Source of the DNA: Rhodococcus rhodochrous
GTDB lineage: Bacteria; Actinomycetota; Actinomycetes; Mycobacteriales; Mycobacteriaceae
DNA length: 64,000 nucleotides
Direction of reading: 5' to 3'
Assembly: GCF_014854695.1 (NCBI RefSeq)
Contig: NZ_CP027557.1
Location: 1,240,001 to 1,304,000, forward strand
Position 1 is the stretch's first letter; every line of letters starts with the position of its first letter. Of the stretch, positions 1 through 64,000 are shown in pieces. The notes beneath the pieces were generated by a model, which saw only the letters and a program-made list of their open reading frames with translations, ran no database searches and had not been told where the DNA came from. Made by a program: the position numbers and the translations under genes.

Positions 1-489
1 CTCGTCGCCAACCTGCCCTACAACGTCGCGGTGCCGGTGCTGCTGCACCTGTTCTCCGAGTTCCCCACTCTGCGAACCGCTCTCGTGATGGTGCAGGCCG
101 AGGTCGCCGATCGGCTCGCAGCCGAACCGGGCGGCAAGATCTACGGCGTGCCCAGTGTGAAGGCGCGGTTCTTCGGCGACGTCCGCAGGGCCGGCGCCGT
201 CGGGCGTGCGGTCTTCTGGCCCGTTCCCCAGGTGGAATCGGGCCTCGTGCGCGTCGACCGCTACACCGAGCCGCCGTGGCCCACCGACGCGCAGACGCGC
301 GCCCGGGTCTTCGCCGTCGTCGACGCGGCCTTCGCTCAACGGCGAAAGACGTTGCGCGCAGCGCTGAGTGGATGGGCGGGCTCGCCAACGGAGGCCGAGA
401 GGCGCCTGCTGGCCGCCGGTATCGAGCCGTCGACCCGCGGGGAGAAGCTCGACGCCGCCGCCTTCGTGAGGCTTGCAAGCGTGCAGTGA
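1..489 (+). CDS. rsmA: 16S rRNA adenine dimethyltransferase RsmA/KsgA (5' end outside window)
   Basis: This is the C-terminal part of the SAM-dependent enzyme that dimethylates two adjacent adenines near the 3' end of 16S rRNA during 30S maturation. The reading frame is open from base 1 and starts inside the catalytic motif: NLPYNVA is the NLPY motif IV of the family. The segment [11 protein letters not shown] and the C-terminal helical part ([12 protein letters not shown]) are also typical. About 162 codons are visible and the N-terminal SAM-binding half lies upstream of the window. ispE follows downstream, as in mycobacteria, but a cold-shock gene and a small secreted-protein gene lie between. 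The gene ends in TGA at 487-489. Identification is confident. Confidence 0.95.
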
Positions 490-521
490 TCCCGGTCACT
501 CCTCCTGGCGGCGGGCTGCGA

Positions 522-715
522 TGTGTGGTTAAGTTGTCCTCGGTCGTTAGGTAGTGTGTTCGTGGTTTACCCCTCGCACATTTCTGGTTGCGAGCGGAGG
601 CGATAGCCACGATGGAATCGTTTCAGCCGTGTAGTGACAGACCCGGGAGCCGAAACCGACTCCCGACGAGACAGAACGTCTACATCCGTTCTGCCTGCAA
701 GTGAAGGACAGCAAC
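522..715 (+). promoter_or_regulatory. Long structured 5' leader of cold-shock gene
   Basis: About 190 bases upstream of the cold-shock start are non-coding. The leader contains the hairpin CTCGCA (573-578) / TGCGAG (589-594) with a 10-base loop. The leader of the second cold-shock gene at 54729-54896 has a matching hairpin, embedded in similar flanking sequence (TGTGTGGTT, CTCGGTCG). In one pair U-A is replaced by U-G, which keeps pairing. Long structured leaders act as RNA thermosensors in cspA of enterobacteria; a similar role here is inference. Confidence 0.55.
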
Positions 716-922
716 ATGGCTGAAGGTACTGTGAAGTGGTTCAACGGCGAAAAGGGCTTCGGCTTCATCGCTCCCTCGGACGGCTCCGCTGACGTCTTCG
801 TGCACTTCTCCGAGATCCAGGGCCGCGGCTTCCGCACCCTCGAGGAGAACCAGCGCGTGAGCTTCGAGATCGGCCAGGGCCAGAAGGGCCCGCAGGCCAC
901 CGGCGTGAACGTCATCGGCTGA
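716..922 (+). CDS. Cold-shock protein (CspA family)
   Basis: A 68-residue single cold-shock domain that binds single-stranded RNA/DNA as an RNA chaperone. RNP1 (KGFGFI) and RNP2 (VFVHF) are both intact and the length is normal. I chose the ATG at 716 because AAGGA lies at 703-707 and the protein then begins MAEGTVKWF, as family members do; an upstream in-frame GTG at 701 would add five residues. It has a long leader of its own and ends just before a strong terminator. The paralogue at 54897-55100 is nearly identical except that its RNP2 reads VFAHY. Cold induction is inferred from family and leader, not shown. Confidence 0.95.
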
Positions 923-936
923 TACCGATAACTCTC

Positions 937-976
937 CGAATCCGGGCCGGCACCTCAGGGTGCCGGCCCGGATTCG
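937..976. terminator. Bidirectional terminator between convergent genes
   Basis: A perfect 18-bp stem (937-954 with 959-976) closes on the tetraloop TCAG. It sits exactly between the stop of the cold-shock gene (922) and the stop of the convergent secreted-protein gene (986), so it can serve both strands. No long T run follows, which is common for actinobacterial terminators. Confidence 0.8.
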
Positions 977-985
977 TTCGTCCGG

Positions 986-1252
986 TCAGCCGATCATCGC
1001 TCCGTAACCGGTGATGCCCACGCCGGACGAGCCGGTCGACGACCCCGCGGAGTCGGCCGAACCGGTGGCCACGCCGGCCGAGCCGGTGGGCGGGTTGACG
1101 CAGTCCACGAGATTCAGCGAGCGCAGGACCAGGTCGCCGAGCGAGCAGACGCGCGGCGGGGCCGGTTCGGCCGAGGCGACGCCGGCGGTTCCCAGCGTGG
1201 CCGCCGCGGCGACGACGCAGACGGCGACCGCATTGCGTACGGATCGAGTCAC
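986..1252 (-). CDS. Small secreted hypothetical protein
   Basis: An 88-residue protein with a clear Sec signal peptide: basic n-region (TRSVRN), a hydrophobic Ala/Val core and a cleavage site after ASA (GVASA-EP). The mature part is about 60 residues with two cysteines and a Gly/Ser-rich tail. The GTG start at 1252 is preceded by GGAGGAA. The gene runs opposite to ispE, whose start lies about 90 bases away. I do not recognise a family. Small signal-peptide proteins with two cysteines are common in mycobacteria and rhodococci and are usually exported; function unknown. Confidence 0.7.
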
Positions 1253-1342
1253 ATTTCCTCCAGTGTGTTCACGAGTCGCCCGATCGTAGAGCGCGGCCGC
1301 GGCGGTCGGGAAGCATCCGTATCCCGAGTAAGCTCTGTACTC

Positions 1343-2278
1343 GTGCTTTCCGTCGTGCCGACCCCCGTGACAGTGCGGGTCCCGTCCAAGGTCAACCTGC
1401 ATCTCGCGGTGGGCGACCTCCGTCCCGACGGCTACCACGACCTGCACACCGTCTTCCAGGCCCTGTCCCTGTACGACGAGGTGTCGGTGGTCCCCGCCGA
1501 CACCCTGAGCGTGACGGTGCGCGGTACGGGCGCCGAGGTGGTGCCCACCGATTCGACGAACCTGGCGTGGCGCGCCGCCGAGATGATGGCGGAACGAGCC
1601 GCGCGCACCCCCGACGTGGCGATCACGATCGACAAGGGCATCCCCGTCGCCGGCGGAATGGCCGGTGGCAGTGCCGACGCGGCCGCGACGCTGGTCGCGC
1701 TCGACGCGCTGTGGGGAATCGGGGCACCCCGGGAGGACCTCGCGGATCTCGCCGCCCGGCTCGGCAGCGACGTGCCGTTCTGCCTCCACGGCGGCACGGC
1801 GATCGGAACCGGACGGGGTGAGCGCCTCGTCCCTGTCCTCACCCGCGGCACCTTCCACTGGGTGCTGGCCCTCGCGAAGGGCGGCCTGTCCACACCGGTC
1901 GTCTTCCGCGAACTCGACCGGCTGCGCGCCGAGGGAGAACCTCAGCGTGTCGGCAGCGCCGATGCCGTGCTCTCCGCGCTCGGCTCCGGCGACGCCCACC
2001 AGCTCGCGCCGCTGCTCGGCAACGACCTGCAGGCCGCGGCCCTGTCTCTCGACCCCATGCTGCGGCGCACGCTCCGGGCGGGTGTCGAGGCCGGCGCCCT
2101 GGCGGGCATCGTCTCCGGTTCGGGCCCCACGTGTGCGTTCCTCGTCGAGGACCAGCACGCCGCGGTCACCGTGAGCGCCGAACTCGCCGGCGCCGGTGTG
2201 TGCCGTACGGTGCGGGTCGCCTCAGGTCCGGTGCCGGGCGCCCGTGTCGTCGGCGACGCCGATCCCGCACACCCCTGA
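1343..2278 (+). CDS. ispE: 4-diphosphocytidyl-2-C-methyl-D-erythritol kinase
   Basis: IspE phosphorylates 4-diphosphocytidyl-2-C-methyl-D-erythritol with ATP, the fourth step of the non-mevalonate (MEP) isoprenoid pathway in the cytoplasm. It is a GHMP kinase: the ATP-binding glycine-rich loop reads [14 protein letters not shown] and the N-terminal substrate region is [22 protein letters not shown]-terminal [13 protein letters not shown] motif is typical. The frame is open further upstream, but the GTG at 1343 gives a 311-residue protein that begins at the conserved part; no strong ribosome-binding site decides the start. The position after rsmA is conserved in mycobacteria. Confidence 0.95.
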
Positions 2279-2322
2279 TCCTTGTAGTACATCCCCGCAA
2301 TTCTCGGAAGGCGTTGCTCCAC

Positions 2323-4116
2323 GTGGCGAATCTGATCAACCTCGAACAGGTCTCGAAGTCGTTCGGCATCAAGCCGTTGCTCGACTCGGTGTCCCTCGGC
2401 GTGAACGAGGGGGAGCGGATCGGTGTCGTCGGCCTCAACGGCGGTGGCAAGACGACGATGCTCGAGGTGCTCGCCGGCATCGAGGAGCCCGATTCGGGCC
2501 GGGTGAGCCGCGTGAACGGTCTGCGCATGGCGGTCGTGACCCAGCGCGGCGGCCTGCCGGAGGGCTCGACCGTCGGCGAGGTGGTCCTCGGGCCGCTCGG
2601 GGTGGCCGAGCACGAGTGGGCGGGCGATGCGCGCATCCGCTCGGTGCTCACCGGCATCGGCATCGACAATCTCGGTCTCGACGCGGTCGTCGACGGTCTG
2701 TCCGGTGGCGAACGTCGCCGGGTCGCCCTCGCCGCGGCCCTCGTGCAGGATCTCGACCTGCTCGTCCTCGACGAGCCCACCAACCATCTCGACGTCGAGG
2801 GCGTGCAGTGGCTCGCCGAGCACCTGCTGTCGCGGCGCAGCGCGCTCGTTGTCGTCACCCACGACCGCTGGTTCCTCGACACCGTCGCGACCCGCACCTG
2901 GGAGGTCGTGAACGGTCGGGTCGAGAGCTACGAGGGCGGCTACAACGACTGGATCTTCGCGCGCGCCGAGCGTGCCCGCCAGGCCGACGCGATGGAGGAA
3001 CGCCGTCGCAATCTCGCGCGCAAGGAACTCGCGTGGCTGCGTCGCGGTGCCCCGGCCCGCACGTCCAAGCCGAAGTACCGCATCGAAGCCGCCGAAGCGC
3101 TGATCGCGAACGTGCCGCCGCCGCGCGACTCGGTGGCGCTGGCGTCGTTCGCGAAGCGTCGCCTGGGCCGCGTCGTCATCGAACTCGAGGACGCGACCCT
3201 CACCACCCCGGACGGTCGCGAGTTGGTCCGCGACCTCACCTGGCGTCTCGGCCCGGGCGAGCGGATCGGTCTCGTAGGCGTCAACGGCTCGGGCAAGACG
3301 ACCCTGCTGCGCACGCTCGCGGGCGAACTCGAACCGGCGCAGGGACGTCGCATCCAGGGCCAGACCGTCGAGATCGGCTGGCTGCGGCAGGAACTCGACG
3401 ACCTGCCCACCGACATGCGGGTGCTCGAGGCCGTCAAGGATGTGGCCGAGCGGATCACGTTGGGCGACAAAGAGATCTCCGCCGGTCAGCTCGCCGAACG
3501 TCTGGGCTTCACCCCGGCCCGGCAGCGCACCCCGGTCGGCGACCTGTCCGGTGGTGAGCGTCGTCGCCTGCAGCTCACGCGCGTGCTCATGGCCGAGCCG
3601 AACGTGCTGCTCCTCGACGAGCCCACCAACGACCTCGACATCGACACTCTCCAGCAGCTCGAGGACCTGCTCGACGGCTGGGCCGGAACCCTCGTGGTCA
3701 TCAGCCACGACCGGTATCTCGTCGAACGCATCTGTGATTCGACGTGGGCCCTGTTCGGCGACGGCCGGCTCACGAACCTTCCCGGCGGCATCGAGGAGTA
3801 TCTGCGCCGGCGTGCAGCCATGGGCGACGGCGACGTGCCGTCGGTGGCGTCGACCGTCTCGAAGACCGGTGACGCCGCGGAGCAGCCGAAGAAACGCGAC
3901 GGTGCCGCGGAACGTGCCGCGCGCAAGGAACTGTCGCGCCTCGAGCGTCTCGTCGCAAAGCTGACCGAGAAAGAGGAGAAGCTGCACCACGACCTCGCGG
4001 AGGCGGCGACCGATCCCGACCGGCTGCAGAAGCTCGACGCGAAGTTGCGTGAGGTGGTCGCGGAGAAGGAAGCGGCCGAGGAGCAGTGGATGGAGCTCGC
4101 CGAAGATCTCGACTGA
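2323..4116 (+). CDS. ABC-F family ATPase (Uup-like)
   Basis: A soluble tandem ABC ATPase with no membrane domain; ABC-F proteins act on the ribosome. Two nucleotide-binding domains are visible: Walker A GLNGGGKTT and GVNGSGKTT, signatures LSGGERRRVAL and LSGGERRRLQL, Walker B plus D-loop LLVLDEPTNHLD and VLLLDEPTNDLD. A charged linker separates them. The last ~70 residues form a Glu/Lys-rich coiled coil (KELSRLERLVAKLTEKEEK), a Uup-type C-terminal domain. The GTG at 2323 is preceded by a weak GGAAGG and gives 597 residues. It lies 44 bases after ispE, probably in the same transcript. Exact subfamily and any antibiotic-protection role cannot be told from sequence. Confidence 0.9.
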   Translation: MANLINLEQVSKSFGIKPLLDSVSLGVNEGERIGVVGLNGGGKTTMLEVLAGIEEPDSGRVSRVNGLRMAVVTQRGGLPEGSTVGEVVLGPLGVAEHEWAGDARIRSVLTGIGIDNLGLDAVVDGLSGGERRRVALAAALVQDLDLLVLDEPTNHLDVEGVQWLAEHLLSRRSALVVVTHDRWFLDTVATRTWEVVNGRVESYEGGYNDWIFARAERARQADAMEERRRNLARKELAWLRRGAPARTSKPKYRIEAAEALIANVPPPRDSVALASFAKRRLGRVVIELEDATLTTPDGRELVRDLTWRLGPGERIGLVGVNGSGKTTLLRTLAGELEPAQGRRIQGQTVEIGWLRQELDDLPTDMRVLEAVKDVAERITLGDKEISAGQLAERLGFTPARQRTPVGDLSGGERRRLQLTRVLMAEPNVLLLDEPTNDLDIDTLQQLEDLLDGWAGTLVVISHDRYLVERICDSTWALFGDGRLTNLPGGIEEYLRRRAAMGDGDVPSVASTVSKTGDAAEQPKKRDGAAERAARKELSRLERLVAKLTEKEEKLHHDLAEAATDPDRLQKLDAKLREVVAEKEAAEEQWMELAEDLD

Positions 4117-4124
4117 ATCCTCTT

Positions 4125-4179
4125 GACCTCGAGTCGGCTCGAGGTCGCAGGATGGGCGTCGTCAGAAGGAACGCCCATC
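4125..4179. promoter_or_regulatory. Two consecutive perfect palindromes upstream of membrane-protein gene
   Basis: GACCTCGAG (4125-4133) and CTCGAGGTC (4138-4146) form a 9-bp stem with a 4-base loop. Immediately after, GATGGGCGT (4151-4159) and ACGCCCATC (4171-4179) form a second 9-bp stem. The second hairpin ends one base before the AGGAGG ribosome-binding site of the gene at 4190. The first may terminate the ABC-F transcript; the second may be an operator or an RNA structure affecting translation. Confidence 0.5.
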
Positions 4180-4189
4180 AGGAGGATCC

Positions 4190-4627
4190 ATGTCCGTCAC
4201 CGAAACATCCGGTACCTCTACGCATCTCCCGCAGTCCCGACTCGCACGTTCCGCTGTGGTGGTCGCCGCGTCCGTCGTGACCGCACTGGTGATCGACCTC
4301 GTGCTGTGGGCCGTCGGGCTCGTCGCGGGTGGCTCGTTCGAACACACCGACGCCGGTGAGGTGGTGAGCGCGGCGCCCGGTGGCGTGGTGCTCATGTCCG
4401 TCGTCCCGCTCACCGTCGGTCTCTCCGTCGCGGCCCTGCTCACCCTGTGGTGGAACGGTTTCGCGCGGATCGCCCAGGTCGTCGGGGCGTTGCTGCCGCT
4501 GGCGACGATCCAGGGCACGATCTCCGCGGACTTCGACACGCCGAGCACCGTCGCCCTGGCGCTGATGCACGTCGTGATCGCCGTGGTGGTCGTCGTCGCA
4601 CTGGAGATGCTCCGTGCGCGTGCCTGA
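4190..4627 (+). CDS. DUF6069-like small integral membrane protein
   Basis: A 145-residue membrane protein with four predicted hydrophobic segments at roughly residues 22-45, 65-85, 90-110 and 120-142, joined by short loops. A short polar N-terminus precedes the first. The layout resembles the DUF6069 family; no biochemical role is known. AGGAGG at 4180-4185 sits five bases before the ATG, a strong ribosome-binding site. The gene is separated from the ABC-F gene by two palindromes and faces the acyl-CoA dehydrogenase gene across a long hairpin. Family assignment is from overall pattern only. Confidence 0.7.
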   Translation: MSVTETSGTSTHLPQSRLARSAVVVAASVVTALVIDLVLWAVGLVAGGSFEHTDAGEVVSAAPGGVVLMSVVPLTVGLSVAALLTLWWNGFARIAQVVGALLPLATIQGTISADFDTPSTVALALMHVVIAVVVVVALEMLRARA

Positions 4628-4635
4628 CACGAGTA

Positions 4636-4685
4636 GGGGGAGGAAATGTGCGCTTTCGCAAGGAAAGTCGCACATTTCCTCCCCC
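4636..4685. terminator. Long inverted repeat between convergent genes
   Basis: A perfect 17-bp inverted repeat (4636-4652 with 4669-4685) has arms running from GGGGGAGG into the A/T-containing GAAATGTGCG. The interior can extend it (CTTT 4653-4656 with AAAG 4664-4667). It lies between the convergent stops at 4627 and 4702, so a bidirectional terminator is the simplest reading. The purine-rich outer arm is unusual. Confidence 0.7.
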
Positions 4686-4701
4686 GAGTTCGGGCGGAGA
4701 C

Positions 4702-5856
4702 CTACAGGCCGAGCAGCTTGCTGATGATCTCGTTCATGATCTCGTTGGTGCCGCCGCCGATGCCGAGGACGCGGGCGTCGCGGAAGTGGCGCTCGACCTC
4801 GCTCTCGCGCATCAGGCCGATACCACCGGAGAGCTGAACCGCCTCCATGACGGCGTGGTCGCAGACCTTGACGGCGTTGTTCTTCGCCATCGACGTCTCG
4901 AGCAGCATGCCCTCGCCGTTGACCCACCGCTCGGCGACCGAGCGGCAGAACGTCTGTGCCGCAGTGATCTCGGTGGCGAGCTCGGCGAGACGGTGACGCA
5001 CGACCTGGCGCTTCGACAGCGGACGGCCCATCGTCTCGCGGGACTTGACCCACTCGACGGTCAGGTCGAAGCAGCGCTGCGCGGTGGCGACGGCTTGGAA
5101 GGCCAGCGACAGGCGCTCACCCTGGAACTGCTGCGCGATCTGCCCGAAGGCCGAGTTCTCGGCGCCGATGAGGTTGGAGACCGGCACGCGCACGTCGTCG
5201 TAGAACAGCTCGGCGGTGTCCGAACACAGCCAGCCCATCTTGTCGAGCTTGCGGGAGACCGTGAAACCCGGTGTGTCCGTAGGGACGACGACGAGCGAGA
5301 TGCCACCGGCGCCGGCGTCGCCCGTGCGCACCGCGGTGGTCACGAAGTCGGCGCGTGTACCCGAGGTGATGTAGAGCTTCGCACCGTTGATGACGTACTC
5401 GTCGCCGTCACGACGCGCGGTCGTGCGGATGTTCGCGACGTCGGAGCCGCCGCTGGGCTCGGAGATCGCGAGCGAACCGATCGCGCGACCCTCGAGCGCG
5501 GGACGCGCGAACCGCTCGATCAGGTCGGTGTTGCCCGACGAGACGATGTGCGGGGTGGCGATGCCGTGGCTGAACAGCGCCGAGATCAGGCCCGACGAAC
5601 CACCGGCGAGGATGATCTCCTCGAGGATCGCGAGCATGTCGAGGGCGGTGCCGCCCGAGCCGCCGTGCTCCTCTGCGACCGAGGCGCCGAGCAGGCCCGC
5701 GTCGGCGGCCTTGCGATGCAGTTCGCGCGGGATCTCGCCGGCGCGCTCCCACTCGTCCAGGTGGGGGACGATCTCCTTGCGCGTGAAGTCGGCGGCGAGC
5801 TGACGGAGCGCCTTCTGCTCGTCGGTGTCCCAGCGGATCACTTCGGTGGTGGTCAT
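4702..5856 (-). CDS. Acyl-CoA dehydrogenase (long-chain/isovaleryl-type active site)
   Basis: A 384-residue FAD-dependent acyl-CoA dehydrogenase that introduces the alpha-beta double bond in beta-oxidation. Family motifs are AISEPSGGSDV and the C-terminal LSGGIGLMRESEVERHFRD. The MCAD-type catalytic glutamate near the C-terminus is absent: the loop reads GGGTNEIMNE. A glutamate is present in QGERLSLA (about residue 247), the position of the base in isovaleryl-CoA and long-chain dehydrogenases, so activity is likely retained. It is the last of three genes (thiolase, hydratase, dehydrogenase), starting 2 bases after the hydratase stop. The operon diverges from a TetR gene. The substrate cannot be named. 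Confidence 0.9.
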   Translation of the reverse strand: MTTTEVIRWDTDEQKALRQLAADFTRKEIVPHLDEWERAGEIPRELHRKAADAGLLGASVAEEHGGSGGTALDMLAILEEIILAGGSSGLISALFSHGIATPHIVSSGNTDLIERFARPALEGRAIGSLAISEPSGGSDVANIRTTARRDGDEYVINGAKLYITSGTRADFVTTAVRTGDAGAGGISLVVVPTDTPGFTVSRKLDKMGWLCSDTAELFYDDVRVPVSNLIGAENSAFGQIAQQFQGERLSLAFQAVATAQRCFDLTVEWVKSRETMGRPLSKRQVVRHRLAELATEITAAQTFCRSVAERWVNGEGMLLETSMAKNNAVKVCDHAVMEAVQLSGGIGLMRESEVERHFRDARVLGIGGGTNEIMNEIISKLLGL

Positions 5857-5858
5857 GC

Positions 5859-6653
5859 CTATTCGCCCTTCCAGACGGGTTCGCGCTTCTGCATGAAGGC
5901 CATGACACCTTCGAGGGTGTCGGCGCTGGTGGTGAGACGTGCAAGGGCCTTGTCGGTCAGCTCCCAGGGCAGGTCCTCGGCGGGGACGTTGCCGTCGATG
6001 ATGCCGCGCGCGACGGTCTTGCTGGCCTGCACGGCGAGCGGAGCGCCCTTCGCGACGTCGGCGGCGAGAGCGAGAGCGGTGTCGAGGACCTCGGCCTGCG
6101 GGACGACCCGGTTGACGAGGCCCCAGCGCAGCGCGTCGGCGGACGACATCGGCTTGCCCGTCAGGACGAGTTCCATCGCGACGGCGCGGGGGATGGCCTG
6201 GCCGATGCGGAAGACACCACCGGCACCGGCGATCAGGCCGCGGTGCACCTCGGGCAGACCGAATTCGGCGCTCTCGGAGGCAACGACGAGATCGCTCGCG
6301 AGGGCGAGTTCGGTGCCACCGCCGAGGGCGGTGCCGTTGACCGCGGCGATGACGGGCTTGGAGATGTGGTGCTTGACGACACCGGCGAAGCCCCAGTGCG
6401 CGGTCTCGGGCGGGGTGACGCCGTCCGGTCCCTTGGTGCCGAGGGCCTTGAGGTCGGCGCCGCCGCAGAAGACGGCGTCGCCGGAGCCGGTGAGCACCAC
6501 GACACGCACGTCGCGGTCCTCTTCGGCGCGGTCCCAGGCCTCACCGAGTGCCTGGTGCACGTCGGCGTTGATGCTGTTGGCCGCCTTGGGACGGTTGATG
6601 GTGACGAGCAGGACGTGCTCGCGCTTCTCGACGAGAACGACGGGTTCGCTCAC
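5859..6653 (-). CDS. Enoyl-CoA hydratase/isomerase family protein
   Basis: A 264-residue crotonase-fold enzyme that likely hydrates trans-2-enoyl-CoA. The oxyanion-hole region FCGGADLKAL and both catalytic glutamates are in place (GTALGGGTELA and GLPEVHRGLIAGAGG). The GTG start at 6653 overlaps the thiolase stop by four bases (GTGA), which indicates translational coupling; the sequence SEPVVLVEKREHVLLV is a normal N-terminus. The acyl-CoA dehydrogenase follows after 2 bases. The three products would make one round of beta-oxidation together with a hydroxyacyl-CoA dehydrogenase encoded elsewhere. The physiological substrate is unknown. Confidence 0.9.
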   Translation of the reverse strand: MSEPVVLVEKREHVLLVTINRPKAANSINADVHQALGEAWDRAEEDRDVRVVVLTGSGDAVFCGGADLKALGTKGPDGVTPPETAHWGFAGVVKHHISKPVIAAVNGTALGGGTELALASDLVVASESAEFGLPEVHRGLIAGAGGVFRIGQAIPRAVAMELVLTGKPMSSADALRWGLVNRVVPQAEVLDTALALAADVAKGAPLAVQASKTVARGIIDGNVPAEDLPWELTDKALARLTTSADTLEGVMAFMQKREPVWKGE

Positions 6654-8164
6654 GACTGGGACTCCTCGGGGGACAGGTGCTCGATGCGGGTGACGGTGAG
6701 AGTGCCGCCGTTGTCGGTGACGTGGACGGTCTCGCCGACGATGTCGGCACCGGCGGCGAGGACCGCGGCGCCGGTGGCGTCGGTCTGGCCGGAGACACGC
6801 CGGCCGTCGGGGGTGAGGCCGACGAGGAAACCGACCGACGGGTTGCCGTCGCGACCGAATTCGGCCGTGGCGGTGACGATCTGGACCTCGCCGCTGTAAT
6901 CGGTGGCGGTCTCCGGCGCGGACGGCTCGAGCAGCACGTGCTCGGGGTCGCCGACGTAGCCGTCGGTGTGCGGTGCGCAGCCGAGGACCACGACGTGCTG
7001 GTAGGTCAGGTAGCCGCCGTTGCCGTGCACGAGGGCGAGCTCGCCGTCCTGGCGCAGCCGCTTGGCCACCGACACCACCGAGTGCAGCGTGTAGCTGTTG
7101 AGCGGGCCGCCGAAGAAGGAGTGGCCGCCGGTCACCGACGGGACGGTGTCGCGGGGGAGGCCGAGCTGCTCGATGAGCAGCTTCGGGACCACGGGGAAGC
7201 AGCTGTAGGCGTCGATGATGTCGAAGTCGCCGGGACGCAGGTCGGTCGCCGACAGCGTGCGCCGCAGCGCATCGTCGAGTGCGGCGGAGCGTCCGAAGTC
7301 GCCGCGGGCGAGCACGTCCGAGGGCTCGGTCGCGCCGGCGCCGCCCCACACGTAGAGCAGGTGGTCGTCGGGGACGCCGAGTTCGCGGGCCACGGCGAGC
7401 GAGGTGACGACCACGGCAGCGGCCTGGTCGACGAACGGCATCGCGTTGACCAGCAGTGGGTACGGATCGGTGACGAGGCGGTTCTTACCGGCGACGGTGC
7501 GGATGTCGTCGGCGGTGCGGCGCTCGGGGTTCCAGGACGCCGGGTTCTCGGCGGCGAACTGCGAGAAGGCGGCGTACAACGTCGCCGACCAGTCGAGCGA
7601 CTTCTCGCGCGAGTGCCCGAGATCGTGGCTGAGCCGGTTCTCGAACAGCGGGTAGACCCGCGTGGGGACGATCATGCCGGCGCGCTGCATGGCGGGGCTG
7701 CCGAGATCCTCGTTGCTGATCGGCGCGGGGCCGCCCGGGGCGGTGGTCCATCCGAGCGTGACCGGATCCGTTCCGACCTTGTACGAGTTGGTCGCCGAGG
7801 CCTGCGCCTCGCCGCCGACGAGCAGCGCGACGGTGCTGGTGCCCGCGGCGATGTCGTGGCCGATGCGGTCGAGCAGGGCCGCCGGCCAGTGGCCGCCGAT
7901 CGGCGTGGTCGACGTGTGTTCGGGCGCCGCGCCGAGACGTTCGGCGAGCAGGCCCGGCAGGTCGTCGTAGTTCCAGCTCGCGGTCTTGATCGCGTGGATG
8001 GTGTCGATCCGCGTGGCGAGATCGGCGCCGGAGTCGGCGATCGCAGCGAGGGTGGCCTCGTGGATGAGGTCGAGCGGTTCACGCGGGTCGGCGGGCGCAC
8101 CGGCACGGCCGGAGCGCAGGTCGCCGACGCCGATCACGACGGGCACCCGAGTGGGGTCGGTCAT
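6650..8164 (-). CDS. Thiolase-like acetyl-CoA acetyltransferase with extra C-terminal domain
   Basis: A 504-residue thiolase-superfamily protein of the SCP-x/thiolase-like type 1 group, which cleaves or transfers acyl groups at the end of beta-oxidation cycles. The N-terminus PVVIGVGDLRSGRAG and the catalytic-domain stretches DIIDAYSCFPVV, TGGHSFFGGPLNSY and LVHGNGGYLTYQ are typical. The last ~120 residues form an extra beta-rich domain carried by this subgroup. It is the first gene of the operon, and its ATG is about 70 bases from the divergent TetR gene. A palindrome at 8210-8230 in that gap is a likely control site. Confidence 0.85.
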   Translation of the reverse strand: MTDPTRVPVVIGVGDLRSGRAGAPADPREPLDLIHEATLAAIADSGADLATRIDTIHAIKTASWNYDDLPGLLAERLGAAPEHTSTTPIGGHWPAALLDRIGHDIAAGTSTVALLVGGEAQASATNSYKVGTDPVTLGWTTAPGGPAPISNEDLGSPAMQRAGMIVPTRVYPLFENRLSHDLGHSREKSLDWSATLYAAFSQFAAENPASWNPERRTADDIRTVAGKNRLVTDPYPLLVNAMPFVDQAAAVVVTSLAVARELGVPDDHLLYVWGGAGATEPSDVLARGDFGRSAALDDALRRTLSATDLRPGDFDIIDAYSCFPVVPKLLIEQLGLPRDTVPSVTGGHSFFGGPLNSYTLHSVVSVAKRLRQDGELALVHGNGGYLTYQHVVVLGCAPHTDGYVGDPEHVLLEPSAPETATDYSGEVQIVTATAEFGRDGNPSVGFLVGLTPDGRRVSGQTDATGAAVLAAGADIVGETVHVTDNGGTLTVTRIEHLSPEESQS

Positions 8165-8209
8165 GGCGTTCCTTCGGTCTGCTCGGGGAGGAGGACGCCG
8201 CCAGCTTAA

Positions 8210-8230
8210 TACGGACTATTTCAGTCTGTA
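8210..8230. promoter_or_regulatory. Candidate TetR operator between thiolase operon and tetR gene
   Basis: TACGGACT (8210-8217), spacer ATTTC, AGTCTGTA (8223-8230): an inverted repeat with one mismatch in eight. It lies in the short A+T-richer gap between the divergent thiolase operon and TetR gene. TetR regulators commonly bind such sites and repress both their own gene and the divergent operon. Binding is inferred from position and symmetry. Confidence 0.6.
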
Positions 8231-8262
8231 AATTGAGGAGTGGTCTGGCACACTTGCCCGAT

Positions 8263-8871
8263 GTGACCGAAGTACCCGCCCCGCGCCGCCGCGGCCGACC
8301 CCGCGACGCCGACCTCGAGGACCGCGTGTTCGACGCCGTGCTCGAGGTGTATTCCGAGACGAGCTGGCGTGGCTTCACGCTCGACGCGGTCGGGCGACGC
8401 GCGCGGGTGGGCCGCGCCGCCCTCTACCGCCGCTGGTCGAGCAAGGACGACCTGCTGGTCCAGGCCCTCGAAGCGCGCAGCCCACTGCCCGTGCCGATCG
8501 ACACCGGCGCGCTCCGATCAGATCTCGTCGAACTCGCCCGGCAGCTGTTGCGCGGTTACCGGACCACCCCCGGTCTGGTGAGCCTGCGCGTCGCGCTCGA
8601 CGCCCGCGCCAATCCCGAACTGCTCGCCCGGCTGATCCACACCCTCAACCGCAGCCGCGTACTCGCGGCACGCACGATCGTGCACCGCGCCGTCGAGCGC
8701 GGCGAACTCCCCGCCGACACCTCGGCGACGTTGCTGCTCGAGATGGTCACCGGCACCGTGCTCAGTCACGCCCTGTTCGCGTTGACGACACCGGACCAGA
8801 GCGTCGACGACGACTACGCCGAACTCGTCGTCGACGCGACGATCCGCGCGTTGCGCCGTCCCGAGTCGTGA
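8263..8871 (+). CDS. TetR family transcriptional regulator
   Basis: A one-component repressor of about 202 residues. The N-terminal helix-turn-helix includes the recognition region GRAALYRRWSSKDDLLVQAL. The C-terminal ligand domain is unassigned. Start choice is uncertain: the frame is open from a TTG at 8233, GAGGAG lies at 8235-8240, and in-frame candidates are TTG 8254 and GTG 8263. I give the GTG because it begins just before the basic arm (PRRRGRPRD). The gene diverges from the thiolase-hydratase-dehydrogenase operon, so it probably senses an acyl-CoA or a related compound. Confidence 0.85.
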   Translation: MTEVPAPRRRGRPRDADLEDRVFDAVLEVYSETSWRGFTLDAVGRRARVGRAALYRRWSSKDDLLVQALEARSPLPVPIDTGALRSDLVELARQLLRGYRTTPGLVSLRVALDARANPELLARLIHTLNRSRVLAARTIVHRAVERGELPADTSATLLLEMVTGTVLSHALFALTTPDQSVDDDYAELVVDATIRALRRPES

Positions 8872-9006
8872 CCGGTACGGTCTCCCGTGACCGAATCGCG
8901 ATCGAATGCCGCCTGGTAACAGTGTGATTCCGGCCGCTTGCGCCGGTCGTCCGGGCTAGCCTGGAATGCGAATACTCGCAGGGGGGGCGCCAATGGGAGG
9001 CCGACG

Positions 9007-9489
9007 ATGGATGTGCAGGCGGTAGCGGAGATCACGCGGCTCAAATACCGTTATGCGCGAGCGCTCGACACGAAGGACTGGGACGAACTGGCGAAGACCC
9101 TCACCCCCGACGCACACGCCGTCTACGGGGAGCATCTCGTTTTCGACTCGCGCGACGCCTTCATAGGTTTCCTCGAGAACACGCTGGGAACGCGCTTGAT
9201 CACGGAGCACACGTGTTCCCATCCCGAGATCGACATCGCCGACGACGGCCGCACCGCCACCGGGGTGTGGTTGCTGTCCGACACCGTGATCATCCCCGAG
9301 GACGGGATGTTGTTGCGCGGATCGGCCTACTACCACGATCGATACAGTCTCGACGACGACGGATGCTGGCGTATCAGCCGCACCGGTTACCAGCGGAACT
9401 GGGAGACGGTCACATGCATGGGCGACGCGGCCTCGGTACGGTTGACGACCAATCGATGGGCGCTGCTGCAGCAACCGAAAGCGTCCTGA
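9007..9489 (+). CDS. SnoaL-like / NTF2-fold polyketide cyclase-like protein
   Basis: A 160-residue protein of the NTF2-like (SnoaL_4) type. The start AVAEITRLKYRYARALDTKD, followed by a W-D-E-L helix and a beta-sheet with conserved H and D residues, fits the group that includes scytalone dehydratase-like and dioxygenase small-subunit-like folds. GGGAGG lies six bases before the ATG, and TAGCCT at 8957-8962 is a plausible -10 box, giving a leader of about 40 bases. Members are often small hydratases or cyclases acting on aromatic or steroid compounds, but the function here cannot be specified. A VOC-family gene follows after 14 bases. Confidence 0.75.
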   Translation: MDVQAVAEITRLKYRYARALDTKDWDELAKTLTPDAHAVYGEHLVFDSRDAFIGFLENTLGTRLITEHTCSHPEIDIADDGRTATGVWLLSDTVIIPEDGMLLRGSAYYHDRYSLDDDGCWRISRTGYQRNWETVTCMGDAASVRLTTNRWALLQQPKAS

Positions 9490-9503
9490 GCGGAAACGAC
9501 ACG

Positions 9504-9965
9504 ATGGTCCCGGAAGGCTCCGCCGATTTCCCCCGTTCGGGAGGCGCCGCCGATTTTCCCCGCTCAGGGGCGCTGCCCTACCTGACGGTGCCGCGGGCCC
9601 ACGAGGCGATCGAGTGGTACACCCGGGTCTTCGGAGCCTCGCTGACCGCCGATCCGGTCGTCATGGACGACGGTCGCGTCGGGCACGCCGAACTGCGGTT
9701 CCCCAGCGGAATGGTCTATCTCGCAGACGAATTCCCCGAACTCGGACTCACCGCGCCGCAGGAGGGGGCGGTCTCGGTGAGCCTGATGCTCGAGGTGGCC
9801 GACACCGACACGGTGCTCACCCGCGCCCGTCTGGCCGGCGGTTCGGTCGAGAGGTGGATCAACGAGGCCCACGGCCATCGCAACGCCACCCTCCTCGATC
9901 CCTTCGGGCATCGCTGGATGCTCGTCGGCCCGTTGACCGGCAAGCTGCCGCCCCCTCGGGAGTGA
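9504..9965 (+). CDS. VOC (glyoxalase/bleomycin-resistance) superfamily protein, PhnB-like
   Basis: A 153-residue vicinal-oxygen-chelate protein. The motif ALPYLTVPRAHEAIEWYTRVFG opens the first beta-alpha module, and NATLLDPFGHRWMLVG closes the second. VOC proteins bind metal and act as lyases, isomerases, dioxygenases or drug-binding proteins; the substrate here is unknown. The N-terminus carries a tandem 9-residue duplication (ADFPRSGGA then ADFPRSGAL) encoded by a 27-bp direct repeat, which lies before the fold. The ATG at 9504 lacks a strong ribosome-binding site. It probably shares a transcript with the SnoaL-like gene. Confidence 0.8.
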   Translation: MVPEGSADFPRSGGAADFPRSGALPYLTVPRAHEAIEWYTRVFGASLTADPVVMDDGRVGHAELRFPSGMVYLADEFPELGLTAPQEGAVSVSLMLEVADTDTVLTRARLAGGSVERWINEAHGHRNATLLDPFGHRWMLVGPLTGKLPPPRE

Positions 9966-9977
9966 ACTCCGGCTCGG

Positions 9978-9990
9978 TACCATGCGGCGA
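9978..9990 (+). promoter_or_regulatory. -10 box of a likely leaderless transcript
   Basis: TACCAT (9978-9983) is followed after six bases by the ATG at 9990, and there is no ribosome-binding site. This TAnnnT-to-start spacing is typical of leaderless actinobacterial mRNAs, where transcription starts at the first base of the start codon. Confidence 0.5.
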
Positions 9991-10661
9991 TGAGCGAGAT
10001 CGCGCGTCGCAGTGAGTTTCCCGATGTCCGTGGCTGGATCCGAGCCCTACCCACCCTCACGGCGTCCGCGCCGCCGTTCGAACCGGCCGCGACGCCGCAG
10101 GAGACCTTCCTCCGGTGGCTCACCGAGGCGGCCGAGGCCGGCGTCGCCGAGCCGCACGCCGCGACCCTGGCGACCGTCGACCCATCCGGGACGCCCGACG
10201 CGCGCACGCTGCTGATCAAGGACGTCACCGACGACGGCTGGTGGTTCTCCGGCGACGACCGTTCCCCGAAGGGCCGCCAGCTCGACACGACACCGGCCGC
10301 CGCGCTCACCGTGTACTGGCGCGAACTCGGCCGGCAGATCCGCGTGCGCGGGCCCGTCCTGGTCGGCCCACCCGAGGTGTGTGCCCGCGACTTCCGGGAA
10401 CGGTCGATCTTCGCCCGCGCGGTCGCGTCCACGGGACACCAGAGCGAGGTCCTCACCGATCCCGGCGAGTACGACGACCTCGTGCGGGAACGCCTGACCG
10501 CGCTCGAACACGATCCGGACCTCGTCTCGTCACACTGGACGGCGTGGTGCGTCGCCGCCGAGACCGTGGAGTTCTGGCAGGCGGACCCGGGCAGGCGGCA
10601 CCTGCGGTATCGCTACCGGCGGGTGGGGGATCGGTGGGTCACCGAGGAACTTCATCCGTGA
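9990..10661 (+). CDS. Pyridoxine/pyridoxamine 5'-phosphate oxidase family protein (PdxH-like)
   Basis: A 223-residue FMN-dependent oxidase with the PdxH layout. PNP/PMP oxidases convert pyridoxine or pyridoxamine phosphate to PLP. FMN-domain stretches are ATLATVDPSGTPDARTLLIK and GRQLDTTPAAALTVYW. The C-terminal motif VEFWQADPGRRHLRYRYRR corresponds to the family's substrate-binding EFWQ..P.R...R signature. The arrangement suggests a leaderless transcript. A second PdxH paralogue may exist elsewhere in the genome, so the true substrate could differ; I therefore give no symbol. Confidence 0.8.
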   Translation: MSEIARRSEFPDVRGWIRALPTLTASAPPFEPAATPQETFLRWLTEAAEAGVAEPHAATLATVDPSGTPDARTLLIKDVTDDGWWFSGDDRSPKGRQLDTTPAAALTVYWRELGRQIRVRGPVLVGPPEVCARDFRERSIFARAVASTGHQSEVLTDPGEYDDLVRERLTALEHDPDLVSSHWTAWCVAAETVEFWQADPGRRHLRYRYRRVGDRWVTEELHP

Positions 10662-10697
10662 CGTGTCGCGTGAGAAGGATCCGTCCCTTGCGACCGG

Positions 10698-10711
10698 TAG
10701 GCTCCCGCCCG
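10698..10711 (+). promoter_or_regulatory. -10 box of a likely leaderless transcript
   Basis: TAGGCT (10698-10703) is followed after seven bases by the GTG at 10711 with no ribosome-binding site between. The spacing again fits a leaderless mRNA, here for the 3-hydroxyisobutyryl-CoA hydrolase-like gene. Confidence 0.5.
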
Positions 10712-11751
10712 TGAACGAGTCCTTCATCCGCACACGCGTCGCCAACGGAGTCGGCGAAGTGCAACTCGACCGTCCCGGTGCGCTCAACGCGCTCGACCGG
10801 TCGATGATCCGCGACGTCCGTTCGTCGCTTCTCGCCTGGCGCGACGACCCGGCTGTGACGGCCGTGCTCGTCACCAGCACGTCCGACCGCGCGTTCTGCG
10901 CCGGTGGCGACGTCAAGCCGGTGCGCGAGGTGGCCCTCGAGGGACGCTTCGACACCGTCCGGGAGTACTTCGCCGACGAGTACCGCCTCGACGAACTGGT
11001 CGCCACCTACCCGAAGCCCTACCTTGCGCTCCTCGACGGCGTCACGATGGGCGGTGGCCTCGGTATCTCGGTGCACGGCGCGGTGCGCGTCACCACCGAG
11101 AAGACCACGATGGCCATGCCCGAGACGGCCATCGGGTTCGTTCCCGACATCGGGTCGAGCCACTTCCTCCCGCGCCTGCGCGGCACCACCGCGCGGTGCG
11201 ATGCGGTGGGGATGTATCTCGGACTCACCGGCGCCCGCATCGATGCGGGCGACGCGCTGGCCGTCGGCCTGGCCACGCACTACGTGCCCAGCGCCCGCAT
11301 CGACGACTTCGCCGACCGCATCCGCGCCGGGCAGTGGCGCGACGCCCTCGACGAGTTCGTCGAACCGGCCCCCGAATCCTCCCTGGCGCAGCGTTTCCCC
11401 GACATCGAGACGGTGTTCGGCGACGGCACGGTGCTCGACATGGCGACCCGCCTCGACAGCCTCGCCGACATCGACGCCGAGTGGGCCGAGCAGACCCGCA
11501 CGGCCCTGCGGTCGTTGTCGCCGACGAGCGTGTGGGCCACGGCCGAACTGATGCGACGCGGTGCCGAGAGCACGCTCGAGGAATGCTTCGCCCACGAACT
11601 CGACGTCGCCGTGCGCGTCGCCGCGACGCCGGACTTCATCGAAGGTGTGCGCGCCGTGCTCGTCGACAAGACCCGCGACCCGCAGTGGTCGCCCGCGACG
11701 CTCGAGGACGTCGATCCGGCGGCGATCGCCGCACTGTTCGGCGACGGATAA
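10711..11751 (+). CDS. 3-hydroxyisobutyryl-CoA hydrolase-like crotonase family protein
   Basis: A 346-residue crotonase-fold protein, longer than enoyl-CoA hydratases and matching 3-hydroxyisobutyryl-CoA hydrolases of valine degradation, which release 3-hydroxyisobutyrate. Diagnostic stretches are FCAGGDVKPV (oxyanion hole), DGVTMGGGLGISVHG, and MPETAIGFVPDIGSSHFLPR; the last carries the Glu and Asp expected for the hydrolase. The C-terminal domain (DPQWSPATLEDV) is also typical. The frame is open 16 codons further upstream, but the GTG at 10711 gives the normal N-terminus and follows a -10 box by seven bases. Other acyl-CoA substrates remain possible. Confidence 0.85.
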   Translation: MNESFIRTRVANGVGEVQLDRPGALNALDRSMIRDVRSSLLAWRDDPAVTAVLVTSTSDRAFCAGGDVKPVREVALEGRFDTVREYFADEYRLDELVATYPKPYLALLDGVTMGGGLGISVHGAVRVTTEKTTMAMPETAIGFVPDIGSSHFLPRLRGTTARCDAVGMYLGLTGARIDAGDALAVGLATHYVPSARIDDFADRIRAGQWRDALDEFVEPAPESSLAQRFPDIETVFGDGTVLDMATRLDSLADIDAEWAEQTRTALRSLSPTSVWATAELMRRGAESTLEECFAHELDVAVRVAATPDFIEGVRAVLVDKTRDPQWSPATLEDVDPAAIAALFGDG

Positions 11752-11768
11752 CCCGCGACCTACCGCCT

Positions 11769-12413
11769 CTACCGGGAGTGACGCTGCGGTACCTGCAGGT
11801 CGACGACGATGGGCTGCCCACCGAGGGTCGCGTGGATCTCGGGCTTCTCGAGCCCGCCGGCCAGCAGGTACTCGCCGAGCAGCGTGAGCAGTTCGTCGTT
11901 GTCCGCTATCGGGTCGCCGTGCGATCCGGTGCTACGCGGGTCGCCGTGCGCTCCGGTGCTGCGGGAGTCGCGGGAGGTCAGTTCGTTCTGTGCGAGTCGC
12001 GCGGCGATACGCACCGACGCCACGCCCATCGAATTGCGCCGCGACGGGACCGGGCCCGGTGCGGTGATCGTGCCCAGGCTCTCGGTGGCCGTCGGGGTCG
12101 TCGTGGTGGTGGCGGGCCCGCTCGCGGAGCCGTTCGTGCCGGTGCTGCTCACCAGGGTCGTTCCTTCCTCGGAATTGCCGGCGCCCACCCCGCCGGCCGG
12201 GTCACCTTCGAGCGACGATGCGTCCCCCACGCTCGTGCGGTGTGTTCCGGGATCCGGCGTGCTCGTCAGCGGGGTACTGCTCGGAAGAGGAGTGCTCGGC
12301 AGCGGGTAGACGAAGGTGCCCGAGCGCTTCGCGCGTCCGGATCGCCTGCTCGTATCCGCCGTCCCACCGGACGACAGGTCCTCACCGGCTGCGGCCGGTA
12401 CGTCGTCGTTCAT
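11769..12413 (-). CDS. Ser/Thr/Pro-rich hypothetical protein with ordered C-terminus
   Basis: A 214-residue protein that I do not recognise. Residues ~1-165 are low complexity, rich in S, T, P and G, with no signal peptide or membrane segment. The last ~45 residues (LLTLLGEYLLAGGLEKPEIH onward) look folded. A 27-bp direct repeat (11911-11937, 11938-11964) encodes two copies of a 9-residue RSTG-type unit. AGGAG precedes the ATG at 12413 with good spacing, which supports a real gene over the shadow frames on the other strand. It lies downstream of prfC on the same strand, about 100 bases away. Confidence 0.6.
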   Translation of the reverse strand: MNDDVPAAAGEDLSSGGTADTSRRSGRAKRSGTFVYPLPSTPLPSSTPLTSTPDPGTHRTSVGDASSLEGDPAGGVGAGNSEEGTTLVSSTGTNGSASGPATTTTTPTATESLGTITAPGPVPSRRNSMGVASVRIAARLAQNELTSRDSRSTGAHGDPRSTGSHGDPIADNDELLTLLGEYLLAGGLEKPEIHATLGGQPIVVDLQVPQRHSR

Positions 12414-12514
12414 CGACACAACTCCTGATTCCACCCGAATACGTCGGATCGACGAAAGGGAAAGTATCAGTAAAATCCGCTGGACGCACTACCCGTCCGG
12501 CGTCGCCGGGACGC

Positions 12515-14224
12515 TCAGTCGGTCGCTGCGACCAACGGTTCGAGAGTCAGCTCCGGCAGCTCCTTGAGGATGTACTGCAGCCGCCACTTGTCGCTGACGA
12601 GAGCGAGGAGCACGCCGTCCGACCGGGTGAACACCTCGACGCCGCGCTGGCGGTTCAGTTCGTCGGCCGAAGCCGCATCGGTGCGACGCGCGAGCGAGTA
12701 GCCGAGATGCTCGATCTTCGGGTCGACGTTGTACTCGGCCTTCATCCGCGCCGCGACCACCTCGAACTGCATCGGACCCACGGCTGCCATCACCGGCGAC
12801 GCGTCGCCGCGGACGTCGTTGCGGAGGATCTGCACGACGCCCTCGGAGTCGAGCTGGTCCACGGCCTTGCGGAACTGCTTGTACTTCGAGGCACTCTCGG
12901 CCCGCAGGATCGCGAAGTGCTCGGGCGCGAACGACGGGATGGGCGGGAACTCCACCTTCTTGTCGACGTAGAGGGTGTGGCCCGGCGCCAGCGCGGTCGC
13001 GTTGACCAGGCCGACGACGTCGCCGGGATAGGCGTTCTCCACCGTGGAGCGTTCGCGGCCGAAGACCGTCAGCGCGTACTTGGTGGCGAAGGGCTTACCG
13101 GTCTGCGCGTGCGTGACGACCATGCCGCGCTCGAACACACCCGAGACGACACGCATGAACGCGAGCCGGTCGCGGTGGGCGGTGTCCATGCCGGCCTGCA
13201 CCTTGAACACGACGGCGCTGAACGGATCGTCGACCTCGCGAGCGGTCTCGTCGATCGCGAGACGGGCCCGCGGCGGCGGTGCGAGCGTGACCAGGGTGTC
13301 GAGGATCTGCCGCACACCGAAGTTGAGCATCGCCGACGCGAAGATCACCGGCGAGGTCTGCCCGGCGAGGAACAATTCCTGATCGTGGTCCTGGCCGTTG
13401 GCCGACAGCAGTTCGGACTCCTCGGCGGCCTCGACCCAGGTGTCGCCCTCGAGGGCGAGCGCCTCGTCGGGGGACAGATGCTCCTCGGGGGCGATCTTGG
13501 CGCCGCCGGCCGTGCGGGTGAACTTGATGTACTCGGCCGCGTCTCCGTCCTCGCCGCGACGCAGCAGACCGCGGAAGTCGCCGGCGATGCCCACGGGCCA
13601 GAACAGGGGAGTCGGCATCAGGCCGATGCGCTCGTCGATCTCGTCGAGCAGTTCCAGCGGCGTCCGGCCCGGTCGGTCCCACTTGTTGATGACGGTGACC
13701 ACGGGGATGCCCCGGTGGCGGCACACCTGGAACAGCTTCAGGGTTTGCGGCTCGAGACCCTTCGCCGCGTCGATGAGCATGACGGCGGCGTCGACGGCGG
13801 TGAGGACGCGGTAGGTGTCCTCCGAGAAGTCGGAGTGACCGGGGGTGTCGACGAGATTGACGACGTTGACGACCTCGTCGTCGGTGCCCGCGACGTCCGA
13901 GCGGGTGTAGTTGAACTGCAGGGCCGTGGAGCTGACGGAGATGCCGCGGGCCTTCTCCATCTCCATCCAGTCGGAGACCGTCGACTTGCGGCCCGCCTTG
14001 CCGTGGACCGCGCCGGCCTCCGAGATGACCTTCGCGTGCAGGGCGAGCGCCTCGGTGAGCGTCGACTTACCGGCGTCGGGGTGGGAGATGACGGCGAAGG
14101 TGCGTCTGCGCTCGGCTTCGGCTCTGACCTCCTTCGCGGACCCGGGCTTCGCGGTGCCGGAGGACTGCGCAGGCTCCGTCGTGCCGGTGGATTGACTGTC
14201 GGCCGAAGCGTGCGGGGTGCTCAA
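12515..14224 (-). CDS. prfC: Peptide chain release factor 3
   Basis: RF3 is a translational GTPase that recycles RF1/RF2 from the ribosome after peptide release. The GTPase motifs are G1 [10 protein letters not shown]3 DTPGHSDF and G4 NKWD, followed by domains II and III ([29 protein letters not shown]). The product has about 570 residues, and the first ~40 before the GTPase domain are a Ser/Thr-rich disordered extension. The frame is open to an ATG at 14284, but GAGAGG lies nine bases before the TTG at 14224, so I prefer the TTG. The gene is divergent from the acyl-AMP ligase gene. Confidence 0.95.
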
Positions 14225-14429
14225 CGGGAAAAACCTCTCGAAGGGGGCAGGGAGTAGGGGCGCTATCGCCGCCAACTCGTCCATGTTACTCGGCGATTCG
14301 GTGTCGATTTCCGCCAGATTCGATCACGTTTCCCCGAGGCCGCCCCATACCCACCGCTCGACGGCGCACGCTGATGTGCAACTACCGGATCTTGATCGAG
14401 GTCGTGCACCACCGGACGAGGAGCGGGTC

Positions 14430-16067
14430 GTGAGCAGGTTCACCGAGGAGATGTACGCGACGGCGGAGTCGGACACCGGGGCTCTGATCACCGGCGAACC
14501 GGATACGCCGCTGCGGCAGAGCTGGGGACGGATCCACCGTCAGGCCCGCCGCATGGCCGGCGCACTGGCTGCGGCGGGTATCGGACCCGGCGACGCGGTG
14601 GGCGTCCTCGCAGGCCAACCGGTGGACATCGCACCGGTCTGCCAGGCCGTGTGGATGCGCGGCGGAAGCGTGACGATGCTGCACCAGCCCACCCCGCGCA
14701 CCGACCTGCAGATGTGGTCGCACGACACCGAGGTGGTGCTGCAGATGATCGACGCCCGGGCCGTCGTGCTCGGCGCACCCTTCGAGATCGCGGAGCCGCT
14801 GTTGCGCGAACGCGGCATCTCCGTCGTCACCGTGGAGCGGATGCGGGAGGGGAAGCCCGTCGATCCCGTCGACACGGCGGAGTCCGACATCGTGCTGCAG
14901 CAACTGACGTCCGGGTCCACCGGCTCGCCGAAGGCGGTGCGGATCACGCACGGCAACTTCTACGCCAACGCGACGGCGATGATGGACCGCGTCAAGTTCT
15001 CGCTCGACGACGACGTCATGATCAGCTGGCTGCCGCTGTTCCACGACATGGGCATGGTGGCCTTCCTCAGCGTCCCCATGCAGGTGGGCGCCGAGGTCGT
15101 GTCGGTCACGCCGCTGGACTTCCTGCGCTCGCCGATCCTGTGGGCGGAGCTGATCAGCAAGTACCACGGAACGCTCACCGCAGCACCGAATTTCGCGTAC
15201 TCGTTGTTGGCCCGGAAGTTGTCGCAGGCGCCGGACGGCGCGCTCGACCTGTCGTCGATGCGCTGGATGTGGAACGGCGCCGAGCCGGTCGATCCCGACA
15301 CGATGGAGGCCCTCGCGGAGGCCGGGGAGCGCTTCGGTCTCGACCCGTCCGCCCTCGCGCCCTCCTACGGGATGGCCGAGACCACGCTCGCGGTGTCGGT
15401 CCCCGATCCGGGACGCGGGATGGTGCTCGACGTGGTGGACCCCGACCTGCTCGAGGCCGGCGGGATGGCCGTGCCGACCAACCGCACCCACGCGCGCCGC
15501 ATGCCCACCCTCGGCCGTCTCGTGGCCGGTCTCGAGGGCCGGGTCGTCGGCCGTGACGGACAGGTGCTGCCAGCCCGCGGCGTGGGCATCATCCAGTTGC
15601 GCGGCGAGGCCGTCACGCACGGCTATCTCACCGTGGACGGGCCCGTACCCGCGCAGGACGCCGACGGCTGGCTCGACACCGGCGACGTGGGTTACTTCAC
15701 CGAGGAAGGGCTCGTCGTGGTGTGCGGCCGGGTGAAGGACGTCATCATCATGGGCGGCCGCAACATCTATCCCACCGACATCGAACGAGCGGCGGGGACC
15801 GTCGACGGCGTGCGTCCCGGCAACGCCGTCGCCATCCGGCTCGACGCGGGGGACAAGCGGGAATCGTTCGCGGTGGCGGTGGAGACCAAACTCTTCGACC
15901 ATCCGGACGAGGTGCGCCGCATCGAACACGACGTCGTGCACGCGGTGGTCGCCGAGGTGGGCGTGCGGCCCCGCACGGTCGCGGTGCTCGGCCCCGGCAG
16001 CATCCCGAAGACCTCCTCGGGCAAGCTGCGTCGCGGCACCTCGCTGGCGTTGCTGACGCGAGCCTGA
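14430..16067 (+). CDS. Fatty acyl-AMP ligase-like ANL enzyme (Pks16/Rv1013 type)
   Basis: A 545-residue adenylate-forming enzyme that activates a carboxylic acid, probably a fatty acid, with ATP. Motifs: [12 protein letters not shown] (P-loop), [11 protein letters not shown] (a fatty acyl-AMP ligase stretch), [41 protein letters not shown] and the terminal lysine region [11 protein letters not shown]. The GTG at 14430 follows GAGGAG. Its position before pth matches pks16 in mycobacteria. No polyketide synthase or carrier-protein gene lies nearby, so the acyl acceptor is unknown; a CoA ligase activity cannot be excluded. Confidence 0.85.
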
Positions 16068-16076
16068 CCTCACGCA

Positions 16077-16095
16077 CGCCTCCTCGGCGGAGGCG
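16077..16095. terminator. Short hairpin between convergent acyl-AMP ligase and pth genes
   Basis: CGCCTCC (16077-16083), loop TCGGC, GGAGGCG (16089-16095): a 7-bp perfect stem in the 33-base gap between convergent stops. No T run follows. It could terminate transcription in both directions. Confidence 0.5.
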
Positions 16096-16100
16096 GGTGG

Positions 16101-16673
16101 TCAGTGGATGCGGTTCTGGGCGCCTTCGAGACCGAGCTTCAGCAGCAGTTCGACGGCGTCGGCGCCTTCCTCGCACCACACGTCGAGTTCCTTGCGTTCG
16201 GTGGCCGAGAACGGCTTGAGCACGAAGTCGGCGGGATCCTGGCGGCCGGGCGGGCGGCCGATGCCCATCCGGACCCGCAGGTAGTCCTTGGTGCCGAGCG
16301 CCGACGAGGTGGACCGCAGGCCGTTGTGCCCGTTCTCACCACCGCCGAGCTTGAGCCGGATCGTCCCGAAGTCCAGGTCGAGTTCATCGTGCACGACGAT
16401 CACGTTCGCGGGATCGACCGAGAAGAACTTGGCAAGGGAGGCGACCGGGCCGCCGGACAGGTTCATGTAGGTGCGCGGCTTCGCGATGATCACCTGCCGC
16501 CCGTCGAGCCGGGCCTGCACGATGTCGGCGTTGCTGCGCTTGTGCGCGGAGAACTTGCCGCCGACGCGTCCGGCCAGCACGTCGACCACCATGAATCCGA
16601 TGTTGTGCCGGGTGTTCTCGTACTTCGGGCCGGGGTTGCCGAGACCGACCACGAGCGCGGCGTCGTCGCCCAC
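16101..16673 (-). CDS. pth: Peptidyl-tRNA hydrolase
   Basis: Pth cleaves the ester bond of peptidyl-tRNAs that drop off the ribosome, recycling tRNA. The 190 residues are the normal length. Conserved motifs include [18 protein letters not shown] with the catalytic histidine, [10 protein letters not shown], and [11 protein letters not shown] with the catalytic-site aspartate. The GTG at 16673 follows AAGGA by eight bases; a longer open frame upstream has no such signal. The order rplY then pth on the same strand, with a hairpin between, is the mycobacterial arrangement. Confidence 0.95.
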
Positions 16674-16701
16674 GAACTGATCCTTCCGTGCATTCGAACG
16701 A

Positions 16702-16740
16702 CGTGCGGCGCGCCACCCCGAAGGGATGACGCGCCGCACG
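16702..16740 (-). terminator. Hairpin between rplY and pth
   Basis: CGTGCGGCGCG (16702-16712) and CGCGCCGCACG (16730-16740) make an 11-bp perfect stem with a 17-base loop. It follows the rplY stop directly and precedes pth by about 30 bases, so it may end or attenuate rplY transcription before pth. Confidence 0.6.
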
Positions 16741-16768
16741 AGTGACTTCACAGGGAGCCGGTGATGGC

Positions 16769-17377
16769 TCAGGCCTCCTCGGAGGCCTCTTCGGCGGTCT
16801 CTTCGCCCTCGGCGCCTTCCATGGCGTCGGCGGAGGGAGCCTCGACGATGTTCACGAGCAGCAGCTCGGGATCGTCCTGCAGGGTCGCGCCGGCGGGCAG
16901 CTCGACGCCACCGGCCAGGATCTGGGTGCCGGCCTCGGCGCCCTCGATCGAGACGGTGATCTCCTCGGGGATGTTCAGGGCGTCGGCCTCGAGCTTGATG
17001 GTGTTGACCTCGTTGACCACCAGCGTGCCGGAGCCGGCCTCACCGGCGAGGACGACGGGCACCTCGACGGTGACCTTCTCGCCCTTCTTCACGACGAGCA
17101 GGTCGGCGTGCTCGATGTAGCGGCGGATGGGGTGGACGACGACCGACTTGGTCAGCGCGAGCTGGTCCTCGCCGTCGATGTCGAGGGTGAGGATGGCGTT
17201 GGTGCCGTGGTTACGCAGCACGGCTGCGAACTCGAGGTCGGGGAGGGCGAGGTGCCGGGGCTCGGTGCCGTGGCCGTAGAGGACGGCGGGGACCTGGCCG
17301 GCGCGACGGGCGCGGCGTGCGGCACCCTTGCCGAACTCGGTGCGGACGCTGGCTACGAGACGATTCTCGTCGGACAT
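16769..17377 (-). CDS. rplY: 50S ribosomal protein L25/general stress protein Ctc
   Basis: A 202-residue long-form L25 (Ctc) that binds 5S rRNA in the 50S subunit. The N-terminal 5S-binding domain has [20 protein letters not shown], followed by the TL5-type C-terminal beta domain ([18 protein letters not shown]). The tail is very acidic ([16 protein letters not shown]), as in other actinobacterial Ctc proteins. ATG 17377 is used because AGGAG lies upstream and the protein then begins [16 protein letters not shown]; the open frame extends 22 codons further. It precedes pth on the same strand. Confidence 0.95.
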
Positions 17378-17595
17378 GATGTGACGGCTCCTACGCTGGT
17401 GGCACTTCGTGGTCGGGTGTTCTCGAACGAACGGATCCGACACGTGCGACCGGGGAGCACATTGCTTCCGTCGCAGCCGCGTCGATCACGGTGATCCAGC
17501 GATATTGCGGTTCACCCTCGCCGAGACAACTCGAACCACTTTACCGGACGACGTCGAGCGGGGACAAACAGCCCTGTCGTCGGCCCGCGCGAGCT

Positions 17596-18780
17596 TCACG
17601 AGCGGGCGATGTCGTGCACCGAGGCGAGGAACCTGTCGACGTCGGCGGGGGAGACGAAGTAGTGGGGCGACGCCCGCACCACCGACTGCAGGTCGCGCGA
17701 GGTCATGTCCAGCAACGTCGAGCTGCGGTTGCTGACCGTGACCGTCACCGACCGCTCGGCCAGGGCGTCGCGGACCTCCTGCGGGTCGCGGCCGTCCACG
17801 GTGAACGAGACGATGCCGCTGCGCTGCTCGCCGAGGTCGGTGACGGTCACGCCGTCGATGCCGGCGAGCCCGTCGCGCACGTGCCCGGCCCGGTAGGCCA
17901 CCGCCTCGGACACGGCGTCGACACCCAGGTCGAGGAGGTAGTCCACGGCAGCGCCGAGCCCGAGCCTGGCCGCCACCCCGGCCTCCCACATCTCGAAGCG
18001 GGTGGCGTCCGGGGCGAGTTCGTAGCTGTCGGCCGAGGTCCACGAGGCACTGTGCAGGTCGAGCACGGCCGGTTCGAGTTCGGTCACCAGTCGTGGGCGC
18101 ACGTAGAGGAACCCGGTGCCGCGCGGACCGCGGAGCCACTTGCGCCCGGTGCCCGACAGCGCGTCGACGTCGAGTTCGGGCACGCTCACCGGCAGCTGCC
18201 CCACCGACTGGCACGCGTCGAGCAGCACGAGCGCCCCGACCGCGTGCGCGGCGTCGGCGATCTCCCGGACGGGGTTGACCAGCCCGCCGTTGGTGGGGGC
18301 GTGCACGACGGACACGAGCCGCACCCGTTCGTCGAGCATCCCCTCGAGTGCCTCGACGTCGATGCGACCGGACGGATCGGACGGAACGACCTCGACGGTG
18401 GCGTCGGTCGCCCGCGCGCGCTGCAGCGCGGCGATCGCGTTCGCGGCGTATTCGGCCTGCGAGATCAGGATGCGGTCGCCGGGTCGCAGCGGCACGGCGT
18501 AGAAGAAGGACGTCCATGCCCGCGAGGCCCCGTCGGACAGCGCGACGGAGGTCTCCGGCACGTCGAACAGGCGACCGAGCGAGGTCTTCACGGCCGTCAG
18601 GTCGTCGAGCCGCTCGTCGGCCGCCACGTACCCGCCGACCTCGGCCTCTCGGCGCAGGTGCGCGAGCATCGTCTCGAGCACCGGCGTCGGCGGCAGCGAC
18701 GAGCCGGCGCTGTCGAGGAAGACCCGGTCGAAGCATCCCGGTGTGTCGCGTCGGGCCGCCTGAAGGTCCAGCACGGACAC
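17596..18780 (-). CDS. egtE: Ergothioneine biosynthesis PLP-dependent C-S lyase EgtE
   Basis: EgtE is a class V aminotransferase-fold, PLP-dependent lyase that cleaves hercynylcysteine sulfoxide to ergothioneine. The 394 residues include FLDSAGSSLPP, LLDACQSVGQLPVS (the PLP-binding Asp region) and LSGTGRKWLRGPRGTGFLYV with the Schiff-base lysine. The GTG at 18780 follows GAGGAGG. It is transcribed divergently from egtABCD, with about 150 bases between. In M. tuberculosis the five genes are contiguous (Rv3704c-Rv3700c); here egtE is inverted relative to the others. Identity rests on family plus context. Confidence 0.9.
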   Translation of the reverse strand: MSVLDLQAARRDTPGCFDRVFLDSAGSSLPPTPVLETMLAHLRREAEVGGYVAADERLDDLTAVKTSLGRLFDVPETSVALSDGASRAWTSFFYAVPLRPGDRILISQAEYAANAIAALQRARATDATVEVVPSDPSGRIDVEALEGMLDERVRLVSVVHAPTNGGLVNPVREIADAAHAVGALVLLDACQSVGQLPVSVPELDVDALSGTGRKWLRGPRGTGFLYVRPRLVTELEPAVLDLHSASWTSADSYELAPDATRFEMWEAGVAARLGLGAAVDYLLDLGVDAVSEAVAYRAGHVRDGLAGIDGVTVTDLGEQRSGIVSFTVDGRDPQEVRDALAERSVTVTVSNRSSTLLDMTSRDLQSVVRASPHYFVSPADVDRFLASVHDIARS

Positions 18781-18883
18781 CTCACCTCCTCGGTCGTCCG
18801 TATCGTCGGGGTCGAGCCTGCCCGGTGGAGTGGGTTCGCGCACGCACCGGTGCGTTATCCGCGCGTCGTGTCCCCGACCGGGT

Positions 18884-18889
18884 TAGTCT
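18884..18889 (+). promoter_or_regulatory. Candidate -10 box of the egtABCD operon
   Basis: TAGTCT (18884-18889) in the egtE-egtA divergent gap has the TAnnnT form. A start about seven bases later would give a leader of roughly 33 bases ending in the GAGGGGG ribosome-binding site of egtA. Confidence 0.4.
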
Positions 18890-18928
18890 CGACCGCAGAC
18901 CTGGCGCACCGGCCGAGGGGGTGGACGA

Positions 18929-20158
18929 ATGGCAATGGCAGTCGATGCCGCAGCCTTCCGTGCCCGTAAGGAAATCGGCTCCCGAGCAGCAGCGGAGGAC
19001 CACGTCCGCAGCAGGGCGTTCCGGCTGGGAATCCCCAGGTTGATCGGGGTCGAACTCGAATGGCTCACCGCGCGGGCCGACGGCACCGAATCGCGTCCCG
19101 AACTCACGACGCTCGTCGAGGCCCTCGGGCCGCACGCGCCGCGCGCGGTGGCCCCGTCGTCGTCCGCCCGTCCGCTGCCGTCGGGCAGCGCGGTCAGCGT
19201 CGAGCCGGGTGGTCAGGTCGAACTGTCGAGCGTGCCGTGCACCTCGGCACGGCAGGTGTGCGATCGGCTCACGGCCGACCTCCGCATGCTCCGTGCGTTG
19301 CTGGCCCGCCGGTCGGTGATCATGCTCGACCGCGCCGCTGATGAGGTGCGGCCTCCCCACCGTCTGCTGCGCACCCCGCGCTACGGAGCGATGGAACTCC
19401 GCTACGACCGGATCGGCCCGATGGGCCGGTTGATGATGAACAGCACTGCGTCCGTTCAGGTTTCCGTCGACGCGGGACGCGACGAGCGGGAGATCGTGCA
19501 GCGCTGGGAGTTGCTCCACGCCATCGGCCCGGCGATGATCGCGGCCTTCGCGTGCTCGCCCCGGCTGCGAGGTGCTCCGGAGGGCGACTGGGCATCGCAG
19601 CGGATGCGCACGTGGCTCGAACTCGATCCCGCCCTCGGCCACGTCGACCATCCCGCCGACTACCCCGCATGGGTGCTCGACGCACCGCTGACCTGCGTGC
19701 GTTCGGAAATGCCCGAATGGTACGCACCGCCCGGCGCCACCTTCGCGGCGTGGCTCGCGGGCGAGCTCGACGCCGACATCCGCCGCCGACCCACCGTCGA
19801 CGACCTCGACTACCACATGACGACGCTGTTCCCGCCCGTTCGTCCGTGCGGGCATCTCGAGGTGCGCTATCTCGACGCGCAGCCGGCCGAGTCGTGGCAG
19901 GTGCCCGTCGCGGCTCTCGAGGCGTTGCTGTCGGCGCCCGAGGTCTCCGCGGAGGCGTGCGCGATCGCCGCGCCGGTGCGCGACCAGTGGGCCGAGGCGG
20001 CCCGCGTCGGCCTCGTCTCACTCGAATTACGTGCTGCCGCAGCAGGTCTGCTCTCGCTCGCGGCGGAGTCCTCCCGCGACATGCGGTTCACCGCGGCGCT
20101 CGACGCGGCCGCAGCACGGTGCCTGCGCGGATTGGCGCCGGGTGAGGAGGTGCGGTGA
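18929..20158 (+). CDS. egtA: Glutamate-cysteine ligase EgtA
   Basis: EgtA makes gamma-glutamylcysteine, the sulfur donor for ergothioneine. It belongs to the GCS2 glutamate-cysteine ligase family; visible family stretches are GVELEWLT, VSVEPGGQVELSS and LMMNSTASVQVSVD. The protein has 409 residues and no signal peptide. The ATG at 18929 is preceded by GAGGGGG. The stop overlaps the egtB GTG by four bases (GTGA), so the two are translationally coupled. Rhodococci use mycothiol as main thiol, so a gamma-glutamylcysteine ligase beside egtB-D is best read as ergothioneine-specific. Confidence 0.95.
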   Translation: MAMAVDAAAFRARKEIGSRAAAEDHVRSRAFRLGIPRLIGVELEWLTARADGTESRPELTTLVEALGPHAPRAVAPSSSARPLPSGSAVSVEPGGQVELSSVPCTSARQVCDRLTADLRMLRALLARRSVIMLDRAADEVRPPHRLLRTPRYGAMELRYDRIGPMGRLMMNSTASVQVSVDAGRDEREIVQRWELLHAIGPAMIAAFACSPRLRGAPEGDWASQRMRTWLELDPALGHVDHPADYPAWVLDAPLTCVRSEMPEWYAPPGATFAAWLAGELDADIRRRPTVDDLDYHMTTLFPPVRPCGHLEVRYLDAQPAESWQVPVAALEALLSAPEVSAEACAIAAPVRDQWAEAARVGLVSLELRAAAAGLLSLAAESSRDMRFTAALDAAAARCLRGLAPGEEVR

Positions 20159-21447
20159 CACCTGCTCGTGTTGCGCTCAGGCGTCACCTCGAGCGGGCGC
20201 GTGCCCGCACCGAGGTGCTCACCTCCGTGCCGGAACAGGATCTCACCGCACAACATTCGCCGTTGATGAGCCCGCTGGTGTGGGATCTCGCGCACATCGC
20301 CAACCAGGAGGAGCGCTGGCTCGTGCGGGTCGCGGGCAGGCGCCCTGCGGTCCGCGGCGACATCGACGATCTCTACGACGCGTTCCGGCATCCCCGCGCG
20401 ACCCGCACGGGGCTGCCGCTGCTCGACCCCGAGGCCGCCCGCGGCTACGCGCGTGCCGTCCGTGATCTCACCTGGGACGTGCTCGAGCACAGTGCATTCG
20501 ACGACGAGCTGACCCGCGAGGGTTTCGTCTTCGCGATGGTCGCGCAGCACGAACAGCAGCACGACGAGACGATGCTCGCGACACACCAACTGCGACAGGG
20601 TCCGCCGCTGCTCGACGCGCCGGAAGCGCCGCGCACCGGAACCGTCCGCGACACCGAACGCGTCCGGATCCCCGCCGGCGCATTCGAGATGGGGACGTCC
20701 ACCGATCCGTGGGCCCTCGACAACGAACGCCCGGCGCATGTCGTGGAGGTGCCGGAGTTCGAACTCGACGCCGTGCCCGTCACCAACCGTCGGTACCTCG
20801 AGTTCATCGAGGACGGTGGCTACGAGCGGCCCGAACTGTGGAGCGAGGCAGGCTGGCAGCACCGCCTCGACGCCGGTCTCGAGGCCCCGCAGTTCTGGAG
20901 TCGCGACGAAACCGGATGGCGCCGAACGGCCTTCGGTCGTACCGCGCCGCTGAACCCGGACGAGCCGGTCGTGCACGTGTGCTTCCACGAGGCCGAGGCG
21001 TTCGCCCGCTGGGTCGGTGGGCGTCTTCCGACCGAGGCCGAATGGGAGAAGGCGGCGCGCTGGGATCCGGCCACCGGACGCAGCCGCCGATTCCCCTGGG
21101 GCGACGAGGATCCCGGTCCCGGACACGCCAATCTCGGTCAGCGTCATCTCGGTCCCGCCGTGGTCGGCGCGTATCCGGAGGGGGCGTCGCCGCTCGGGGT
21201 GCATCAGCTGATCGGCGACGTGTGGGAGTGGACGTCCACACCGTTCACCGGCTATCCGGGCTTCCGTGCGTTCCCCTACCGCGAGTACTCGGAGGTCTTC
21301 TTCGGCGACGGACACCGGGTGCTGCGCGGAGGATCGTTCGGGACCGACGAGGTCGCGTGCCGCGGAACCTTCCGCAACTGGGACCTGCCCGTCCGTCGTC
21401 AGATCTTCGCCGGGTTCCGCGTCGCATACGGGACGGGCGATGTGTAG
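20155..21447 (+). CDS. egtB: Hercynine oxygenase EgtB
   Basis: EgtB is a non-heme iron sulfoxide synthase joining gamma-glutamylcysteine to hercynine with O2. The 430-residue protein has an N-terminal DinB-like domain with the three iron ligands: H47 in WDLAHIAN, and H132 and H136 in QHEQQHDE. The C-terminal FGE-sulfatase (formylglycine-generating-enzyme-like) domain shows GAFEMGTS, GGRLPTEAEWEKAA, GDVWEWTS and VLRGGSF. All key residues are present. It overlaps egtA by 4 bases and egtC by 8. Confidence 0.97.
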   Translation: MTPARVALRRHLERARARTEVLTSVPEQDLTAQHSPLMSPLVWDLAHIANQEERWLVRVAGRRPAVRGDIDDLYDAFRHPRATRTGLPLLDPEAARGYARAVRDLTWDVLEHSAFDDELTREGFVFAMVAQHEQQHDETMLATHQLRQGPPLLDAPEAPRTGTVRDTERVRIPAGAFEMGTSTDPWALDNERPAHVVEVPEFELDAVPVTNRRYLEFIEDGGYERPELWSEAGWQHRLDAGLEAPQFWSRDETGWRRTAFGRTAPLNPDEPVVHVCFHEAEAFARWVGGRLPTEAEWEKAARWDPATGRSRRFPWGDEDPGPGHANLGQRHLGPAVVGAYPEGASPLGVHQLIGDVWEWTSTPFTGYPGFRAFPYREYSEVFFGDGHRVLRGGSFGTDEVACRGTFRNWDLPVRRQIFAGFRVAYGTGDV

Positions 21448-22189
21448 ACATCTGGCGTACATCGGACCGGAGACGAACGTCGCCGCACTGCTGTCCACCG
21501 GAACCAATTCGTTGCTCCGCCAGTCGTGGGCGCCCACCGACATGCGTGGAGGAGGGACGATCAACGCCGACGGCTTCGGCGTCGGATGGTGGAGTGCCGA
21601 AGGCACTTTCGGACGCTACCGATCGGCGTTGCCGATCTGGTCCGATTCCTTCGTCGGTGAAGGCCTGACGTCGATACGGTCGCGCACCGTCGTCGCCGCG
21701 ACCCGCTCGGCCACCGAGGGGATGCCCGTCGAACGATCGGCGGCCGCACCCTTCTCCGACGACCGGTGGGCGTTCAGCCTCAACGGAGTCGTCCGGGGCT
21801 GGCCGGGATCGCTCGTCACCCTCGCCGGCGCGCTGCCCGTCGCCGAACTGCTGCGACTCGAATCTCCGACCGACGCCGCCACGTTGTGGCTCCTGCTGCA
21901 GTCGCGGCTGCGCTCGGCCGATCCCGAACCGGCGCTGATCTCGCTCGTCCACGACGTGCTGGACCTCGCACCGGACTCTCGTCTGAACATGTTGCTGTGC
22001 AACGAATCCGGGATCTGGGCCACCGCCTGGTACCACTCGTTGTGGACGTTCGTCGACGAACAGGTCGCGATCGTGGCGTCCGAACCGTTCGACGACGACA
22101 GTCGCTGGACACCGGTACCCGACCGGCATCTCGTCGCCGCGATGCCGGGCAAACTCATCGTCTCACCACTGGAGGTCGGCTCACCGTGA
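21440..22189 (+). CDS. egtC: Gamma-glutamyl hercynylcysteine S-oxide hydrolase EgtC
   Basis: EgtC is an Ntn-type glutamine amidotransferase-fold hydrolase that removes glutamate from gamma-glutamyl hercynylcysteine sulfoxide. The protein starts MCRHLAYIGPE, so cysteine 2 becomes the N-terminal nucleophile after Met removal. Other family stretches are INADGFGVGWW and FSLNGVVRGW. Length is 249 residues. The ATG at 21440 overlaps the egtB stop by 8 bases, and its own stop overlaps the egtD GTG by 4, so the four genes are tightly coupled. Confidence 0.95.
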   Translation: MCRHLAYIGPETNVAALLSTGTNSLLRQSWAPTDMRGGGTINADGFGVGWWSAEGTFGRYRSALPIWSDSFVGEGLTSIRSRTVVAATRSATEGMPVERSAAAPFSDDRWAFSLNGVVRGWPGSLVTLAGALPVAELLRLESPTDAATLWLLLQSRLRSADPEPALISLVHDVLDLAPDSRLNMLLCNESGIWATAWYHSLWTFVDEQVAIVASEPFDDDSRWTPVPDRHLVAAMPGKLIVSPLEVGSP

Positions 22190-23142
22190 TCGTCGACGTG
22201 CACCTGCGCCCCGAGGACCTCGACGCCAAACTGCGCGAGGACGCACGGCGCGGACTCACGTCCGATCCCAAGTACCTGTCGCCCACCTGGCTGTACGACG
22301 CGCGCGGCAGCGAACTGTTCGACGAGATCACGCGGCTGCCCGAGTACTACCCGACGCGCACCGAGTTCAGCCTGCTGCGCCGGCACGCCGCCGACTTCGC
22401 CGACGCCGCCCGCCCCGAGATGCTCGTCGAACTCGGCTCCGGGTCGTCGGAGAAGACGCACGTGCTGCTCGACGCCCTCGAACCGTATCTCCACACCTAC
22501 GTGCCGCAGGACGTCTCCGAACCGGCACTGCGGTCGGCCGTCACCAGACTGGCGGCGGAGTATCCGAACCTGACGGTGCACGGGGTGGTCGGCGACTTCA
22601 CCGATTCGCTCGCGCATCTCCCTGCCGGCGGGAAACGCGCGATCGCGTTCCTCGGTGGCACCATCGGCAACCTCGTCCCGAGCGAACGCGCACAGTTCCT
22701 CTCCGGGACGGCCGCGATCCTCCATCCCGGTGAGTGGCTGCTCCTCGGGGCCGGGCTCGTCATCGACCGCGACACCCTGATCGCCGCCTACGACGACGCG
22801 GCCGGAGTGACGGCGGAGTTCGACCGGAACGTCCTGCGGGTGCTCAACGACCGGCTCGGCGCCGACTTCGATCCCGGCCGGTTCGTGCACCGCGCCGTCT
22901 GGGACGCGGAGAACGAATGGATCGAGATGCGACTCGAGGCGACCGAGGCGATGGACGTGACGATCCCGGGCCTCGACCTGCAGATCTCTTTCGCCGAGGG
23001 CGAGCAGATCCGAACCGAGATCTCCGCGAAGTTCCGCCTCGTCGGTATCTCGCAGGAACTCGCCGACGCGGGATTCGTGGTCCGGCACGAATGGGTGGAT
23101 CCGGACGGACGGTTCGTCCTGCTCGCCGCCTCCCGGGAGTAG
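22186..23142 (+). CDS. egtD: L-histidine N-alpha-methyltransferase EgtD
   Basis: EgtD trimethylates the alpha-amino group of histidine with three SAM to give hercynine, the first committed step. The 318-residue protein begins VDVHLRPEDLDAKLREDARR and has LPEYYPTRTEFSLLR, the SAM-binding VELGSGSSEKT, and IAFLGGTIGNLVPSE, all typical. GGAGG lies ten bases before the GTG at 22186, which overlaps the egtC stop. It is the last gene of the operon; an MFS gene follows after 64 bases and could be co-transcribed. Confidence 0.95.
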   Translation: MIVDVHLRPEDLDAKLREDARRGLTSDPKYLSPTWLYDARGSELFDEITRLPEYYPTRTEFSLLRRHAADFADAARPEMLVELGSGSSEKTHVLLDALEPYLHTYVPQDVSEPALRSAVTRLAAEYPNLTVHGVVGDFTDSLAHLPAGGKRAIAFLGGTIGNLVPSERAQFLSGTAAILHPGEWLLLGAGLVIDRDTLIAAYDDAAGVTAEFDRNVLRVLNDRLGADFDPGRFVHRAVWDAENEWIEMRLEATEAMDVTIPGLDLQISFAEGEQIRTEISAKFRLVGISQELADAGFVVRHEWVDPDGRFVLLAASRE

Positions 23143-23206
23143 TCCTCGAAAGGACGCCGACGAACCGATTCGACTTCCGCCGCGCCGACACGGGACGCTG
23201 GAGGAC

Positions 23207-24433
23207 ATGACGTCGTCCCGTCCCGTCCTGACGACCCCGGTGCTGTTGCTCATGGCCGTGGCGACGGGTCTGTGCGTGGGTGGCAACTACTTCAACCAGC
23301 CGCTGCTCGACTCGATCGCCGAAGCACTGGACACCTCCCGATCTGCCGCCGCCTCCACCGTGACGGTCGCGCAGGTCGCCTACGCGCTCGGCCTGCTGTT
23401 CCTCGTGCCGCTCGGCGACATGTTCCCGCAGCGGCGGCTGGCGGTGATGCTCATGCTGGCCGCGGCGGCGGGGCAGGGGCTGAGCGGATTCGCGCCGAAC
23501 ATCGGGGTGCTCGTGGTGGGCACCGCGATCGCCGGTCTGTTCTCGGTGGCCGCGCAGGTGCTGGTGCCGTTCGCGGCGACCCTCGCGACGCCGGAATCGC
23601 GGGGTCGCGCGGTCGGCACGGTGATGAGCGGGTTGCTCGTCGGGATCCTCGTGGCGCGGAGTGTCGCGGGCATCCTCGCCGAACTCGGCGACAGCTGGAC
23701 GACGGTCTACCGGGTGAGCACGGTCGCCATGGTGATCGTGGCCCTCGCGTTGTGGCGGGTGCTGCCGGCGACCCCACCGGTGGTCCGCCAGGGTTACGGC
23801 AGCACGCTGCGATCCCTCGGGACGTTGATCGTCACGCATCCCCGCCTGCGGACCCGGACGCTGCTCGGCGGACTGGGTTTCGCGTCGGTGGGCGCGCTGT
23901 TCTCGACGATGGCGTTCCTGCTGTCCGACCCGCCGTTCGGCCTCGACGACCTGCAGATCGGGCTCGTCGGGCTGGCCGGGGTGGCCGGTGCGTTCGCCGC
24001 GACCGCGGCGGGCCGGCTCGTCGACCGCGGTTACGGACCACCGACGACGGCGGTGGGCGTGGTCACGCTGGTCGCGTCGTGGGCGGCGCTCGCGGCGGGC
24101 GGGAGTTCGCTGGTGTGGTTCGTCGTCGGGATGCTCGTCGTCGACCTCGCGCTCAATCTCGTGCACATCACCAACCAGAACATCGTGTACGCCCTCGACC
24201 CCGACGCCCGCTCGCGCGTCAATTCCGTCTACATGACGGGCTACTTCGTCGGAGCAGCGTCCGGTTCGGCGCTCGGCACGATGGCGTGGAGCGCCGGCGG
24301 GTGGACCGCGGTGTGCGTGCTCGGTGTCGGGCTGGCGGCCCTCGCGGGCGTCGTGTGGGCGCTCGATCTGCGGCTCGCCGCCCGGATGCGTGCGCGTTCG
24401 GCTACAGCGACCGGCGGACCGGCAACAGCCTGA
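23207..24433 (+). CDS. MFS transporter
   Basis: A 408-residue major facilitator with about 12 hydrophobic segments. The loop between helices 2 and 3 reads LGDMFPQRRL, close to the MFS motif G-D-x-x-x-R-R. It resembles drug/metabolite exporters of the DHA1 type. It follows egtD by 64 bases on the same strand, so export of ergothioneine or an intermediate is conceivable but unsupported. Its stop overlaps the end of the convergent LuxR gene by 32 bases. Confidence 0.85.
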   Translation: MTSSRPVLTTPVLLLMAVATGLCVGGNYFNQPLLDSIAEALDTSRSAAASTVTVAQVAYALGLLFLVPLGDMFPQRRLAVMLMLAAAAGQGLSGFAPNIGVLVVGTAIAGLFSVAAQVLVPFAATLATPESRGRAVGTVMSGLLVGILVARSVAGILAELGDSWTTVYRVSTVAMVIVALALWRVLPATPPVVRQGYGSTLRSLGTLIVTHPRLRTRTLLGGLGFASVGALFSTMAFLLSDPPFGLDDLQIGLVGLAGVAGAFAATAAGRLVDRGYGPPTTAVGVVTLVASWAALAAGGSSLVWFVVGMLVVDLALNLVHITNQNIVYALDPDARSRVNSVYMTGYFVGAASGSALGTMAWSAGGWTAVCVLGVGLAALAGVVWALDLRLAARMRARSATATGGPATA

Positions 24434-26996
24434 GATCGCGCGCCCGGCCGATCGCCTCCACCCGCGTGTGCACGCCGAGCTTGCGGTAGATGCTGCGCAA
24501 CTGGGTCTTGATCGTGTTGTGCGAGACGAACAACTTCTTCGCGATATCGGCGTGCGTCGATCCCAGCGCGAGCAACTCCAGCACGTCCGTCTCACGCCGG
24601 GACAGTTCGACGTGGGTGACGGGTTCGGTGAAGACGGACCCGATCGCCTCGTCCGGGCCGATGGGACCGCCGAGTTCCGCGAGACGCCCGGCGACACCCT
24701 CGGCGAGAGTCGTGAAGGCGCGGCGGTTGCCGAGGGCCTCGGCGAGGGTGCGGGCCCGCTGCCAGCTGCGTACCGCGGTGTCCTTCTCGTCGAGATCGAG
24801 GTGGGCGCTCGCCTCCATGAGCAACGCCTCGAGATGTGCGCGCGGGAAACCGCACTCCGTCCACGGAACGCGCTTGAGTTTCTTGAGCGCGACGTCGGGA
24901 TGGCCGGTGAACAGTTCGACGCGCGCGTTCGTCACCACGAGCATCGGATGGTTCTGCGGCGACTCCTCGGCGAGGGCGCGCGCGAGGTTGCCGTTGCCGA
25001 GCGCCAGCTGCAGGTCGATCTCGGCGGCGCCGAGCAGGATGCGCGAGAACGCGCCGCGGTCGAACAGATCGTGGTGCGAGGCGATGAGCCGGTGGAGTTC
25101 GGTGAGTCCGTCGTAGGCGTTGCCCGTCGCCAGGTTGTAGTAGGCCCGGCCGTAGGCGACGAATCCCCAGAGTTCCTCCGAGACCCGCGGGACGCCGAGC
25201 TCGTCGAGATATCCGACGGCACGGTCGAGCTCGAGCGAGTCGAGGTGGACGAGCGTGGACGCAACCCGACCACCCACCTTGACCATCTCTCCCCAGCGGC
25301 CCTCCGTGGGCTCGGCGTTGCTCTCGGTGCGCAGCCATTCGCGGGCGCGCGGATTGTCGCCGGTCACCGCCCAGTTCAGCGCCGAGCTTCCCGCGGCGTT
25401 CTGGATGACGAAGGCGATGTTCGCGGCGTAGGCACCGCGGTAGGCGCGGCGGAAGACGGTGGTGGACTCGGTCAGATATCCGGCGAGCTGGAGCGTGATC
25501 GCCCACTGCACTCGCAGCAGAGGGAGCTGCGGGCCGAGATCGTCGGGCCGGTGTTCGAGGATCGAATGGACGAGTGGACGCAACAGGAGCGTCAACCGCG
25601 CGGCCTCACCGAATTCGCCCGAGACCCGCAGGGTCAGGGTCTGCACCGTCGCGACGTACACGGCCTGGGCGGCCCCGGGTGTCTTCCCGAGCTCGGCGAG
25701 TTCGTCGGGATCCGTGGGCAGGGAGGCGTGCAGGATCGAATGTTCGTCGAGCATCTGCGTGAACAGCGCGCGACCGGCCTGGACCGACGGGTGGTCGCCG
25801 AGCTCCTGGTCGGGGATCTGCCGGAGCACCTTGACGAGAACGTCGAAGGAACTGTCGACCATGCGCGCCCAGGATTCCTCGACGATCGCCACGGCGGTCT
25901 CCCAGTCGCCGGCCTCGACCGCGTAGATCGACGCCTCGGCGGGCTTGCCGGCGTCGCGGTGCGCCCGGGCGAGTTCGACGAGCAGGGCGTCGACATGTCC
26001 GGGGCGCTCCCGGCGGGAGATGTCGAGCACGCACGAACGGACGGCGTCGGGCCACCGCCATGTCCGGGGATCGTCGAAGGGCGAATCCATCACGAGGCCT
26101 GCCGCGGCGAGCATGGCCAGTGATGCTTCGGCATCCGCCGTGCCCGTCAGTTCGGCTGCCCGGTGGGCGGTGACACTGTGGGCAGCGGCGACCGAGAACG
26201 CGAACTCGCGGTGCGCGTCGTCGAGTTCGTCGAGCCGGTTCTCGACGTACGTCCGCACGAGGCGGGCCAGGGCAGGGGTCGGCAGTCCTCGGGAGTCGAT
26301 CAGGCGCTGGGGCCGGCTCCGGGCGACGACCGCGGCCGCCGAGACCAGGGTGGGCACACCGCCGAGTACGCGACACACGACCTCGCACTCGCTGTCGGTG
26401 CGCTCCGGTCCGGCATCGCGCAACAGCGTCGTCGTCTCCTCGACGGTGAAGGCGAGATCGGCCGCCGGGACGTACGTTGAGTCGATCCCGCGGAGGACGA
26501 CCTCGGTCATGTCGGTGCTGTTGCCCGGCAGGCAGACGATCGCGTCGAGCCGTGGGCAGTGGTCGAGCAGCCGGAGGGTTCCGTCGAGCACCTCGGCCGA
26601 GTTCTGCGGCGACACGCAGGCGAGCACGAGCAGGCAGGCCGACTTCAGATCGCGGAAGGTACGGACCACACGCTCGGTCGGGGAATCGTCGGGACCGCCG
26701 GTGGAGACCTCGACGGCCGGGTGGTCGGCGAGAACCTCGAGCACACGCTCGGACAGGTCGCCCTCGCCGTCGCCGGACGCGGCGAGTTCGGGGACCCAGA
26801 CGATCGTGTGGTCGGGTGCGCCGCCCCGATGGAGCCATCCTGCAACGAGGGTCCGTTTGCCGAAGCCCGGGGGAGCGTCGATCACCGTCAGCGTGGAGCA
26901 CCGGTCGAGACACGCGAACAGTCGGGGCCGCGCCAGAGCCGAGGACAACGAACGCCACGCGGGTGCACCGACGCGAGGGGAGCCGGAAACACTCAC
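24402..26996 (-). CDS. Large LuxR-family regulator (MalT/LAL-like ATPase)
   Basis: An ~864-residue regulator with an N-terminal STAND/NTPase part, a long helical repeat region and a C-terminal LuxR helix-turn-helix (LSRRETDVLELLALGSTHAD, then FVSHNTIKTQLRSIYRKLGV). The P-loop reads APPGFGKRTL: arginine replaces the Ser/Thr that normally follows the lysine, so nucleotide binding may be altered. I prefer the GTG at 26996, five bases after AAGGAG, over the GTG at 27002, which abuts it. Two 21-bp repeats lie upstream. No obvious target operon is adjacent; the ligand is unknown. Confidence 0.85.
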   Translation of the reverse strand: MSVSGSPRVGAPAWRSLSSALARPRLFACLDRCSTLTVIDAPPGFGKRTLVAGWLHRGGAPDHTIVWVPELAASGDGEGDLSERVLEVLADHPAVEVSTGGPDDSPTERVVRTFRDLKSACLLVLACVSPQNSAEVLDGTLRLLDHCPRLDAIVCLPGNSTDMTEVVLRGIDSTYVPAADLAFTVEETTTLLRDAGPERTDSECEVVCRVLGGVPTLVSAAAVVARSRPQRLIDSRGLPTPALARLVRTYVENRLDELDDAHREFAFSVAAAHSVTAHRAAELTGTADAEASLAMLAAAGLVMDSPFDDPRTWRWPDAVRSCVLDISRRERPGHVDALLVELARAHRDAGKPAEASIYAVEAGDWETAVAIVEESWARMVDSSFDVLVKVLRQIPDQELGDHPSVQAGRALFTQMLDEHSILHASLPTDPDELAELGKTPGAAQAVYVATVQTLTLRVSGEFGEAARLTLLLRPLVHSILEHRPDDLGPQLPLLRVQWAITLQLAGYLTESTTVFRRAYRGAYAANIAFVIQNAAGSSALNWAVTGDNPRAREWLRTESNAEPTEGRWGEMVKVGGRVASTLVHLDSLELDRAVGYLDELGVPRVSEELWGFVAYGRAYYNLATGNAYDGLTELHRLIASHHDLFDRGAFSRILLGAAEIDLQLALGNGNLARALAEESPQNHPMLVVTNARVELFTGHPDVALKKLKRVPWTECGFPRAHLEALLMEASAHLDLDEKDTAVRSWQRARTLAEALGNRRAFTTLAEGVAGRLAELGGPIGPDEAIGSVFTEPVTHVELSRRETDVLELLALGSTHADIAKKLFVSHNTIKTQLRSIYRKLGVHTRVEAIGRARDLRLLPVRRSL

Positions 26997-27098
26997 GCGC
27001 ACTCCTTCGGAAGGCTACGGCCCCATCTGCGCAGGCGTCGACGCCCGAGCAGCGTCCCCCGACAGGCTCTTGGTCGATCACAGACTACCTGGTCCGTT

Positions 27099-27144
27099 GT
27101 CGTGAGGTGCGGTAACGACAACCGTCGTGACGTGCGGTAACGAC
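27099..27144. repeat. Two tandem 21-bp repeats upstream of the LuxR-family gene
   Basis: Two 21-base copies (27099-27119 and 27124-27144) differ at one position (G or C at base 8) and have a 25-base period. Each starts GTCGT and ends ACGAC, so each copy is itself a short inverted repeat around GTGCGGTA. They lie 103-148 bases upstream of the LuxR-family start and downstream of the zinc-ribbon gene. Tandem dyads in this position suggest a regulator-binding site, possibly autoregulatory. Confidence 0.6.
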
Positions 27145-27145
27145 G

Positions 27146-27198
27146 GCAGCCCCGCACCCGGACCGTCGAGCGGACTCGACGGAGCGGGGCGGGGCTGC
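27146..27198 (-). terminator. Nested hairpin terminator after zinc-ribbon gene
   Basis: An outer 10-bp stem GCAGCCCCGC (27146-27155) / GCGGGGCTGC (27189-27198) encloses an inner 8-bp stem CCGTCGAG / CTCGACGG (27163-27170, 27175-27182). It follows the stop of the zinc-ribbon gene (27217) and precedes the LuxR promoter region. Confidence 0.65.
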
Positions 27199-27216
27199 GG
27201 CGGTGCGGTCCGGCGA

Positions 27217-27900
27217 CTAGCTACCGGATGCGCTCAGACGTGCCTTCTCGAGTGCGGCGAGGGTGCGCAGGATCGTCGCCTTCTGCTTCTCCAGATCGCT
27301 GCGGCGGGCGCGGGCGGCGAGGCCGTTCTGCTCGGCGACGAGCGCGAGCTGCGCGTCGATCGCAGAGAGCTGATCGAGCAGCGCGAGGGCCCGGGTCTGG
27401 ATCTCCTCGACGTCCACGGCACCCGTCCGGACCGGAGCCGCGGACTTCGCCGGCTTGGGCGAGGAGGACGAGGACGAGCTCCGGGTCGCGGAGGCCGGAC
27501 GCGTCGACGTCTGCGCGGAGGAACCGGTGTGGCTCTCGGTGATCGCGGCGGCGCGGGGACGCAGGGCCTTGCGCACGAGTGCCGGGTCGGGCTGCTCGGC
27601 GAGACGGATGTCGTTGAGGGCGCGGCGGGCCTCGCGGGCGGCGAGGCGGTGCTCGTACTCCTCCTCGTCGTCGGACTGCAGGGTGCCGCCGATGGGGCGC
27701 AGGCCGTACATGCCCATGAACTTGCGGGCCTCGTCGATGACGGCTTCGTGCTTACGGCATGTGGCACAGCGAGGTTCGTTGCGGAAGACCTCGACCGAGT
27801 CGGTGTCGCCACACCAGACGCACGCACCCGGCGACCATCGTCGGACCGTTCGGATTGTCGCGTTTTCCGTAGGGGCTTCGAGAGTTTGCGCGTCGGTCAC
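27217..27900 (-). CDS. Zinc-ribbon plus coiled-coil hypothetical protein
   Basis: A 227-residue protein not assigned to a known family. Residues ~27-49 carry two CxxC pairs (CVWC and CATC, about 18 residues apart), a treble-clef or zinc-ribbon arrangement. A helical stretch follows (residues ~50-105), then a low-complexity Ser/Pro linker (about 120-150), then a C-terminal amphipathic helix or coiled coil (~165-222). No signal peptide or membrane segment is seen. A GTG start at 27900 is used, with no clear ribosome-binding site. A nucleic-acid or protein-scaffold role is a guess. Confidence 0.6.
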   Translation of the reverse strand: MTDAQTLEAPTENATIRTVRRWSPGACVWCGDTDSVEVFRNEPRCATCRKHEAVIDEARKFMGMYGLRPIGGTLQSDDEEEYEHRLAAREARRALNDIRLAEQPDPALVRKALRPRAAAITESHTGSSAQTSTRPASATRSSSSSSSPKPAKSAAPVRTGAVDVEEIQTRALALLDQLSAIDAQLALVAEQNGLAARARRSDLEKQKATILRTLAALEKARLSASGS

Positions 27901-28057
27901 GAGGTGCCACTTTAGGTGAAAGCCGAGTTACGCAGGGGAGGGGGGTCTCGCATGACCTGCGACGATTTCGCGCGGCGTGACGAAGATCATCCCCGTCCCG
28001 GCGCGTCCTTCAAACCATTGCGCCACACAGCATTTCCATACCACCCGGTCTGCCGGA

Positions 28058-28687
28058 TCACGTTGCGGTAGCAGCGGTGAGCCAGCGCACCAACGGCCGG
28101 AACTCGCGCCACACCGAACGCACCTCCTCGAGGGTGCGCGGACTGTCGATCCACGGCGGGGAGATCTCGGTGCGGCCGGCCCACAGGGACCGGTGACGCA
28201 TGAGTTCGATGCGGGGATGATCGGCGTCCACGCCGCGCGGCCGGGACTTCAACCGGTCGCCGCCGATCTCGTATCCCGCGCGTTCGAGCTTGCGCACGAT
28301 CCTTCCGAGCTCGGGGCCGCGACGGTCGTGATCGACCCCGGTCCGGTAACCGGCGATCTGATCGGACGAGCCGTGGAACAGGCCGGCGGCGACCCGCAAC
28401 CCGGCAGCGTTGATCTCGACGTAGTAGCCGACGCTCTGCGCGACGGAGACGAATCCGCCCTGGTGGGTCTTGTACGGCAGCTTGTCCTTGCTGAACCGCA
28501 CGTCGCGGTACGGGCGGAAGGCCTTGCCCTCCCCGAACTCCTCCTCGAGTTCCGCGAGTAGGGCAAGCATCGGGCCGCGCACGCAGTCGTCGTAGACGGC
28601 CTTGTGCGCGGCCCAGAATGCTTTGCTGTTGTCGGCCTCGAGATCGTCGTAGAAGTCGAGGGCCGCGACGGGAAATCCGGTGAACAC
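28058..28687 (-). CDS. DUF2461 family protein
   Basis: A 209-residue soluble protein of the DUF2461 type. The N-terminus FPVAALDFYDDLEADNSKAF and the stretches VRFSKDKLPYKTHQGGFV and GYYVEINAAGLRVAAGLF match the pattern of that family, which has no established function. The GTG at 28687 has no ribosome-binding site; the upstream CAGACT, seven bases before, could make it leaderless. It follows prs by 33 bases on the same strand and may be read from the glmU-prs transcript. Confidence 0.8.
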   Translation of the reverse strand: MFTGFPVAALDFYDDLEADNSKAFWAAHKAVYDDCVRGPMLALLAELEEEFGEGKAFRPYRDVRFSKDKLPYKTHQGGFVSVAQSVGYYVEINAAGLRVAAGLFHGSSDQIAGYRTGVDHDRRGPELGRIVRKLERAGYEIGGDRLKSRPRGVDADHPRIELMRHRSLWAGRTEISPPWIDSPRTLEEVRSVWREFRPLVRWLTAATAT

Positions 28688-28720
28688 CCGGACAAGTCTG
28701 CCCCGTCGTCGAGCGGAAGG

Positions 28721-29698
28721 TCAGGCGACCCCGTTGAACAGCGAGGTGACCGAGCCGTTCTCGAAGACCTCGCGGATCGTCTGCGCGAGCAGCGGAGCGA
28801 TCGACAGCACGGTGAGGCAGTCGAACTGCTTCTCCGGCGGGATCGGCAGCGTGTTGGTGACGATGACCTCCTTGGCGCCGCACGAAGCGAGGCGCTCGGC
28901 GGCCGGGTCGGAGAGCACACCGTGAGTGGCGGCGATGATGACGTCGCCCGCGCCGGCCTCCTTGAGGATCTTCACGGCGCCGGCGATGGTGCCGCCGGTG
29001 TCGATCATGTCGTCGATCAGGATGCAGGTGCGGCCGTCGACCTCACCGACCACGCGGTTCGACTTGACCTGGTTGGGAACCAGCGGGTCGCGAGTCTTGT
29101 GGATGAACGCCAGCGGCGCGCCACCGAGGGTGTCGGCCCACTTCTCGGCGACACGCACACGACCGGAGTCGGGGGAAACCACGGCGATGTTCTCGACGCC
29201 GTACTTGCCGCGGATGTACTCGGCGAGCTGGCCCTGGGCGTGCATGTGGTCGACCGGACCGTCGAAGAAGCCCTGGATCTGATCGGTGTGCAGGTCGACC
29301 GTGATGATGCGGTCGGCGCCGGCGGTCTTGAGCAGATCGGCGATCAGGCGGGCGGAGATGGGCTCGCGGCCGCGGTGCTTCTTGTCCTGACGGGCGTAGG
29401 GGTAGAACGGCAGGATCGCGGTGATGCGCTTGGCCGAACCACGCTTGAGCGCATCGATCATGATGAGCTGTTCCATGACCCACTGGTTCAGCGGGAACGG
29501 ATGGCTCTGCAGCACGAAGGCGTCCGAACCACGCACCGACTCCTCGAAACGCACGAACGTCTCACCGTTCGCGAAGTCCCGTGCCGTCTGCGGGGTGAGG
29601 GGGACGCCCAGTTCCTTCGCGACCTGCTCCGCCAGCTCGGGATGGGCCCGGCCGGAGAAGAGCATCAAGTTCTTCTGGTTGTCGATCCAATTGGTCAC
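28721..29698 (-). CDS. prs: Ribose-phosphate pyrophosphokinase
   Basis: Prs makes PRPP from ribose 5-phosphate and ATP for nucleotide, histidine, tryptophan and NAD synthesis, and in this lineage for arabinan precursors (decaprenyl-phospho-arabinose). The 325 residues show [17 protein letters not shown]-type catalytic flexible loop ([16 protein letters not shown]), the metal-binding [12 protein letters not shown] and the PRPP loop [13 protein letters not shown]. The GTG at 29698 overlaps the glmU stop by four bases (GTGA), so the two are coupled; glmU-prs is the conserved actinobacterial order. Confidence 0.97.
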
Positions 29699-31170
29699 TG
29701 GTTCTGGCCGTCCTTCTGGCGATCGTGGTCGTGCTGCTGCTGTGCTCTCGATGCTGCCTCGGCAGCGGGGGTACCGGCGCGATTTCGCTGGACCCATCCT
29801 TCAATATTGCGCTGTGGCGTACCCGACACCGCCAGCGCCCCCGGAGGAACGTCGCGACGGAGTACTGTGCCGGCGCCCGTGTAGGCGCCGTCGCCCACCG
29901 TGAGGGGAGCGACGAACATCGTGTCCGACCCGGTCCGGACGTGTGACCCGACGACCGTGCGGTACTTCTTCACGCCGTCGTAGTTGACGAACACGCTCGA
30001 CGCTCCGATGTTGGAGTGCTCGCCGATCTCCGCGTCGCCGACATAGGTGAGGTGGGGGACCTTCGAATGCGCCCCGATCTGCGCGTTCTTAGTCTCGACG
30101 AAGGCGCCGAGCTTGCCGCACGCGCCGAGTTCGGTGCCGGGACGCAGATAGGTGAACGGGCCCACCGTGGCCTCCGCGCCGATCACCGCGTCGGAGCCGT
30201 GGGTGCGCACCACGGTGGCACCGGCGCCGACCTGCACGTCGGTCAGCGTCGTGTCGGGGCCGATCTCCGCGTCGTCGGCGATCACCGTGCGGCCGCGCAA
30301 CTGCACACCCGGGTGGATGGTGACGTCGGTGCCGAGCACGACGTCGACGTCGATCCACGTCGAGACCGGGTCGATCACCGTGACGCCCTCACGCATCCAG
30401 TGCTCGAGCAGGCGCCGGTTGAGTTCGGTGGTCAGTGCGGCGAGCTGGACGCGGTCGTTGACGCCGGAGACCTGCACGGCGTCGTCGGTGTGCACACCGC
30501 GGACGGTGTGACCCTCGCCGCGGGCGATCTTCACGACATCGGTCAGGTACAGCTCGCCCTGCGAGTTGTCGGCGCTCAGCTTGCCGAGAGCCGACCGCAG
30601 CGCGGCCGCGTCGAAGGCGTACACGCCCGTGTTGATCTCCTGGATCGCGCGCTGCGTCGGGGAGGCGTCCTTCTCCTCGACGATCCCGGCGACGTCGCCG
30701 TCGGTGGTGCGCACGATGCGTCCGTAGCCGGTGGGCTCGGACACCGTCGTGGTGAGGACGGTGACGGCGGCCGGCTCGGTGTCGAGGTGCGCGTCGAGCA
30801 GTTCCTGCAGGGTGTCGGGGCGGAGCAGCGGGACGTCGCCGGCGGTGACGACGACCGTGCCGTCGAAGTCGTCGGGGAGGGCACCGAGGCCGCACTCCAC
30901 GGCGTGGCCGGTGCCGAGCTGTTCCTCTTGGACGGTCACCAGGATCTCGCGGCCGAGACCCGCGGCGACGGCGCTCACCTCGGCGGAGACCTCCTCGCGG
31001 CGGTGCCCGACGACGGTGACGAGATGGGCGGGTCCGAGTGCGGCGGCGGCGTACAGGGAGTGCGCGAGCATCGTGCGTCCACCGAGGGTGTGCAACACCT
31101 TCGGTGTCTTCGACCGCATCCTTGTTCCTGCTCCGGCTGCCAGCACGACGATCGCGGTCTGCACCTGCAT
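29695..31170 (-). CDS. glmU: Bifunctional UDP-GlcNAc pyrophosphorylase / GlcN-1-P acetyltransferase
   Basis: GlmU acetylates glucosamine 1-phosphate and uridylates the product to UDP-GlcNAc for peptidoglycan and mycothiol. The N-terminal pyrophosphorylase domain has [18 protein letters not shown] and [11 protein letters not shown]. The C-terminal half is a left-handed beta-helix of hexapeptide repeats ending in the acetyltransferase site ([13 protein letters not shown], then [15 protein letters not shown]). The 491-residue length is usual. The ATG at 31170 follows GGGAG. tRNA-Gln ends 80 bases upstream and may be co-transcribed. Confidence 0.97.
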
Positions 31171-31250
31171 GTAGCTCCCTCGACACGTTTCTGCACGCCG
31201 GTCCGTGCGTGCACCGGGGAAGCGCTGAGGCTCCCCCGGGACGGTTCCCG

Positions 31251-31322
31251 CTCCGCCGCCAGGACTCGAACCTGAACTATCTGAACCAAAATCAGAGGTG
31301 CTGCCGATTACACCACGGCGGA
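31251..31322 (-). tRNA. tRNA-Gln (anticodon UUG)
   Basis: A 72-base tRNA on the minus strand. The acceptor stem pairs TCCGCCG with CGGCGGA, the anticodon loop is TTTTGGT with anticodon TTG, and the T-arm has GTTCGAGTC-type sequence. The discriminator base is G and no CCA is encoded. It sits just upstream of glmU on the same strand. Confidence 0.95.
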
Positions 31323-31420
31323 CTGCCACACCCCCGCGGCGGAACCGGCGGGCGTGCGCCCCCGATCCTCGCACGAGACGGCGTCGACGTCGAACCTGGG
31401 GTGGCGCGATCGGGAATGGA

Positions 31421-31439
31421 TAGGCTGTCGAACGTTCGA
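31421..31439 (+). promoter_or_regulatory. Promoter -10 box with overlapping palindrome for TetR gene
   Basis: TAGGCT (31421-31426) is a good -10 box. Directly after it is the perfect 12-base palindrome TCGAACGTTCGA (31428-31439), covering the expected transcription start. The TetR start codon follows 28 bases later. Position and symmetry suggest autorepression. Confidence 0.5.
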
Positions 31440-31467
31440 GTACGTCCCGCCGCCGAAGGAGGACCCT

Positions 31468-32121
31468 GTGTCGCAGGCGTCGCAGAAGCGAACCGAGCGC
31501 ACTCCGCGGATCCGGATGACGGGCACGCAGCGTCGGGAGCAGCTCATCGAGATCGGCCGCGCCCTGTTCGCCGAGCGCGGCTACGAGGGCACCTCCATCG
31601 AGGAGATCGCCCAGCGGGCGCAGGTCTCCAAGCCGGTCGTCTACGAGCACTTCGGCGGTAAGGAAGGCCTCTACGCGGTGGTCGTGGACCGCGAGATGAC
31701 CGTTCTGATGTCGATGGTCACCGAGAGTCTCACCCGCAACCGGTCGAGGATCCGCGTCGAGCGGGCCGCGCTCGCACTGCTCACCTACATAGAGGAACGC
31801 ACCGACGGCTTCCGCATCCTTGTGCGCGACTCGCCGATGTCCGCCGAGGAAGGCACCTATTCGAGCCTGCTCAACGAGGCGATGCGGCAGGTGGGGGAGC
31901 TGCTGACCGGCGACTTCTCCCGGCGGGGCCTGAACCCCGAATTCGCTCCGCTCTACGCCCAGGCGCTCGTCGGCATGGTCGCCACCACCGCGACGTGGTG
32001 GCTCGACCGCCGCACCCCGTCGAAGGAGGATGTGGCGGCCCACCTCGTGAACCTGTGCTGGAACGGTCTCATCGGTCTGGAAGCGGACCCGAAGCTCGGG
32101 GAACCCCCGGTTTCCGAATAG
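31468..32121 (+). CDS. TetR family regulator (Rv1019-like position)
   Basis: A 217-residue TetR protein. The helix-turn-helix region is [20 protein letters not shown], preceded by a basic arm ([13 protein letters not shown]). The GTG at 31468 follows AAGGAGG. It lies between glmU and mfd, the same position as Rv1019 in M. tuberculosis, so it is likely an orthologue. Target genes are not evident; the palindrome across its own transcription start suggests autoregulation. Confidence 0.9.
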
Positions 32122-32204
32122 TCCTCTCGTTTTCGGGACCGTCTGCTCTCTACTTTCAGGTAAGTGGCGTTATCGTTGGGATACCCGTGAGAAGGCAGGC
32201 TGTG

Positions 32205-32846
32205 GTGGGACGACAAGTACGCGCAGAGGTGACACGCGAATCGGTGCTGCAGGGCGCAGCGACGATCTTCGTGCGCGACGGGTACGCGGACGCGAACCTG
32301 GGCGACATCATCGAGGAGGCCGGCGTCACCAAGGGTGCGCTGTACTTCCACTTCGGTTCGAAGGAAGAACTGGCGCGCGGGGTGATCGACTCCGGCTATC
32401 TCCGCTTCGAGGCCGCCGCCGAATCCAAGATGGACCGCCGTTCCCCGGCGCTCGAGACACTGATCGACCTGTCGGTCCTGCACGTCGACATGTCCGAGAC
32501 CGATTCCGTGGTGCGGGCGATGTTCCGGCTGCTGGTCGAGATCGGCGACTACCAGGGCACCGAGCACCGGCCCTACGAGATCTGGCAGAACAACCTGCAG
32601 GAACTCGCAGCCCGGGCCGCCGACGAGGGCGACCTCGTCGAGGACGTCGACGTCCACGCCGTCTCCCTGTTGCTGCTCGAGCAGGCGATGGGCGCACGGA
32701 TCATGGCGAACGCCCTCAAGGCGACCGAACGGCTCGCCGAACAGACGGGCGCGATGTGGCGGATGATCCTGCCCGCGCTGGTGCCGGCGAACAAACTCGA
32801 ATACTTCCGGCAGTTCGTGGAGCGCCGTCTGCGGCTGCAGTCGTGA
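32205..32846 (+). CDS. TetR family regulator resembling gamma-butyrolactone receptors (ScbR-like)
   Basis: A ~213-residue TetR protein whose DNA-binding domain (GRQVRAEVTRESVLQGAA, then EEAGVTKGALYFHFGSKEEL) closely follows the ArpA/ScbR pattern of gamma-butyrolactone receptors. AAGG at 32192-32196 favours the GTG at 32205 (or 32202) over the GTG at 32187. The stop overlaps the next gene by four bases, coupling it to an HTH/PIN pair. It is not in the equivalent mycobacterial interval that I know. Ligand unknown; a receptor for a secreted signal is inference from family. Confidence 0.8.
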   Translation: MGRQVRAEVTRESVLQGAATIFVRDGYADANLGDIIEEAGVTKGALYFHFGSKEELARGVIDSGYLRFEAAAESKMDRRSPALETLIDLSVLHVDMSETDSVVRAMFRLLVEIGDYQGTEHRPYEIWQNNLQELAARAADEGDLVEDVDVHAVSLLLLEQAMGARIMANALKATERLAEQTGAMWRMILPALVPANKLEYFRQFVERRLRLQS

Positions 32847-33172
32847 GTTTCGGGCCGTTCTCCGCCGAGGAGGCCCCCGCGGCGCTGGCGGGTCTGCTCG
32901 ACCGGTTCGGACCCGACACCGCCGTGACGATCGGTGTCGTGCCGTCGTTGCTCACCATCGCCCAGGCCGCCGACGTCCTCGGCTGCTCCCGCCGACACGT
33001 CGCCCGCCTGGTCGACACGGGCGCACTCGCCGCCGACTTCCACGGCCTGCACCGGCGGGTGTCGCGCTCCGACGTCCTCGAACTCGCGAAGCAGCAGGCG
33101 GAGGTGGTCACGACGGTCCTCGACGGACTCGCCGACCTCACGCGGCGCGAAGGACTGTACGACCCGTTCTGA
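32843..33172 (+). CDS. Excisionase-type HTH protein (possible antitoxin)
   Basis: A 109-residue protein with an excisionase/MerR-like winged HTH at about residues 35-85 (LLTIAQAADVLGCSRRHVAR, then GLHRRVSRSDVLEL). Proteins of this type placed before PIN-domain genes often act as antitoxins and autorepressors. The GTG at 32843 overlaps the stop of the ScbR-like gene (GTGA), so it is translated from that mRNA. The PIN-domain gene starts 66 bases downstream. No integrase is nearby, so a role as a phage excisionase is unlikely. Confidence 0.7.
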   Translation: MSFGPFSAEEAPAALAGLLDRFGPDTAVTIGVVPSLLTIAQAADVLGCSRRHVARLVDTGALAADFHGLHRRVSRSDVLELAKQQAEVVTTVLDGLADLTRREGLYDPF

Positions 33173-33238
33173 CAGCATGACGCGGCCCGCCGCGGCAGCA
33201 CGGTACGGTCCGTTCCGACGATTCGACGAAGGGTGACG

Positions 33239-33817
33239 ATGCCGGTTCGAGTGGTGCTCGGTGCGACGGTCCTCGCCCGCCCCCGCCTGCGCGATGTGGC
33301 GCTCGCCCTCGCCGAAGAGGGCCTCTACCAACCCTTCTGGAGCGACGGGATCATCGCGGAAGTGGACCGCCGACTACCGCAGGAACTGCTGCGTCCCGCC
33401 CGCGACTTCCTCTTCGCCGAACTCGACCGCGCCTTCCCCGACGCCCGCGTCGTGTGGCCCACCACCGTGCTCCGCGAGGTCCCGCATGTGACGGGACCGA
33501 GGGAGGCACACGTGACCTCGGTGGCGCTGCTGTGCCACGCCGACGCCGTCGTCACCGCCGACCCCGAGCTCACGGGGGCACTGGAACGATCGGGCATCGA
33601 AGCGTGGACACCCGACGCCTTCGTCACCTTCGCGCTCGACGCCGATCCCACCCGCACCCGCGCGGCACTACTGAGAATGGTGCGCCGCCGCTGGCTCGCC
33701 GACGACGACACCCGGCGCGAGGTGGGCGACGACGAACTGCTCACCAGGCTGGCCGAGTGGGCGGCGCGCGATCTCGGTGCCAACAGCGCCGACCTCCTCG
33801 CGCCCCCGGCGCGGTGA
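33239..33817 (+). CDS. PIN-domain protein with altered active site
   Basis: A 192-residue PIN-like protein. Recognisable parts are the first strand (VRVVLGATVLARPRLRDVAL), QPFWSDGIIAEVDRRL and CHADAVVTADPELTG. PIN RNases need four acidic residues, and the first, an Asp in the opening strand, is Gly here (VLGATVL). The ATG at 33239 follows AAGGG by five bases. Together with the preceding HTH gene it resembles a VapBC-like toxin-antitoxin pair, but nuclease activity is doubtful. mfd starts 63 bases after it. Confidence 0.7.
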   Translation: MPVRVVLGATVLARPRLRDVALALAEEGLYQPFWSDGIIAEVDRRLPQELLRPARDFLFAELDRAFPDARVVWPTTVLREVPHVTGPREAHVTSVALLCHADAVVTADPELTGALERSGIEAWTPDAFVTFALDADPTRTRAALLRMVRRRWLADDDTRREVGDDELLTRLAEWAARDLGANSADLLAPPAR

Positions 33818-33837
33818 CGCCCGGGGGAACAGCGGAA

Positions 33838-33843
33838 TAGACT
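33838..33843 (+). promoter_or_regulatory. Candidate -10 box of mfd
   Basis: TAGACT (33838-33843) has the TAnnnT form. A start about seven bases later would give a ~30-base leader ending in the AGGAG ribosome-binding site before the TTG at 33881. Confidence 0.4.
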
Positions 33844-33880
33844 CGACAAGGTTCTCGTCCCACACTCAGGAGCGCCTTCC

Positions 33881-36800
33881 TTGTCTGCTGTGCCCCCGGC
33901 CGCTGTCCCACTGTCCGGATTGGCGCGGATCGCGCTGGCCGACGACAGACTGCGCAGGATCGGCGAGCTCGCCGGTTCCGCCGAACAGGAGATCGTCGCA
34001 CCACCCGCCGCGCGGCCGTTCGTCGCGGCGGCGCTGGCCGAGAAGTCACCGCTGCTCGTGGTCACCGCCACCGGACGCGAGGCCGACGATCTCACCGCCG
34101 AACTCACCGAGATGCTCGGCGAGGGCGTCACGCAGTTCCCCTCGTGGGAGACCCTGCCGCACGAGCGCCTGTCGCCGAGCGCCGACACGGTCGGCCGTCG
34201 CCTGCACGTCCTGCGTCGCCTCGCCCGTCCCGACGATCGCGACCTCGGGCCCGAACTGCGGGTCGTCGTCGCCACCGTGCGGTCGCTGGTGCAGCCGATG
34301 GCTCCCGGGCTCGGCGAGATCGACCCCGTCACGCTGCGGGTCGGCACCGAACACGACTTCGAGGAACTCGTCGAGCGACTCGTCGAACTCGCGTACACCC
34401 GCGTCGACATGGTCGGCAAGCGCGGTGAGTTCGCGGTGCGCGGTGGCATCCTCGACGTCTTCCCGCCCACCGCCGACCATCCGGTCCGCGTCGAGTTCTG
34501 GGGCGACGAGGTCACCGAACTGCGCTGCTTCTCCGTCGCCGACCAGCGTTCGATCTCCGAAGTCGACGTGCCGGTGCTCGTCGCACCGCCGTGCCGCGAA
34601 CTGCTGCTCACCGACGAGGTCAAGGCCCGCGCCGCGCAGCTCGCCCAGGACAACCCGGCCGACGCGGCGCTCGTCGAGATGCTCGACAAGATGGCCGGCG
34701 GCATTCCCGTCGAGGGCATGGAAGCGTTGCTTCCGGTGCTGCAGCCCGGTGAGTTGCAGTTGCTCACCGACGTTCTGCCCGCCGGGACGCACGTGCTGAT
34801 CTGCGATCCGGAGAAGGTCCGCACCCGCGCGAGCGATCTCGCCCGCACCGGGCAGGAGTTCCTCGAGGCGTCGTGGACCGCCGCCTCGATCGGGGGCGCG
34901 GCGCCGCTCGACACCTCGAACCTCAACGGAGTGGACGGCCGGAAGCTCGATCTCGGTGCGTCGGCCTACCGGTCGTTGCGTCAGGTGCGCGAGGCCGCGC
35001 AGGCCGCGGGCAGACCGTGGTGGACGCTCAGCCCGCTCGCCTCCGGTGCCGACACCGAACTCGTCCTCGACGTGCAGCCCGCCCCCGAGGTCCGCGGCTC
35101 CGAGGACCTGCTGTCGATGCTGTTCGTGAACCTGCGCGCCCACGTCACCGCCGGTGGCCGCGCGGTGATCGTCGTCGCCGGTGCGGGCACCGGACAGCGG
35201 ATCCTCGAGCGGCTGAAGGAGAACGAGGTCCCCGCCGCCAAGCTCGAGCCGGGCACCGAACCGGTGCGCGGGCAGGTCGGTGTCATGCGCGGTTGCCTGC
35301 ACGAGGGCGTCGTCCTCCCCGGCAACGACGACAACGTGGTGCCGGGGCTGGTGGTCGTCACCGAGGCCGACCTCACCGGCAACCGCGTGGTCACCGAGGG
35401 CCGCAAGACTCCCGTCAAGCGTCGCAACCAGGTCGACCCGCTCGCCCTGAACGCCGGTGACTTCGTCGTCCACGACCAGCACGGCATCGGCAAGTTCGTC
35501 GAGATGGTCGAGCGGACCGTCGGCGGCGCCCGCCGCGAATATCTCGTCATCGAATACGCACCCGGCAAGCGTGGCCAGCCCGGAGACAAGCTGTTCGTGC
35601 CGATGGAACAGCTCGACCAGCTCTCCCGGTACGTCGGCGGCGAGCTGCCGTCCGTCAGCAAGCTCGGCGGATCCGACTGGGCCAACACCAAGCGCAAGGC
35701 GCGCAAGGCGGTTCGCGAGATCGCCGGTGAGCTCGTGCGGCTGTACGCGGCGCGGCAGGCCTCGCCCGGCCATGCCTTCGCGCCCGACTCGCCGTGGCAG
35801 AAGGAGATGGAGGACGCCTTCCCCTTCACCGAGACACAGGATCAGCTCACGGTGATCTCCGAGGTCAAGGCCGACATGGAGAAGGCGGTGCCGATGGACC
35901 GCGTCGTGATCGGCGACGTCGGCTACGGCAAGACCGAGATCGCGGTGCGTGCGGCGTTCAAGGCCGTGCAGGACGGCAAGCAGGTCGCGGTGCTCGTCCC
36001 CACGACCCTGCTCGCGCAGCAGCACCTGCAGACCTTCACCGAGCGGATGGCGGCCTTCCCCGTGACGGTGAAGGGACTGAGCCGGTTCACCGATGCATCC
36101 GATTCGCGCGCGATCACCGAGGGCATGGCCGACGGCACCGTCGACATCGTCGTCGGCACCCACCGCCTGCTCCAGACCGGGATCCGCTGGAAGGACCTCG
36201 GTCTCGTGATCGTCGACGAGGAGCAGCGTTTCGGCGTCGAGCACAAGGAGCACATCAAGGCGCTGCGCACGCACGTCGACGTGCTCACGATGTCGGCCAC
36301 ACCGATCCCGCGAACCCTCGAGATGAGCATGGCCGGGATCCGCGAGATGTCGACCATCCTCACCCCGCCCGAGGAACGGCACCCGATCCTCACCTATGTG
36401 GGTGGCTACAACGACAAGCAGGTCGCCGCGGCGATCCGCCGGGAGTTGCTCCGCGACGGTCAGGTCTTCTACGTCCACAATCGGGTGAGCTCGATCGACA
36501 AGGCCGCCAAGCGACTCCGCGATCTCGTCCCCGAGGCGCGGGTCGCGGTCGCGCACGGGCAGATGAACGAGGAGACTCTCGAGAAGACGGTGCAGGGCTT
36601 CTGGCAGCGCGAGTTCGATGTGCTGGTGTGCACGACGATCGTCGAGACCGGTCTCGACATCTCGAACGCCAACACGCTCATCGTCGAACGCGCGGATTCG
36701 CTCGGCCTGTCGCAGCTGCACCAGCTGCGCGGTCGCGTCGGGCGTTCGCGTGAGCGCGGCTACGCGTACTTCCTGTACCCGGCGGAGAAGCCGCTGACGG

Positions 36801-37534
36801 AGACCGCCTACGACCGGCTCGCCACGATCTCGCAGAACTCCGATCTCGGCGCGGGTATGGCCGTGGCCATGAAGGACCTCGAGATCCGCGGCGCCGGTAA
36901 CGTTCTCGGTGCCGAACAGTCCGGTCATGTCGCCGGGGTGGGCTTCGACCTGTACGTGCGGCTCGTCGGCGAGGCCGTCGAGGCGTACCGGGCCGCGGCC
37001 GACGGCCGCACGGTCACCACCGACGAAGCACCCAAGGAGGTGCGGATCGACCTTCCCGTCGACGCGCACATCCCGGCCGACTACGTCGCGTCCGACCGGT
37101 TGCGTCTCGAGGCGTACCGCAAGCTCGCCGCTGCGAACGACGACGCCGCGATCGCCACGGTCGTCGACGAACTCGTCGACCGCTACGGTCCGTTGCCCGA
37201 GGAGGTCCAGCGGCTCGTGTCCGTCGGCCGGTTGCGGTTGCTGTGCCGCGAGTACGGCCTCGAGGAGGTCGCGGTCACCGGCACCCAGATCCGGATCTCG
37301 CCGATGGAACTGCCCGACTCGAAGCAGATGCGGCTGAAGCGGTTGTATCCGGGCGCGCAGTACCGCGCGACGAGCGGTCTGGTGCAGCTGCCGATCCCGC
37401 GGACCGGCGGGGTCGGATCGGACCGGGTGCGCGACGTGGCGTTGCTGCAGTACATCGCCGACTTCCTGCTCGCCCTCGACGGCAAGCCGCAGGGTTCGGT
37501 GGATCTGAACAGTGCGGCGACGGTGAACGCATGA
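33881..37534 (+). CDS. mfd: Transcription-repair coupling factor Mfd
   Basis: Mfd is a DNA translocase that removes RNA polymerase stalled at lesions and recruits UvrA. The 1217 residues contain the UvrB-homology N-terminus, the RNA-polymerase interaction domain ([19 protein letters not shown]), the RecG-like helicase with Walker [10 protein letters not shown] and DEEQ box [13 protein letters not shown], and motif VI ([13 protein letters not shown]). The C-terminal UvrA-masking domain is complete. The TTG start has AGGAG eight bases upstream. Its stop overlaps mazG (ATGA). Confidence 0.98.
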
Positions 37535-38205
37535 CCGACTACACCGCTCTCGCCGAGGCGGCGGCCGTGATGGACAGACTGTGGTCGTTCGGGGGTTGGG
37601 AGGTCACCCAGACCCACGAGAGTCTGCGCCGCTATCTGATCGAGGAGACCTACGAGGTACTCGACGCCGTCGAGTCGGGTGATCCGGACGAGCTCCGCGA
37701 AGAACTCGGCGACCTGCTGCTGCAGGTGCTGTTCCACTCCCGGATCGCCGAGGCGAACGGCCAGTTCACGGTGGACGACGTGGCGGCGACCCTCGTCGCC
37801 AAGCTCGCCGCGCGCAGCCCGCACCTGACCAACGGGCACACCGGGCCGCTCGACGTCGCGGAACAGGAAGCGGCGTGGGAGATCGCGAAGAAGGCGGAGA
37901 AGGCACGCGCGTCGTGCCTCGACGGGATCGCAATGGCACAGCCTGCACTCTCCCTGGCCGACAAGGTGATCGAACGCGCGAGGCGAGCGGGTTTCCCGGA
38001 GGACCTGATGCCCGACGCATTGCGGGTCGTCCGGATCACCGGCACGGGTGACACGGAGTCGACGCTCCGATCGGCAATCCTCGCGTTCGCCGGATCGATC
38101 CGGGCGACGGAGAAGGCCGCGCACACCGACGGGGTTCCGCACGGCGGGCTCGACGAGGATGCGTGGCGTCGCTACTGGGCACCCGCCGACGAGCACCGCG
38201 CCTGA
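37531..38205 (+). CDS. mazG: MazG family nucleotide pyrophosphohydrolase
   Basis: A 224-residue NTP pyrophosphohydrolase that degrades NTPs and damaged nucleotides to monophosphates. The metal-binding MazG motifs are [11 protein letters not shown] and [15 protein letters not shown], with a second helical motif ([14 protein letters not shown]). It is shorter than many two-domain MazG proteins. The ATG overlaps the mfd stop by four bases, as in mycobacteria. In M. tuberculosis lpqU follows; here a 12-kb block intervenes, starting with a convergent gene only 7 bases away. Confidence 0.9.
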
Positions 38206-38212
38206 ATGTGTC

Positions 38213-39325
38213 TCATCCGACCCAGCGGACCCCGTGCCGGCTGTCGGGTGGAATGCACCAGCGACCCTCGAACTCCGGGAACTGCGCCCGCACTTCGGGG
38301 AGCAGGTCGGGGACGGTGAGCAGGATGCAATCGGGGGATGCGTCGCGCAGAGCGGTGAGGTCGACGATCGGGACGTCCGTGCCCGGCATGCGCCGCCCGG
38401 CCTTCGCGGGTGAACCGTCGGCGACGGCCTCCATGAGCGAGCGGTCGACGCCCGCGCGCGCGAACAGTGCCACGGCCCGGGAGGCCGCGCCGTAGGCGAA
38501 CACCCGTCGGTGTTCGGCGGCCGACTCCCGCAGCCAGGAGACGAGTTCGTCCACCTGGCGGTCGGCCTGCCGCTGCAGGGTGCGCAGCGTCGCAGCGCTC
38601 GTGATGCCGGTCGCCCGTTCGGCGGCGAGGATCCGGCGCGCGCTCAGTCCCGCATTGGTCCACGGATCCCGTTCGGCAGCGACCAGCACGGTGCCGCCGT
38701 AGAGATCGAAGGTCCAGGCCTCGGAGATGTGCAGTCCCACGTCCTCGAGCAGTCGCCGCAGCGCGGTCAGCGAGTAGTACGCGAAATGCCCGTGCCGCAG
38801 GGCGTTCCACTGTCCTTGCGAGACGATGGCGGAGAGGGTGTGGAACTGCAGCAGCAGCACACCGTCGGGGGACAGTGACGCCGCGCGCTTGAGGAAGGCC
38901 GCGCGCTGATCGGTTTCGTGCATGATGCCGAAACTGTCGAGGACGACGGACGCGGCGGCGCCGGGGACGGCGGGCCGGAATCCGCGTTCGATCAGCAGGG
39001 GAAGCCAGGTGCCGCCGTGCGGGCTGCCGAACTCGATCACCGTGCGGCCCTTCAGCCTGCCGGCCTTCCCGACCGCCTCGACGGCCTCGCGGGCCTGCTC
39101 GCGCAGTGCCTCCGGCTCGATGCCGCGGGGTTCGTCCGGGACGGTGTCGTCGTCCGCCAGTTGCGCGAGTCCGCACCCGGTGCACAGAACCATCGCCAGT
39201 TCGTGGGCTGATTCGGCGGGTGAGGGAGACGAGTCCGCGGATGGAAAGAGATCGGCGGGCGGGACCGCCCCGAGATCGAGGACTCGCTCGAGGCGATCGT
39301 GGCCGCACGCGCGGCACCTGTTCAT
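38213..39325 (-). CDS. NDP-sugar C-methyltransferase family protein (divergent)
   Basis: A 370-residue protein with the three-part layout of NDP-hexose C-methyltransferases: N-terminal zinc site ([10 protein letters not shown] and CTGCGL), SAM-binding middle, and C-terminal nucleotide-sugar domain ([20 protein letters not shown]). It diverges from its neighbour at 41184-42440. The SAM loop reads FGSPHGGTW instead of ASNDGYL, and the catalytic region reads RHGHFAYY where the family has YHEHFxY. It may act on a different substrate or be inactive. The ATG overlaps the preceding gene's stop by four bases. Confidence 0.75.
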
Positions 39326-40362
39326 TCGCGGGACACACCCGCCGGACGTGGCCGCAGCGTCGGGTCGAGGCGTCCCGCATCGGACAGCCGCCGCAGATGT
39401 GCCAGACGTGTGAAGCGCTGCGTGAAGTCCTCCTTCGTGAGGTCGTCGGCGACGAAGTGCCGGAACAGTTCGGCTGCGCCCGCGTCGACACTCCACGACG
39501 GGACGAAGGCCGGCATGGCGCGGCGGATGGCCGAGAAGTTCACGCGGTACGACCGCGGGTCGGGGCCGGTCTCGCCCGTGATGGAGACGAACGAACCGGG
39601 GACCGCGCGGGTGACGGACTCGGCGATGTCGCGTACGCGGACGTTGTTGGACTCGGTGCCGACATTGAAGGCGGCACAGTACACGTCGCTCTCCGGTGCG
39701 GTGAGCGCGCACGCGAACGCGAGGGCGATGTCCTTCGCGTGGACGAGGGGACGCCACGGCGTCCCATCCGACAGGACGCGCACCTCGCCGGTGAGCACCG
39801 CGGTGCCGACGAGATTGTTCACGACGATGTCTGCACGGAGCCGCGGCGAGTATCCGAAGGCCGTGGCGTTGCGGAGGAATACGGGACAGAAGCCCGAGTC
39901 GGCCAGTGCCGCGACGTCGTCCTCGACCCGGACCTTGCTCACGGCGTAGGGCGTGAGCGGACGGAGCGGGGCGCTCTCGTCCACGAGATCATCGCCCGCG
40001 CTTCCGTACACCGAGCAGGTCGACGCGTAGAGGAACCGGCGCACACCGGCCTCCTTCGCGCACCTGGCGAGGTGGACGGACCCGAGATGGTTGATGTCGT
40101 AGGTGATCTCAGGTGCGAACGCACCGAGCGGGTCGTTCGACAACGCCGCGAGGTGGATGACGGCGTCGAAACCGGTGAGGTGCTCGACCCCCACATCGCG
40201 GATGTCGACGGTCATGCCGGGCGGATCCTGCGGTGCCGTACCGAGGGTGCATTCGGCGAACAGGCCTGTGTCGAGGCCGACGACCTCGTGACCGCGGGCG
40301 AGCAGTTCGGGCACCATGACGGATCCGAGATAACCCTGATGGCCTGTGACGAGTACGCGCAT
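39322..40362 (-). CDS. NAD-dependent sugar epimerase/dehydratase (extended SDR)
   Basis: A 346-residue extended short-chain dehydrogenase. The dinucleotide loop is TGHQGYLG, and the catalytic set is [11 protein letters not shown] and YAVSK (Ser, Tyr, Lys). Such enzymes epimerise, dehydrate or reduce nucleotide sugars. With a cytidylyltransferase upstream and C-methyltransferases on both sides, it probably acts on a CDP-activated sugar. It does not look like a canonical CDP-glucose 4,6-dehydratase. Its stop overlaps the next gene by four bases, and it begins 36 bases after the cytidylyltransferase stop. Confidence 0.85.
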
Positions 40363-40398
40363 GTCAATCTCTCCCGGGATCGTCGGCAGTCATGAGGT

Positions 40399-41187
40399 TC
40401 ACGAGGTCACCGCCGGTGTCTCCCACACCGTCCACGGATGGATACCGCGTGCGAAGTTGTCGTCGAGTTCGGCGCGTTCCTTGAAGGTGTCGGCCGGCTT
40501 CCAGAAGCCGAAGTGGCGGTAGCCGAACAGTTTTCCCTGTCCTGCGAGCGGACCGCACACGTCGGCGACGAGGTCGCCGCCGGGTGGCAGCAGGTCGAAG
40601 ATCGCCTGGTTCAGGACGAAGTATCCGCCGTTCTCCCAGATGGGGAACTCGCTGACCGGGGTGATCTCCTTGATCTCACCGTTCTCCGCGACGTCCACGC
40701 AGTGGAAGGACGACTGCGGGGGCACGACGAGCATGGAGGCCGTGGCGCCGGACGCGTGGAACGCGTCGATCATGTCGTCGAGCGGGGCGTCGGTCAGCAC
40801 GTCCGCGTAGTTGGCGAGGAAGTACTCGTCGCCGTCGAGATGCTTGCGGACGCGGCGCAGGCGTTCACCGATCGCCGATTCGAGCCCGGTGTCGACGAAG
40901 GTGATCTTCCAGCCGCTGATGTCGGTGCTCAGGCAGTCGACCCGGTTGCCGTGCAGAACGAAGTCGTTGGACTGTTCCTCGTGGTAGTCGAGGAAGAACT
41001 CCTTGATCTTGGACGCGCCGTAGCCGAGGCAGAGGATGAACTCCTTGTGCCCGAAGTGCGCGTAGTACCGCATGATGTGCCACAGGATCGGGCGCGGACC
41101 GACCATCTGCATCGGCTTGGGCATCTGGTCGTTGCGATCGTTGCGCATGCGCATGCCGTAACCGCCGCAGAACAGTACAACCTTCAT
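40399..41187 (-). CDS. Glucose-1-phosphate cytidylyltransferase-like nucleotidyltransferase
   Basis: A 262-residue sugar-phosphate nucleotidyltransferase resembling RfbF/DdhA, which make CDP-glucose from CTP and glucose 1-phosphate. The nucleotide loop is FCGGYGMRMRND, followed by MPKPMQMVGPRPILWHIMRY. Further family stretches are FILCLGYGASKIKEFF, YFLANYADVLTD and FWKPADTFKERAELD. The start overlaps the upstream methyltransferase stop (ATGA). It is the only sugar-activating enzyme in the cluster, so the final sugar is likely CDP-linked. Confidence 0.88.
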   Translation of the reverse strand: MKVVLFCGGYGMRMRNDRNDQMPKPMQMVGPRPILWHIMRYYAHFGHKEFILCLGYGASKIKEFFLDYHEEQSNDFVLHGNRVDCLSTDISGWKITFVDTGLESAIGERLRRVRKHLDGDEYFLANYADVLTDAPLDDMIDAFHASGATASMLVVPPQSSFHCVDVAENGEIKEITPVSEFPIWENGGYFVLNQAIFDLLPPGGDLVADVCGPLAGQGKLFGYRHFGFWKPADTFKERAELDDNFARGIHPWTVWETPAVTS

Positions 41188-42440
41188 GATGTGGTCCTCC
41201 AGGACAGTTCGGGTTCACCGATGGTCGTGTGGATGGTGGGGAGGGGGAAGACGAGACGTCCTCCCCAGTCCGCGATGTAGGCGAGTTGGCGGGTCAGTTC
41301 GGGTTCGAGGTTCCAGGGCAGTGCGAGGACGATGTCCGGCCGGTCCTGGGCGATCCGCTCGACGGGTTCGATGGGGATCCGGGTCCCCGGGGTGAAGCGT
41401 CCGTGCTTGTACGGATTCCGGTCGACGGTGTAGGACAACAGATCCGGTCGGATCCCGCAGTAGTTGAGCAGGGTGTTGCCCTTGCCGGGCGCTCCGTAGC
41501 CGACCACCGACAGACCCTCCTCGCGGCACTGCAGGAGGAAGCGCAACAGCTCCAGACGGGAGGTGCGTGCGAGCGGTTCGAGCCGGAAGTAACCGGTGGG
41601 ATCGTGCAGTCCTGCGCGCCTTTCGATCTCGAGTATCTCCGCGACGCGCGGTGTGCGGTTCTGTGCGACCTGATCGGGTCGTGCCCACACGCGGATAGAG
41701 CCACCGTGGGTGTCGAGCAGTTCGACGTCGACCACCCGGAGCCCTCCCGACGCGAGGGCCCGGGCGGCCGACAGCACCGTGTAGTACTGGAAGTGTTCGT
41801 GGTAGATCGTGTCGAACTGGCCGAGCGCCACCAGGTTCAGAGCGTGGTGGACCTCGATGCTGAGCCAGCCGTCGTCGGCCATGAGCAGGCGCAGTGCCCG
41901 CGTGAATCCGACGAGGTCGGGTACATGGGCGTAGACGTTGTTGGCGACGACGAGGTCCGCAGGTCCGTGTTCCGACCGGATGCGTTCGGCGAGTTCGACA
42001 TCGAGGAATCCGGTGTGGGTCGGCACGCCGGCGGCCCGGGCCGCCTCCCCGACGTTGACCGACGGTTCGATGCCGAGGCACCTGATGCCGGCGTCCACAG
42101 CGTGACGGAGCAGGTATCCGTCGTTGCTCGCCACCTCGATGAGGGTCGAATCGGGCCGTAGCCGCCCGCTTCCGAGCGCGTCGTGCACGAAGCGCCGGGC
42201 ATGGTCGACCCACGACTGCGAGTACGAGGAGTAGTAGGCGTACTCGGTGAAGGTGTCCTCCGGCGTGATCAGCGCGGGTATCTGCAGCAGCAGACAGTCC
42301 TCGCACAGACGCAGGTGGAGCGGGTAGGTGCATTCCGGGAGGTCGAGCTGCTCGGCCGTGAGGAATCGTTCGCACGGGGGAGTGGCTCCGAGATCCAGGA
42401 TGCTGGTCAGGCGGTCCGAATTGCACAGTCGGCACTTCAT
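41184..42440 (-). CDS. NDP-sugar C-methyltransferase (canonical motifs)
   Basis: A 418-residue SAM-dependent C-methyltransferase of the TylCIII/NovU type, which methylates a carbon of a 4-keto-deoxy NDP-sugar. The zinc site is MKCRLCNSD plus CEDCLLL. SAM binding is LIEVASNDGYLLRH, the catalytic tyrosine/histidine region is DTIYHEHFQYY, and the C-terminal domain has VVGYGAPGKGNTLLNY. GAGGGGG precedes the ATG at 42440. It is the first gene of the four-gene sugar operon and diverges from the GyrI-like genes across an A+T-rich 232-base gap. Confidence 0.88.
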   Translation of the reverse strand: MKCRLCNSDRLTSILDLGATPPCERFLTAEQLDLPECTYPLHLRLCEDCLLLQIPALITPEDTFTEYAYYSSYSQSWVDHARRFVHDALGSGRLRPDSTLIEVASNDGYLLRHAVDAGIRCLGIEPSVNVGEAARAAGVPTHTGFLDVELAERIRSEHGPADLVVANNVYAHVPDLVGFTRALRLLMADDGWLSIEVHHALNLVALGQFDTIYHEHFQYYTVLSAARALASGGLRVVDVELLDTHGGSIRVWARPDQVAQNRTPRVAEILEIERRAGLHDPTGYFRLEPLARTSRLELLRFLLQCREEGLSVVGYGAPGKGNTLLNYCGIRPDLLSYTVDRNPYKHGRFTPGTRIPIEPVERIAQDRPDIVLALPWNLEPELTRQLAYIADWGGRLVFPLPTIHTTIGEPELSWRTTS

Positions 42441-42672
42441 GCGGGTGCCCCCTCGCTGGAAGAGCGTGTCCGGGCCGGCGCCCGAACTCGATGCCCCCAA
42501 TAAACCATACTCAAAGAAGGGAAACAAGCCAAAAAAAGACTTCAGTTTGGTTTTCGTGTTTGCTGGAAACCTGCCGTCTCACCCCCTAATCTCATATCCG
42601 TATTCGTTGTGCCGGTGTCGGGCAGTGCACGCGAAGCAGGGGGAAGCTGGACGTGTTTGGAGGAACTGCCCG
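42441..42672. promoter_or_regulatory. A+T-rich divergent promoter region
   Basis: This 232-base gap separates the sugar operon from the GyrI/E1/c-di-GMP operon. Bases ~42495-42600 contain A runs and T-rich stretches (for example CCAAAAAAAG and TTTGGTTTTCGTGTTTG), far below the surrounding G+C content. GGAGG at 42659-42663 is the ribosome-binding site of the plus-strand gene. A+T-rich promoters in mycolata are frequent targets of the silencer Lsr2; that link is inference. Confidence 0.5.
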
Positions 42673-43137
42673 ATGTCGTTTCAAATCGTGGAGCGCCACG
42701 AAACCCTCGTTGTCGGCATTCCGGTTCGTAGTCCCCGCCGAGCTCTCGGCCGACTCCGAGATCCGCACCTCGAAGAGGCATGGACTGCTCTGCTGAACGG
42801 GGAGACGTACGGTCCGTTCGCCGCGGCCTACACCGATCACGCGGAAGACATAGATTCGTACTACACGCAGACCGTGGGGTTCTGCTGCTCGTCGGTCGAC
42901 GACGTCCCCGAGGGGTATGTCGTATCCCGTGTTCCGGCCGGCACCTACGCGAAGTTCTCCGCGGTGGGAAGCCGATTCACGGACGTCTTCGACGACCTGT
43001 GGCGCCAGATCTGGGACGCCGAAGCGGAAGGTGAGATCACCCGCGCCTTCACCGGCGATTTCGAGACCTACCCGCACGCCTTCGGAATCGAACTCTATGT
43101 CGCGATCGTCGACCCGAGGCAGGAGGCGGACCGATGA
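42673..43137 (+). CDS. GyrI-like small-molecule-binding domain protein
   Basis: A 154-residue stand-alone GyrI-like (AraC effector-binding type) domain. Characteristic parts are FQIVERHETLVVGIPVRSP, VDDVPEGYVVSRVPAGTYAKF and VFDDLWRQIWDAEAEGEITR. Such domains bind, or in some cases hydrolyse, small molecules and may also serve as immunity or sensing proteins. GGAGG lies nine bases before the ATG. No DNA-binding domain is present. It is the first gene of the operon and overlaps a second GyrI-like gene. Confidence 0.8.
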   Translation: MSFQIVERHETLVVGIPVRSPRRALGRLRDPHLEEAWTALLNGETYGPFAAAYTDHAEDIDSYYTQTVGFCCSSVDDVPEGYVVSRVPAGTYAKFSAVGSRFTDVFDDLWRQIWDAEAEGEITRAFTGDFETYPHAFGIELYVAIVDPRQEADR

Positions 43138-43559
43138 CGTTCACGGTCGTGAAGGCGGAACCCTGCCTCGTCGGCGGACTCGTGGTCCCGGGAGCGGAAC
43201 CGGGAGTTTTCGGAGAATCGGGCGATCTGACCGATTTCACATTGGAGCGGTTGCGGCTGAGGAAGATTCGCGACCTCATGGCCGTGTTCACCTGCCATCC
43301 GCGCGTGGGATGGTCCGCGGTCTTCGGATACCGCCTGGACGATCCGGACGATCTGGAGACAGGCGACTCGATGATCCGGGTCGGCGAGCGGTACGCGGCA
43401 CGTTTCGTGCCCGACGGGCCGTCCCCCGACCTCTACAAGGATCTGTGGCGGCAGGTCGAGATGGCCGAGAAGGAAGGCGTGATCAACCGCGCCTACACCC
43501 AGGAGTTGGCGGTCATCCCGGAGCGGGGCGAGCCCGTGTTGTACATATCCGTGGTCTGA
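43134..43559 (+). CDS. Second GyrI-like domain protein
   Basis: A 141-residue relative of the preceding protein with the same C-terminal pattern (ERYAARFVPDGP, DLYKDLWRQVEMAEKEGVIN, VLYISVV). The middle is more divergent (RLRLRKIRDLMAVFTCHPRV). The ATG overlaps the first gene's stop (ATGA), so the two are probably made together and may form a heterodimer. No DNA-binding domain is present. Ligand unknown. Confidence 0.7.
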   Translation: MTFTVVKAEPCLVGGLVVPGAEPGVFGESGDLTDFTLERLRLRKIRDLMAVFTCHPRVGWSAVFGYRLDDPDDLETGDSMIRVGERYAARFVPDGPSPDLYKDLWRQVEMAEKEGVINRAYTQELAVIPERGEPVLYISVV

Positions 43560-43631
43560 GCATGCCCCGGTTCGTCGAGCGCACAACCTCGTCGGGGGGC
43601 GCTCGGCGGGCCGCGGGAGGAAAGGTCGTCC

Positions 43632-44384
43632 GTGGATCCCCAGCCGCTCTTCACGCGCCGCACGCTCGACTTCTGGGACGAGGACTCGGGATATCACTTC
43701 GTCGCCGCCACACCGCAGGGCGAACCGGAACTATGGGCGCAGTTCCTGGACGGTGCCCGCGCCGCCTACCGACGTTTCGGCGCCGAGGGCGCCCTCGAAT
43801 ACGACTCGATCCGTGACGGAAGGTCCACCGCGTTGTTCTTCGCCGCCGTGACGACGGAGGGCGTCGTCCAGGGAGGTTCCCGCGCGCTGGGGCCGTACGG
43901 GAGCGGACGTCAGTCCCACGCCGTCCTGGAATGGACCGACCCCGACATCAGGGCGAGGATCGCGGGGATCCTCGACGCCTACGTCCCCCACGGTCTCATC
44001 GAGGTGAAGAGCACGTGGGTGGGCTCGGGCGCGGTGCGCCGATCCGCGCTCAGTGCGGGAGTGGCGCGCACGCTGACCTATTCGATGGAGCTGCTCGGCA
44101 CGCGGTATCTCGTCGCCACCTCGGCGAGCACGGCGGTGGCCCGCTGGCAGGAGGCGGGAGCGGAGATCGTCGACGAGATCCCGCCCTGCCCCTATCCGGA
44201 CGACCGCTACCGGACGTACCTGATCGTGTGGGACGTCGAACGGTGCAGGTCGGAACGACGGAGCCGGGAGCTCGAGAAACTCCTCGCATCCGATGGGGCG
44301 CCCGGTTTCCCGTATATGTCCTCCCTGCTTCCCCTACGCTCGCTGGGAAGGGGTGACCTGGAGGAATCGGATGGGGAGATGTGA
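43632..44384 (+). CDS. GNAT-fold / acyl-synthase-like hypothetical protein
   Basis: A 250-residue protein without a firm family. The core (residues ~60-200) has a GNAT-like course. A strand ending in IEVKSTWVGSG is followed by an amphipathic helix (ARTLTYSMELLGTRY), a strand (LVATSAS) and a helix leading to WQEAGAEIV. This recalls LuxI/FeeM-type N-acyl synthases more than ordinary acetyltransferases, but the resemblance is weak. The GTG at 43632 has GGGAGG upstream. Its stop overlaps the next gene's ATG by one base (TGATG), so it is translationally coupled to the E1-nitroreductase fusion. Confidence 0.45.
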   Translation: MDPQPLFTRRTLDFWDEDSGYHFVAATPQGEPELWAQFLDGARAAYRRFGAEGALEYDSIRDGRSTALFFAAVTTEGVVQGGSRALGPYGSGRQSHAVLEWTDPDIRARIAGILDAYVPHGLIEVKSTWVGSGAVRRSALSAGVARTLTYSMELLGTRYLVATSASTAVARWQEAGAEIVDEIPPCPYPDDRYRTYLIVWDVERCRSERRSRELEKLLASDGAPGFPYMSSLLPLRSLGRGDLEESDGEM

Positions 44385-46573
44385 TGGCCTCGGAGGACAT
44401 ACCGTGCGCGGCGTTGCTGCTCGCCGAGGACCTCGAAGCGGACATGGCCGTTCTGGAGCAGCTGCGTCGCGACGGCGTGGACCTACGGGATCGACTGGAC
44501 GACCAACGAGCAGGCCTCGCCGCTCTCGGTGACGACCTCCCTGACGAGGCCCCGCGCTGGGCCTACTATCCCTGGAACCGCATCGCGGTCAGGATCCTGG
44601 GCCCTGCCGGATTCGACCGACTCCGGCTCGACCGTAATCGCAACAAGATCACCGCCGACGAGCAGGCGCGCCTGCGTTCCGCGAAGGTGGGCGTCGTCGG
44701 ACTGAGCGTCGGCCACGCCGTCGCCTACACCCTCGCCCTCGAGGGTGCCTGCGGCGCACTGCGTCTCGCCGATTTCGACACGCTCGAGTTGTCCAACATG
44801 AACCGATTGCCCGTATCGATCACGGACCTCGGGGTGAACAAGGCCGTGATCGCGGCGCGGCGTATCGCCGAACTCGACCCCTACCTGCCGGTCGAGGTAT
44901 GGACCGAGGGCGTCACCCCCGAGACGGTGGGGGCGTTCTGCCGGGACCTCGACGTCGTGGTCGACGAGTGCGATTCGCTCGACGTGAAGCTGCTGATCCG
45001 GACGGAAGCGGCGCGGCAACGACTCCCCGTGGTGATGCACACCAGCGATCGAGGACTGCTCGACGTCGAACGATTCGACCTCGACGGCGACCTGCTGCCC
45101 TTCCACGGCCTGCTCGGCGACATCGACCCCGAGACACTGCAGACGCTGTCCACCCGCGACAAGGTCCCGTACGTGCTGCGTCTGCTCGACCCGGAGGAGA
45201 TCTCCGCGCGCATGGCGGCCTCCATGCTCGAGGTCGGTGAATCCTTGGAGACCTGGCCGCAACTCGGAGCCGACGTCGGGCTCGGCGGCGTGACCGTGTC
45301 CGCCGCGGTGCGCGGGATCGTCCTCGATCGCCCCGTCGCATCAGGGCGGTGCCGGGTCGACCTCGACCCGCACCTCGACGCCCTCGACGTGCCCTCCGGG
45401 GCTTCCGATGTGCCGGACGAGGTCGACGAGCCGGCAGGCACCGAACCGGAGGCGACGGTGCCGGAGACCCCGCCGGACGGGGTGCCGCAGGATCCGGTGG
45501 AAGCCGTGATCGACGCCGCGATCCGGGCACCCTCCGGCGGCAACGCCCAGCCGTGGTCGATCGTCGTCGAACCGGACCGTCTGACGTTCGCGCTGGCACC
45601 CGAACCGGAACCCGTCCTGATGGACCTGCACCGGCGCGGGAGTCTCGTCGCGCTCGGCGCAGCCCTGCACAACGCGCGGGTGGCCGCGGCGAATCACAAG
45701 ATCCTGGGGCCGGACACGGTGCTCGATCGTCCCGGCGAACCGGAGCCGGGTGTCCCGCTGGCCCACCTGGAGCTGGGGAGCGACACCGATCCGGATCTCG
45801 CGGCGTACCACGCGGGCATGCTCGCGCGCGCGACCAACCGGTCACCCGGTGATCCCCACACCGTCACGGACGACGAACTCGAGGCGATGCACGCGGCCGC
45901 CCGCCTCGTCGGCGGACGTATCGGGGTCGTCACCGAGAGCGCCGACATCGCCCGCCTCGCGGAGATCCTCGCGGAATCGGATCGCGTGCGGTATCTCGAC
46001 AATCGGCTCCGCAGCGAGATGGTCGCCGAGCTGCGGTGGCCGGGCGACCCCGATCCCGACAGCGGAATCGAGGTGGACTCCCTCGGACTCGACACCGCGG
46101 AGGCGGCGATGCTCGACGTCGTCCTGCGCGACGACGCCCTCGACCGGCTCGCGGAGTGGGGACTCGGGAGGGGCCTCGGCAAGATGACCCGCGACCGCGT
46201 GCTCGGTAGTGCCGGACTCGTCGCGGTGTTCACCGAAGGCCGTTCGCCTGCCGACTACATCCGGGGCGGTGCGGTGGTCGAGAGCGTCTGGATCGCGGCG
46301 CAGGAGATCGGTCTGGCCGTCCAGCCCGTGTCGCCGGTCTTCCTGTACGCCGATACGCGAAGCGATCTCGAGCGTCTGAGCCCGAGGCATGTCGACGATC
46401 TCGACGCGCTCCGGCAGGATCTGCACGCCGTCCTGAACGTTCCCGAGGGTGGAGGCCTCGCCCTGCTGTTGCGCTTCGGTCGTGCCTCGGCTGCGACGAT
46501 GCGCAGCCGGCGCCGGAACGACCGCGTGCGACATGTCGGCGATGTCGACGGACTCATCCCTGCTCCTGGCTGA
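44384..46573 (+). CDS. E1-like (ThiF) and nitroreductase fusion protein, Rv1355c type
   Basis: A 729-residue fusion. Residues ~85-300 form an E1/ThiF adenylating domain: VGVVGLSVGHAVAYTLALEG, LADFDTLELSNMNRL, GVNKAVIAARR and VVDECDSLDVK hold the nucleotide, Asp, Arg and Lys positions. A Pro/Glu-rich linker (~330-375) leads to an FMN nitroreductase domain starting AAIRAPSGGNAQPW. It resembles Rv1355c (annotated MoeY) in length and order. E1 domains adenylate a carboxylate; nitroreductases can oxidise azolines. The combined reaction is unknown. ATG 44384 is preferred over the GTG at 44381 because GGGAG then has proper spacing. Confidence 0.8.
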   Translation: MASEDIPCAALLLAEDLEADMAVLEQLRRDGVDLRDRLDDQRAGLAALGDDLPDEAPRWAYYPWNRIAVRILGPAGFDRLRLDRNRNKITADEQARLRSAKVGVVGLSVGHAVAYTLALEGACGALRLADFDTLELSNMNRLPVSITDLGVNKAVIAARRIAELDPYLPVEVWTEGVTPETVGAFCRDLDVVVDECDSLDVKLLIRTEAARQRLPVVMHTSDRGLLDVERFDLDGDLLPFHGLLGDIDPETLQTLSTRDKVPYVLRLLDPEEISARMAASMLEVGESLETWPQLGADVGLGGVTVSAAVRGIVLDRPVASGRCRVDLDPHLDALDVPSGASDVPDEVDEPAGTEPEATVPETPPDGVPQDPVEAVIDAAIRAPSGGNAQPWSIVVEPDRLTFALAPEPEPVLMDLHRRGSLVALGAALHNARVAAANHKILGPDTVLDRPGEPEPGVPLAHLELGSDTDPDLAAYHAGMLARATNRSPGDPHTVTDDELEAMHAAARLVGGRIGVVTESADIARLAEILAESDRVRYLDNRLRSEMVAELRWPGDPDPDSGIEVDSLGLDTAEAAMLDVVLRDDALDRLAEWGLGRGLGKMTRDRVLGSAGLVAVFTEGRSPADYIRGGAVVESVWIAAQEIGLAVQPVSPVFLYADTRSDLERLSPRHVDDLDALRQDLHAVLNVPEGGGLALLLRFGRASAATMRSRRRNDRVRHVGDVDGLIPAPG

Positions 46574-46586
46574 CGACGGAGGTGTC

Positions 46587-48494
46587 ATGCCCGGTACGAG
46601 AAGAACACTCGAAAGCCTGGTGACGAGGATCGCCGCACGGCTGATGCCCGCGGACGCGGCCTCGCACGTGGAGGTAGTGCGTCTCGTACTCCGGGATCTC
46701 GTCGAGCAACTCGGCGTCGACACCTGCTTCCTGAGGTACAACGACCACGAGATCGGGGCGACGATCCTGGTCGCCGAGTGGCCGCCGCGGGAGAACGTGC
46801 CCGACCCCGATCCCATCGGTGTGGTCTATTTCCGCGATGCGGACCCCGTCTTCGCGGCCGTGGAGCATCTGAAGGAACCGCTGCTGGCGGGTGCCGGCGG
46901 GACGTCGTATCCGGCTGTCGAGTCCCCCGACTACACCGAGCGGGTGTTCGCCGCATCGGGATGGTCGGAGATCTCCATGGTGGCCGTGCCGCTCGTGTCC
47001 GGGCAGGTCACGACCGGCGTGCTGGGCTTCGTGAACGAAGGGGGGCGGCCGTGGACCGAGGACGAGGTCAACGCGTTGACGTTGATCGCGGTCCTGCTCG
47101 CACAGGTGCAGGCACGCGTCCGGGCGGAGGAAGATCTGCGTAGGGCTGCCTACGAGGACGCCCTCACCGGACTCGCGAGCCGACGCGCTCTGTTCGAATA
47201 TCTCGACAAGCGGCTCGAACCGGGCGCGGAGGGCCCGGTCGGGTTGCTGTTCCTCGACCTCGATCGTCTCAAGGCGTTGAACGACTTCCTCGGACACGAC
47301 GCGGCCGACTCGTATCTCTGCCGGATCGCGGACCGTCTTGCGAAGGGCAGCAGGCCCGACGACCTCGTCGCCCGGCTCGGCGGTGACGAATTCGTCGTGG
47401 TGCTGGACGGTCCGTCCACGATGGAGGAGGCGATGGAGCGGGCCGAGGTGTACCAGGATGCGGTGGGGGCGTCCGTCGCGCTCGGTAACCGGACCGTCGG
47501 GCGCGGCGTCAGCGTGGGTGTCGCGCTCGGGACGCCGGGGGAGGTGAGTTCGGCGTCGCTGCTCAGTCGTGCCGATCAGGCGATGATGGTGGCCAAGCGG
47601 CAGGGTGGCAACGGTGTGGGTGTGTTCACCGAGGACATGAACGAGAAGGGCAAGCGCCGCACCATCATCGAGATGAACCTCCGCTCCTCGATCGACGACG
47701 AGCACCTGACGCTGGAGTACCAGCCCGAGATCGACCTGCGGACCGGAACGATCCTCGGCGTCGAAGCGCTCGTGCGATGGAATCGTTCACCGCTGGGCGT
47801 GCTCCAGCCGGGAGAATTCGTCGAGGTCGCCGAGGCCACCAATCTCGCCGGGGAACTGGGGGAGTGGGTCGTCACGCGGGCCTGTGCGCAACTCGCGGAG
47901 TGGAAACGAGAGATTCCCGACCTGCGGATCATCATGAGTGTCAATGTTTCTCCCGTCCAGTTGGTGTCGATGGACTTCGACTCCACGGTGAGATCGGTCC
48001 TGCACCACCACGTCCTCGTGGGGTCGGAACTGTGCCTCGAGATCACCGAGAACGTGGTCGTGGGCGACCTCCAGCGCACGAAGGACACCCTCCGCCGGCT
48101 CGAGCGGCTGGGGGTGTGGGTCGCGATCGACGATTTCGGGACCGGGTACAGCTCGCTCGGGCATCTCAAGGCTCTTCCCGTCGACACGCTCAAGATCGAC
48201 AAGGGTTTCGTGCAGAACCTCGAGCACAGCGAGGAAGATCGGGTCATCGTCGATTCCATCGTGGGTCTGGCCTCGTCGTTCGGCCTGCAGGTGGTCGCGG
48301 AGGGTGTCGAGACCGTCGGTGCCGTGAAGCAGTTGCTGGATCTGGGTTGCACACGGGCGCAAGGCTTTCTGCTGAGCAGGCCCACCACGCCCGACCGGCT
48401 CCGATGGATGCTCCAGGCCGGGAGTGTGCGGTTGCCGTGGAACACGGACACGTGGGCGGCGACGAAGAGTGTGAAGGGCCGACTGCCCCGCTGA
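46587..48494 (+). CDS. GAF-GGDEF-EAL c-di-GMP turnover protein (Rv1354c-like)
   Basis: A 635-residue cytoplasmic protein with an N-terminal GAF domain (~15-175), a diguanylate cyclase domain with intact RLGGDEFVVV, and a phosphodiesterase domain with intact EALVRW, DDFGTGYSSLGHLK and EGVET. An RxxD (RPDD) lies five residues before GGDEF, the product-inhibition I-site position. Both activities are therefore possible, with the GAF domain as input. GGAGG precedes the ATG at 46587. The gene follows the E1-nitroreductase fusion by 13 bases, as Rv1354c neighbours Rv1355c in M. tuberculosis. Confidence 0.92.
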   Translation: MPGTRRTLESLVTRIAARLMPADAASHVEVVRLVLRDLVEQLGVDTCFLRYNDHEIGATILVAEWPPRENVPDPDPIGVVYFRDADPVFAAVEHLKEPLLAGAGGTSYPAVESPDYTERVFAASGWSEISMVAVPLVSGQVTTGVLGFVNEGGRPWTEDEVNALTLIAVLLAQVQARVRAEEDLRRAAYEDALTGLASRRALFEYLDKRLEPGAEGPVGLLFLDLDRLKALNDFLGHDAADSYLCRIADRLAKGSRPDDLVARLGGDEFVVVLDGPSTMEEAMERAEVYQDAVGASVALGNRTVGRGVSVGVALGTPGEVSSASLLSRADQAMMVAKRQGGNGVGVFTEDMNEKGKRRTIIEMNLRSSIDDEHLTLEYQPEIDLRTGTILGVEALVRWNRSPLGVLQPGEFVEVAEATNLAGELGEWVVTRACAQLAEWKREIPDLRIIMSVNVSPVQLVSMDFDSTVRSVLHHHVLVGSELCLEITENVVVGDLQRTKDTLRRLERLGVWVAIDDFGTGYSSLGHLKALPVDTLKIDKGFVQNLEHSEEDRVIVDSIVGLASSFGLQVVAEGVETVGAVKQLLDLGCTRAQGFLLSRPTTPDRLRWMLQAGSVRLPWNTDTWAATKSVKGRLPR

Positions 48495-48586
48495 AGATGC
48501 TAGAAGTCTGTTATTGCGTGAAAAACAATCTCAAGGTACGGTTTGGGAGTCGGGGTAACCGTGACTCCGGACTGGGGTGACCTTGA

Positions 48587-50161
48587 ATGTACAAGCGTGA
48601 GAACGACTTCGCGACGGTTCTCGACACGGATTCCGACCGTGACGCACCGGCGACGAAGGCCGGGTCAGGACCGAACGGGGCACGGAAGATCGGATCGACC
48701 ATCGTGCTCCCCGTGGGCTCGCAGGTCGCGACCGTTCCTCCACCGGTGCGCCGGCCGAGAACCGAACGGCGCTACAGATCGGCGGTGATCGGCTTCGACC
48801 TGTTCGCGCTCGTGATCGCCCACGTGGTCGTCACGGTCGGATACCACTCCTTCGACCAGATCGACTCCTGGCGTACCCCCGTTCTCATCGGGGCCGCACT
48901 GACGGCGGCGATCGTCTCCCTCGGAATCCAGAAGGCATGGGACGAAAGAATTCTCGGCACCGGCCCCGAGGAGTACCGGAGGGTCGTCCGCGGATACGTC
49001 TTCGCTGTCGCCGCACTCGCCGTCGCCGGATACGGATGGGGTACCTCGGCAGGTCAATCCTGGACGTTCGGCTCGCTGCTGATCGCTCTCGTGTTGACCC
49101 TGCTGGGACGGACGGTGCTGCGCCGCCACCTCTCGAAGGCCCGCGCGGAGGGCCGATGTCTGCACTCGGTGCTCGTGACCGGAGACGTGGAGGAGGTGCA
49201 CGAACTGGTCTCCCGGGCCGACTGCCTTCGGCGGGCCGGCTGGCGGGTCGACGGCATCTGCCTCGCCGTCGACCGCAGCGCCGACTCCCTGCCGGTGGCC
49301 ATCGACGACATCCCCGTGCTCGGCACCGACGAGATCGTCCTGGCCGTCGCCGCGCAACACAACTTCGAGGCCGTCGCGCTCCTACCCTCCGGTCGGTGGC
49401 CGCACGCGCGGACGCGCAGACTGAGCTGGGACCTCGAAAGAATCGGTGCCGAACTCCTCATCGCCCCCGTGCTCATGGACGTCGTCGGCCCACGCCTGCA
49501 CATCTCCCCGCTCGAGGGGCTGCCCCTGCTGCAGATGAGCGCCCCCAGCTACAGCGGCCCGGCCTGGATCGTGAAGAACGTCTTCGACAGGGTCCTCGCG
49601 GTGCTGACCCTGATGGCGATCGCGCCGGCACTGCTCGCCGTCGCGATCGCGATCAAGGCCGGTAGCAGAGGACCGATCCTCTTCCGTCAACAACGCGTGG
49701 GACGCGGCGGAACGCCGTTCACGATGTACAAGTTCCGCAGCATGGTCGTCGGCGCCGACGAGCACAAGGACGACATCGCCGATCACGACATCGGTGCCGG
49801 GGTGTTGTTCAAGGTTCGCGAGGACCCGCGGGTCACCAGGGTCGGCCGCTTCATCCGGCGGTACTCGCTCGACGAACTGCCGCAGCTGTTCAACGTGGTC
49901 AAGGGCGACATGTCGCTCGTCGGCCCGCGCCCACCGCTCGAATGCGAGGTCGCCCGGTACGGAGAGGACGGCGCGGCGCGGCGGCTGTTCGTCAAACCGG
50001 GTCTGACGGGGCTGTGGCAGGTCAGCGGACGCAGCAATCTGTCCTGGGACGAGTCGGTACGGGCCGATCTGCGGTACGTCGAGAACTGGACCTTCATGCT
50101 CGACCTGTCGATCCTGCGCCGCACCATCCGGGCGGTTCTCAGCGGGGACGGTGCGTATTGA
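48587..50161 (+). CDS. Polyprenyl-phosphate sugar-1-phosphate transferase
   Basis: A 524-residue exopolysaccharide-type glycosyl-1-phosphate transferase (WbaP/CpsE family) that starts glycan assembly by moving a sugar phosphate from a nucleotide sugar to a polyprenyl phosphate. The N-terminus has about four membrane segments (residues ~65-195), then a cytoplasmic CoA-binding-like domain. A further membrane helix near 340 precedes the catalytic domain: GTPFTMYKFRSMV, LDELPQLFNVVKGDMSLVGP and PGLTGLWQVSGRSNLSWDE. The ATG follows GGGGTGA. A hairpin at 48546-48568 lies just upstream. It probably works with the sugar operon at 38-42 kb. Confidence 0.92.
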   Translation: MYKRENDFATVLDTDSDRDAPATKAGSGPNGARKIGSTIVLPVGSQVATVPPPVRRPRTERRYRSAVIGFDLFALVIAHVVVTVGYHSFDQIDSWRTPVLIGAALTAAIVSLGIQKAWDERILGTGPEEYRRVVRGYVFAVAALAVAGYGWGTSAGQSWTFGSLLIALVLTLLGRTVLRRHLSKARAEGRCLHSVLVTGDVEEVHELVSRADCLRRAGWRVDGICLAVDRSADSLPVAIDDIPVLGTDEIVLAVAAQHNFEAVALLPSGRWPHARTRRLSWDLERIGAELLIAPVLMDVVGPRLHISPLEGLPLLQMSAPSYSGPAWIVKNVFDRVLAVLTLMAIAPALLAVAIAIKAGSRGPILFRQQRVGRGGTPFTMYKFRSMVVGADEHKDDIADHDIGAGVLFKVREDPRVTRVGRFIRRYSLDELPQLFNVVKGDMSLVGPRPPLECEVARYGEDGAARRLFVKPGLTGLWQVSGRSNLSWDESVRADLRYVENWTFMLDLSILRRTIRAVLSGDGAY

Positions 50162-50242
50162 GGGAGACCGCTGTCGAGACAGTAGAAACAGAGTCAGAGA
50201 CAACGGTGGAGTCCGACCCCTCGCGGATTCTACCCTCCGAGG

Positions 50243-50278
50243 CCGGCGCCGACGATCAGGCGGGATCGTCGGCGCCGG
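50243..50278 (+). terminator. Perfect 15-bp hairpin after sugar transferase gene
   Basis: The 15-base arms at 50243-50257 and 50264-50278 are perfectly complementary around the loop AGGCGG. The hairpin lies 82 bases after the sugar transferase stop and ends 10 bases before the first possible lpqU start. It marks the right edge of the inserted block. Confidence 0.7.
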
Positions 50279-50287
50279 TGCGTCTAC

Positions 50288-51082
50288 ATGGGGTTTTCGT
50301 CCCGTATGGAATATGGAGGGGTGCCGTCCGATCGAGAACCCCGACGCTGGCTGTGGCCGGTGGTCCTGCTCAGTGCGCTCGTCGCCGTCGTCTTCGTGGC
50401 GGTCGAGTCCGCACTGCACTCACCCCGGCGACCGTCCGTCGAGATCCCCGACGGCGTTCCACCGGCTCCCGGTCTGCCCGTTCCGCCCATCGACGTGAAC
50501 GGTCCCGGCCGCACAGCCGCGCAGCTCGCCGACTGGGCCGAATCGCAGTCCCGCGAACTGGGCATCCCCACCACGGCCCTCGAGGCATACGGGCACGCGG
50601 CGGCCGTCCTGGCCGTCGGCACCCCCGACTGCGGCCTGTCGTGGACGACCCTCGCCGGCATCGGGAACGTGGAGAGCAGCCACGGACGGTTCGGCGGCGC
50701 GTCCGTCGGATCCGACGGCAGCGTCTCGCCGCCCATCCGAGGTGTCCCGCTCGACGGCACCCGGGGCAACGCCGAGATCCGCGACACCGACGGTGGCCGC
50801 CTCGACGGCGACCCGGTGCTCGACCGGGCGGTCGGGCCGATGCAGTTCATCCCCGAGACCTGGGACCGGTGGGGTGTCGACGCGAACGGCGACGGCATCG
50901 CCGACCCCGACAACATCGACGACGCGGCCCTGACCGCGGGCCGCTATCTGTGCGCCCGCGGAGGCGACCTGACCACCGCGGAGGGCTGGACGAACGCCCT
51001 GATGGCCTACAACCGGTCCACCGAATACCTGATGCTCGTCCGCGACCGCGCCGCCGCCTACGGGGTGGGAGTGCGGCCGTAG
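50288..51082 (+). CDS. lpqU: Lytic transglycosylase-like lipoprotein/membrane protein (LpqU homologue)
   Basis: A ~264-residue exported protein with an N-terminal membrane anchor (WPVVLLSALVAVVFVAVE) and a soluble-lytic-transglycosylase (SLT-like) domain: WTTLAGIGNVESSHGRFGG holds the catalytic glutamate, followed by AVGPMQFIPETWDRWG and ALMAYNRSTEYL. It cleaves glycan strands in peptidoglycan. No lipobox cysteine is obvious, unlike the mycobacterial name. The start is uncertain: ATG 50288, ATG 50306 and GTG 50321 are in frame and none has a well-spaced ribosome-binding site. Placement before eno matches Rv1022. Confidence 0.85.
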   Translation: MGFSSRMEYGGVPSDREPRRWLWPVVLLSALVAVVFVAVESALHSPRRPSVEIPDGVPPAPGLPVPPIDVNGPGRTAAQLADWAESQSRELGIPTTALEAYGHAAAVLAVGTPDCGLSWTTLAGIGNVESSHGRFGGASVGSDGSVSPPIRGVPLDGTRGNAEIRDTDGGRLDGDPVLDRAVGPMQFIPETWDRWGVDANGDGIADPDNIDDAALTAGRYLCARGGDLTTAEGWTNALMAYNRSTEYLMLVRDRAAAYGVGVRP

Positions 51083-51138
51083 ACGGTACCGCGCCGGGCC
51101 TCGAGCGCGCCTGTGCCTCACACGCAGGTCGCGACCGT

Positions 51139-52485
<1,347 letters not shown>

Positions 52486-52493
52486 TCGCCGGC

Positions 52494-53201
52494 ATGAGTC
52501 AGCGCGGTAGATCCCGTCCCGGAGCGAGGCGCACCCGCACCGAGGGTGTGTCGGGCGTCCGGCGTCCGGGCCGGGCCCGGCCCACGGGATCTACCGCCCC
52601 GGCCGAACACTCGGCCGAGAACGCGGGTGCGCGGCCGGCCGGCCGCGAGGACCCCGTTCATTCGTCGCCCGGTCGCGGCCGCCCCGGTGGTTCGGGGCGA
52701 GCCCGCCCCACCCGGGTCGGCGCGCCCCGCGACTCCCGCCGCCCCCGCACCGAACGCACTGTCCTGGGCCTGTCCACCGGCCGCGCCGTGGTGCTCGCCC
52801 TCGTCGTGTGCGGTCTCGCCCTCACCCTCGCGGTGCCGCTGCGCACCTACGTGAGCCAGCGTTCCGAAGCCGAGCAGCTCGCCGCCGAACGCGTGCAGCT
52901 CGAACAGGAGATCGCGGCCCTCGAAGAGCAGAAGGCCCGCATGGAGGACCCGGCCTGGGTCCGTGCCCAGGCCCGCGAGCGACTGCGGTTCGTCGTCCCC
53001 GGCGATATTCCCTACCAGGTGCAACTCCCGGGCGACGCCCCGCCCGAACGCGAGGAGCGCGAACCCGAGCGGCCGACGACCGGCGCCTGGTACAGCGACC
53101 TGTGGTTGTCGGTCTCAGAACCGGCACCCGAACCCGAGCCCGAACCCGTGCCGCAGCAGATGCCTGTGGCACCCCCAGAACCAGGAGATGTCCCCGGGTG
53201 A
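52494..53201 (+). CDS. FtsB/DivIC-like septum formation initiator
   Basis: A 235-residue divisome protein. An Arg/Pro/Gly-rich cytoplasmic tail (~1-90) precedes one membrane helix (VVLALVVCGLALTLAVPL). A periplasmic coiled coil follows (SEAEQLAAERVQLEQEIAAL), then ARERLRFVVPGD, the hallmark of the family. The C-terminus is Pro/Glu-rich. FtsB acts with FtsL and FtsQ in septal wall synthesis. The ATG is 8 bases after the eno stop, as with Rv1024. Confidence 0.9.
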   Translation: MSQRGRSRPGARRTRTEGVSGVRRPGRARPTGSTAPAEHSAENAGARPAGREDPVHSSPGRGRPGGSGRARPTRVGAPRDSRRPRTERTVLGLSTGRAVVLALVVCGLALTLAVPLRTYVSQRSEAEQLAAERVQLEQEIAALEEQKARMEDPAWVRAQARERLRFVVPGDIPYQVQLPGDAPPEREEREPERPTTGAWYSDLWLSVSEPAPEPEPEPVPQQMPVAPPEPGDVPG

Positions 53202-53725
53202 CCGATCACGTCACGCAAGAAGACCTCGACGCCGTCGCCGCCCAGCTCGGGCGCGAACCCCGCGGCGTCCTGGCCATCGCCTACCGTTGCCCCGACGGTG
53301 CGCCCGGAGTGGTGAAGACCGCGCCCAAGCTGCCCGACGGCACGCCCTTCCCGACGCTGTACTACCTCACCGACCCGCGCCTCACGGCTGAGGCGAGCCG
53401 GCAGGAGTCGGCCGGGGTCATGAAGGAGATGACCGAGCGTCTCGGTACCGACGAGGAACTGGCTGCGGGCTACCTGCGCGCCCACGAGTCGTACCTGGCC
53501 GAACGCGACGCGATCGAGTCGCTCGGCACCGACTTCACCGGCGGCGGCATGCCCGAGCGCGTCAAGTGCCTGCACGTGCTGATCGCGCATTCGCTCGCGA
53601 AGGGACCGGGCGTCAACCCGCTCGGCGACGAATCCGTCGCACTCGCCGCCGACGCCGGTCTGCGTGGCACGGCGATCCCCGCCGACTGGCCCACCTACGC
53701 CGAGCTGCGTGGAGAAGAACAGTGA
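53198..53725 (+). CDS. DUF501 family protein
   Basis: A 175-residue DUF501 protein, a conserved actinobacterial family of unknown function always found between ftsB-like and ppx genes in this lineage (Rv1025). Recognisable parts are QLGREPRGVLAIAYRCPDG, FPTLYYLTDPRLT and ERVKCLHVLIAHSLAKGPG. The GTG at 53198 overlaps the ftsB stop (GTGA), and its own stop overlaps the ppx GTG (GTGA). No signal peptide or membrane segment is visible. Confidence 0.92.
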   Translation: MTDHVTQEDLDAVAAQLGREPRGVLAIAYRCPDGAPGVVKTAPKLPDGTPFPTLYYLTDPRLTAEASRQESAGVMKEMTERLGTDEELAAGYLRAHESYLAERDAIESLGTDFTGGGMPERVKCLHVLIAHSLAKGPGVNPLGDESVALAADAGLRGTAIPADWPTYAELRGEEQ

Positions 53726-54666
53726 GGGTCGCGGGAATCGACTGCGGCACCAACTCCATCCGTCTTCTGATCGCCGACATCGCGGAGGACGGCACGCTCA
53801 CCGACGTCACCCGCCTCATGAAGGTCGTGCGGCTCGGGCAGGGCGTCGACGCCACCGGACGTCTCGCTCCCGAGGCGATCGAACGCACGCGGGTCGCGCT
53901 GGTGGAGTACGCCGACCTGATCCGCGAGACCGGCGCCACCGCGGTCCGCATGGTCGCCACCTCGGCCACGCGCGACGCGAGCAACCGTGAGGACTTCTTC
54001 GCGATGACCCGCGAGGTACTCGGTGCCGTGATCCCCGGAGCCGAGGCAGAGGTCATCACCGGCGACGAGGAGGCGCGTCTGTCCTTCGCCGGTGCTGTCG
54101 GCGAACTCGACTCCGCGCGTGGTCCTTTCGTCGTCGTCGATCTCGGTGGCGGATCCACCGAGGTAGTTCTCGGCGACGCCGACGGTGTGCACGCCGCCTA
54201 CTCCACCGACATCGGCTGCGTCCGGCTGACCGAGCGGTGCCTGCACGACGACCCACCGACCGCCGAGCAGGTCGCTGCGGCACGGGAGGTCGCGGCGGAC
54301 AAGATCCGCGAAGCGCTCGAGCGGGTGCCGGTCGAGCAGGCCCGCACCTGGGTGGGTGTCGCGGGCACCATGACCACCCTTGCGGCGCTCGCCCTCGAAC
54401 TCGACGAGTACGACTCCGAGAAGATCCACCTGTCGTCGGTGCCGTTCGACCGTCTGCGCGAGGTGTGCGACGGTCTCGTCGCCGCGACCCGCGAGAAGCG
54501 CGCGGCGCTCGGCCCCATGCATCCCGGCCGCGTCGACGTCATCGGTGGTGGCTCGATCATCACCACCGTCCTCGCCGAGGAGCTGGGGAGTCGGGCGGGC
54601 ATCACCGAGCTGGTCGTCAGCGAGCACGACATCCTCGACGGCATCGCTCTCTCCGTCGCCCGCTAG
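53722..54666 (+). CDS. ppx2: Exopolyphosphatase-like Ppx/GppA protein
   Basis: A 314-residue Ppx/GppA phosphatase of the actin-like ATPase fold. Motifs: VAGIDCGTNSIRLLIAD, VITGDEEARLSFAGA, VVVDLGGGSTEVVLG, and VGVAGTMTTLAAL. Members hydrolyse polyphosphate or (p)ppGpp-related pentaphosphate. The short single-module form matches Rv1026 (ppx2), whose polyphosphatase activity is debated. The GTG overlaps the DUF501 stop. A hairpin follows the stop. Confidence 0.92.
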   Translation: MRVAGIDCGTNSIRLLIADIAEDGTLTDVTRLMKVVRLGQGVDATGRLAPEAIERTRVALVEYADLIRETGATAVRMVATSATRDASNREDFFAMTREVLGAVIPGAEAEVITGDEEARLSFAGAVGELDSARGPFVVVDLGGGSTEVVLGDADGVHAAYSTDIGCVRLTERCLHDDPPTAEQVAAAREVAADKIREALERVPVEQARTWVGVAGTMTTLAALALELDEYDSEKIHLSSVPFDRLREVCDGLVAATREKRAALGPMHPGRVDVIGGGSIITTVLAEELGSRAGITELVVSEHDILDGIALSVAR

Positions 54667-54676
54667 TTCTCCGATC

Positions 54677-54717
54677 CGTGTAGGTTCCACCCCGATTTCC
54701 GGGGCTCGATCCACACG
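54677..54717 (+). terminator. Hairpin after ppx
   Basis: CCCCG (54690-54694), loop ATTTC, CGGGG (54700-54704) is flanked by CGTGT (54677-54681) and ACACG (54713-54717), giving a two-part stem just downstream of the ppx stop and before the cold-shock leader. Confidence 0.5.
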
Positions 54718-54728
54718 AATCGGCGAAT

Positions 54729-54896
54729 GTGTGGTTGACTGTGTCTCGGTCGAAGTTTTTGTTCGCGTCTTGTCCACGCTCGCAAATCCTTGTTGCGGGC
54801 GGTTGGTTCTCCTTTCGGAAGTCACCGCATGTGATGGCGGCCTCGCTCCACCGAACTCTCGGCGGAGCTCGAGTAACACGACAGAAGGAGACAGAC
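54729..54896 (+). promoter_or_regulatory. 5' leader of second cold-shock gene, related to the first
   Basis: The leader begins with TGTGTGGTT-like sequence and CTCGGTCG shared with 522-548. It carries the hairpin GCTCGCA (54778-54784) / TGCGGGC (54794-54800) with a 9-base loop. Position and core sequence correspond to the hairpin at 573-594 in the first leader. Confidence 0.55.
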
Positions 54897-55100
54897 ATGG
54901 CAGAGGGAATCGTGAAGTGGTTCAACGCCGACAAGGGATTCGGCTTCATCGCCCCCGAGGACGGCAGCGCTGACGTGTTCGCGCACTACTCGGAGATCCA
55001 GTCGGGCGGCTACCGCAGCCTCGACGAGAACCAGCGCGTGAGCTTCGAGATCGGCCAGGGAGCCAAGGGCCCCCAGGCCACCGGTATCACCGTGATCTGA
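54897..55100 (+). CDS. Cold-shock protein (CspA family), second copy
   Basis: A 67-residue cold-shock domain protein, closely similar to the product of 716-922. RNP1 KGFGFI is intact; RNP2 reads VFAHY instead of VFVHF. The ATG at 54897 is preceded by AGAAGGAGA. It is monocistronic, with its own long leader and a strong terminator downstream. Likely an RNA chaperone for cold or general adaptation. Confidence 0.95.
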
Positions 55101-55135
55101 TTCGATCTCCCGTCCCCGCAGGGGATATGAGACGA

Positions 55136-55172
55136 CATCGGGCCCGCCTCGTCATTCGAGGCGGGCCCGATG
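55136..55172. terminator. Bidirectional terminator between cold-shock and lipase genes
   Basis: A perfect 16-bp stem (55136-55151 with 55157-55172) has the 5-base loop TCATT. It separates convergent stops at 55100 and 55189. Confidence 0.8.
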
Positions 55173-55188
55173 CATATCCACAGATCGG

Positions 55189-56442
55189 TCAGAGTGCTCC
55201 GCAATCCGACGACGGCGCAACGCCTGCGAAGCGGCCGTCGAGGAAGTCCAGCGCACCCGGCAGGCCGATCACGGCGGCGGTGATGTGATCCGGGCTCGGC
55301 ACGAGTTCGGTCCGCACCGGCACCCCGGTGTCGCAGTACCTGCGAAGGGTCGTGGAGATCGCATCGAGGGGGATCAGCACGTCGGTCGGTGAATGCCACT
55401 CGTACACCGGGGCATTCGGCACCGTCGGGACCTGCTCGACGCTGTTCTCCATCAGCACCTCCTGCACGGTGGGGCTGTCGAGCAGAGCGAGACCCACCGC
55501 GGCGTCGGCGACGTCGGCCATGCTGCGACCCGCACCGGCGAGCAGGATCTCGTTGGTGCACGCGTTGGCGATGCGGTCGCGCAGTTCCCGGCCTGCGCCG
55601 TTGAGCTGCTTGCTGACCGGCATTCGGTCCGGGTACTCACGTTCGAGGCCGAGGGCGGCAGCCATCGCCAGACCGAAGGCCGGATGGGCGGATTCGCCGA
55701 GCTCCCGGGCCATCTCGCCGATGTCCATCGGGACGCCACCGTAGGCGGAGCCGACGATCGGGATCTCGGGTGCGTAGGTCGGGGCGAGTGCCGCGGCCAT
55801 CGCCGTCGCCATCCCGCCGCCGGAGTAGCCGGCGATGCCGACCGGGCTGTCGGCGAGCCCGAGCGGGGCGTAGCGCTGCGCGGCCCGGATGCCGTCGAGG
55901 GTGATCTGCCCGCCGACCTTCGCGGCACCGTAGGCGCTGTTCGGTCCCAGATGGTCGGGAACGGCCAGCGACCAGCCGCGCTGGATCGCGATGAGCAGGC
56001 CGGGGGACTCCCGGATTCCTCGCAGCGGGTTCGGCGCGTACAGGGCGGTGGACGGGGCGCACTCGAGCCCGAGCGCGTTGATGATCGCCTGGTACGAGAC
56101 GAGCGGACGACCTGGCGCTCCACCCTGAGGGGACAGCACGGTCGTCACGGCGGAGATCGGTTCGCCGGCGGAGTTCGTCGACCGGAACTTCAGCTGGACG
56201 GCGTCGGTGCCGGGGAATCCGAGCGGCGGCGGAACGACGCGTGCGTCGAGGACGTCACCGGGCTGCCGTTCGGCGATGTCGTCGGGGGTGCTGTAGAAGG
56301 AGTCGTTCACGGACGCGGGGTAGACGATGCCCTCGGCCTGTGCGGAGGGTGCGGCCACCAGACTCGGCGTCGCTGCCAGGGCTACGACGGCCACCGCGGT
56401 GGCGAGTCGCCCGATCAGTGGTCGTGCGGTCGTGAAGCGCAT
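55189..56442 (-). CDS. Secreted lipase (secretory lipase/LIP family)
   Basis: A 417-residue exported alpha/beta hydrolase. The signal peptide has basic RFTTARPLIGR, a hydrophobic core and cleavage after AQA (SAQA-EG). The nucleophile elbow is GIAGYSGGG (GxSxG). The layout matches the secretory lipase family (for example the LipE-like and Candida lipase group), which acts on triacylglycerols or related esters. The terminal part has DHITAAV, offering the catalytic histidine. AAGGA lies seven bases before the ATG at 56442. Confidence 0.85.
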   Translation of the reverse strand: MRFTTARPLIGRLATAVAVVALAATPSLVAAPSAQAEGIVYPASVNDSFYSTPDDIAERQPGDVLDARVVPPPLGFPGTDAVQLKFRSTNSAGEPISAVTTVLSPQGGAPGRPLVSYQAIINALGLECAPSTALYAPNPLRGIRESPGLLIAIQRGWSLAVPDHLGPNSAYGAAKVGGQITLDGIRAAQRYAPLGLADSPVGIAGYSGGGMATAMAAALAPTYAPEIPIVGSAYGGVPMDIGEMARELGESAHPAFGLAMAAALGLEREYPDRMPVSKQLNGAGRELRDRIANACTNEILLAGAGRSMADVADAAVGLALLDSPTVQEVLMENSVEQVPTVPNAPVYEWHSPTDVLIPLDAISTTLRRYCDTGVPVRTELVPSPDHITAAVIGLPGALDFLDGRFAGVAPSSDCGAL

Positions 56443-56589
56443 CCATGATCCTTCTCTTCGAGCCCAGGTCCACCACCCGGCTGTCCGCTGTGTACTTGTC
56501 TCCCCGCAGGATGTCGGCCCGAAATCGAGGTGCGTTACAGCCCGGGCGAGGAGCACACTCGAAGTCGGATCCGAGGAGGTCGAGGAGCA

Positions 56590-57096
56590 ATGAGGATCGA
56601 ACCTTACACCGCCGAACGGCGAAGCGACATCCTCGATCTCTCGATCCGGGCGTGGCGTCCCGTCTTCGAGCTGTACCGACCCGCCGTCCCGGCCTTCGTC
56701 TTCGACTCCTTCTATCCGAACGGCTGGGAGGCGAGGCAGATCGACGACCTCGGCAGGGTCCTCGACGACGAACCCGAGTCGGTCCATCTGGCCGTCGACG
56801 GCGACGAGCTGCTCGGCTGGGTATCGGTGCGCGTGCACCCGGAGGACAGCATGGGGGAGATCCACGTGCTCGCCGTCGACCCACGTCATCAGCGCAAAGG
56901 CGTCGCGTCGACGCTGATGAACCACGCCGACGACCTCGTCCGCGCCGCCGGGATGACGATGATGATGGTCGAGACGGGCGGTGACCCCGGCCATGCCGGC
57001 GCCCGCGCCGTCTACGAGGGTGCCGGATACGAACGCTGGCCCGTCGCACGGTACTTCAAGAATCTCGCGCCCCGGCGCGGCGGTGGACAGTCGTGA
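56590..57096 (+). CDS. GNAT family N-acetyltransferase
   Basis: A 168-residue GNAT. Acetyl-CoA-binding motif A is VLAVDPRHQRKGVASTLMNH (R/Q-x-x-G-x-A/S), and the C-terminal part has ARAVYEGAGYERWPVARYFK. The N-terminal region (LSIRAWRPVFELYRPAVP) is shared with several uncharacterised actinobacterial GNATs. GAGGAG lies before the ATG at 56590. The substrate, an amine of a small molecule or protein, is unknown. It runs divergently from the lipase gene and ends 19 bases before a tRNA gene. Confidence 0.85.
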   Translation: MRIEPYTAERRSDILDLSIRAWRPVFELYRPAVPAFVFDSFYPNGWEARQIDDLGRVLDDEPESVHLAVDGDELLGWVSVRVHPEDSMGEIHVLAVDPRHQRKGVASTLMNHADDLVRAAGMTMMMVETGGDPGHAGARAVYEGAGYERWPVARYFKNLAPRRGGGQS

Positions 57097-57115
57097 ACGC
57101 TAATGTGATCCCCAC

Positions 57116-57189
57116 GCCCCTATAGCCCAATTGGCAGAGGCAGCGGACTTAAAATCCGCCAAGTGTGGGTTCGAGTCCCACTGGGGGCA
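57116..57189 (+). tRNA. tRNA-Leu (anticodon UAA) with short variable arm
   Basis: A 74-base tRNA. The acceptor GCCCCTA pairs with TGGGGGC, the anticodon stem GCGGA/TCCGC encloses CTTAAAA with anticodon TAA, and the T-stem is GTGGG/CCCAC. The discriminator is A and no CCA is encoded. The variable region is only five bases (57160-57164), a class I shape, although bacterial leucine tRNAs normally have a long variable arm. Confidence 0.85.
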
Positions 57190-57210
57190 CAGGTCCGGGC
57201 TCGCCCCGGT

Positions 57211-57250
57211 GCATTCGCTACATCGCTTGCCATCCGCTACTGCAATTCGG
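57211..57250 (-). repeat. Left copy of inverted-repeat unit flanking the IS element
   Basis: On the minus strand this reads GAATTGC-N-GTAGCGGATGGC, then a second GTAGCG(A)ATG after a short spacer. It matches the plus-strand unit at 58794-58831 and both units of the palindrome at 59148-59215. Confidence 0.7.
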
Positions 57251-57256
57251 AAGTTG

Positions 57257-58297
57257 TCAACCTGTCTGAGACAGAACAGGTGTGTTGATTCCCGTCGGTT
57301 GCGGTAACGCCGGCGCTGCCGGTCGACGACGGAACCGCTGCGGATACTTTTCGTGGATCCGGTCGAGACGCTCCTGCCGACGTCGGTGTTCCTCGGCGGC
57401 ACTGCCGAGAAACACCGACACCGGCGTATAACGTCCCAGCCCGCCGTGCCGGTGCTCGAGCGCATACCGGTTCATGAAGTCCTCGGTCCACCGCCGAGCA
57501 TGATCGATATCATCGAAACGATCCGGACAGGTCAGGTCGTACTTGATGGTCTTGAACAGAGACTCCGAGAACGGATTGTCGTCACTGACCCGTGGACGAG
57601 AGAACGACGACACGACCCCCGCCCCGGCGAGGGCATCGAGCAACAACCCCGACCGCATCGATGCCCCGTTGTCGGCGTGCAGCACGCCCGGCGCCCCGAA
57701 CGCGGTGAACGCTTCGGTGAACATTTCCACCGCTTTTGCCTTGTCCTCGTGGTACTCGATACGCCACGCCACCGGAAACCGTGAGTACACATCGATCGCC
57801 AGATACAACCGAAACAGGTCCTGCGTGCGGGGCCCCTTGAGCGTGGTGATGTCCCACGACCACAGGTCCCCGACGTCGAGGGCCTCGACGACCGGTGTGC
57901 GCCGCGACGTCGACGGTCCTCCGGTGCGGCTGCGGCGCCGGTCCCCGGTGAGCTTCTCGGCCCGGGCCACCCGATAGAATGTGACCTCCGAGCAGTCCAC
58001 CAATCCGTCGTCGAATGAACGCCAATAGATTTGACACACAGACTGATCCGCGTTCTCCTCGGCGAGGATCAACGCGATGATGGTGTCCTTTTCGGCTGGC
58101 GACAGCGCCGCTGGTTGCTGCCGCTGTCGCTGCGGGATCGGATCGGTGACCGGCTGATAGTGCCGGTAGTGGTGGGCCCGCCGGTAGTAGCTCGACCGAG
58201 CGATTCCCACGAGCGCGCACCCCCGGGTGACGGACGTTCCCGCCTCGGTCAATTCGGTGACGATGTCGGTCAGGACAATGTTCTGCGCTCGAGCCAC
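57257..58297 (-). CDS. IS3-family transposase OrfB (DDE integrase domain)
   Basis: A 346-residue transposase subunit of the IS3 group. The catalytic triad is intact: DLWSWDITTLKG (D), VLHADNGASMRS (D) and, 35 residues later, NPFSESLFKTIKYD (E). The N-terminal HTH_21-like region is GCALVGIARSSYYRR. The stop lies within the left inverted repeat. It overlaps orfA by 28 bases; IS3 elements usually make the active OrfAB protein by -1 frameshifting in such an overlap. No stop or frameshift is seen, so the copy looks functional. Confidence 0.9.
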   Translation of the reverse strand: MARAQNIVLTDIVTELTEAGTSVTRGCALVGIARSSYYRRAHHYRHYQPVTDPIPQRQRQQPAALSPAEKDTIIALILAEENADQSVCQIYWRSFDDGLVDCSEVTFYRVARAEKLTGDRRRSRTGGPSTSRRTPVVEALDVGDLWSWDITTLKGPRTQDLFRLYLAIDVYSRFPVAWRIEYHEDKAKAVEMFTEAFTAFGAPGVLHADNGASMRSGLLLDALAGAGVVSSFSRPRVSDDNPFSESLFKTIKYDLTCPDRFDDIDHARRWTEDFMNRYALEHRHGGLGRYTPVSVFLGSAAEEHRRRQERLDRIHEKYPQRFRRRPAAPALPQPTGINTPVLSQTG

Positions 58298-58734
58298 AGC
58301 GCGTACTCGCGTGCGCTCATCAATGCCGGCGGGATCTCGGTGGTCTCGTCGGTCGAGGTCTTGTGGATCCCCTGCAAGAGCTCGAATGCTTTTCCCAGGA
58401 TCTCCACGGCGGCGTCGCTCTGGGCGACCTTGTCGCGGAGGCGTTCGTTTTCGCGGCGGAGTTTGGCAAGCTCCGCGCGGTCTCGACTATCCAATCGGTC
58501 CCTCGCTTTGTCTGCTGCTTCGACCATCGACTTCTGCAAGTGTCCCTCATCGCGGGCCTGCAGCCAGCGGCGGACGGTGCCTTCGGCGAGATTGTTCTCG
58601 CGCAGCAGTCGGGTCTTGGCTCCGCGTTCGACGCAGGTGTCCCATCGGCGCAAGAACTCGATCTTGTAGGCCATGGAGAACGCGCGGTGGCCTTGTCGGG
58701 TTCGTCCTACGGGGAGGGTGATGAGGTCGGACAT
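58270..58734 (-). CDS. IS3-family transposase OrfA
   Basis: A 154-residue OrfA with a helix-turn-helix (AKTRLLRENNLAEGTVRRWL) that recognises the element ends and a C-terminal leucine-zipper-like helix (LAKLRRENERLRDKVAQ) for multimerisation. The stop overlaps the start of orfB. The gene begins about 50 bases inside the right end of the element. Confidence 0.85.
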   Translation of the reverse strand: MSDLITLPVGRTRQGHRAFSMAYKIEFLRRWDTCVERGAKTRLLRENNLAEGTVRRWLQARDEGHLQKSMVEAADKARDRLDSRDRAELAKLRRENERLRDKVAQSDAAVEILGKAFELLQGIHKTSTDETTEIPPALMSAREYALWLERRTLS

Positions 58735-58793
58735 CTGTTACTCCGATCCCCGCGTTGGTTGTCAGGATGTCTCACGACCATCCTGACAACCAA

Positions 58794-58831
58794 CGAATTG
58801 CCGTAGCGGATGGCGATTCGTGTAGCGGATG
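58794..58831 (+). repeat. Right copy of inverted-repeat unit flanking the IS element
   Basis: GAATTGCCGTAGCGGATGGC followed by GATTCG and TGTAGCGGATG. It is inverted relative to 57211-57250, which suggests that the IS entered the centre of a pre-existing palindromic element. Confidence 0.7.
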
Positions 58832-58855
58832 GATGGACCACAGCTCGGAGGTGCG

Positions 58856-59150
58856 CTACGCTTCCGCGGGCATGGCGGTCTCGCCGACCTCGAACATCGC
58901 TTCGCGTTCGAGCGCATCGGCTTCCGAGTCCCCGCCGGCCCGCTCGAAGATCCTGCTGACCACCGGGCCGGGCAGAACCGCGGCGACGGTGATGTCGTAT
59001 CCGGCCGCCTCGACCTCCAGCTTCAGGCACTCGGTCAGGGTCGATGTCGGCGATGGCCACCTTCATGCCCAGCGACGCGCCGTAGCGGGGTCCTTCCCCG
59101 ACGCCCGAACCATCGCCGGTGACAGCCAGGCCCCGCCTTGTCGGACACAT
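58856..59150 (-). pseudogene. Remnant of a short-chain dehydrogenase gene
   Basis: Read on the minus strand from 59150, the frame gives GLAVTGDGSGVGEG followed by GASLGMKVAIADID, an SDR N-terminus with the TGxxxGxG cofactor loop. Near 59035 the frame changes. A second frame then gives LTECLKLEVEAAGYDITVAA and VLPGPVVSRIFE, which belongs near the SDR C-terminus, up to a TAG at 58856. The central ~130 residues, including the catalytic Ser-Tyr-Lys region, are missing. An internal deletion plus frameshift is the simplest explanation; the piece lies between repeat copies. Confidence 0.7.
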
Positions 59151-59215
59151 CCGCTACCGTTCTCGCCATCCGCTACGGCAATTGCTGTAGCGGACGACGA
59201 ATTTTGTAGCGGATG
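59148..59215. repeat. Intact palindromic repeat element (MITE-like)
   Basis: Two inverted copies of the same unit meet head-to-head at the 8-base palindrome GCAATTGC (59178-59185). Each arm carries GTAGCGGA twice (for example TGTAGCGGATG at 59205-59215). It has no coding capacity and looks like the uninterrupted version of the pair that encloses the IS. Confidence 0.65.
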
Positions 59216-59243
59216 CACCGCCGGTGGGCAGAGCGACCGGCGA

Positions 59244-60014
59244 CTATCCCGAGGGCATCCTCCGCTGATCCCCGTGACGTGACCGGTGCAGGACGTCTAC
59301 CAGTTCCTGCTCGAGCGCCACGAACTCGCTCGACGCGCACATCTCCAGGGTTCGAGGTCGAGGCAGGTGCACACGCACCTCGTGCTGCACCCGCGTCGGT
59401 CGCGGACCGAGGACGACGACCCGATCGGACAGCAACACCGCCTCGCGGACGTCGTGCGTCACCATCAGCACCGTCCAGCGATGCTGCTGCCACACCTGCT
59501 GCAACCACAATTGCATCTCGGTGCGGGTCAGCGAATCCAGTGCGCCGAACGGCTCGTCGAGCAGGAGCACGTCGCGTCCCTGCAGCACCGTGCGTGCGAG
59601 CGACGCGCGTTGACGCATACCGCCCGACAGTTGGTGCGGCGCAGCGTCCTCGAAGCCGGCCAGGCCGAAGGTCGGCAGCAGTTCGCGGGCGCGGGCGCGA
59701 GCGTCGGATCGCTGTACACCCTGCACCTCGAGTCCGAGTGTGCAGTTGTCGAGCACCGTCCGCCAAGGGAACAGCAGATCCTTCTGCGGCATCAGCGCGA
59801 CCCCCCCGGGTGCTGCGGGGGAGTCGCCGACGAGAACCTCTCCGGTGTCGGGTTGTTCGAGCCCCGCGACGATCGAGAACAGCGTCGACTTGCCGCACCC
59901 GCTCGGCCCGATGAGGGACACGAATTCACCGGGTTCGACGGAACAGTCGATGCCGTCGATCACCGCCCGGTCGCCGTACGCCTTGTGGACCGAGGTCACC
60001 GTCACCGCACTCAT
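59244..60014 (-). CDS. thiZ: ABC transporter ATPase for thiamine pyrimidine precursor (ThiZ-like)
   Basis: A 256-residue nucleotide-binding subunit: Walker A GPSGCGKST, Q-loop LMPQKDLLFPWR, signature LSGGMRQRASLA, Walker B LLLDEPFGALD and switch His in VTHDVREAV. It belongs to the nitrate/taurine/pyrimidine-precursor ATPase group. The ATG overlaps the permease stop by four bases. Substrate assignment comes from the TPP riboswitch and the THI5-like binding protein upstream. The gene ends about 30 bases from the repeat-rich region. Confidence 0.85.
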   Translation of the reverse strand: MSAVTVTSVHKAYGDRAVIDGIDCSVEPGEFVSLIGPSGCGKSTLFSIVAGLEQPDTGEVLVGDSPAAPGGVALMPQKDLLFPWRTVLDNCTLGLEVQGVQRSDARARARELLPTFGLAGFEDAAPHQLSGGMRQRASLARTVLQGRDVLLLDEPFGALDSLTRTEMQLWLQQVWQQHRWTVLMVTHDVREAVLLSDRVVVLGPRPTRVQHEVRVHLPRPRTLEMCASSEFVALEQELVDVLHRSRHGDQRRMPSG

Positions 60015-60805
60015 TTCGCCCCCTTCGTGAGTGCCCACGGCGCGACCACCCGTTCGACGACGTAGGTCAGCGAGTACAACGTGAGCGACAGAACGGCCGT
60101 CACCACCACGGTTGCGAGCACGAGATCGGTGCGGAACGAATTCTTCTGTGTGCTCATGTAAATGCCCAGACCGGATGTCGCGCCGACGTATTCGGCGAAC
60201 ACCGCCCCCACTACGGCGTAGGTGATCCCGATCCGCAGGGCGGTGAAGAAGCGGGGAAGCGCGGACGGCAGGCGCACGTAACGGAACTGCTGCCACCGCG
60301 ACGCGCCCATGCTGCGCAGCAACGCGCCCGCCTCGCGGTCGGCCGCCGCGAACCCTTCGAGCAGTCCGATCGCGACGGGGAAGAACGTCACGAGCGCGAT
60401 GACGAGAATCTTCGGCAGTAGTCCGAATCCGAACCAGATGATCATCAAGGGTGCGAGCGCGATGATCGGCAGGGTCTGCGACACCACGAACAGCGGCACG
60501 AAGGCCCGTCGCAGCCACGGCGAGAAGTCCACGGCGATCGCGAGGGTCCACGCGAGGGCCAGCGACACGGCGAACCCGACGAGCGTGACCTGCAGTGTGG
60601 ACCAGGCGTGCCCGGCGATGTCGACGCGATGCGCCCACCCCTGCGTGAGAACGCGTGCGGGGGAGGGCAACACCTGCGGGCGGATACCGCTCACCACGAC
60701 GTACGTCTGCCAGATCGCGACCAGCGCCCCGGCGACGAGCAGGGCGGGAAGGAGTCGACGTGCGCGGCCGGTGCTATCGGACTTCGAGGTAGTCATCGGT
60801 GACAT
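60011..60805 (-). CDS. thiX: ABC transporter permease for thiamine pyrimidine precursor (ThiX-like)
   Basis: A 264-residue inner-membrane permease with about six hydrophobic segments. The EAA-type cytoplasmic loop contains REAGALLRSMGASRWQQF, which contacts the ATPase. The family is that of SsuC/TauC-like permeases. Its start overlaps the end of the binding-protein gene by about 30 bases. ATG 60805 is given; ATG 60796 is equally possible, since neither has a strong ribosome-binding site. Confidence 0.85.
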   Translation of the reverse strand: MSPMTTSKSDSTGRARRLLPALLVAGALVAIWQTYVVVSGIRPQVLPSPARVLTQGWAHRVDIAGHAWSTLQVTLVGFAVSLALAWTLAIAVDFSPWLRRAFVPLFVVSQTLPIIALAPLMIIWFGFGLLPKILVIALVTFFPVAIGLLEGFAAADREAGALLRSMGASRWQQFRYVRLPSALPRFFTALRIGITYAVVGAVFAEYVGATSGLGIYMSTQKNSFRTDLVLATVVVTAVLSLTLYSLTYVVERVVAPWALTKGAK

Positions 60806-61841
60806 AGGTCGACCAGTCGGGCTCGGTCGTCAACGGGCTGCCGTCGGGTCCGGACAGCAGGCCGTTCTCGTAGAGGAACCGGGCATAGCCCGACCATTTC
60901 CTGGCGTCGAGGACCCCGACGGCGCCGGAGGCGTCGCGCATGTACTCGGCGGCGAGCATGCGCTGGCTCTCGTAGACGAGTTCCTCGTCGGGGAAGGCCC
61001 CGGGGTTCGCCTCGATCAGGGCCCGGGCCCCGCGGTCGGGATCGTCGGCGGCGATCCGGTAACCCTGGTGCAGCGCCTGCACGAAAGCGCGTGCCTGCTC
61101 CGGGTTCTCCGTCATCCAGTCCTCGTTGCCGTCGACGACGATCGCGTACGCGTCGGGGAAGCCGTAGTCGGTGAAACCGAAGTACCGCATGGGCAGGCCG
61201 CGGTGCTCGGCCTCGAGGCCCTCCCACGCCAGGTACGACACGGTGAAGTCGGCGGTCGACGAGTAGACGGCCTCGTACGACGACGTCCCGAGCGTCACAT
61301 TCTCGAACTCACCGCGACCACCGTCGTTGCGGATCACCTCGGCGAGCATCTCGTCCTCACCGGGGTTCGCGAAGCCCGCGAAGGTCTTGCCGTCGAGATC
61401 CGCCGGCCGCGTGATCTCGGCGTTGTCGGCCCGCACGGCGATCCCCGTCGCCCAGTGCTGCAGCGGTGCGAGGACCGCGACGGTCCGGGAACCCGCAGCT
61501 CTGGCGATGGTCGATGTGGCGTGCGTGGAGATCCCGAACTCGGCGCTACCGGCGTCGACGAGGGTGTCGGGGGTCGCGTTGTTGTACGGCAGGATCTCGA
61601 CGTCGAGACCCGCATCGGCGAACAGACCCTCCTGCTGCGCCACGTACAGGCCGGTGTGATTGGTGTTGGGCGTCCAGTCCAACGCGAATCGGATGGTGTC
61701 GCTCCCGGAATCGGACGAGCACCCGACGACCGCGGAGAGTGCGGCGACGAGGGTGAGCAGTCCGGCGAGAGTCCGCCGCGCCTTCACTGCGCGGGCAGGG
61801 GACGGATCGATGTGGGTACAGGCATGGTCATGTCGGGACAT
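60774..61841 (-). CDS. thiY: Thiamine pyrimidine precursor-binding lipoprotein (ThiY-like, NMT1/THI5 family)
   Basis: A 355-residue substrate-binding lipoprotein. The lipobox is LSAVVGC at about residues 35-41, after a hydrophobic stretch. The mature N-terminus IRFALDWTPNTNHTGLYVAQ is the signature of THI5/ThiY proteins, which bind formylaminopyrimidine or HMP. ATG 61841 immediately abuts the AAGGG of the riboswitch; the in-frame GTG at 61787 would give a more usual signal peptide. It is the first gene of the three-gene importer under the TPP riboswitch. Confidence 0.88.
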   Translation of the reverse strand: MSRHDHACTHIDPSPARAVKARRTLAGLLTLVAALSAVVGCSSDSGSDTIRFALDWTPNTNHTGLYVAQQEGLFADAGLDVEILPYNNATPDTLVDAGSAEFGISTHATSTIARAAGSRTVAVLAPLQHWATGIAVRADNAEITRPADLDGKTFAGFANPGEDEMLAEVIRNDGGRGEFENVTLGTSSYEAVYSSTADFTVSYLAWEGLEAEHRGLPMRYFGFTDYGFPDAYAIVVDGNEDWMTENPEQARAFVQALHQGYRIAADDPDRGARALIEANPGAFPDEELVYESQRMLAAEYMRDASGAVGVLDARKWSGYARFLYENGLLSGPDGSPLTTEPDWSTYVTDDYLEVR

Positions 61842-61913
61842 CCCTTCGTCAGCATTACCTGATCAGGTTCGACGGGTGTGATCTCAGCCCCGCTCGTGCG
61901 GAGCACCCCGTGT
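61842..61913 (-). promoter_or_regulatory. TPP (thiamine pyrophosphate) riboswitch
   Basis: On the minus strand the conserved THI-box parts occur in order: GGGGTGC (61909-61903), GCTGAGA (61888-61882), ACCCGTCGAACCTGATC (to 61861), GTAATGCTGACG (61858-61847) and GAAGGG. This is a complete TPP aptamer. A -10-like TAAGGT lies at 61927-61922. The aptamer ends in the AAGGG next to the ATG of the binding-protein gene, so TPP binding probably hides the ribosome-binding site. Confidence 0.95.
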
Positions 61914-62054
61914 CACGGGCGACCTTAGCACCATGCCCTCCTGGGACCACCGGGACGGGAGCAGAACGGAAGATGTGACCCGAAGTTACGCAAAAGTCCA
62001 GGTCAGGGTGTCACCCTCACATTTCACCCGTAACGGAAGGGTCGAAGGTCCCGA

Positions 62055-62172
62055 CTCTTCGAGTGATGGTCCCTGTCACCTCCCCCGAACGGCAGGCCAT
62101 CGGTCTGCGCACGCCTCCCCCTTGCGTGGACGATGAAGGGCCCGTCGGTGAACTCCGACGGGTCCTTTCTTC
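62055..62172 (+). ncRNA. 6C-type small RNA with terminator
   Basis: Two hairpins present C-rich loops. The first has stem GATGG...CCATC / CCTG...CAGG (62065-62101) with CCTCCCCC in the loop; the second has CACGC/GCGTG (62110-62128) with CTCCCCC in the loop. An intrinsic terminator follows (stem 62136-62148 with 62155-62167, loop TGAACT, then CTTTCTT). This is the layout of the actinobacterial 6C RNA. In mycobacteria its C-rich loops pair with G-rich sites on target mRNAs. The 5' end is approximate. Confidence 0.75.
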
Positions 62173-62237
62173 TGCCGTTTCCGTAGACCCGACTCCCGCA
62201 ACGGTGTTCAATACGCACGAACCGATCGGGGGATGGG

Positions 62238-64000
62238 ATGCGCGCAAGGATGGGCGCAGCACTGGCTGCGGCGGTGATGGGAAGTGTGCTCACGGCATCG
62301 GTGGTGTCGGCAGAGCCGATCGGACACATCGCTTCGGAGCCGATCGGACGCACCGCGTCGGAGCCGACCGGACGCACCGCGTCGGAGCCGACCGGACGCA
62401 CCGAAATGCCGTACACCTCGTCGGCGCCACTGGCCGGCGAGGTGCTCGGGTCCGTGGTGTCGATACCCGCGCCGCTGCCGGCGGAAGCGGGACCGCGACC
62501 CGCCGCGTGCGACCGGTTGTCGTATCTGCGGTGGCGGTCGGCCGACGGACCGGAGAGTTCGGCCGACGCCGACCGGATCCTCGTCGCCCAGCCCGGGATC
62601 TTCGAGGGAGCGGGCGCGTTCGAGAGCGTCGCGCGCAACACCGTCGTCGCGGCCGCGGCCCGTGGTGCCCATGTCGAGTTCTGGGCACTCGACCGGCGAT
62701 CGAACTGCCTCGAGGACCACACCGGTACCCGGGCGGCGCTGCGGACGGGTTCGCTCGACACCGCGACCGACTACTACTTCCGCGGTGCTGAAGTGGACGG
62801 GCGACGATTCGCCGGCCATGCGAGCGGCGCCGACGTCGCGTGGCTTTCGCAGGTCGGACTCGAGCAGACGCTGCGCGACCAGTACGACCTGTTGCGTCAC
62901 GAACTTCCCGACCCGGAACTGCGGAAACGGAAAGTGTTGTGCGGCGGACATTCTCTCGGTGGTTTCATCACCGGCTACTTCGCGGAATGGGACTTCGACG
63001 GAGATCCCGCCACCATCGACGACGCCGGTTACAACCAGTGCGGCGGGTACTTCGCGCTCGATACGGTGATCAGAGCCGGAGCGCCCTTCCCCGGCCGGGG
63101 CGCGCTCCCGGATCTGCCCGACACGGTGTCCGCTCCGCTCGATGCGCTGTCCGGATCGATCTCCACTGCGTCGCCGGTGCTCGCGCTCCCCGCGGTCATC
63201 AACCCGGAGACGACGAATCTGCTCGCACTCACCGGGCTCGCGGCACGGCTCGACCCGGACGGCATCGACGGCATCGTCCCGCGCATGCCGGACAACCCGA
63301 ACATCGACTGGACGTTGCGCACTCTGCTGGCGAGGGATTACGCGATGTTCGCGACGGGCGACCCGGACGTGCGGACGTTGAACGCGACCAACGAGGCGGT
63401 GCTCGGCGCGATCCTCGACGACAATTCGCAACCGCTGGGGTTCCTGCAGGCGAGCGTCGGATTCATCACCGGGGCACCCGTGCGCGACAAGCTGTTTCCT
63501 GTTCCCGCCACGCCGGAGGTGCTCGGGTCGGGATTCTTCGGCGATGCGCTCAAGGCGTCGCCGGCGGTCTTCGCGGATCCGGGAGTCGTCTACCGGTGGC
63601 TCGACTACGACGAGGTGAGCACTGGAGCGTCGTCACCCGACGAGGCGCGGTACACCGATCAGGGGAACGAGGTGACGTCGATCGCGGAGCTGGCGCGGAA
63701 TCTGTCGGAGCCACCACTGGATTTCACCGAGTGGTACTTCCCGTCGAGGCTTCCGTTCGACCTCGCATCGGCGACCCGCTTCGAAGGTCATCTCCACCGC
63801 GACGGTGTCACGCGCAATCCTGTGGTGACGCTGGTGGCGAACGGAGGTATCTCGTTGCCCGAGACGGATCATCCGAACGAACGCAGGTGGATTCTGCCCG
63901 GATACAACCACCTCGATGTGCTCACGGCGGCCGCCGATCAGAACGACGGGCGGCCCGAGCAGGTGTCGCAGGCGCTGGCCGACTTTGCAGCCGACCGAGG
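62238..64000 (+). CDS. Secreted serine hydrolase (alpha/beta), 3' end outside window
   Basis: An exported alpha/beta hydrolase of at least 587 residues, open to the window end. The signal peptide MRARMGAALAAAVMGSVL... ends at VSA-EP. The mature protein opens with three and a half 8-residue repeats (EPxGRTAS type) encoded by 24-bp DNA repeats, then a folded region with the nucleophile elbow CGGHSLGGF (GHSLG). A second ATG at 62250 is also possible; GGGGGA lies just before 62238. Exact family and substrate are not recognised; a lipase or esterase is likely. The 6C RNA terminator lies about 65 bases upstream. Confidence 0.8.
   Translation, partial: MRARMGAALAAAVMGSVLTASVVSAEPIGHIASEPIGRTASEPTGRTASEPTGRTEMPYTSSAPLAGEVLGSVVSIPAPLPAEAGPRPAACDRLSYLRWRSADGPESSADADRILVAQPGIFEGAGAFESVARNTVVAAAARGAHVEFWALDRRSNCLEDHTGTRAALRTGSLDTATDYYFRGAEVDGRRFAGHASGADVAWLSQVGLEQTLRDQYDLLRHELPDPELRKRKVLCGGHSLGGFITGYFAEWDFDGDPATIDDAGYNQCGGYFALDTVIRAGAPFPGRGALPDLPDTVSAPLDALSGSISTASPVLALPAVINPETTNLLALTGLAARLDPDGIDGIVPRMPDNPNIDWTLRTLLARDYAMFATGDPDVRTLNATNEAVLGAILDDNSQPLGFLQASVGFITGAPVRDKLFPVPATPEVLGSGFFGDALKASPAVFADPGVVYRWLDYDEVSTGASSPDEARYTDQGNEVTSIAELARNLSEPPLDFTEWYFPSRLPFDLASATRFEGHLHRDGVTRNPVVTLVANGGISLPETDHPNERRWILPGYNHLDVLTAAADQNDGRPEQVSQALADFAADR

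Follow-up and report, generated by a model that had tools for sequence, protein, structure and literature searches.

The window analysed here is a stretch of 64,000 nt from Rhodococcus rhodochrous (contig NZ_CP027557.1, positions 1,240,001 to 1,304,000). The initial annotation had described five tightly packed plus-strand genes at 42673..48494, and sequence analysis of the window confirmed that these genes exist and that their coordinates are correct. The locus comprises the following features:

42528..42672, no strand: intergenic region that separates the first GyrI gene from a methyltransferase gene on the minus strand, by its position the probable promoter region of the operon
42673..43137, plus strand: predicted GyrI/Cass2-type small-molecule-binding protein 1, P0001, 154 aa (Pfam)
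43134..43559, plus strand: GyrI/Cass2-type protein 2, P0002, 141 aa, a distant paralogue of P0001 (family profile against structure 3gk6)
43632..44384, plus strand: TrzA-like amino-acid N-acyltransferase, P0003, 250 aa, GNAT fold (homology and structure model)
44381..46573, plus strand: TrzS, a ThiF cyclase-flavin oxidase fusion of the Rv1355c family (NF005901)
46587..48494, plus strand: GAF-GGDEF-EAL cyclic di-GMP (c-di-GMP) enzyme, P0005, 635 aa, Rv1354c/MSDGC-1 type (Pfam and motifs)

No promoter-like site on the plus strand emerged in 42528..42672 from a consensus scan, and the promoter/terminator scan as a whole gave a result close to chance.

The product of the fourth gene scores 869 bits against NF005901 in an NCBIfam search (cut-off 476), and this membership in the TrzS family led us to reject a protein-modifying E1 system. 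D198 and R537 are invariant in 13 of 13 aligned proteins and correspond to the ATP-site residue D217 of M. smegmatis TrzS and the flavin-site residue R540 of the characterised enzyme, respectively, while Q648, the counterpart of flavin-site Q651, is present in the window protein and not in all 13 aligned proteins; these correspondences are based on spacing. The gene for P0003 lies directly upstream of trzS and overlaps it by 4 bases, and among 200 genomes the 25 with TrzA-type genes are also the 25 with TrzS-type genes. TrzA and TrzS have been reported to convert tryptophan to N-acyl tryptazolones in M. tuberculosis, M. smegmatis, and R. jostii RHA1 (PMC12856293, December 2025). Judged by sequence, the operon almost certainly encodes a TrzAS-type acyl-oxazolone synthase, and from the strong homology we infer that the product in the Rhodococcus strain of the window is an N-acyl tryptazolone-type compound. 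The initial annotation had envisaged that a small molecule is acylated, activated at its carboxylate, and oxidised with the help of a flavin; the homology to TrzA and TrzS, in which the activation depends on ATP, bears this out (PMC12856293). Its suggestion of a candidate undescribed system had to be given up, because the enzymes and the product class are already published, and the same paper mentions the c-di-GMP adjacency for M. tuberculosis.

P0003 has no Pfam or NCBIfam match at E 1, and a sequence search for a TrzA structure gave no lead. Its predicted structure is close to LasI and FeeM, confirming the GNAT/LuxI-type fold that had been suggested from the sequence. In the structure comparison, generic GNATs and FeeM score equal to the LuxI types, and therefore the TrzA fold is not specific to LuxI.

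P0005 matches the Pfam domains GAF (4e-9), GGDEF (7e-36), and EAL (6e-68), in that order, and carries the GGDEF, EAL, and DDFG motifs. Rv1354c of M. tuberculosis is bifunctional, with synthesis and hydrolysis of c-di-GMP (PMC2994820), and domains and motifs predict that P0005 is a bifunctional enzyme of this type. P0005 is the sole GGDEF match found in the window's genome, so that this Rhodococcus is suitable for a c-di-GMP test. The GAF domain is not more conserved in the P0005 family than the other domains (mean identities of 0.505 versus 0.521 and 0.566), which counts against a sensing role.

P0001 matches Pfam Cass2 (3.5e-20, 73.2 bits, cut-off 27) and GyrI-like (5.2e-10, 40.2 bits, cut-off 26). 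P0002 has no Pfam match; the profile of its family matches the Cass2 structure 3gk6 at 4.3e-6. We rejected the idea that the module requires the GyrI pair, because none of the 42 named actinobacterial loci from genera other than Rhodococcus and Nocardia has it. The pair is an addition of the Rhodococcus/Nocardia group and occurs in only a few of the family's genera. The set of genomes with the second GyrI protein comprises 92 genomes, after five weak matches (76-95 bits) of 97 at E 1e-6 had been dropped. One genus (g4) includes 29 genomes with the GyrI pair, never beside trzAS, and this was counted against a coupling of synthase and c-di-GMP enzyme.

Six genomes are positive for GyrI and negative for TrzS, and neither TrzA nor a TrzS fusion was found in any of them. 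In all six, the two GyrI genes and a GGDEF/EAL gene lie side by side, and the P0005 gene is intact in five. A search of the six short stretches revealed TrzS remnants in three. These synthase-less loci resemble a receiver that was retained after loss of the synthase. Alternatively, the GyrI/Cass2 pair might be a protection or carrier module that binds the reactive oxazolone ring or opens it by hydrolysis, as GyrI-like cyclopropanoid hydrolases act on their substrates. Consistent with this, GyrI-like hydrolases are encoded in biosynthetic clusters (PMC5684135), oxazolones are readily hydrolysed in acid (PMC12856293, section 7), and P0001 has an acidic residue two positions before a conserved tyrosine (E131 and Y133, neither of which varies among 15 aligned proteins). 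However, the six genomes hold the pair without the synthase, P0002 has a V where its 16 aligned relatives carry E or D, and, as weak evidence, the cyclopropanoid hydrolase lin2189 (3b49) is not among the 11 matches at E 10 for the profile of the P0001 relatives. We regard a protection module as unlikely.

The locus scan covered the best 80 of 178 confirmed loci. A GGDEF or EAL gene is present within 6.5 kb of TrzS in 55 of 58 named actinobacterial loci, and one of the three misses stops at a contig end; two loci (L228 and L162) reach contig edges, so that linkage cannot be judged there. The matches listed for 301 genomes of the same family include 123 places with a full-length TrzS (places of less than 1,900 bases were omitted). 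A GGDEF gene lies within 6 kb at 119 of these 123, compared with none of 20 control regions hand-picked at round coordinates; the P0005 orthologue is within 3 kb at 91 places and at 5-6 kb at three. At 25 of the 29 remaining places, a GGDEF gene is found within 0.4 kb (Pfam on a sample; distances for genes other than P0005 orthologues are between matched stretches and not between exact gene ends). An invariable association of P0005 with TrzS was thus rejected, as the 29 places have no orthologue within 6 kb; most of them have another GGDEF gene. Most of the neighbouring c-di-GMP genes belong to the GAF-GGDEF-EAL family of the window, spanning Acidimicrobiia to Mycobacteriales.

The co-occurrence is also visible at the genome level, in raw counts that ignore kinship; Fisher values for such counts serve as description only. 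A full-length P0005 orthologue (at least 514 bits) is present in 23 of 25 trzAS genomes versus 6 of 175 others, and in the 301 genomes of the family the orthologue is found in 107 of 137 TrzS-positive versus 13 of 164 TrzS-negative genomes. The co-occurrence check proposed with the initial annotation therefore reveals a co-conservation that reaches well past the Rv1354c/Rv1355c pair, and the c-di-GMP adjacency, one sentence in PMC12856293, holds far more generally in the Actinomycetota sampled. Several observations were counted against coupling: eight of the 13 TrzS-negative genomes with P0005 are not of the GyrI type, nine of the 58 named loci have no TrzA match near TrzS, three TrzS copies that lack an adjacent TrzA also lack a GGDEF neighbour, and TrzS relatives in Bacteroidota show the link in 0 of 19 cases.

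A clade of 23 TrzS proteins has an unrelated GGDEF protein at the same place instead of P0005, of the membrane type in eight of eight scanned. The 23 swapped loci represent one inherited event, not 23. The genome with duplicate trz loci (G080) has a separate P0005 gene at each. These observations bear on the possibility that the genes merely share a history, without a functional tie. Many linked loci represent one lineage, and the P0005-type linkage looks ancestral (in the tree, the unlinked proteins are 11 fetched paralogues, not all unlinked ones), as would be expected for such hitchhiking. In contrast, the replacement of the partner by another GGDEF gene, the separate partners in G080, and the empty control regions argue against it. 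Furthermore, a comparison of 60 loci revealed no family common to Rhodococcus and another genus beyond these genes and shadow frames; where large, common families such as SDR-like and acyl-CoA dehydrogenase-like proteins do recur, they are confined to flanks of Mycobacterium, Nocardia, Nakamurella, or Acidimicrobiaceae. Hitchhiking thus appears very unlikely, and a functional coupling of the TrzAS synthase and the c-di-GMP enzyme, by whichever route, is probable.

Taking the near-universal linkage together with the exchanged partner and the remnants that lack a synthase, we propose that c-di-GMP is set by a ligand from this pathway, either the oxazolone itself or the acyl-tryptophan that precedes it. 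TrzA would transfer the acyl group of a short or medium acyl-CoA to an amino acid, which is probably tryptophan. TrzS would adenylate the carboxylate and cyclise the intermediate, and its flavin domain would then desaturate it to the N-acyl oxazolone. This compound, or the N-acyl amino acid in the medium, may be sensed by the GAF domain of P0005, assisted in Rhodococcus and Nocardia by the two GyrI/Cass2 proteins, and sensing would alter net c-di-GMP. Tryptazolones are mostly intracellular and enriched in cell pellets, which counts against a signal, while N-acyl tryptophans were found in the medium (PMC12856293). We give sensing of the TrzAS product through c-di-GMP slightly less than an even chance, the sensing step and its sign being conjectural. 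An autoinducer-like system of Actinomycetota, with a signal made by TrzA (LuxI fold) and TrzS, the GAF domain of the c-di-GMP enzyme as receptor, and GyrI/Cass2 co-receptors in Rhodococcus/Nocardia, is a more tentative proposal.

The direction could also be the reverse, i.e. the c-di-GMP enzyme reports the surface or stress state and TrzAS is one of its outputs; the product would then serve as a membrane or stress lipid and not as a signal. Gene linkage carries no direction, and the enrichment in pellets as well as the proposed link of tryptazolones to stress adaptation (PMC12856293, section 8) are compatible with this possibility. However, the GyrI pair and an intact P0005 stay together after loss of trzAS, showing that P0005 is retained without a TrzAS output, and no known c-di-GMP-binding domain is among the Pfam or NCBIfam matches of TrzA and TrzS. 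The reverse direction is therefore rather unlikely, though less so than a protection module.

The initial annotation had also suggested that the small molecule acts via c-di-GMP on the surface glycan genes flanking the operon. Upstream, beside the GyrI pair, a sugar methyltransferase/cytidylyltransferase/epimerase cluster is kept in four of six Rhodococcus loci examined, and a sugar transferase (EPS-type match, 404 bits) follows downstream in three of six. In contrast, these neighbours are found in none of 11 Nocardia-type loci (two of which are from one genome), and the sugar transferase is missing after P0005 in R. gordoniae. We rejected the notion that the module includes glycan genes from one genus to the next, since they are also missing from the set of families shared between genera. 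Moreover, M. smegmatis has MSMEG_2196 as its only GGDEF/EAL enzyme, and a mutant in this gene shows wild-type aggregation (PMC12632254), which was counted against c-di-GMP coupling and output. The glycan output is thus very unlikely.

If the autoinducer-like system exists, the signal would govern the whole c-di-GMP pool in single-GGDEF species such as that of the window, and strains with GyrI-GyrI-GGDEF/EAL loci that lost trzAS would only receive the signal and eavesdrop on producers, comparable to LuxR solos. Given the widely kept pairing with a c-di-GMP gene, the lipid of the TrzAS pathway may be a chemical signal. The TrzAS chemistry and the c-di-GMP activity of Rv1354c were known already from relatives; the breadth of the GGDEF link, the partner swap, and the synthase-less remnants come from the present analysis.

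LuxI/LuxR systems signal with acyl-homoserine lactones. The window operon differs in that it has no LuxR gene and that the proposed output is c-di-GMP. In BrlR, a GyrI-like domain binds pyocyanin, an aromatic compound made by the organism itself, and the protein also answers to c-di-GMP (PMC6028453); however, it is a DNA-binding regulator, whereas P0001 and P0002 are lone domains of ~150 aa, and the profile of the P0001 relatives matches BrlR only with E 0.05. Rv1354c/MSDGC-1 and P0005 are alike in domain order and motifs; the available text of the Rv1354c paper names no GAF ligand and has no occurrence of Rv1355c (PMC2994820). The TyzACB/OxzAB tyrazolone pathway likewise proceeds via acylation, ThiF cyclisation, and flavin desaturation to an acyl oxazolone, but the Tyz enzymes are separate proteins with a long-chain tyrosine product, whereas the window has a fusion (PMC10404671); a term search of the available text of that paper returned no c-di-GMP, GGDEF, or GyrI. 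In the available text on the TrzAS pathway, c-di-GMP neighbours are named for M. tuberculosis only, in one sentence, and the word "GyrI" is absent from the main text, while the window operon has the preceding GyrI/Cass2 pair (PMC12856293). In both, a TrzA-type gene directly precedes the gene for the ThiF-flavin oxidase fusion, the ATP and FMN residues agree by spacing, and the organisms belong to the same bacterial order.

42673 to 48494, plus strand: operon of five genes, i.e. two GyrI/Cass2-type genes (the GyrI pair), a gene for a TrzA-like N-acyltransferase, trzS for a ThiF-flavin oxidase fusion (P0004), and a gene for a GAF-GGDEF-EAL c-di-GMP enzyme of the Rv1354c type (P0005).

According to the available text of a recent study (PMC12856293, J Biol Chem, Dec 2025), TrzA and TrzS (Rv1356c and Rv1355c), like the homologous M. 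smegmatis and R. jostii RHA1 enzymes, produce N-acyl tryptophan and then N-acyl tryptazolone, with TrzS performing an ATP-dependent cyclisation followed by desaturation by its flavin domain. The initial annotation had postulated small-molecule synthesis by acylation, carboxylate activation, and flavin-dependent oxidation, which matches this chemistry; its term “undescribed system” has to be given up, because the enzymes and the product class of the homologues are already published there. The same text names D217, R540, and Q651 as the residues tested in M. smegmatis TrzS, and the P0004 residues were equated with them by spacing. When 13 TrzS proteins are aligned, D198 and R537 of P0004 are invariant, and the R537-Q648 spacing agrees with that of R540-Q651. 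Among six mycobacterial TrzS proteins, the Asp-to-Gln spacing is 433-435 (compare 651-217=434), except for about 444 in that of locus L160.

Of 200 Mycobacteriales genomes, 25 have the TrzA family, and exactly these 25 also have the TrzS family; because of this and its overlap with trzS, the third gene was taken as trzA. A TrzA match lies near TrzS in 49 of the 58 named actinobacterial loci listed (L111 counted as Rhodococcus). Nocardia-type loci at L119, L142, and L216 and in genomes G306, G421, and G464 have the GyrI pair, TrzS, and P0005 without an intervening TrzA. TrzA was found nowhere in these three genomes, and therefore their TrzS may take an acyl amino acid supplied from elsewhere.

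The adjacency to c-di-GMP genes is already mentioned in one paper, as a single sentence in the available text of PMC12856293 states that the M. tuberculosis trz locus adjoins rv1354c and rv1357c. Of the 25 TrzS genomes in the 200-genome set, 23 have a full-length P0005 orthologue (at least 514 bits), versus 6 of the 175 others. An orthologue lies within 10 kb at 26 of 28 TrzS-fusion places, a count that takes in one case interrupted by a contig break and two truncated at contig ends. Named TrzS-like loci were also compared (80 of 178 confirmed; 58 actinobacterial, 19 Bacteroidota). At 53 of the 58 actinobacterial loci listed a GGDEF or EAL gene lies within 3 kb, at two more within 6.5 kb, and at three there is none, one of these contigs ending 183 bases after TrzS. 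No such gene stands beside the TrzS-like gene at any of the 19 Bacteroidota loci listed. On the P0005 family tree, the trz-linked members stem from Acidimicrobiaceae, Jiangella, Nakamurella, Actinomycetospora, Nocardia, Rhodococcus, and Mycobacterium, with only two changes between the 78 trz-linked rows and the 11 unlinked ones, which are fetched paralogues.

Several loci show further arrangements. A tandem pair of GAF-GGDEF-EAL copies follows a single TrzS in G160 (L075:4806-8443), and in a gammaproteobacterial (Granulosicoccaceae) MAG, a GGDEF-EAL gene and the TrzA/TrzS-like genes are about 0.9 kb apart (L157:3904-6372). Split ThiF-only or TrzA-only relatives at L089, L090, and L096 likewise have a GGDEF neighbour, one that encodes hydrophobic stretches.

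In the window's genome, GGDEF is matched only once, within P0005, and M. smegmatis likewise has one GGDEF protein, MSMEG_2196 (available part of PMC12632254). Earlier work cited in the accessible part of PMC5741613 indicates that MSMEG_2199-2196 can form a single transcript.

Among 60 loci, the families common to Rhodococcus and another genus are only the operon's five genes and shadow frames; SDR-like, acyl-CoA dehydrogenase-like, and similar common families recur in Mycobacterium, Nocardia, Nakamurella, or Acidimicrobiaceae flanks. The operon has a sugar methyltransferase/cytidylyltransferase/epimerase cluster on its upstream side and a gene for an EPS-type sugar transferase downstream, and a c-di-GMP output to surface glycans had been proposed. 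These genes are in local synteny, with a functional tie no more than possible: the upstream cluster is retained in four of six Rhodococcus loci (L110, L112, L120, and L159), the downstream transferase gene in three of six, and both are absent from all 11 Nocardia-type loci.

In 301 genomes of the same family, a P0005 orthologue is present in 107 of 137 TrzS-positive versus 13 of 164 TrzS-negative genomes, and among the 123 full-length TrzS places listed it lies within 3 kb at 91 and at 5-6 kb at three. All remaining 29 places were fetched, and at 25 of them a GGDEF gene lies no more than 0.4 kb from trzA/trzS, in two cases encoding a P0005-like GGDEF-EAL protein (one frame-broken in a draft) and in 23 a different protein. 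The other four comprise one contig-cut place and three GGDEF-less extra TrzS copies, also without adjoining TrzA. Such copies lie at L244, L246, and L247, and each of their genomes has another TrzS adjoined by P0005. Pfam assigns GGDEF to all nine sampled of the 23 swapped proteins, and all eight scanned have 4 to 7 hydrophobic stretches. None of 20 control regions contains a GGDEF gene, the number of GGDEF matches per genome ranging from 1 to 16 in ten genomes. The 23 swapped loci form a single clade on the TrzS tree and one further case occurs in a Nakamurella-like genome, therefore one or two swaps, not 23, took place. Inheritance alone can hardly account for an unrelated c-di-GMP enzyme in this position.

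Of the five families whose co-occurrence was to be counted, TrzA, TrzS, and GGDEF are linked at most actinobacterial loci, but the GyrI pair is confined to a few genera of the family. It directly precedes trzA (or trzS at loci that lack trzA) at five of six Rhodococcus and ten of ten Nocardia named loci listed, and upstream of trzA/trzS at none of the 42 other named actinobacterial loci listed. At a score of at least 128 bits, the second GyrI protein occurs in 92 of the 301 genomes, 86 of which also have TrzS; in 53 it lies within 2 kb of TrzS. Of 29 genomes of another genus of the family (g4) that have the pair, none has it adjacent to TrzS. In the two g4 genomes examined (L201:7533-9285 and L202:7347-9189), it lies away from trzAS, immediately 5′ of a gene for an ScbR-family regulator (gamma-butyrolactone receptor type; 158.7 and 143 bits at a cut-off of 150). 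In Nocardia-type genomes, a second, divergent pair is seen elsewhere (L203:7626-8745 and L204). The window has an ScbR-family gene of its own:

32205 to 32846, plus strand: TetR regulator of the ScbR-family autoregulator-receptor type (171 bits, cut-off 150), near mfd and some 10 kb 5′ of the operon.

Gamma-butyrolactone signalling may thus exist in this strain besides the operon.

Six genomes, three of the window's genus and three of a Nocardia-type genus (g3), have the GyrI pair without TrzS, and in all six the two GyrI genes and the P0005 gene are consecutive. Searches of all six detected neither TrzA nor the TrzS fusion, although one genome has a ThiF-half relative at another site. When TrzS proteins of relatives served as queries, remnants were detected in the gap of all three g3 loci (best 41% over ~125 residues, E 7e-12; the others E 7.5e-5 and 2e-4), showing that trzAS was deleted there. 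The three Rhodococcus gaps (57-235 bases) contain no TrzS remnants; deletion is the simplest reading for them too, because the trzA-trzS-P0005 gene order is far older. The c-di-GMP enzyme has no internal stop and keeps its GGDEF, EAL, and DDFG motifs in five of the six genomes and is split in the sixth, with about 2 kb of other sequence between the parts of its gene (L213:4321-7955). Retention of the GyrI and c-di-GMP genes after synthase loss fits a receiver-like role, and it argues against the GyrI pair serving self-protection only. The reverse direction, i.e. a lipid under c-di-GMP control, is unlikely, as P0005 is retained where the lipid genes were lost. The accessible parts of the open-access literature on Rv1355c/Rv1354c, tryptazolone/oxazolone, and diguanylate cyclase with trzA/tyzA yielded no mention of the GyrI pair, the partner swap, or synthase-less loci.

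In the best reading, TrzAS would produce an acyl-oxazolone, and this compound, or N-acyl tryptophan in the medium, would be sensed by the GAF domain, with the GyrI/Cass2 proteins as additional sensors in Rhodococcus and Nocardia; sensing would then shift the GGDEF/EAL balance. Three observations speak against this reading: an M. smegmatis MSMEG_2196 mutant has normal aggregation (available part of PMC12632254), tryptazolones are mostly retained inside the cells (available text of PMC12856293), and the GAF domain of P0005 shows no special conservation. Sensing through c-di-GMP is proposed tentatively, with a likelihood slightly below even. A precedent is BrlR, in which, according to the accessible part of PMC6028453, a GyrI-like domain binds a self-made aromatic molecule and is tied to c-di-GMP.
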